A DNA stretch of 24,785 nt from a virus. Location of the stretch: positions 1-24,785 of IMG/VR virus record IMGVR_UViG_3300025872_002634. One strand, 5' to 3'. Positions 1-24,785 of the stretch are shown piece by piece; the first letter of the stretch is position 1, and each line of letters opens with the position of its first letter. The notes under the pieces are model-generated. The model searched no databases, had not been told where the DNA came from, and saw only the letters and a list, made by a program, of their open reading frames with translations. Made by a program: the position numbers and the translations under genes.

Positions 1-83
1 GCAGCCGATTGAGTCAAGCGCCGCGCAGCGTGTTGCAATCGACAATCGACAGTCCAGCGCGATAGACAAAAAACAATGGGCAT

Positions 84-115
84 AAAAAAACCCACGACCC
101 CGAAGGGTCGTGGGT
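84..115 (-). terminator. Rho-independent terminator with UUCG loop
   Basis: On the minus strand a perfect 11-bp stem (arms at 115-105 and 100-90) closes a TTCG tetraloop and runs directly into seven T residues (90-84). It lies 30 nt past the stop of the 145-612 gene and points the same way. Stem, UUCG loop and T-run make it the most canonical intrinsic terminator in the window. Positions 1-83 beyond it hold only a short tandem AATCGAC repeat (37-50) and no gene. Confidence 0.93.
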
Positions 116-144
116 GTTTGTTGTGCGGACGGAATCGGACGGAA

Positions 145-612
145 TCAGCGTGCGCTCTTCGCTGCTACTCCGAGCGCGTTGCGAATCTGTCCCGCGCTCA
201 ATGCGGTCGGTTCGCCCATAAACACGCTGCAAGCGACGCGCGCGGAAAGGTTGCACCCGTTGACGGCGAAGGTTTCGCGGACGATGGACGACGGAGCATT
301 ACCCACGCTAATCGCAGTGAATGTGCCGATGATCGTGCGCATCGCCTGCGCAACGGGATCGCGGAACATGATCGGAAGGGAAGCGAGGCATTCATCCGAA
401 CCAAAGAGAATCGGATTCTTGCCGCCCCGTCCGTAGATTCCGCAGGTGCGGCAAATGTCGAACGCAGAGAGAAGGGCGGAACGATCCTGCGCGCAGTCGG
501 ATTCGGTCGCCGCTGCTGGCAGGTACTTCAGGATGCGGGACGGCTTGTTGTCACTCGCCATCTTGATCGGGTTACGGTTCGTAGACGCAGTGATGGACTC
601 AACAATGGACAT
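145..612 (-). CDS. Hypothetical protein, 155 aa, first gene after the noncoding hub
   Basis: I do not recognise this protein. I chose the ATG at 612 (MSIVES...) over a start ten codons upstream because a CGGAG Shine-Dalgarno-like motif lies about 8 nt before it, and because the upstream codons fall inside a hairpin. The protein has six or seven cysteines, including a CRTCG pair near residue 55, and a neutral Ala/Ser-rich C-terminal half with no membrane segment or signal peptide. It is preceded by about 1.1 kb of gene-free, repeat-rich DNA and followed by a strong terminator. By analogy with T7-like genomes this is where early genes begin, so it may be an early host-interaction protein, but nothing in the residues shows that. 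Confidence 0.7.
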   Translation of the reverse strand: MSIVESITASTNRNPIKMASDNKPSRILKYLPAAATESDCAQDRSALLSAFDICRTCGIYGRGGKNPILFGSDECLASLPIMFRDPVAQAMRTIIGTFTAISVGNAPSSIVRETFAVNGCNLSARVACSVFMGEPTALSAGQIRNALGVAAKSAR

Positions 613-624
613 AAGAAACACTCC

Positions 625-730
625 GCAGGGATGCCCCTGCACTAACTGTCAACGGGTAAGCCGTACCCGTACGGTTGCCGTTCACAACGAACGGCAGGAA
701 AGCCGTTGCCCCGCTTTCGCGGGGCAACGG
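625..730 (-). other. Four tandem perfect hairpins upstream of the 155-aa gene
   Basis: Four non-overlapping perfect inverted repeats follow one another: 703-714/719-730 (12 bp, loop GAAA on the minus strand), 676-683/689-696 (8 bp, 5-nt loop), 652-658/664-670 (7 bp, 5-nt loop) and 625-630/635-640 (6 bp, 4-nt loop). Read on the minus strand, the stems shorten toward the start codon at 612, and the last ends 12 nt before it. The arms share related GCCGT/AACGG words, and CAACGGGTA occurs at both 650-658 and 725-733. None is followed by a real T-run, so they are more likely leader structure, RNA-processing sites or protein-binding sites than terminators. Confidence 0.7.
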
Positions 731-840
731 GTAGTTGGTTGGTAAGACGCGCCATAACTGGTCGCGCCCGTTCGGTCGCATCGAGCGGTATTCGGTTTAT
801 CGTCCCTGTTTACTCTGCTTTCGTTCGCTAGGGCTTATCG

Positions 841-872
841 GTCGGTACGGACGCTTTCGGGTCGGTACGGAC
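841..872. repeat. 12-bp direct repeat, 20-bp period
   Basis: GTCGGTACGGAC occurs exactly at 841-852 and again at 861-872. The 20-bp spacing places both copies on roughly the same helix face. Related GGTACGG words recur at 1411-1423. A bound dimeric protein is possible, but nothing identifies one. Confidence 0.75.
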
Positions 873-1005
873 ATCGCTTGCATCGTGCCATTGTCGCCAC
901 GCACCCCCGCTCACCGACAGTGGCAAGCCGTTGGTAGATTCGCTTTGAATCCGCAACGGATACGGTTTGGTATGGATGCCCCGTTTATTCCAACGGGTAA
1001 AGGCG

Positions 1006-1043
1006 ACTCCGCGCACAATGCGTCAAGTGACGCTAGGCGGAGT
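1006..1043. other. Compound hairpin
   Basis: A 7-bp outer stem (ACTCCGC at 1006-1012, GCGGAGT at 1037-1043) encloses a 5-bp inner hairpin (GCGTC at 1020-1024, GACGC at 1029-1033). There is no T-run on either side, so it is not a terminator. It could be a cruciform or RNA structure in the noncoding region. Confidence 0.5.
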
Positions 1044-1068
1044 TATCGGACGCTTCGCCCCGTATCTA

Positions 1069-1091
1069 CCCTGCGCCTCATCAGCGCAGGG
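1069..1091. other. 8-bp GC-rich hairpin
   Basis: CCCTGCGC at 1069-1076 pairs perfectly with GCGCAGGG at 1084-1091 around a 7-nt loop. It lies 25 nt from the compound hairpin at 1006-1043 and has no T-run on either strand. Confidence 0.55.
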
Positions 1092-1216
1092 GACTTGCAG
1101 GCGGCTTGCTTGTCAAAGACGGAGCGGACGAACCGTTCCATCGGCAAGGGTAATCGAAATGCAACAGCGTGCGGGCGCACTTTCCCGAAATTTCCTCAAA
1201 TAGTTGTTATCGGTCG

Positions 1217-1240
1217 CAAGTATCTTACTTGTCCACAAGT
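1217..1240. repeat. Overlapping, mutually exclusive short palindromes
   Basis: CAAGTA (1217-1222) pairs with TACTTG (1226-1231) around TCT, while ACTTGT (1227-1232) pairs with ACAAGT (1235-1240) around CC. The central arm is shared, so only one hairpin can form at a time. The second overlaps the near-consensus DnaA box. Confidence 0.5.
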
Positions 1241-1248
1241 TATCCACA
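1229..1248. promoter_or_regulatory. Tandem DnaA-box-like sites
   Basis: TTATCCACA at 1240-1248 is an exact match to the bacterial DnaA-box consensus. TTGTCCACA at 1229-1237 differs by one base. The two sit 11 bp apart in the same orientation; read on the minus strand they form a tandem TGTGGAYAAST. The first copy also lies inside a 6-bp palindrome (ACTTGT at 1227-1232, ACAAGT at 1235-1240). DnaA binding is inferred from the consensus only. Confidence 0.55.
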
Positions 1249-1274
1249 ATGCGCCCCTCTTCTACAGGAGTCGC

Positions 1275-1344
1275 AAACCACCTAACATAATGCGAACGAG
1301 CACCTAACACGACTAGAACAAACACCCAACAAACCACCTAACAT
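1275..1344. repeat. Iteron-like array of CACCTAACA (TGTTAGGTG on the minus strand)
   Basis: CACCTAACA occurs exactly at 1279-1287, 1301-1309 and 1335-1343, with a one-mismatch copy CACCCAACA at 1323-1331. The first three units start exactly 22 bp apart (1279, 1301, 1323) and the last follows after 12 bp. The outer copies extend to an exact 14-bp repeat, AAACCACCTAACAT, at 1275-1288 and 1331-1344. The tract is strongly A/C-biased on the plus strand and lies 26 bp from the DnaA box. This resembles iterons or an operator array. No initiator gene is visible in the window. Confidence 0.7.
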
Positions 1345-1373
1345 TCAATCTGAATCGTGAAAGTGGAAATTAA

Positions 1374-1455
1374 CTAGGATCGTCCATGCGCCCTTCGGAC
1401 GGTTGGCAAGGGTACGGGTACGGTCTCGGTTCGGACGCCTCTGGCGCGATCCTAG
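1374..1455. repeat. Spaced 9-bp inverted repeat CTAGGATCG/CGATCCTAG
   Basis: CTAGGATCG at 1374-1382 is the exact reverse complement of CGATCCTAG at 1447-1455, 64 bp apart. The longer word GCGATCCTAGG at 1446-1456 recurs exactly at 4797-4807 in the gap before the large terminase gene. The core also occurs once inside a coding region (8768-8776), so chance is possible. Confidence 0.4.
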
Positions 1456-1483
1456 GCTCCCTAGCGTGAAAGGTTATCTGGAC

Positions 1484-1512
1484 GCTATATCGTCAACATC
1501 CGCTGAATTCAA
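1484..1512 (-). promoter_or_regulatory. Candidate sigma70-type promoter, leftward
   Basis: On the minus strand TTGAAT (1512-1507) is followed after exactly 17 nt by TATAGC (1489-1484). Each hexamer matches four of six consensus positions. It points into the gene-free region and toward the 155-aa gene, as expected for a host-polymerase early promoter. Match quality is only moderate. Confidence 0.35.
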
Positions 1513-1668
1513 GTGAACATTCAACTGGTTGACAATTGCAAAAACGGTCGCGGTCGCTCCGCACTCATGCGCGGCTCGATCACGACTCGTTTCCCTTGGA
1601 TCTCGTCACGATTGGGGTTCGACAGGGGGCACAGGGGGGAAACGGCAGCAATCAAAGCTCCATACCCC

Positions 1669-1682
1669 CGCTCTAAAGAGCG
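1669..1682 (-). other. Short hairpin after the cohesin-like gene
   Basis: CGCTCT (1669-1674) and AGAGCG (1677-1682) form a palindrome 15 nt beyond the stop codon at 1698. The flanks are runs of G rather than T, so it is a weak terminator candidate or an RNA 3'-end stabiliser. Confidence 0.35.
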
Positions 1683-1697
1683 ACCCCCAGTCGATTT

Positions 1698-2924
1698 TCA
1701 ACCCAATGATCCGGTAATGGTTGCGTCAGATGTGACCCCGTGGACATATGAGCCAGGGATGCTGCTTCCAACGACTCCGGAATCGGAAAGAACGGTCTGT
1801 CCGGATAGGATGGGGTTTTCTCGGTTGACGATGCTGACCGAGGTTGAATCAAAGTCGGACACCACCCTGAACATCAGATTGGCGATTACTGTCTTTTCCT
1901 TGATAATGGTATAGACCCCCGGAACAGAGAACCAATTATGCCAGCCTGTTCCATCCTTTGGAATGGCGGATTCATTGACCTTTCCAGGACCGGGACGAGA
2001 CAGTCCGTTCTCCGATCCGGCAAGACGAGTTGTCTGATCCACGCCAATGAACTCCAGGTGCGCTGGATTCCAGGAGAAATTGGTCGATACAGAGTGGATG
2101 ATCTGCGGCTTTGTCTCAGGAGTGACTGAGATCTCGACTGGAACTACGTCTCCAGGCCTGAATGCCGAGACTGGAGCCGAAAGAACGTGCGATACCTTGT
2201 ACGAAGCCGGAGCTCCGAACATAATGTCCTCGCCTTCGGACCTGATTTCTGAAAGTACATTGGTGCCGGGGATGGGGCTTCCGTCAATGCTGGATGACTG
2301 AACCAGCCTGATGAACGATCGCTGTGCACCGGGTTCAGGAAGATAATAGTCATCCTTCACCTTGAAGCCAATTCGACCGATGATCCTATATCCGCCTTGC
2401 CACATGTATCCGTTGAAATTCCATTGATATGGAGATGGCTTCTGCGGTGGAACCCTGAGCTGGGGTTCATCAAGGACCTCGGAATGGAAATGGGCTATTC
2501 CATCCCCGGTGGAAGCAATCCACGTCTTTTTGATGTTCATGACGCTGGTGTCGATGGACATGTGCGCCTGGCTTGCCGGAAGCAGCTCAAGTCGTTCATG
2601 GTCGTATTGGACGATGGCGTCGATCCCACGGAAGATGCTCCACTTGTACACGTTCATGGGAGTACCGTTCCAGATTGTCTGAACAACAGGCATCGGGATA
2701 GGCATGGCCATTATGCTGGCGTAGATGATATCGCCACGGCAAGCAATGGACCCGTTCTTGATCCCGCCGTTCCATGACTTGTTGGCCCATCCGCTTTCAA
2801 GGAACATCCTGTATTTGAACGATGGATCTATGATGTATGGTGTCAATACCCGCGCCGGAGGAACAGGAACAAGGCTTATCGTTCCATCTGGATTGACTGT
2901 CTTTACTGGAGGAATGCTGGACAT
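1698..2924 (-). CDS. Virion-associated protein with cohesin-like C-terminal domain (putative)
   Basis: This 408-aa protein has no T7 counterpart known to me. Residues about 1-245 are unrecognised, rich in aromatic residues and beta-type sequence (for example WQGGYRIIGRIGFKV near 175). Residues about 249-406 follow the cohesin-fold pattern: an opening FRPGDVVPVEISV strand (255-267), then FSWNPAHLEFIGVD (283-296), which matches the cohesin Y-x-P-x-x-L-x-x-x-G-V signature, then KTVIANLMFRV (344-354) and a closing ATITG strand. There is no signal peptide. The ATG at 2924 has only a weak AGGA 11 nt upstream, within an AT-rich 10-bp repeat. Its place after terminase in the late block suggests a structural, decoration or adhesion role, by inference. 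The cohesin-like assignment is by eye. Confidence 0.75.
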   Translation of the reverse strand: MSSIPPVKTVNPDGTISLVPVPPARVLTPYIIDPSFKYRMFLESGWANKSWNGGIKNGSIACRGDIIYASIMAMPIPMPVVQTIWNGTPMNVYKWSIFRGIDAIVQYDHERLELLPASQAHMSIDTSVMNIKKTWIASTGDGIAHFHSEVLDEPQLRVPPQKPSPYQWNFNGYMWQGGYRIIGRIGFKVKDDYYLPEPGAQRSFIRLVQSSSIDGSPIPGTNVLSEIRSEGEDIMFGAPASYKVSHVLSAPVSAFRPGDVVPVEISVTPETKPQIIHSVSTNFSWNPAHLEFIGVDQTTRLAGSENGLSRPGPGKVNESAIPKDGTGWHNWFSVPGVYTIIKEKTVIANLMFRVVSDFDSTSVSIVNRENPILSGQTVLSDSGVVGSSIPGSYVHGVTSDATITGSLG

Positions 2925-2927
2925 ATT

Positions 2928-2946
2928 CTATTGTATCCTATTGTAT
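2928..2946. repeat. Tandem 9-bp repeat in the leader of the cohesin-like gene
   Basis: CTATTGTAT occurs at 2928-2936 and 2938-2946 (10-bp period), occupying the space just upstream of the start codon at 2924. It contains the only Shine-Dalgarno-like AGGA. The DNA here is far more AT-rich than its surroundings. Confidence 0.6.
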
Positions 2947-2958
2947 AATCTATAGTTC

Positions 2959-2975
2959 GGGGGACTGCGTCCCCC
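2959..2975 (-). terminator. Terminator-like hairpin after the large terminase gene
   Basis: GGGGGAC (2959-2965) pairs perfectly with GTCCCCC (2969-2975) around a 3-nt loop, 18 nt past the terminase stop codon. On the minus strand it is followed by GAACTATAG rather than a T-run. It may stop transcription weakly or mark an mRNA processing site. Confidence 0.45.
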
Positions 2976-2993
2976 TCACTATGGGTCGGGTAA

Positions 2994-4712
2994 TTAGGTC
3001 CTGCTGATTCTGCGACCGCCCCATCGTGTGTTTTTCTGGGTATTCTTGGACCATTCCTTTGCCGCAGCCTGGTTGAACAATCCTCCGGACAATGGCATCA
3101 CGTATCGCGATTCCTTTGGATTGTTCCACTCCTTCAGGAACTCCTTTGCAACCTTCTCGATCTGCATCTTCTCCAGGTCATCCACCCTCTTGACGCTGTC
3201 CATGGACATCTGTTCCTTGAACCACGCCACTGCTCCAGCCAAGGCCTCGATCTGGTCGTCGTGCCTTAGGGAGTCCTTGTCTCGGGTGATGCGGGTCATC
3301 TGGTTGACCAGGACGGTGTTGGCCGCCACCTTGGGCGACACGCACAGCCTGTGCTGGGCCATTACCGGCTCCAGGGTGTCGATGATCCTCAGCTCCTTCT
3401 GACCCTTTGACCTCTTGTCCTCGATGCCTACCTGTCCAGCGATCCTCTGCAGGTGCGGGTGCAGCAACTTGGCGTACATTCCGTCTCCCCAGTTGCTTTC
3501 CACGATTACCTGGCTGACGCCGTACTGGCTGCATAGGGTGGCTAGCTTGATCAGCGTCTCGTCGCTATGGCCTCCTGGAAGGCCGTCGCACTCCGGGACA
3601 TGGATCATGCCGTTCAGGATCCTGGCGATGCAGTATCCTGTCTGGTCCTCTCCCCGTCCCGCGGGATCGATGTACATGACGGTCTGCTCGAACTCTGACC
3701 ACCGCTGGTCCATGTGCACGGGGCCGTGCCACCTGTCACCGGCAAGTCCTGCGCACTCGATGTTCCTTGGATACGTCGTGCCCCAGATCAGGTTCATCGG
3801 GGCCATGTTGCTCGCCATGTCCCACACAATCAGGTTGCTGCACCTCAGGGGATACCTGTCGGCATCGCTGAGGGTGGTGTCCAACAGCATCTGTAGGGCA
3901 AACATGGACGGGCCCATGATGGCCTCTCGCTCTACCAGCAGATCGTCTGGGTAGTAGCTGGGATAGGTGGGGTCTCCCACCTCGGCCTTTCCATCCTTAA
4001 GATTGTCCACGATCCACGGGGCGATGTTGACCATGCGCCGCTCGTCGCTTGGATCAGGATACCGTGCCGGCCATCGTCTGCAGCTGTAGTGCTGGGCAAG
4101 GCGGTTGTACACGGAATCCTCGGTCTGCGGCGTACCCAGGTAGATGATGTCTCCGCCTGGGTTGAGGATGTTTTCAAATTCCCTGAGCCTTTGGATCAGG
4201 TTGTCCCGGGCCTCGACCGTACGGCTGTTGTCCGGAATCTCCACGTCATCGTTAATGATGACGTCGACGTGGGTTCCCGTGATCATGCTCTTGATGCCGT
4301 AGGCCGCCACGCTTGGGTTCTTGGACGGAGTGGTGCGGCAGCCGACGTCAAACCGGTCGGCGCCGTCACGGTCCCACTCCCCCGGTCGCAGGTGGTGCAG
4401 CTCGTCCATGCCATCGATTAGACGCCTTACAAGCAGGATGAACTCGCGGGCACGGGTCTGCACAGCCGACACGCACAGGATCGTGGTGTCAGGGTTGCGG
4501 TACAGGCGCCATGCCGTGTAGGTGGCAGTCAGGTATGACTTGCCGAAGCCGCGCATTGCCTGGATCATCCTTCGGCTGGGTCCCGACTGCAGGTACTCGC
4601 AGACATCGTACTGAATGTCGGACGGGGCCGGCAGGCCTAGTACCTGCCATGCCCTGAAGGCGAAGTTTCTGAAGTCGGCCTTCAGCATGTCTGTGTATTC
4701 GTTATCGGACAT
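2994..4712 (-). CDS. terL: Terminase large subunit (T7 gp19-like DNA packaging motor)
   Basis: The 572-aa product is the ATPase/nuclease that pumps and cuts concatemeric DNA into proheads, close to the 586 aa of T7 gp19. Walker A is RGFGKSYL (R54-S59 core). Walker B is DVIINDDVE (150-158), with E158 the likely catalytic acid. The coupling motif is IIYLGTPQTEDS (189-200). The RNase H-like nuclease shows D349 in YIDPAGRGEDQT, E405 in VIVESNWGDG, and D485/D486 in RHDDQIEAL. It starts at ATG 4712 with a modest AGGG upstream. The gene follows the small subunit after an unusually long 137-bp gap that holds RNA structure. A T7-type enzyme implies concatemer packaging with terminal repeats (family knowledge). 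Confidence 0.97.
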   Translation of the reverse strand: MSDNEYTDMLKADFRNFAFRAWQVLGLPAPSDIQYDVCEYLQSGPSRRMIQAMRGFGKSYLTATYTAWRLYRNPDTTILCVSAVQTRAREFILLVRRLIDGMDELHHLRPGEWDRDGADRFDVGCRTTPSKNPSVAAYGIKSMITGTHVDVIINDDVEIPDNSRTVEARDNLIQRLREFENILNPGGDIIYLGTPQTEDSVYNRLAQHYSCRRWPARYPDPSDERRMVNIAPWIVDNLKDGKAEVGDPTYPSYYPDDLLVEREAIMGPSMFALQMLLDTTLSDADRYPLRCSNLIVWDMASNMAPMNLIWGTTYPRNIECAGLAGDRWHGPVHMDQRWSEFEQTVMYIDPAGRGEDQTGYCIARILNGMIHVPECDGLPGGHSDETLIKLATLCSQYGVSQVIVESNWGDGMYAKLLHPHLQRIAGQVGIEDKRSKGQKELRIIDTLEPVMAQHRLCVSPKVAANTVLVNQMTRITRDKDSLRHDDQIEALAGAVAWFKEQMSMDSVKRVDDLEKMQIEKVAKEFLKEWNNPKESRYVMPLSGGLFNQAAAKEWSKNTQKNTRWGGRRISRT

Positions 4713-4729
4713 ATGGTACCCTGGGAATT

Positions 4730-4800
4730 TCGCATTAGAGACGTCGGAGCACCGACCCCTCCGGAGATACCCCTAAACCGTCAGAACGCCTGTAATGCGA
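4730..4800 (-). ncRNA. Structured RNA candidate upstream of the large terminase gene
   Basis: An 8-bp perfect inverted repeat (TCGCATTA at 4730-4737, TAATGCGA at 4793-4800) encloses 55 nt. Inside, two mutually exclusive hairpins are possible: GTCGG/CCGAC (4743-4747/4752-4756) or CGGAG/CTCCG (4745-4749/4759-4763). An overlapping pairing (CCCCTA at 4770-4775 with TAGGGG at 4804-4809) competes with the outer stem. On the minus strand this lies in the leader just before the terL start at 4712. It could be a translational control element or a small RNA. No known family is recognised. Confidence 0.4.
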
Positions 4801-4824
4801 TCCTAGGGGCCTTAGAAAGGATTC

Positions 4825-4842
4825 GGGGGTCTTTCGACCCCC
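4825..4842 (-). terminator. Terminator-like GAAA-loop hairpin after the small terminase gene
   Basis: GGGGGTC (4825-4831) pairs perfectly with GACCCCC (4836-4842). On the minus strand the loop is GAAA, a stable GNRA tetraloop. It begins 8 nt after the stop codon at 4850. The following sequence has only CTTTCT rather than a T-run. It resembles the 12-bp GAAA hairpin at 703-730 and may be a weak terminator or a processing/stability site. Confidence 0.45.
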
Positions 4843-4849
4843 TTATCCG

Positions 4850-5065
4850 TTAGGAGACCTTCTTGAAGGGAAGGATCTCGCGCATCTTCTCTAGCTTGCC
4901 ATTGGGAAGATCCAAGGCTTGGATTCCGTTGTCCTTGAGGAAACGGAGGGCAGCCTGAGCCCAGCCAGGTGATACCCGGTCTGGATCCTTCATGGCATCG
5001 ATGATGGCATCTGCGGTGAGGTGCCACATCTCGTTGGACTTGTCGTCCTTACTGTTGTTCGTCAT
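4850..5065 (-). CDS. terS: Terminase small subunit (T7 gp18-like)
   Basis: The 71-aa product (T7 gp18 is 89 aa) is the likely DNA-recognition partner of the large terminase. The core GWAQAALRFLKDNGIQAL (residues about 34-51) is the AxxFLKDN-type motif I associate with small terminase subunits of T7-like phages. The N-terminus is polar and the C-terminus basic. I chose ATG 5065 because GAGG lies about 8 nt upstream; a TTG six codons earlier has no Shine-Dalgarno. It overlaps the preceding membrane-protein gene by 17 nt, which suggests translational coupling. Synteny (fibre, small membrane protein, small terminase, large terminase) strongly supports the call. Confidence 0.82.
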   Translation of the reverse strand: MTNNSKDDKSNEMWHLTADAIIDAMKDPDRVSPGWAQAALRFLKDNGIQALDLPNGKLEKMREILPFKKVS

Positions 5066-5294
5066 GGACGCCTCGCTTTGCAAGGAGGATTGTCAATGCG
5101 TGCATGGAATTGCGGATGTCGTGAACATGCCGGTCGATACGCTCAAAGCGTTCGTCCGACAGTTCCTTAAGTGCCTGTAACTCTGCTTCCATGCGTACCA
5201 GCTTGGAGTTGGTCAGCCACATGGTGGACACCACCGATGTAACGACCGGAATACCAACCATGGTCATCAACTTGATGATGTCGTCTCCGTTCAT
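5049..5294 (-). CDS. Small membrane protein, putative holin or lysis accessory
   Basis: The product has 81 aa. One hydrophobic segment (about residues 8-27, MTMVGIPVVTSVVSTMWL) is followed by a charged heptad-like stretch (30-75) likely to be coiled coil. T7 places its holin gp17.5 in the same slot between fibre and small terminase. The sequence is not clearly homologous to gp17.5, and the single membrane helix plus coiled coil could also suit a short inner-membrane spanin. ATG 5294 is chosen because it makes a 4-bp ATGA overlap with the upstream gene and has GGAGG 10 nt upstream; a GTG six codons earlier lacks these. Confidence 0.72.
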   Translation of the reverse strand: MNGDDIIKLMTMVGIPVVTSVVSTMWLTNSKLVRMEAELQALKELSDERFERIDRHVHDIRNSMHALTILLAKRGVHDEQQ

Positions 5295-5746
5295 GGCGTG
5301 GTATCCTCCCACACCGTAACGCGAAGAACTCCAGGATTCGGCCAGTTGCGAGCCGTAAAACTTGCAACACCGGTTCCGTCAGGAGCTGTATCCGTTCCAT
5401 CGAAGGGGCGACTAATTCGAAGTCCGAAACCACCTCCAATTCGGTCTACAGCCATTCTAATAAAGCCACCGTTTCCAGGACCCCTTGCAAATCGATCCGT
5501 AATGTCAGCAGTCTTGCTTCCACTAAACGACCGCATGCTGTTCCATAGAACCGAATAAACCGCCGTGCCGTTGACATCGGACGTGCCGACAAGCAGCTCA
5601 ATCATTACAGGACCAATTACAAAACCAAACGAATTGGTAGAAATATCGGCTGTTCCACCTGTAAGGGTGAAAACCTGCATGGCGGTACGTGCACCGCTTC
5701 CAGTAAACCCAGCGATCTGATTAGTCTGAATCTGTTCCGTTGCCAT
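5291..5746 (-). CDS. Fibre-adjacent protein, putative tail fibre partner
   Basis: A 151-aa Gly/Thr-rich protein with predicted beta character and no membrane segment. I do not recognise a family. It starts one nucleotide into the fibre stop codon (TGATG) with GGAG upstream, so it is translationally coupled to the fibre gene. The C-terminal half (GNGGFIRMAVDRIGGGFGLRI region, then FTARNWPNPGVLRVTVWED) reads like a compact beta domain. Genes placed like this in other phages often encode a fibre chaperone or a second receptor-binding subunit; here that is inference from position. Confidence 0.75.
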   Translation of the reverse strand: MATEQIQTNQIAGFTGSGARTAMQVFTLTGGTADISTNSFGFVIGPVMIELLVGTSDVNGTAVYSVLWNSMRSFSGSKTADITDRFARGPGNGGFIRMAVDRIGGGFGLRISRPFDGTDTAPDGTGVASFTARNWPNPGVLRVTVWEDTTP

Positions 5747-7182
5747 CAGCTAGCTCCCTTGGTAAATGCGGCATACACGGTAGATCCAGCCTTAAAGTTG
5801 AATCCACCTGGTGTTCCCTGCCTTACGATGTTGACAGTAAGGGTATTGTTGGTAGCCCCACCACGTGTAAAGTAGGTGTGAACGGAAGCATCGTTGTTTC
5901 CATTAATGCTTCTGTGGACAGTCCGCAGTGGGTAGTTGTTTCCAGACAAGGCATCGTTTGCATAAAGTCCAGATGCCATAGCCCAGCTGATGTTAATGAA
6001 CTGGTTTGGAGTTGTATCCGTAGTGACATTGTAGACAGGAACAGTCAACGTAACACCGGCAAGATTTGCAATGGATGTCGTAAACTGTGCAATGATATCG
6101 TTGTTTGATCCAGTGGTAGTAACCGATCCAGAAGATGCTTGCACATATCCAGAAACAGTGCTGTCGACATACGACTTGTTGGCAGCATCGTTTGCAGAAG
6201 AGGGAGAGCTTAGATTGGTGATGCGCTGCGAGTTGACCGACACCGATGCAGTCGGTGCGGCCATCTGATCGAGACGGCTGAGCTGTACCTGTGCATCGAA
6301 TCCGGAGATGTTGGCAGGAGCGACATTGCTCCATACGACATCGATTCCGGAGGTCGTCAGGACCTGTCCGTTTGTTCCATTGCTCAGCTTTGCAGGAGTC
6401 ACCGCATCATCCTGGATGCTGGCGGTAGTCACCGAGTTGGCTGTGAGCATGGCAGACACAGTGCCCTCCGGATATGCCAGCATGATTCGATCGCTGGATC
6501 CAGGAGCAGGAGTGATCTGCACGTTTCCAGACACAATCGTATAGTGGGTGGTCGGACGCTGCCTCAGTCCGTTGATGTAGACCTCCACATCGCTTGCATC
6601 GGTGATCGTGGAAATTGCCGCTGGAAGTGCGAAGTTGGTGGTGGCTCCGTCTCCACTATAGACAAGGGTACCAATTCCAGACAGGGTAGCAGGAAGGGCT
6701 CCGACTACAGCAGCGCTGAGTTGGTTGAGCGTGACGGCATCGGTTCCATTGACAGCCGATGCCATGTTGCCGATTCGGCGTCCCTGGGCATTCCACTGAC
6801 CATCAACACCCTTGGTAAGGGCATCTGTCGTGAGATCCTTAGTCTCCTGGATCAGGTAGAACAGCTGGTTGCTATCGAGATCTAGAAGTTCGGCAGTCAC
6901 ATTCGTTGAATCGATGTAGTCGACGTATCGAGCATCCGACTTTGTCTCTCGTACAACGCGAAGGATATCGGTGTTGTAGATAGCCACGTTGGTAGTGACT
7001 TCTTCGTTGATCGTATCGATCGTGTAATCTGTGGTCAAGGTGAGCAAGGTGCCGTTCTTGTACACCTTGATCTGTGTGGAGATGGACTCCGTGTCGGCGT
7101 CCAGCAGCGCCACCGACCCGTATGAGAACGGGCCGGTGGTGCCGCCAGCGGTGCCGACATACTCTACGTATGAGTATGCCAT
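5746..7182 (-). CDS. Tail fibre protein with T7 gp17-like N-terminus
   Basis: The 478-aa fibre is expected to attach to the tail and bind the host receptor. Residues about 1-155 match the T7 gp17 attachment domain, including LRVVRETKSDARYVDY (74-89), LIQETKDLTTD (110-120) and AQGRRIGNMASAVNGTDAV (132-150), which closely parallels gp17 LDARGRRIVNLANAVDDRDAV. A second related beta segment follows (170-235). Collagen-like fibre repeats appear at 251-279 and at 315-341 (NSQRITNLSSP...NKSYVDS). The last 130 residues are Thr/Ser/Asn-rich and probably form the receptor tip. It is shorter than T7 gp17 (553 aa). GGAG lies 9 nt before ATG 7182. Confidence 0.94.
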   Translation of the reverse strand: MAYSYVEYVGTAGGTTGPFSYGSVALLDADTESISTQIKVYKNGTLLTLTTDYTIDTINEEVTTNVAIYNTDILRVVRETKSDARYVDYIDSTNVTAELLDLDSNQLFYLIQETKDLTTDALTKGVDGQWNAQGRRIGNMASAVNGTDAVTLNQLSAAVVGALPATLSGIGTLVYSGDGATTNFALPAAISTITDASDVEVYINGLRQRPTTHYTIVSGNVQITPAPGSSDRIMLAYPEGTVSAMLTANSVTTASIQDDAVTPAKLSNGTNGQVLTTSGIDVVWSNVAPANISGFDAQVQLSRLDQMAAPTASVSVNSQRITNLSSPSSANDAANKSYVDSTVSGYVQASSGSVTTTGSNNDIIAQFTTSIANLAGVTLTVPVYNVTTDTTPNQFINISWAMASGLYANDALSGNNYPLRTVHRSINGNNDASVHTYFTRGGATNNTLTVNIVRQGTPGGFNFKAGSTVYAAFTKGAS

Positions 7183-7185
7183 ATA

Positions 7186-10100
7186 TCATTGCTCCATGTC
7201 TGTACCGATCATAAGCCTCGAGTACCAGGCGTTCATAATTGGGGGATATGTCTGGAAGAACGACCAGTCTCGTTCACCTGTCTTATCGTCTGAATACAGT
7301 ACCTTAGAGAACTTCCTGAACGAATCGGTGATTGGACCGATGATGTTGTTGCCCCTTGTGGAAACACCTCCGGTTCCGGTGAATGATTCTACTGCGGCAA
7401 GAGCACTTGTGTTGTGGGCACCAAGCCATGGTGTCTTCACGGCGTTTGCCATGAAATATCCAACTGGATTTGCTGACCACTCCTCATTCATCTTATCGGG
7501 GGTTGTCTTTCCCGTTGCAATGTTGCGGATGCCTTGATAGATGTTCTCACCTATCATAAGTGCCGCATATGTAGCAAGCATGGTCGACAATCGACCGTTT
7601 GCCGCGGTTCGGAATGCAACATTGAGTGCAAACGCACGGCTGTACGACGTTAGGTTGTAGAACAGCTTCTCAATGGCGGAACTGGCCGCAACCGATGTGG
7701 CAAGACTAGAGGTAGGAACATGGAAGTTATGAGCAGCGGTAAGGAAATCCATGAGAGCGCTCATCGTCTTGTCATCGACACGACCGCGCATCAGGCCCAT
7801 GCTGAATACTTCCTGCTGTCCTGTCAGTCCGTTCCTAAGACCTGCAATCACATCTGAATCGAGGATTCCGGCGTGATTCATCTGAATGGCGACATCGTAT
7901 GGAATACCGGCTTCCTGGCAGGCATCCTTGAATGCCTTCCTGGCCATATCCGTGTTTTCCTGGATAGGTCCAATTGCCTTCAGGGCACTGGACAGGCGAT
8001 CCATCTTATCGATGCTGCGAGTAATGAACCTCTTTGCCTGGCGATCGGCAACAACCCGGGCAGCGCCTGAGAAATATTGCATCATTCCAGCACGCATTCC
8101 AGTCTCTCCATATGCCTCGGCAAATGCAACGGCGGATCCTGTGATCCGATTCATTGCAACACCGCCATCCGTGATCACTTCATCGCCAGAGGCCACGTGC
8201 CAGAACCGTTCCCATGGAGCGATGAATCGCTCCGAGACGCTTGTTCCAACAGATGATCCAAACGATGAATGGGCATGGCTGCAGTATTGGTCAACACCAT
8301 GTGCGATGTCTTCCATTGTTCCAAGATCATTGGCGTTTCTCAGCGCATGAAGAACATCGATGATGCCTTCACGTACGCTTCCGCCATACATCCTAGCCGC
8401 AGTGACGGCCCTGGGGACTTCAGTAGTCAACCCAGCAAGACCCCAGAACGAACCAGCAGATCCACGAACGATTCCAGTTCCAATCCTAAGGGCTGGATCC
8501 AGGATATTGTCGTGACGATACTGAGCCCGTCCCGTATGATAGCGCCACTTGTCCTCGAGATTCCTTACACCCTTGTCGAATTCACTTCTAATAGTGGATT
8601 CCTTGATGGTGATGGAATGCTTCTTCAGAGCCGAGATCACGTCATCAAACGTAGCCTTGGTTCCGATCATTTCAGACAACTGGGCATCGAAACGAATCTG
8701 GGGAGACCGAATCTCCATGTACAGCTTGTGTTCCTGAACAGGAGACTGGATGTACCACTTGCGAATCCTAGGATCGCGAGCAACGGCATCCTCCAGCTTT
8801 CTTGCGGACTTTGAGTTTGGAGTCCTTGTAGCCCTTCTGAATCCTACTCCATCTTCGGTGACGGAGTTGGTCAACCTGGCAATGGTCTCAGCTGACAGTC
8901 CATGACAATATTCCCTGAGTCCAGGCATGAAGGTTGCATGTTCCTCAGGAGTCAACGCAGACCACGATGTTCCACGTGGAATACCGAAGCGATCCGCAAG
9001 TTCGTCTGGAAGAGCTTCTCCAGAGGACTGCATCCGTTCCATGTACACAGTAGTAAAGTCATTCTGAGCAGCGGTCTGCTTAGCCAGGATGGCGTTTGTG
9101 TTTCCTTCTCGAGGACGGTAGTTCTCGATCGTGATCCCATCGCCATAGGTATCGGCAAGTCGACGTCCGACCTCGTCATAATGACGACGCGTGATGTCAT
9201 ACATGCCACGTTCACCGGCATTCAATGCCGATGCATCACCTGTATCCAGGGCGTCTTGAAGACGTACGTTGGATTCTGCGGTTAGGTGACCCAGCCTACG
9301 TGCCTGTTGCTCAGCCACAGCAAGTTCATTGACGGCTATGCGTCCCTGATCCCTGAAGCTTTGCAGTGTCCTGCTTCCTGCCTTGTTATATCCCAGGCTC
9401 TTTATCAAAGCCTCAGGACGATCAAGCATGTTGAATGCAGTCACCATCATATCGAGAATACGGCTTGATGAATGAATCTGTCCAAATCCAGTTCCTGCTG
9501 TCTGCAGCTTGAACAAGACCTGTCCAAGAGAACGCATCGCGGGGATGCGTCCCATGGAATTAAGCAGTTCATTCATTACAAGGATTCGTTCTCCGGGAGC
9601 CTCGTTGACAAGCAGCGAGGAAAGAATCTTATCTTCAATCGGAATATCCGAGACATCCACCTTTCCACCAGCAGATGCGGTGGAAGCGGTTGGTGTCTTT
9701 GCCGTCAATCCGTCGATTGGAGACGATACGATTCCGGTCTCATACTTGATCTTCTGACCTGGAACCCTGGCTGCAATAGCCTCGGCGTCGATTTCCAGCG
9801 CTTTTTCAAGCAGCTGTTGATCGCGCATGGCTTTTGCGGCCTTCTTAGATTCCTCCGATGGAACACGAAGTGTTTTTCCAGATGGCGTTTCAGGCATTGT
9901 TGGAATGCCAGCGGCGGCCTCGGAAATTCCTTCCTTTACGGTTATGTCTTGAGTCTGCTCGGCAATAGAGAACTTGACGTTCCTTCCATCCATGCTTACA
10001 GCCACAAGTCGTTCAGACACCGGTTGGCCGTTCATGGAGGCGCGCTGAGTCCTGAGGAAGAAGTCCTCAAGAGCCGTCCATCTTGGAAGACGGTTGGCGT

Positions 10101-13100
10101 CACCGAATTTGGCATATAGACGACGATTGAGCTCTTCTGCCCAGTCGTTCTCTCCCATCTCGATAGCGATTCCAATCTGTGCGCGAAGTCGGCTCAGTTC
10201 TACCACATCATTGACTGGAGGGGTATTGCCATTCAAGTCATGTGATCGCCTAATCATAGACGGTCGATTGTCGATCGCTTCGATTGCGGCCTTGGCCTTG
10301 TTCAGCTCCTTCTCCAGGTACTTATGCTTGTCTAGTGCCTTCTTGAGAACTGGATCAGCATCGGTAGATCCAGCCTTCTTAAGGTCCTCTACATGCTTGA
10401 TAGCCGAAGCAAGCTCATCATTGAGTAGCTCTACTTCCCTATTAAGAGCCAAATATTCAGTGTCATTGCCAATTGCAGCGGCAGCCTTTCTAACCTTTGT
10501 CTGTAGGTTTCGTGCCGCCTTGGAGTCAATCTTCTCAGGATTCTTGGCAGACCATTCCGCAAGTTTCTTTGCGGCATCTGTATGCGCAACCCTGGCCTCA
10601 TTGGCTCTCATGGACCTGACATCCGAAGCCGTAAAGGCGGCGGTGTCTGGAAGATCCTTGTTGAGCTCGTCAAGCTGGCCCTGGAGTTGATTCTCCATGC
10701 GCTTGACCATGTTGGTCATGCGCTTGATCAGCCGTTCTCGCTTTCCAATCAACTTGGATAGATTTGAACCGGCTGCATCTCCCTTTATCGGGCGTCGTTC
10801 CAGCATTGCCTTTGCATTATCGAGTCCTGTCTGAAGACGACCGATGGTGTCCTTGGCATCCGAGATGCGCCTATCGATAGGCATATCGACTGATGCAGAC
10901 CTCACCTTGGCAATTTCAGGTGCAACCCGTTCAAGTTCTTCTTGAAGAATAGCATACTGTTGATCGACAGTAAGTCGCTCCATAGGCTTGCGAGACTGCA
11001 GGACAGGACGCATTGGACTGGTGCCTGAACTGAGAGCCTTATCTGCAGCTCCTTCTCCAAGAAAACGATCCACAAACTCGACCTTCCATCGATTTCCTGC
11101 CATCGTCTGCCTGGCGGCGCTGCGACGAACAGCATGATATCCAGCTTCGGAGATTTCGTATTTCCAGAGAGGAAACGATCCCGACTCTGACATCGTCCTA
11201 TTAAGGCCTTCAGTAGTTGTCTTTGAGATAATCGACCGACGCGTTCTGCGAACATCATCTAGAGAAGAGGACACCAGATCCTCAGATCTCTTAAACTTAT
11301 CGATCGCTTCCTTGAGAGCCAAGACATGGTCGGAAAGGCGAGGACCAGGAACCAGGTCAGACACTACATCCTGCATGGCCAGCATGACAGATGCGTTATC
11401 GGCCTCCGGATCCATGGCCTGATTGATTAGCGTACGTGCCTTCCGTCCTCCAATGGTTGAATTGGAGATGTTGGCCCTGATCTTCTGAAGCGAATCGATT
11501 GCTTCCTTGAAATGATCTAGACGCTCGAAGGCTTCATTATTCAGTGAATCCAGGGCATCGTTTAGGTAGTTGAGGTTTGCATCTACTTCACCGAGAAGAC
11601 GCCCGTGGCGGTCAGTGACCTCCTGGTGCATATCATCGAGAATCTCGACGGCTCCCCTGAAACGACCCTGGATGATGTTGTCATTGATGCGGTTGATCGC
11701 CTGCTGTGCCTCATCGGCAGCGGCGGCAATGCCCTGCGCAGAGATTCGCTCCAGGGCTCCTGTGATGGCGGAATCCTGGAGAATGCTGATACACTTGTTG
11801 GCGTTGATGGCGTTCACGGCCCGGATCACACGATCCTTGTCGCCACGTGCCATCCATTCGGCCACCAATCGGATATCTCCTGTGGTCTCCTCAAGATAAT
11901 CGATGACAAATCGATATTGCGGAAACTCATCACCCATGTGGGTCCTGAGAAGATTAAAGGCCTTCTTTCTGAAGAACATTCCCTGATCGCCGCCATTCAG
12001 AACATAATCCTCAACCTCTCCTTGCCATGCTTCCACGGCTTGGCGGTTGCGTTCAGCTGCAACAGCAATGTCATTGATATGTTGATTCAGTTCAGAAGCA
12101 TTTGGCTTGTTCTTCTCAACCCAATCTGACAGGGTATCCATTCCCTCAATGCCACCGTATCCAAGACGATTTCGGGAATCATCATCCATCAGAAGTCGTC
12201 GGATATCGCTATCCGGACCAACGATGGTATCCAATGACTTTTCCAATCGACTCTTGGATGCGCGGAATTGACTCTGAGCGACATGGTCGATAGCTGTTCC
12301 AAGGTTGCCTTCAACCGACGATGCAGCCATGTTCTCAACAGCGGTTAGGCTGCCTGTCGAATTAAGCTGACGTCGAAACAAAGAGCCGACGGCATCGCCT
12401 CCAATTGAGAATCCAAGTCCCAGCAATGCTCCGATACCTACTGAAGTAGACAGAGATTCCTTGTTTTCGTAGGTCTTTCCGTAGATTCGATATCCATCAT
12501 TAGTCAATTGCGTATATGACGAATATCCGCTGGATGCCCCATCTAAGCCATCCCAGAGATACGTTGCCGCTCTCCAGGTCTTATTGTACTTTGAGGCAAT
12601 GCTGGCAATGGTGCCTGCCTGGCTTGCAGCGGTCCCAGCGGCACTGGCTCCGACTCCAGCAGCCGCAAGACCGCCGGTGCCTACCATGGAGATCGTAGTA
12701 ATTGGATCCGATGCCGCATAGTTGACGATTCCGGAGAACATCTTGTGCGCTCCGTATGTCAGGTATCCAAGATCCTCATCATATCGGTCAATGGCATATG
12801 CCGCACGGGCTGTGGATTCAATCTCGGTAATACGCTGGATTGCGTGATTAGCCGATACGGAGTTATTGATGATGTCGTCTACAAGAGCCTTACCGCCCTT
12901 GTAAAGAACAGCGGCTTTGGCCGTATCGGGAGTGCTGTTCCATATGTTCTGCGCATCCTTAGGCGTAAAGTCTGGATCGATTTTTCCAGCAACGTCAGGA
13001 TCCCAGCCGTTGATGCTGTCGATCACCCACCGCTGTGGAGTGCGCCAGGCTCCGAACATCCATCGTCCGGCGCCACCTTCGGTAGCTCCGTAGATGGATC

Positions 13101-13230
13101 GATCCACCTGTGTTGCAATGAACCTCGGAAGTAGTGAATGCCCCATTCCTCCGCTAAGAAGAGTGGGGGTGGAGCTGATACCGAAGTCCTTTTGGTACGT
13201 GAAGTCGGTGTTGAAGTTAAAAGTGCTCAT
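7186..13230 (-). CDS. Giant internal virion (ejection) protein, T7 gp16-like position
   Basis: At 2014 aa this is well above the 1318 aa of T7 gp16, which forms part of the ejection conduit through the cell envelope. Hydrophobic Gly/Ala-rich stretches lie at about 177-212 and 262-284, and another near the C-terminus (STMLATYAALMIG). A long charged, helical coiled-coil-like region spans roughly 500-1070. The C-terminus (FFQTYPPIMNAWYSRLMIG) has the aromatic pattern seen at gp16 ends. I see no soluble lytic transglycosylase motif at the N-terminus, unlike T7. The start (ATG 13230) lies 4 nt after the preceding stop with no Shine-Dalgarno, so re-initiation is likely. The call rests mainly on synteny and size. 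Confidence 0.88.
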   Translation of the reverse strand: MSTFNFNTDFTYQKDFGISSTPTLLSGGMGHSLLPRFIATQVDRSIYGATEGGAGRWMFGAWRTPQRWVIDSINGWDPDVAGKIDPDFTPKDAQNIWNSTPDTAKAAVLYKGGKALVDDIINNSVSANHAIQRITEIESTARAAYAIDRYDEDLGYLTYGAHKMFSGIVNYAASDPITTISMVGTGGLAAAGVGASAAGTAASQAGTIASIASKYNKTWRAATYLWDGLDGASSGYSSYTQLTNDGYRIYGKTYENKESLSTSVGIGALLGLGFSIGGDAVGSLFRRQLNSTGSLTAVENMAASSVEGNLGTAIDHVAQSQFRASKSRLEKSLDTIVGPDSDIRRLLMDDDSRNRLGYGGIEGMDTLSDWVEKNKPNASELNQHINDIAVAAERNRQAVEAWQGEVEDYVLNGGDQGMFFRKKAFNLLRTHMGDEFPQYRFVIDYLEETTGDIRLVAEWMARGDKDRVIRAVNAINANKCISILQDSAITGALERISAQGIAAAADEAQQAINRINDNIIQGRFRGAVEILDDMHQEVTDRHGRLLGEVDANLNYLNDALDSLNNEAFERLDHFKEAIDSLQKIRANISNSTIGGRKARTLINQAMDPEADNASVMLAMQDVVSDLVPGPRLSDHVLALKEAIDKFKRSEDLVSSSLDDVRRTRRSIISKTTTEGLNRTMSESGSFPLWKYEISEAGYHAVRRSAARQTMAGNRWKVEFVDRFLGEGAADKALSSGTSPMRPVLQSRKPMERLTVDQQYAILQEELERVAPEIAKVRSASVDMPIDRRISDAKDTIGRLQTGLDNAKAMLERRPIKGDAAGSNLSKLIGKRERLIKRMTNMVKRMENQLQGQLDELNKDLPDTAAFTASDVRSMRANEARVAHTDAAKKLAEWSAKNPEKIDSKAARNLQTKVRKAAAAIGNDTEYLALNREVELLNDELASAIKHVEDLKKAGSTDADPVLKKALDKHKYLEKELNKAKAAIEAIDNRPSMIRRSHDLNGNTPPVNDVVELSRLRAQIGIAIEMGENDWAEELNRRLYAKFGDANRLPRWTALEDFFLRTQRASMNGQPVSERLVAVSMDGRNVKFSIAEQTQDITVKEGISEAAAGIPTMPETPSGKTLRVPSEESKKAAKAMRDQQLLEKALEIDAEAIAARVPGQKIKYETGIVSSPIDGLTAKTPTASTASAGGKVDVSDIPIEDKILSSLLVNEAPGERILVMNELLNSMGRIPAMRSLGQVLFKLQTAGTGFGQIHSSSRILDMMVTAFNMLDRPEALIKSLGYNKAGSRTLQSFRDQGRIAVNELAVAEQQARRLGHLTAESNVRLQDALDTGDASALNAGERGMYDITRRHYDEVGRRLADTYGDGITIENYRPREGNTNAILAKQTAAQNDFTTVYMERMQSSGEALPDELADRFGIPRGTSWSALTPEEHATFMPGLREYCHGLSAETIARLTNSVTEDGVGFRRATRTPNSKSARKLEDAVARDPRIRKWYIQSPVQEHKLYMEIRSPQIRFDAQLSEMIGTKATFDDVISALKKHSITIKESTIRSEFDKGVRNLEDKWRYHTGRAQYRHDNILDPALRIGTGIVRGSAGSFWGLAGLTTEVPRAVTAARMYGGSVREGIIDVLHALRNANDLGTMEDIAHGVDQYCSHAHSSFGSSVGTSVSERFIAPWERFWHVASGDEVITDGGVAMNRITGSAVAFAEAYGETGMRAGMMQYFSGAARVVADRQAKRFITRSIDKMDRLSSALKAIGPIQENTDMARKAFKDACQEAGIPYDVAIQMNHAGILDSDVIAGLRNGLTGQQEVFSMGLMRGRVDDKTMSALMDFLTAAHNFHVPTSSLATSVAASSAIEKLFYNLTSYSRAFALNVAFRTAANGRLSTMLATYAALMIGENIYQGIRNIATGKTTPDKMNEEWSANPVGYFMANAVKTPWLGAHNTSALAAVESFTGTGGVSTRGNNIIGPITDSFRKFSKVLYSDDKTGERDWSFFQTYPPIMNAWYSRLMIGTDMEQ

Positions 13231-13234
13231 GGTA

Positions 13235-15877
13235 TCAGAATTTTGGTTTAATGGTCATGTCTACTGGTGCAGACATTCTGGTAGGAGCATGCGATTTGCC
13301 CCATAGTTCGTAGTCTTCCTTGGTGAGACTAAACCTATATGCATCGATGTTGATCCAACGACCTCCGACAAATGCCTTTACTGCGCATTGTCCTCGGTTA
13401 AGATCAACATCAAGTGGATTAATGTATATCTTCTCAATATCCTCTGGACGATACTTGTATGCAACGCCAATTTGAGGACTATTTGTAAGAACATCCGCAA
13501 TGACAGGTTTCTTGCTGTCCAGATATGCATCCCATTTTCGAGTATGCAGTTCAGATGCCGTTGGAAGCGGAGTTGTCTTGTTCAACCCAGGAACATTGCG
13601 AATAAAACGAAACTGTTTGGTACTGTCTTCATTATAATATGAATAGATCTCATATCCATTGTTTCGCATTACATCGGCAAGAAACTTCGATCTGTCTGTT
13701 GCGTTTGGAGCGCTGGCTGCAATTGGAGCAAGCTCAAGCATTCTTGTCTTGCTTCCAAGATCCATGTGCTTTCCTACGATATCCTTTGGATCGTATCCAG
13801 AGATATCAAACCATCCAGTGTCAAGCCATTCTCCGGAATCAAGCATGGACACCACCTGTCCAAGCATATCATTTCGCTTCTTGGCTTCGGCAGATCCAGC
13901 CTCTGGTTTGCTATAGGACTTGATGTTCTTTGCAAACTCAGCTGCCAAAGCAACGGTTGTCTGTCCTGAGATTTCAGGATAACTGTCCAGGTGCCTAAGA
14001 TAGAGTCCGGTTGACCACGATGCCCTGTAATCGGAATCGGAATCGATCATATTCCTAACGGTAGGATCATTGGCAATGGATTGAATGTTCCAGAAAGCCT
14101 TGACTAGTGTAAAGTTGTCTGGATTGTCATATCCCTTGATTACATGCTTGGAAAGATCCGTAGGAACAGCTACATTGCTGTATCCAACAAGTGAATCCCG
14201 AAGCATGTCTACAAGTTCAGGCTCACTCATTCGCTTATATGATCCATCCTGGATGGCAACCGACATTGGAGAGACTGGCCATCCCTCTTCGGTTGTCATT
14301 GTTCTGCGTGCAGCGGGATTGTTGCGACGAAACTCGGCATCCTGAATTCGGATGTTTACCTGAGTCTTGGATGCATCGGAATCATATTGATTTCCAATCT
14401 TGATCATCAGGGAATCGAATACATTCTGAAGATTGGGGCTGTTTCTAAATGTATCGATATCGGTTCCGAGCTTGGTCTCCAGAACCCAGGATCTGAATGA
14501 ATCCTTGTCTGGAAATTTTTTAGCCCACCCAACAGCCACGTCATCCACTGGAAACACAGGACCAGTCTGATCGGCTTCGGTTAGAATGGACTGACGCTCC
14601 ATGTCTAGGTTTCGTCCAATGCGTTCAACGGCCTCGCGTTGAAGACGATAGGCAATCCTGTTTGCTTCTGGATCACCATAGGTTGCAATAATGCGACCTG
14701 ACTCCCTAATCTTATCGATATCAGTTTCCTGATTTTCAATTGCCGCTCTTGTGACTCCGCGAATTACGGCATCCTTGGTCTGTCCATCTAATCGATTAAT
14801 GGCAGTAGCTTTGGTATATGCCTGATCAAAGCCGTTATCCCTTGATTCCTGTATATAGGAATTAACGGTGAGTTCCCGTGCCTTAGTGGCATTTCGCTCA
14901 TTTCTGATAAAGATCATGCGACCAAGAACAGGTTGAATAGACTTGGCTATGCTTTCGGAGATTGCTGCCTGTTCGGTATCGGTACCGGAAAGCCACACTC
15001 CAAGCAATTCAGGATTTTCTTCAAGGATTCTATCTCTCACCGCATCGAACATGGCAGCTGAGAGACTTTCATCGGAATAACCTTCAAAGTCCTTCTCGCT
15101 TTGCGCCATGTTAGCTGAATATGCATTGATGATTGGCTGGGCTAGCTGCTCAGTCAGTCCTCCAGCCATTGCAGCTGCAGCACGCTCATCTCGGTACGCC
15201 AGACGTTCCGCATTGTCGTTTACCTGAGACAACTTCTCAAATGCCTTGGCTCGAAGACTATTCCACAAAGATTGCTCATCGGCTGTCTTGGCAGAACTTG
15301 CTTTTTCAGCATATGTCTTTACAATGCCCTCAAGATCTCTGCTATTTCCAGCTTCAAACGCATTCTGGATTCGAGTGTCTTCCGACGCAAATATAGCGCG
15401 GTTTGAATCAAGAATTGAACGTTCCTGCGCTGTCTTGAGAGACTCAGCCATAGAACGGGCAGCCGCTGCAACCTGTGAACGAGACGTGGTCATGGCCACC
15501 GACTCGTCTTCCTTGCCAACCAACGCCTCGGCCTTTACGGCTTCAGCTTCCTGTGGTGTAGTTGCCTCTGCAATCTTAAGACGAGCCAGGGCCTCGTACT
15601 TTGCCGCCTCCTCTGACTGTGCCTTTGCCTGCTGGGCCTCTACCGCCTTGGCATAGCTGATCTTGCCTTCGATCTCCCTACTTTCCATAGAGATGGCCTG
15701 ACCGGCAATATCAGTGGCAAGTCCTAGAATCTTTTGAAGGGCTTCAAACGGATTCTCCTTAGGAGCCACGTTAGTCTGCGCGACAAACCGAGGAGTCTGA
15801 AGGTTGATGTCAGCCGATCCAAACTGCATGGGCGACGGCGAAGCCGTTCCCGGCTTGATCTGGTATTCACGTGGCAT
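13235..15877 (-). CDS. Internal virion protein, T7 gp15-like
   Basis: An 880-aa soluble, mostly helical protein (T7 gp15 is 747 aa) expected to stack in the internal core and leave with the DNA as part of the ejectosome. The N-terminus has a Pro/Gly-rich leader, then a long Ala/Glu/Lys-rich amphipathic helical region (about 60-170). Asp/Arg/Tyr-rich helical repeats follow to about residue 640. No signal peptide, membrane segment or enzyme motif is visible. AGGA lies 8 nt before ATG 15877. It is 9 nt from the upstream gp14-like gene and 4 nt from the downstream giant gene, which fixes it as the middle ejection protein. Confidence 0.88.
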   Translation of the reverse strand: MPREYQIKPGTASPSPMQFGSADINLQTPRFVAQTNVAPKENPFEALQKILGLATDIAGQAISMESREIEGKISYAKAVEAQQAKAQSEEAAKYEALARLKIAEATTPQEAEAVKAEALVGKEDESVAMTTSRSQVAAAARSMAESLKTAQERSILDSNRAIFASEDTRIQNAFEAGNSRDLEGIVKTYAEKASSAKTADEQSLWNSLRAKAFEKLSQVNDNAERLAYRDERAAAAMAGGLTEQLAQPIINAYSANMAQSEKDFEGYSDESLSAAMFDAVRDRILEENPELLGVWLSGTDTEQAAISESIAKSIQPVLGRMIFIRNERNATKARELTVNSYIQESRDNGFDQAYTKATAINRLDGQTKDAVIRGVTRAAIENQETDIDKIRESGRIIATYGDPEANRIAYRLQREAVERIGRNLDMERQSILTEADQTGPVFPVDDVAVGWAKKFPDKDSFRSWVLETKLGTDIDTFRNSPNLQNVFDSLMIKIGNQYDSDASKTQVNIRIQDAEFRRNNPAARRTMTTEEGWPVSPMSVAIQDGSYKRMSEPELVDMLRDSLVGYSNVAVPTDLSKHVIKGYDNPDNFTLVKAFWNIQSIANDPTVRNMIDSDSDYRASWSTGLYLRHLDSYPEISGQTTVALAAEFAKNIKSYSKPEAGSAEAKKRNDMLGQVVSMLDSGEWLDTGWFDISGYDPKDIVGKHMDLGSKTRMLELAPIAASAPNATDRSKFLADVMRNNGYEIYSYYNEDSTKQFRFIRNVPGLNKTTPLPTASELHTRKWDAYLDSKKPVIADVLTNSPQIGVAYKYRPEDIEKIYINPLDVDLNRGQCAVKAFVGGRWINIDAYRFSLTKEDYELWGKSHAPTRMSAPVDMTIKPKF

Positions 15878-15886
15878 GTTTGTCCT

Positions 15887-16417
15887 TTACTGTAGCTTAA
15901 TACCTTGAGCTGTCGCCATCTGACGCTGATAATCAAGACCAGTGAATCCCTGCTGCAGCGACATGCCCATTGAAAGACCCTGAAGTCCTCCTTGGATTCC
16001 AGCGAGGAACGGAGACATCGACTGGGCTACCTGCCACTGGGGCATGGCGTTGATCGCTAGGTTCTGAAGACCAAGCTGCTGCTCCATAGATACCTTGGCA
16101 GACTCACGCGCCGCCTGGATTCCAAGAGCCGAGGTCAGGGCGTAGGTCGACTGGGACTGCGATGCTCCGCGCTCGGCTGCCGATACGGCAATAGCGCCGC
16201 GATAGGCATCATAGCGGTTCTGGATCTGTCGACGGCGCTCGGCTGCCGTGATCGCTCCCTGTGCCTTGGAGACGGCCAGAGTCTTCTCGTAGGCTGCCTT
16301 CTGCTGTGCGTTCTGATATTCCGCGATCTTTTTGTTTTGAATGTTGGTATACGCCGTTCCAGCCACAGATGTTGCAGTGGAGGCGATAATCATTGGAACA
16401 ATGAATTCTGGTCCCAT
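15887..16417 (-). CDS. Internal virion protein, T7 gp14-like
   Basis: A 176-aa protein (T7 gp14 is 196 aa) expected to form the outer-membrane part of the ejection channel. The N-terminus is hydrophobic (EFIVPMIIASTATSVAGTAY, residues 4-23). An Ala/Gln-rich amphipathic helix (30-115) and a Gly/Met/Gln-rich tail (about 130-176) follow, typical of gp14-type proteins. The start ATG overlaps the preceding TAA by one base (TAATG), so translation is coupled. Synteny between nozzle and gp15-like genes supports the call. Confidence 0.87.
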   Translation of the reverse strand: MGPEFIVPMIIASTATSVAGTAYTNIQNKKIAEYQNAQQKAAYEKTLAVSKAQGAITAAERRRQIQNRYDAYRGAIAVSAAERGASQSQSTYALTSALGIQAARESAKVSMEQQLGLQNLAINAMPQWQVAQSMSPFLAGIQGGLQGLSMGMSLQQGFTGLDYQRQMATAQGIKLQ

Positions 16418-18537
16418 TATGTACTCGCTGCGCTTCTCTTGTTTGGAACGAAGTCAGCCACGAACTCCACGCCAGTGATGTTGAGGGGAGCCGGGCTATC
16501 CGACTTGATGAATAGATCCACGTTTCCACTGGATCCCATCACCTTGAAGTTATGGCTATCCCTGTCACTGATGATGTTCTGACTGGTGATGAATCCAATT
16601 GCTCCAAGCGACTTTCCTGTGTACTTGTACACGCGGTTGCTGGCTGGAGAGGTCTTTGGATCCACGGTGAATGTGAAGTATCCGGTATTTCGATGATGGA
16701 CAGTGCACTGCTTCAGCTGGATTGCCCCAACTGCCTGCACTCCATTTTGGTCCCTGATGTGCTGCTTTGACATCTTGATGTTCATGTCGAATGGACATCC
16801 GACATAGACGTCATGGGCACTGAGGTTTCCTACAACCTCGATGATTGTGTTGGGCCAGTCGTTGAGCAGGGTTGCAATTCCATATCGGACGCCTTCTTTT
16901 TCATTCCAATCAGGTCCAAGGAACACTTCGCTGGCGTCTGGCATGATGAATGGCAAGACAAAGGTAGTTCGCTTGGATATTGAATCGAACGTTCCACCTG
17001 TCGCGACAACTAGAGCATCAAGACGAGGTCGATAAGAGGGAAGGGCATCGGAATTTCTGAGAGGAATTCTTTCAAGTCTGAAGATGTCATCCGGAACCCA
17101 TGTCACTCGACTTAGCATGTACAGATGATCATCGATGATCTGGATTCCGAGGATGACTCGGCAATCATCAAATGTCCACTTCAACCACGACGACTGGAGC
17201 TTCTTCTGACCCTGCCAGTACATGAAGTTGATGTACAGAGCCGATGTTCCACGAAGAATCAGGATATCGTTTGCGGAAGATGCGGTAAGTTCCTTGATGT
17301 CTGATGGAATGTATCCATCTACATGGGCAGTTGCATCGGTTGCGACGCTCTGTGCCGCTCCTTCGTCTGTCAGGTATTCATATACCTGCGACCAGGGTCC
17401 CTTTGGAGTCGTCCAATACAACTGAGATCCAATAACGGCAGGACGAACATCGGGAGACGAATACGTGGTGGATGGAATGACGGACACCGTGGTCGGAGTC
17501 ATCGCATCCTGCGCACGGATCTCGTACTGCTGTCCACTGGACGTGAACACGACGATGCTTCGCTGGAATGGAGTCATCCACAGGATTGATGTAACCTGCG
17601 TGGATGATAGCTTTACATCCACTGGATCTGAATCGATTACGGTTGCATATGAATCAAGCCAGAAGTTGTAGAACGATCCAGTCTGGGATCCAACGACATT
17701 CTCTCCAGCAGAGAACCATAGTCGATTTCGATGCAAACAGACATCAGTGATAGCCTTTCCAATAAAGGAGGGGCTAGGATTGGTCTGACTATCGCCGCTA
17801 TATCGAGGCTCCCACGGACAAAACTTGATCTGGAACTCAATGGGGGTTCCTGGCTTTATCACGATGCGGATAGGCATCGTATCCGGCTTCAAGGTCGATC
17901 CTGCGTATGGAGATCGAACACGCTTGTACCACGGCTGTGAAGTCGTTGAAATACCCTGATACCATCCAGCTGGATGTCCCAGTGCATCGTCAACGGCATA
18001 CCAATATTCACCATTGGCTGTGGGTGGCAGCTCAAACTCACCCCAGTTTGGCTTATGATGCGAATTTGATTTATCGTCCACGTTCTTGGAAGCGTGCTGA
18101 TACGATGCTGTAGAGGTTTCGACAGCCGTTACTACAGTCTTGTTGAGGACGATAGTCGTGTCATCAATGCTGATAGCCTTGATATTTGAAGGACTGGTGT
18201 CGAGGTAAGCCTTTAGCAGCGCGGTATCGCCAACTGGATCATAGGTGACGGTCAAGGGTGTTCCGTCAATGTCGTATGCCGACACTGGATCAGTAGCGTC
18301 GTTTCTGAACACCAGGAGATACCGTTCGGTATTGGATCGCTCGATCCAGTGCACCTTGACATTTCCTGGAAGATCGGTGATGTCGGCAATCAATTCACTT
18401 CCCGGCCTTTTTTCAAGACCTGTTGAGAAGTGCATAAGTGCATTGTCGGCTTCCTCCACCTGATTCGGAAACCGCTGCCCATCGGGCTGTCGACTGACTC
18501 CTCCATTCAAGTCTGGAATTGCAATGCGCTGTAGCAT
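16417..18537 (-). CDS. Tail tubular protein B (nozzle), T7 gp12-like
   Basis: The 706-aa protein (T7 gp12 is 794 aa) should form the distal nozzle of the short tail. The N-terminus IPDLNGGVSRQPDGQRFPNQ, followed by GLEKRPGSELI, mirrors the T7 gp12 start (KNLKGGISQQPDILRYPDQ, then GLQKRP). The rest is beta-rich with many aromatic positions, as expected for a beta-propeller. I use ATG 18537 (MLQRIAI...) rather than a codon 14 residues upstream: it overlaps the previous stop as TGATG, has AAGGA upstream, and aligns with the gp12 start. Confidence 0.94.
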   Translation of the reverse strand: MLQRIAIPDLNGGVSRQPDGQRFPNQVEEADNALMHFSTGLEKRPGSELIADITDLPGNVKVHWIERSNTERYLLVFRNDATDPVSAYDIDGTPLTVTYDPVGDTALLKAYLDTSPSNIKAISIDDTTIVLNKTVVTAVETSTASYQHASKNVDDKSNSHHKPNWGEFELPPTANGEYWYAVDDALGHPAGWYQGISTTSQPWYKRVRSPYAGSTLKPDTMPIRIVIKPGTPIEFQIKFCPWEPRYSGDSQTNPSPSFIGKAITDVCLHRNRLWFSAGENVVGSQTGSFYNFWLDSYATVIDSDPVDVKLSSTQVTSILWMTPFQRSIVVFTSSGQQYEIRAQDAMTPTTVSVIPSTTYSSPDVRPAVIGSQLYWTTPKGPWSQVYEYLTDEGAAQSVATDATAHVDGYIPSDIKELTASSANDILILRGTSALYINFMYWQGQKKLQSSWLKWTFDDCRVILGIQIIDDHLYMLSRVTWVPDDIFRLERIPLRNSDALPSYRPRLDALVVATGGTFDSISKRTTFVLPFIMPDASEVFLGPDWNEKEGVRYGIATLLNDWPNTIIEVVGNLSAHDVYVGCPFDMNIKMSKQHIRDQNGVQAVGAIQLKQCTVHHRNTGYFTFTVDPKTSPASNRVYKYTGKSLGAIGFITSQNIISDRDSHNFKVMGSSGNVDLFIKSDSPAPLNITGVEFVADFVPNKRSAAST

Positions 18538-19145
18538 CAGAATGGTCCTTGGAGCCTGCGTGCGCCGATGTACGGCCACGTGCTCTTGGTGTTGCTGGTG
18601 AATGCCGAGACATCACGCGATCGAATATCGGCAGCTCGGCTGCGCGCTCGAGACATGAATGCGATTTCCTGAAGAAGCTTGTCCTGTGACGTTTCTCCAA
18701 CAGTGGCCATCTGGTACATGCGAGCAGCCATGTCGACAACCTCGAACTGCTCGGCAGTGGGAAGCGACTCGAATTCAAGAGAAGTGGTGATCTTCACATG
18801 GACAGGAGTGCCGATGGTGAATACATCGGTGTTGTTGTCCACATCGAACAGATAGGTAGGAGTGCGACCACGCTGGACAAGATTGCGTCCATAGTCGTTT
18901 CCAATGGTGTCAACAGCAAGGGTATCATCTGGAATGTAGATCTTACCGTTGATGTCGGGAAGATAGTCCTTGGTGACGGTGTTGCAGTTAAGACCGGTCA
19001 TCTGCACCTGGATCGCGACCTCATCCAGCGTCTGCACTGCAAGAGTCACGTCGTTGGAACCAGTGACGGCAAGGGTCGACACTGGATATTCGCCAGATGC
19101 ACGGAGGATTCGGTTTACTGCGTCAAGCTTTGATAGTGCGCCCAT
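18537..19145 (-). CDS. Tail tubular protein A (adaptor), T7 gp11-like
   Basis: The 202-aa protein (T7 gp11 is 196 aa) should form the ring joining portal to nozzle. The N-terminus LDAVNRILRASGEYPVSTL matches the gp11 LSAVNDILASIGEPPVSTL motif, and LDEVAIQVQMTGLNCNT corresponds to the gp11 helix that follows. Helical segments with MAARMYQMATV near residue 140 and a charged C-terminal helix complete the fold. AGGA lies about 10 nt before ATG 19145. It is the first gene after a T-rich terminator, so it may depend on read-through or a promoter I could not identify. Confidence 0.94.
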   Translation of the reverse strand: MGALSKLDAVNRILRASGEYPVSTLAVTGSNDVTLAVQTLDEVAIQVQMTGLNCNTVTKDYLPDINGKIYIPDDTLAVDTIGNDYGRNLVQRGRTPTYLFDVDNNTDVFTIGTPVHVKITTSLEFESLPTAEQFEVVDMAARMYQMATVGETSQDKLLQEIAFMSRARSRAADIRSRDVSAFTSNTKSTWPYIGARRLQGPF

Positions 19146-19159
19146 TGTTTGTTCCTATT

Positions 19160-19196
19160 AAAGTAAAATCCCTGCAGGCCGCTAGACCTGCAGGGA
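19160..19196 (-). terminator. Intrinsic terminator between SGNH hydrolase and tail adaptor genes
   Basis: TCCCTGCAGG (19169-19178) pairs perfectly with CCTGCAGGGA (19187-19196) around an 8-nt loop. Leaving the stem on the minus strand, the sequence reads ATTTTACTTT. It follows the SGNH gene and immediately precedes the ribosome-binding site of the adaptor gene. A second small CCCC/GGGG stem lies at about 19209-19220. Confidence 0.75.
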
Positions 19197-19227
19197 CGGG
19201 AGCGAAATCCCCTTATGGGGTCTTTAA

Positions 19228-20964
19228 TCAACCAATACGCGTAACGTAGACGGGATTGGTACCACCGCCAAAAGTAGAGTTAGCAGTAAGGGTGATGGTG
19301 CCGCTGCTGATAGTAGGCACAATGGTCTGCGCAGCTGCAGAGGTGGAAACATTGGTTCCAAAAGCAGTCACGAGAGACGCAGTGTGAGCCGTGATGATTC
19401 CATGACGGGAGTTACCAGCCGTATCGGCCTGGCACGTCACAAGGAACGAAGCAGGAAAGCTTTCGATCTTAGGAAGGGTCACGGTTCCAGACGCTGCAAG
19501 CACAGCAGTGACATACAGCTGCTGGGTTTCGCCACGGAAATCCGGGGCATAGGACGCATAGGTGGTGGTGGGATTGACGGTATTGACAGAAGAAGCCACA
19601 AGATACTCGTTTCGTAGTGCGGAGATTACTTTTTGACCAATAAGATTAAAACCAAACTCAGACAGGTGCGGATCTCCTAGCACACCTGCATTGAAAGCTT
19701 GATTAGAGTTTGCAGTCATTTCAGCCCAGCTAACGATGCTAGCTAGGTTTACGGACGTGACATTAGCATAGGACGCAGCGGCAGTGGCTGCCCAATCTGA
19801 ATCAGATCGAAGAGCATCGCGATCGCCATCGGTTGACTGAATTTGATGCGACGTCATGAAGATAAAGGCTAGATCTTCAGCTCGTCCACCCGCAAGAATC
19901 CAACATGCCTTGATTTTTGCAATACCAGGTCCTGAAACCTTACTCCAATAATTATTGGCGTTTGATTCATTACCGTTTTGACCGGCATTGATGGTTACAA
20001 TGGCTCGGGCATAAGGAAGACCTGAGCTGAGAGTCTGCCTTAGGATAATTTCCTTGAAGTAGGTTACAAGAAAATTGGTAGGAGCGGAGACGACATCGCC
20101 AAGGATATCATTGAGAGTTGCTCCGCCATAGCTTGAAAGACAGTTGCTAGCCCAACCCTTCTTTGCAGTGCTGATTGACATCAGTCCCAGTGCAATTGGG
20201 TTGCCCCATCCATTTGTAACGCCTACACCGCCACCTGCGGTATATACCGCAAGATTTACAGATCGGGAGGCGGCTGGAATAGTGAGAGAGCGGTGGACAA
20301 TTGGATCTTCGCTTGCCGTTCCTTGAAAGGACATGGCAACGGAATTCAGATAGACAGTATCCGGAGCTCCGTTATCCTTGGCTGTAATTTTCAAAGTAGA
20401 GGTTGCAGTAGGCATCTTTGCGCCTACAATACGCAACTTCAACTCGTTGGAAAGCCCAATAGGACAATCGGAATCAATATAGATTCCAGCTGAAAAGTTA
20501 GCCCAGCGCTGAGAATCTGCAGTCAATGCGCTGTCACGCCACAGGCATTCAACACCCGTGACGTTGACGTTGCCCCAGATCTTAAGACCAGAGCCAAACG
20601 CAAGCCTAGCTTGATTAATTTCGTATGGATAGTTGGCAGGAGTCCCTGAAAAGCCTTGGTTAAGAGCACCGGAATTGGCTACATTGGCGCCGTTAAGATC
20701 GGTAATCATTCCCTGAACTGTCTTATACCCAAACGCACTGCCGCCTGCTGCATTCATATGGTAGAGTGGAGTTGCAAACATGGAATTAGGACGCTGAAGC
20801 TCCATTCCATATGCAAAACCATCGACATATCCAGCAACAACCTCTCCACCATCCATAAAACCAGTATTGGAGTCACCCAGATGGATAAAGTCGACGCTGC
20901 CCTTTCCAAGAACAACGTCATTGATAAACATGGGAGCCTTCATGGACCCATAAATTCCTGGCAT
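19228..20964 (-). CDS. SGNH/GDSL-type hydrolase, putative virion esterase
   Basis: The 578-aa protein carries SGNH blocks in order. Block I is FIHLGDSNTG (nucleophile candidate S32). Block II is SSYGGATLNDIL (G280/G281). Block III is INAGQNGNESN (N330). Block V is GDPHLSEFG (D431 and H433, one residue closer than the usual DxxH). About 200 residues of beta-type sequence sit between blocks I and II, so the fold seems split by an inserted domain. The last 95 residues form a separate Thr/Ser-rich beta domain. Such enzymes commonly deacylate polysaccharides, which would suit removal of capsule or O-antigen acetyl groups. The substrate is unknown, and no signal peptide is seen. GGAG lies 6 nt before ATG 20964. 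Hairpins flank the gene on both sides. Confidence 0.85.
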   Translation of the reverse strand: MPGIYGSMKAPMFINDVVLGKGSVDFIHLGDSNTGFMDGGEVVAGYVDGFAYGMELQRPNSMFATPLYHMNAAGGSAFGYKTVQGMITDLNGANVANSGALNQGFSGTPANYPYEINQARLAFGSGLKIWGNVNVTGVECLWRDSALTADSQRWANFSAGIYIDSDCPIGLSNELKLRIVGAKMPTATSTLKITAKDNGAPDTVYLNSVAMSFQGTASEDPIVHRSLTIPAASRSVNLAVYTAGGGVGVTNGWGNPIALGLMSISTAKKGWASNCLSSYGGATLNDILGDVVSAPTNFLVTYFKEIILRQTLSSGLPYARAIVTINAGQNGNESNANNYWSKVSGPGIAKIKACWILAGGRAEDLAFIFMTSHQIQSTDGDRDALRSDSDWAATAAASYANVTSVNLASIVSWAEMTANSNQAFNAGVLGDPHLSEFGFNLIGQKVISALRNEYLVASSVNTVNPTTTYASYAPDFRGETQQLYVTAVLAASGTVTLPKIESFPASFLVTCQADTAGNSRHGIITAHTASLVTAFGTNVSTSAAAQTIVPTISSGTITLTANSTFGGGTNPVYVTRIG

Positions 20965-20983
20965 GATAATCTCCAGTTGAACT

Positions 20984-21012
20984 AAGGGAGGAGGGAAAGT
21001 CCCTCCTCCCTT
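20984..21012 (-). terminator. Terminator-like 13-bp hairpin after the capsid gene
   Basis: AAGGGAGGAGGGA (20984-20996) pairs perfectly with TCCCTCCTCCCTT (21000-21012) around a 3-nt loop, 22 nt past the capsid stop. On the minus strand the stem ends in TT and continues AGTTC, so the T-run is poor. T7 has its main late terminator at the same place, just after gene 10. Partial termination would raise capsid message over downstream genes (inference). Confidence 0.7.
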
Positions 21013-21034
21013 GTTCTATTATTTTAATCAGCTA

Positions 21035-22084
21035 TTACGCCGAGGCAATTTCAAAGGCGCAGTACGGACGAAGCGCGCCGCCGCCCATCAGCATCTTCGA
21101 GACCATGAAGTCCGACTGACGACGAACGTCGCGGAACTTCTCGCTCTGGATGCCCATGAGCTGAAGCACCGCAATGGCGCTCTTCTGGAAGACGACTCCG
21201 CCGGTAAGCGCGAAGTTACCACGATACTTGGCGGGACCGGTCGTGATGTTGGACGACGGAATGTGGTTCGAGCAATAGACAGGAACGCCGAGGACATCGA
21301 TGGGCGCCTGATAGCCCTGGCTATCCTGGATTCGGGGGCCAGCGGATCCGCTGTCGTTACGACCCCAGAAAGCCTGCGTGGTCATGTTCTGCACGCCGCT
21401 AGCGTAGTACGGAAGACCAAGCTTGCGAAGGGCGTAGTAGAGAGGAACATTGACGATCGCGCAGCGATCCGCGACGGGAACGTCGTTGGCATCCATCTTC
21501 TCGCAGATGAGACCGATGTCCTCGACAAGGGCGGCTGCATCTCGCTCGGTATTCCACGTTCCAGAACCAGTGTAATCTGCGTTGGCGCGGGTGGTGCTGG
21601 CACCAAGAATGGTGTTACCGCCGACCGGGAAGCTATTCGAACCGCTATCGGTTCCGACTCGAGCGGCATTGATCAGGAGTGCAGCGATCTTGCGATCCAT
21701 CTGACGCGCAAGTTCGCGACCGGTCTCGGAGGCAAGCTCGTTGCGGACATCGAAGTGCGACATCGCGATATCGATGTCATCCACCTCAAAGTGGGCGACA
21801 AGCGGACGATCATCGAGGCTGATCGAGTATTCCTTGGTCTCGACATCGAGACCGAGAAGCTCGGTACCAGCCTCATGGTACTCGGAGCCGATCTTCCAGG
21901 TGGCGGGGAACTTCATGGTAGTTCCGCTGGTGATCGTCTTGTAGTTGACCTTGTCCAGGAACTGATTGTACTCCTGGAAGGCGGTGATGACCTCGCCGCC
22001 GTAGACGGGAAGCCACATGTCCGAAGGGGTCGGAGTGGTGTTAGCGAAGTTGGATCCAAAGCGGATCAGGTTGGTAGTTGCCAT
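21035..22084 (-). CDS. Major capsid protein, T7 gp10-like
   Basis: The 349-aa protein (T7 gp10A is 345 aa) should form the icosahedral shell with an HK97 fold. Signs include the E-loop/spine region with YSISLDDRPLVAHFEVDDID (residues about 87-106), the long helix DVRNELASETGRELARQMDR and a C-terminal SEKFRDVRRQSDFMVSKMLMG segment. It lies after scaffold and before the tail genes. Codon choice differs from the neighbours, with many GGC/GGT glycines and C-ending codons, as expected for the most expressed protein. The ribosome-binding site is only an A/G-rich tract before ATG 22084. No gp10B-type frameshift extension is apparent. Confidence 0.95.
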   Translation of the reverse strand: MATTNLIRFGSNFANTTPTPSDMWLPVYGGEVITAFQEYNQFLDKVNYKTITSGTTMKFPATWKIGSEYHEAGTELLGLDVETKEYSISLDDRPLVAHFEVDDIDIAMSHFDVRNELASETGRELARQMDRKIAALLINAARVGTDSGSNSFPVGGNTILGASTTRANADYTGSGTWNTERDAAALVEDIGLICEKMDANDVPVADRCAIVNVPLYYALRKLGLPYYASGVQNMTTQAFWGRNDSGSAGPRIQDSQGYQAPIDVLGVPVYCSNHIPSSNITTGPAKYRGNFALTGGVVFQKSAIAVLQLMGIQSEKFRDVRRQSDFMVSKMLMGGGALRPYCAFEIASA

Positions 22085-22150
22085 TTTTCTTTCTTTCTAA
22101 ATCTAACTCATTGCGTGTTGCCTCTGCTTTGATTGTCGTCTCCTGATTAT

Positions 22151-22165
22151 CCCGCACCATGCGGG
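22151..22165 (-). other. Hairpin in the capsid leader
   Basis: CCCGCA (22151-22156) pairs with TGCGGG (22160-22165) around a 3-nt loop, between the tRNA-like fold and an AGGAGA motif. It lies in the 185-bp leader of the capsid gene and may serve mRNA stability or processing. Confidence 0.45.
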
Positions 22166-22190
22166 GTCTGGACGGTCTCTGCTTTGGAAA

Positions 22191-22251
22191 GGCCAAGCGG
22201 GATTCGATACCCGCACACCCGATCAACGGGATCCTGCTTAGATGATTGGCC
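22191..22251 (-). other. tRNA-like cloverleaf, degenerate
   Basis: On the minus strand a 6-bp closing stem (GGCCAA at 22251-22246, TTGGCC at 22196-22191) encloses three arms in tRNA order: ATC/GAT with a 7-nt loop (22243-22241/22233-22231), CCCG/CGGG with a 5-nt loop (22230-22227/22221-22218), and GCGGG/CCCGC around TATCGAAT (22214-22210/22201-22197). The last resembles a T arm, and TTTCCA follows the closing stem. It is only 61 nt to the end of the acceptor-like stem, with an 8-nt T loop and no clean 5-bp anticodon stem. It is therefore not a functional tRNA by normal rules; it may be a tRNA relic or a processing element. Confidence 0.4.
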
Positions 22252-22252
22252 A

Positions 22253-22268
22253 GCGCGGCGAACCGCGC
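22253..22268 (-). terminator. Terminator-like UUCG-loop hairpin after the membrane-protein gene
   Basis: GCGCGG (22253-22258) pairs perfectly with CCGCGC (22263-22268); on the minus strand the loop is TTCG. It starts 2 nt after the stop codon at 22270 and abuts the tRNA-like fold. There is no T-run, so termination would be weak. Confidence 0.4.
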
Positions 22269-22269
22269 G

Positions 22270-22758
22270 TCAGGTCTTGGTGATGGAGGAACCGACCTCG
22301 AGTCCCTTGTTGTACGAATCTTCCTTCTCCTTGGCAACCCTAGCGTCCTCACCAGGACGCTTGAGGAACACACCGGTAACAAGCGCCAATGCGCTAAGAA
22401 GGATGGTTCCGCCGGGAACGCCACTCACCTCGCCCTCGATGGTTCGCAGGCCGATGTCGGTGAGTTGGCTAAGGACAGCATAGCGCTCTTCAGCGTTGCT
22501 GATGGAATGCTCGAATTTGTTGGTATTGCTCTCGACGTACCGCTTCCAGTCCTCCCAGACCATGTTGACATTGTCAAGAGTCACGGGATCTGGAGCATCG
22601 ACTGCAGCAACGATGGCAGGAGGCACGTCGACCTTGATCAGAGAAGCCATGTTGCAACCCTGCAGGGTAGTAAGCACGATGGCGCAAACAATAAGGCATA
22701 CAGCCGCCACGATGAAATACGGACGGTTCTTTAAGAGGTTCTTGATGTCGTCAATCAT
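22270..22758 (-). CDS. Membrane or lipoprotein-like protein in the capsid cassette
   Basis: An unrecognised 162-aa protein with no T7 counterpart in this slot. Residues 13-31 (FIVAAVCLIVCAIVLTTLQ) form a membrane helix or signal sequence that runs into LQGC. This is lipobox-like, with C35 the possible lipidated residue (Q at -2 is unusual). The middle (45-105) is soluble and helical, and a second hydrophobic stretch GGTILLSALALVTGVFL lies at about 116-132 before a charged tail. It overlaps the scaffold gene by 8 nt and has GGAG upstream of ATG 22758, so it belongs to the late operon. It could be a lysis protein (holin or outer-membrane spanin-like), a superinfection-exclusion lipoprotein, or a virion membrane protein. 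Confidence 0.75.
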   Translation of the reverse strand: MIDDIKNLLKNRPYFIVAAVCLIVCAIVLTTLQGCNMASLIKVDVPPAIVAAVDAPDPVTLDNVNMVWEDWKRYVESNTNKFEHSISNAEERYAVLSQLTDIGLRTIEGEVSGVPGGTILLSALALVTGVFLKRPGEDARVAKEKEDSYNKGLEVGSSITKT

Positions 22759-23527
22759 TCTTCATTGCTCCACTGGCCCGGACACGGTCCTGGACCATCT
22801 GCTGGTATTCAGTATCAAACTTGTAGCGTGGATCCCGCATAGCTGCAACCATTTCCTTTGATGTGGAGAAGGGCTTGGTATTCGCAGGAACACCGGATGA
22901 TGCTGAAATTCTCGTCTTTGGTTCGGTGTTAGAGGCCTGCCGACGAGCCTTCAGACCAAGGATGACATTGTGCCAGCCCGGAGACTTGAGGGAATTATTG
23001 ACAGCTTCCCGCTCGGCCTCATCAAGGTTCTCAGACGCCCATTTGATGATAGAGTTGAGCTCATCTGCTCCACCCACCACCTTTGCCGCCTCTTCGGCAA
23101 GCTGACGCTGACGCGCCTTGATGCCGTCGATGTATGCATCCACGACCTGATCGGGAATGCCGAACTTGGTCTTGATCTGCTCCTTGGTGTCAGGAGAGAT
23201 GGATCCAGTGGTGTGGATCTCATGCCCCCAACGATGCCATTCCTCATCCGTTGGCTTTGACGCCTCTGGCTTGTTTGGAATCGCAAGGTTGTCTGGAGCC
23301 TTTGCATCAGGCACATCGACTGGAATCGATTCCTGCTCGATCTGTGGCTTTGACTTGCCAGCCTGCTGAAGGCGCGTGATCTCGGCACGCATGTCCTTCC
23401 ACGACTTGATGAACTTCTCCGGATCGCTGTTGTACTGAGGAGGAAGATTGCTTGGATTGCTTCGAGCAAACGCCTCGACCTTCTGCAACTCGACGTCCAC
23501 TTCGGGGGTTTCGTTAGATTCGCTCAC
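22751..23527 (-). CDS. Scaffolding (capsid assembly) protein, T7 gp9-like
   Basis: A 258-aa acidic, Pro/Lys-rich, probably largely disordered protein (T7 gp9 is 307 aa) that should direct prohead assembly and leave before packaging. Useful matches are FGIPDQVVDAYIDGI (about 124-138), VVGGADELNSIIKWASENL (about 149-167), similar to the gp9 GGKEQWNQLQTWVNENL segment, and the C-terminal MVAAMRDPRYKFDTEY motif typical of gp9-type proteins. It starts at GTG 23527, overlapping the portal stop as GTGA, with AAGG about 9 nt upstream. Position between portal and capsid confirms the role. Confidence 0.93.
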   Translation of the reverse strand: MSESNETPEVDVELQKVEAFARSNPSNLPPQYNSDPEKFIKSWKDMRAEITRLQQAGKSKPQIEQESIPVDVPDAKAPDNLAIPNKPEASKPTDEEWHRWGHEIHTTGSISPDTKEQIKTKFGIPDQVVDAYIDGIKARQRQLAEEAAKVVGGADELNSIIKWASENLDEAEREAVNNSLKSPGWHNVILGLKARRQASNTEPKTRISASSGVPANTKPFSTSKEMVAAMRDPRYKFDTEYQQMVQDRVRASGAMKND

Positions 23528-24785
23528 TGTGTGCTACCTTGAATTGCCTTTTCTGCACCCATCTCGGCCATGGAGCCGAGGCTGGTAACGGTCTGCTCTG
23601 CCGCCATCTGCTGGATGGACTGCTGTGCCTGCGCCTGCTGCTCTTCCTGGAGCTGCTGCGGAGTCTTGACAAGACCCACGGGCTCGAGTCCGAACGACGA
23701 CGTCCACTTGATGGCCCACCCATACCAATCGATGTACGGAGCCACGGGCTGCATCTGCTGGATCACAGCCGCCCACTGGGCAAGCTGGGAATTGGTTACC
23801 TCTCGATTGAGGGCCTCGAGTCCCGTACGAACCTTGAGGTTCAGCGGGCCGCTGCCTTCGATGAGCTTTAGGATTTCCTTGGGGATCAACTTGTCGCGAC
23901 CCATCAGGACAATGGTTCGCTTGACGATGGGAATCTGGATGTCTCGGGCAAGACCTGAGAAGATCCCGCCGAGAGTCTGGTCGAGTTCCTGCGCGACTTC
24001 GCGGATCTCTGTCGCAGTGACGCGATCCCCTGTCCGCTGAACCGACGACTGCAGCAGGAACGTCCGTCCAAGCTGCTGGGTAAGATCAGAACGAAGTGCG
24101 ACCATTGGACCGAGATCCACCTGCTTGAGCAGCTGGATCGGGAAGACATCAGCCTGACGGGCAGGGACGAAGTCGCCATTCTCGGTGTCCTGAAGGTCCT
24201 GCACCTCCGTGATGCCGCTTGGATCGACTCCAATACGGAACTCGGAGTTGGCCACGGCGGCTTCGACAAGAGCCTTGCTGATGGCCTCGAGGGTTCGGAT
24301 GTCACCGATATGCTCCTCGACAAGCGATCGACCGTAGTCCTCGCCTGCGACTCGCGACCACACCTGGGGAACGTATGGGCAGATCTCGAAGGTGCCGGAG
24401 TCAACGATGACCCCGCAGTACTCCTTCTCGACCTCCCACTTCTTGAGGTCGTCATCCCACTCGATCTCGGTGAAGAACGGCTTGTGGTCCTCGGTGGGTC
24501 CGCTGCCGTTGTACTCCTCGTCCATGTCGTCCATCTTCGGCCAGTCGTCGGGAACGGCATCGGGATCGACCCATTCGCGCAGGATGATGCGCTTGACGCG
24601 GCCATCGGGATAGCGCTGGACTACATACTGGTCGAGTCGATGAACACGGAAATTGTATTCATCCACGATCTCAAACAGCGCATCGCCGCAGACGATAAGA
24701 TGCTGAAACAGTACAAAGAGTTCCTGACGAAGGTTGGTCGAGCTCAACTTGTCCATGATCTTGCGATCAAGGCGCGCCAATTGAC
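23524..24785 (-). CDS. Portal (head-tail connector) protein, T7 gp8-like, N-terminus cut by window edge
   Basis: The visible 420 codons stay open to the window edge, so about 110-120 N-terminal residues (compared with 536 aa in T7 gp8) lie outside. The TTG at 24780 is internal, not a start. Strong matches to gp8 are ICPYVPQVWSRVAGEDYGRS (T7 ACPYIPIRMVRLDGESYGRS), LVEEHIGDIRTLE, and SSVQRTGDRVTATEIREVAQ followed by ELDQTLGGI. The C-terminus is Gln/Ala/Met-rich, as in other portals. The dodecameric portal is the DNA gateway, terminase docking site and nucleation point of the prohead. Its stop codon overlaps the scaffold start by 4 bp. Confidence 0.95.
   Translation of the reverse strand, partial: QLARLDRKIMDKLSSTNLRQELFVLFQHLIVCGDALFEIVDEYNFRVHRLDQYVVQRYPDGRVKRIILREWVDPDAVPDDWPKMDDMDEEYNGSGPTEDHKPFFTEIEWDDDLKKWEVEKEYCGVIVDSGTFEICPYVPQVWSRVAGEDYGRSLVEEHIGDIRTLEAISKALVEAAVANSEFRIGVDPSGITEVQDLQDTENGDFVPARQADVFPIQLLKQVDLGPMVALRSDLTQQLGRTFLLQSSVQRTGDRVTATEIREVAQELDQTLGGIFSGLARDIQIPIVKRTIVLMGRDKLIPKEILKLIEGSGPLNLKVRTGLEALNREVTNSQLAQWAAVIQQMQPVAPYIDWYGWAIKWTSSFGLEPVGLVKTPQQLQEEQQAQAQQSIQQMAAEQTVTSLGSMAEMGAEKAIQGSTQ

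Follow-up and report, generated by a model that had tools for sequence, protein, structure and literature searches.

A gene-free gap in a T7-like phage record as a probable packaging junction and early leader, with an edge signal possibly common to the Autographiviridae

The 24,785-base virus record analyzed here (the window) carries T7-type late genes, all on the minus strand, in the order portal, scaffold, major capsid, tail tubes, tail fibre, and terminase from the right end. The window is densely packed with genes apart from a gap of 1,055 to 1,085 bp (613/643-1697) between the end of the late cluster and the first early gene, which raises the question of what this gap represents. The first early open reading frame (ORF) comprises 155 to 165 codons (145-612/642). 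ATG 612, with GGAG upstream, is the better start, so the gap begins at 613, as the first-pass annotation had it. That annotation also described the gap as devoid of credible genes in an otherwise tightly packed genome, and both statements are borne out. ORFs within 643-1697 show no convincing protein match in the relatives described below, with the sole matches tracking the DNA conservation of block A (Table 1); the adjoining ORF at 145-612 finds matches with E values down to 1e-24. The designation of the next gene as the "first leftward gene" does not apply, since late and early genes both run leftward. Small unrecognized genes occupying the gap are barely credible: a 190-aa ORF is present at 735-1307 on the plus strand, but none of the gap's ORFs is matched by a conserved homologue in the corresponding position of the relatives. 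The 408-aa gene bordering the gap sits between the terminase and the predicted packaging site in the window's phage only, the other relatives being devoid of it there. Relatives of this cohesin-type protein are present in other contigs (L007 and L008).

Table 1. Features in and around the gene-free gap (window coordinates)
Feature	Position	Strand	Basis or remark
Terminase large subunit, last core late gene	2994..4712	-	PHROG 38, E 7e-106
Extra gene, 408 aa, C-terminal cohesin-type domain	1698..2924	-	Pfam Cohesin PF00963, E 1.9e-5, above cut-off
Block A, predicted packaging/terminal-repeat edge signal, AAAATCGACTGGGGGTC...TTAGAGCGGGGGTATGGAGC...CCCCCCTGTGCCCCC	about 1621..1696	-	Conservation downstream of terminase, shared architecture, iterated profile
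Predicted terminase cut	1661..1665	-	Repeat would lie on the lower-coordinate side
Block B, second conserved stretch, probably within terminal repeat	1344..1523		Alignment of relatives
Element E copy 1, CCTAGGATCG...GGCGTCCGA	1430..1456	-	
Element E copy 2, inverted	1373..1399	+	83 bp from copy 1
Spaced array, CACCTAACA three times plus degenerate CACCCAACA	1279..1343	+	
Two DnaA-box-like sequences, TTGTCCACA / TTATCCACA	1229..1248	+	Not conserved
boxA-like TCTTTGACAA, third conserved block	1110..1119	-	Same place in L003, L017, and L018
Perfect 12-bp hairpin in leader	703..730		
Hairpin directly upstream of GGAG and ATG 612	624..641	-	Same arrangement in L003, L016, L017, and L018
First early gene, 155 aa from ATG 612	145..612	-	Homologues in L003, L017, and L018, E 1e-20 to 1e-24
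Terminator after first early gene	90..115	-	

Relatives were found with terminases 75 to 84% identical to that of the window, and L009 is a second contig of the same phage (99.9% identical) that reaches 563 bp past the window's left end. L003, L017, L018, and L019, the last two near-identical to each other, share this gap, and in each of them a homologue of the 155-aa protein comes next; in L005 and L016, the gap is shorter and the first gene is different. Alignment of the relatives reveals three conserved blocks (window 1621-1703, 1344-1523, and 1104-1133) amid diverged DNA. All four of the longest relatives show the T7-type gene order and carry a T7-type RNA polymerase. This polymerase is encoded in G001, G005, G006, and G008 and is absent from the window, itself a 24.8-kb fragment. 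As at a T7-type junction, the gap lies between the terminase or last late gene and the first early gene, with the genes running in one direction. Synteny with T7 had placed the gap at the joined genome ends, and this placement is supported by the T7-type order and by the same gap in relatives with a T7-type RNA polymerase.

The gap very probably represents the concatemer junction of a T7-like phage of the Autographiviridae type, with a single, collapsed copy of the direct terminal repeat and an untranslated early leader after it. This reading, derived from sequence comparison, is built on the gap itself, its blockwise conservation, the synteny, and an edge architecture common to phages with annotated or measured ends. 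We infer the following arrangement. In the direction of the genes, the terminase and one extra gene end, followed by block A, where the packaging terminase would recognize and cut the concatemer. The cut would set both where the right-hand terminal repeat has its inner edge and where the mature genome has its left end. From there, the repeat would extend a few hundred base pairs across block B and probably reach the repeat array or its vicinity. Downstream of the repeat, transcription by the host RNA polymerase would yield a hairpin-rich leader with the boxA-like sequence and proceed into the first early gene. Short-read assemblies put such terminal repeats mid-contig (PMC10438801).

Block A lies just downstream of the terminase in every relative reaching it (L003, L005, L015 to L019, L022, and L024) including a 57% relative. 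It contains AAATCGACTGGGGGTC, followed by TTAGA/TTCAA, a G-run, YATGRAGC, and CCCCCC 24 to 25 nt further. A degenerate 21-base pattern of block A yields six matches in 2.9 million viral contigs, each located downstream of a related terminase. An exact copy of the 16-mer AAATCGACTGGGGGTC is also present in two short contigs (L033 and L034) within unrelated coding sequence, which was taken as chance. In general terms, the architecture is an A-rich TYxGA element, 7 to 9 nt, and then a C5-6 run 24 to 26 nt on, and it matches the annotated or measured inner terminal-repeat edges of T7, T3, gh-1, Pasto, and S2B. The proposal that the gap holds joined genome ends with a collapsed terminal repeat is strongly supported by this edge signal, which is common to the five phages, together with the T7 synteny and the gap of the relatives. 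With this architecture and the profile results described below, block A is most likely the terminase cut or packaging site.

Comparison with individual phages refines this picture. T7 carries a 160-bp direct terminal repeat at its concatemer junction, in the same place after the terminase and before the first early gene, and its layout of AAAATCTGA, 7 nt, cut, 25 nt, and CCCCC follows the same order of A-rich element, cut, and C-run as block A. In contrast to T7, the window's family has GGGGTC upstream and, according to the S2B alignment, 9 nt between element and cut. Closest in letters to block A is the edge of Caulobacter phage S2B, GGGGTCAGAAATCCGAAGCGGCA|TGAACG...CCCCCGTG, which borders a terminal repeat annotated as 259 bp long; block B and element E, present in the window, are not seen in S2B. 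Rhizobium phage Pasto has a 271-bp terminal repeat, the end of which was determined with PhageTerm, and the layout AAAATCCGA, 7 nt, cut, 26 nt, and CCCCCCGTGCCCC; its upstream part is AAATTTGCCCC instead of ATCGACTGGGGGTC. The 7-nt rule of T7, Pasto, and S2B would place the cut at 1664|1665, and the S2B alignment (GGCA|TGAACG) at 1662|1663; the alignment gives a spacing of 9 nt and the rule one of 7 nt, which leaves the predicted position open to an error of about 2 nt.

Headful packaging from a pac site, in which block A would mark the first cut only and the genomes would be circularly permuted without a fixed repeat, is improbable. Contigs such as L016 run unbroken through the junction, as circularly permuted genomes would, but collapsed terminal repeats look the same (PMC10438801), and the edges matched by block A belong to phages whose direct terminal repeats are fixed.

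A blastn search of the gap or block A against 50,697 phage records returned nothing useful, so known ends were examined singly. At the ends of T7, T3, gh-1, and Pasto, AAAATCTGA or AAAATCCGA is followed by 7 nt (6 in gh-1), the cut, and C5-8 starting at base 25 to 28 of the repeat. The genome ends of T3 were independently measured by sequencing (PMC3896407). A profile built from the window's family alone found the S2B edge weakly (E 8) and gave way to one trained on phages whose ends are annotated. The new profile comprises nine edges outside the window's family; for the test on T7, the T7 and T3 edges were omitted. The training edges of BB8, Lo5R7ANS, and ProddE were shifted by 6 to 8 nt from the deposited position, and the edge of the phage jiawei was placed by motif; the shifts and this placement were made before the test on other phages. 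Trained without T7 and T3, the profile ranks the T7 edge first among the sites of the 39,937-bp genome (E 0.002, with the next site at 10). In eight of eight untrained autographiviruses, the top site of the nine-edge profile lies downstream of the terminase in gene sense, falling into the annotated gap in seven of them and into the open right-hand region in RHEph01; the product of the region fractions for the eight phages is 3e-9. Their top-site scores range from 8.9 to 32.7 bits, compared to a median of 2.2 and a maximum of 10.2 in 55 shuffled records, so PT2 (8.9) and CRP118 (10.0) fall inside the shuffled range on score alone. The profile fits the edges of neither DCM nor phiKMV nor SP6, although a C-run stands at the expected distance in phiKMV.

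In the window itself, block A has lost the A-rich part. The profile that excludes the window's family picks only the C-run there and does not recover block A well. Within the clade, the same profile gives block A as the top match in L024 and L015 and as the second in L016, and after iteration with L024 and L016 added, block A becomes the best site in the window (1676-1625, E 0.034). The link from the window's copy to the known edges passes through L024, L016, and L015. Confidence in the junction is high but not higher because the window's own block A was found only after L024 and L016 had been added.

Block B, the second conserved stretch, contains 12 to 19 invariant positions per 30-nt window, except for 11 at 1404-1433, compared to 1 to 7 in most of the rest. 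It harbors an inverted pair of element E, a 27-bp site of the pattern CCTAGGATCG...GGCrTTCyGA, with the two copies exactly 83 bp apart in the window, L003, L017, L018, and L019. A related copy is found upstream of the terminase, within about 150 bp of strongly conserved noncoding DNA with hairpins (window about 4713-4880, minus strand) that is present in all relatives except L022. Toward the early side, block B adjoins the spaced repeat array reported in the first-pass annotation, which is real: CACCTAACA occurs three times in the whole window, each time within 1279-1343, and 0 of 100 shuffles reach three copies. The direct repeats noted there are likewise real but modest (833-872, 85%; 1274/1330, 15 nt). 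T7 has a short repeat array comparable in place, its CCTAAAG array at the genome ends. The window differs from T7 in the other orientation of CACCTAACA, the extra element E pair, and the absence of recognized early promoters. ATCTGTT, present at the far repeat edge of T7 and Pasto, recurs in L003 and L017 but not in the window or other phages and was rejected as a general far-edge signal.

The array also bears on a reading of the gap as a replication origin in which DnaA-like boxes and repeats load host initiation proteins. Two adjacent DnaA-like boxes, the perfect TTATCCACA and TTGTCCACA beside it, are indeed present next to the three-copy array, as noted earlier, but a single perfect box is at chance level, occurring in 28% of shuffles, and the pair is not conserved in L003 or L017 to L019. 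In 500-base windows, GC skew shows no turn centered on the gap and no A+T-rich stretch is seen, leaving neither a conserved box cluster nor a skew turn or unwinding region as expected of a DnaA-dependent origin. With the array having its counterpart at the genome ends of T7, the proposed origin has little probability.

The part of the gap toward the first early gene resembles the early leaders of known phages. The third conserved block contains TCTTTGACAA, which resembles the rRNA boxA antitermination element. A boxA-like sequence also precedes the first early gene of T7, S2B (CTTTGACA), Lo5R7ANS, and others. Long gene-free leaders are present in T7 (924 bp before gene 0.3), Pasto (1,050 bp before the first gene), and DCM (1,013 bp). 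The arrangement of hairpin, GGAG, and ATG precedes the first gene in L003, L016, L017, and L018. A scan of the window's gap with the sigma-70 consensus recognizes no promoter, contrary to the candidate promoter proposed earlier; in relatives, promoter-like sites are visible by eye (TTGACT-17-GATACT in L016 and TTGACA-16-TATCCT in L018). An early-expression block is supported in part, by the conserved boxA-like sequence, the hairpin with ribosome site, and the good promoter-like sites of the relatives, but a promoter of its own is not recognized in the window. The GACTCAATCGGCTGC repeat is found in the window at 1-17 (minus strand) and in the early regions of L005, L016, and L018, with one to five copies per locus; this restriction to early regions led to its rejection as a T7-style late promoter.

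"At least six hairpins" had been counted in the gap. One strong perfect hairpin (703-730) stands, whereas the others are ordinary: 200-nt windows reveal unusual structure at about 586-800 only (z -4.2/-5.3), and the rest folds like coding DNA. The idea that the gap is mainly a large structured noncoding RNA or a long structured early leader, with block A as part of the RNA, could draw on the low folding energies over long stretches and on the conservation of the boxA-like sequence and the module of hairpin and ribosome site. It is nevertheless very improbable, with folding at coding background outside the region near 586-800 and no Rfam family matched in a search of the relatives and L009, which carries the window's sequence; a large ornate RNA was rejected on these grounds. 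Moreover, both the sequence and the spacing of element E are retained, and a single arm change in L003 disrupts the pairing instead of preserving it. Separately, gene-poor structured stretches of 0.8 to 1 kb follow a small early gene in L005 (8671-9690) and L016 (7800-8640). These two loci share blocks such as GGTCAGAGTCGGC[hairpin]GGAAAGCGACT, have no Rfam match, and could represent a large RNA.

The packaging junction with early leader of a T7-like phage is an ordinary but informative feature of a known kind. The possibly new part is the edge signal common across the Autographiviridae, which may be undescribed: the literature searched holds no description of a shared edge signal, with subscription papers on T3 and T7 packaging sites outside its scope. 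Tentatively, and with slightly less than an even chance of being right, we propose one ancient family-wide signal (RAAATYYGA, 7 nt, cut, about 25 nt, and C5-6 followed by GTG/GTA/ATA) that would allow the ends of circularized or fragmentary genomes to be placed by sequence alone. In the window's clade, it would be accompanied inside the repeat by the inverted element E pair, whose spacing corresponds to about eight helical turns and which would probably serve as a binding site for a packaging or replication protein. Short-read and metagenome assemblies of T7-like phages usually lose or misplace the terminal repeats. Should the signal hold, sequence could be used to locate genome ends in thousands of uncultured autographiviruses, and a direct test of the sequence rule behind T7-type terminase cutting would become possible. 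Misannotated ends could also be corrected, as the deposited edges of BB8 (MK984681), Lo5R7ANS (NC_025431), and ProddE (MZ666938) fit the signal only if shifted and look 6 to 8 nt off. "Mycobacterium phage jiawei" (L061, OR464703) is an autographivirus with a packaging signal and boxA-like sequence closest to those of Caulobacter phage S2B; its stated host is surprising.
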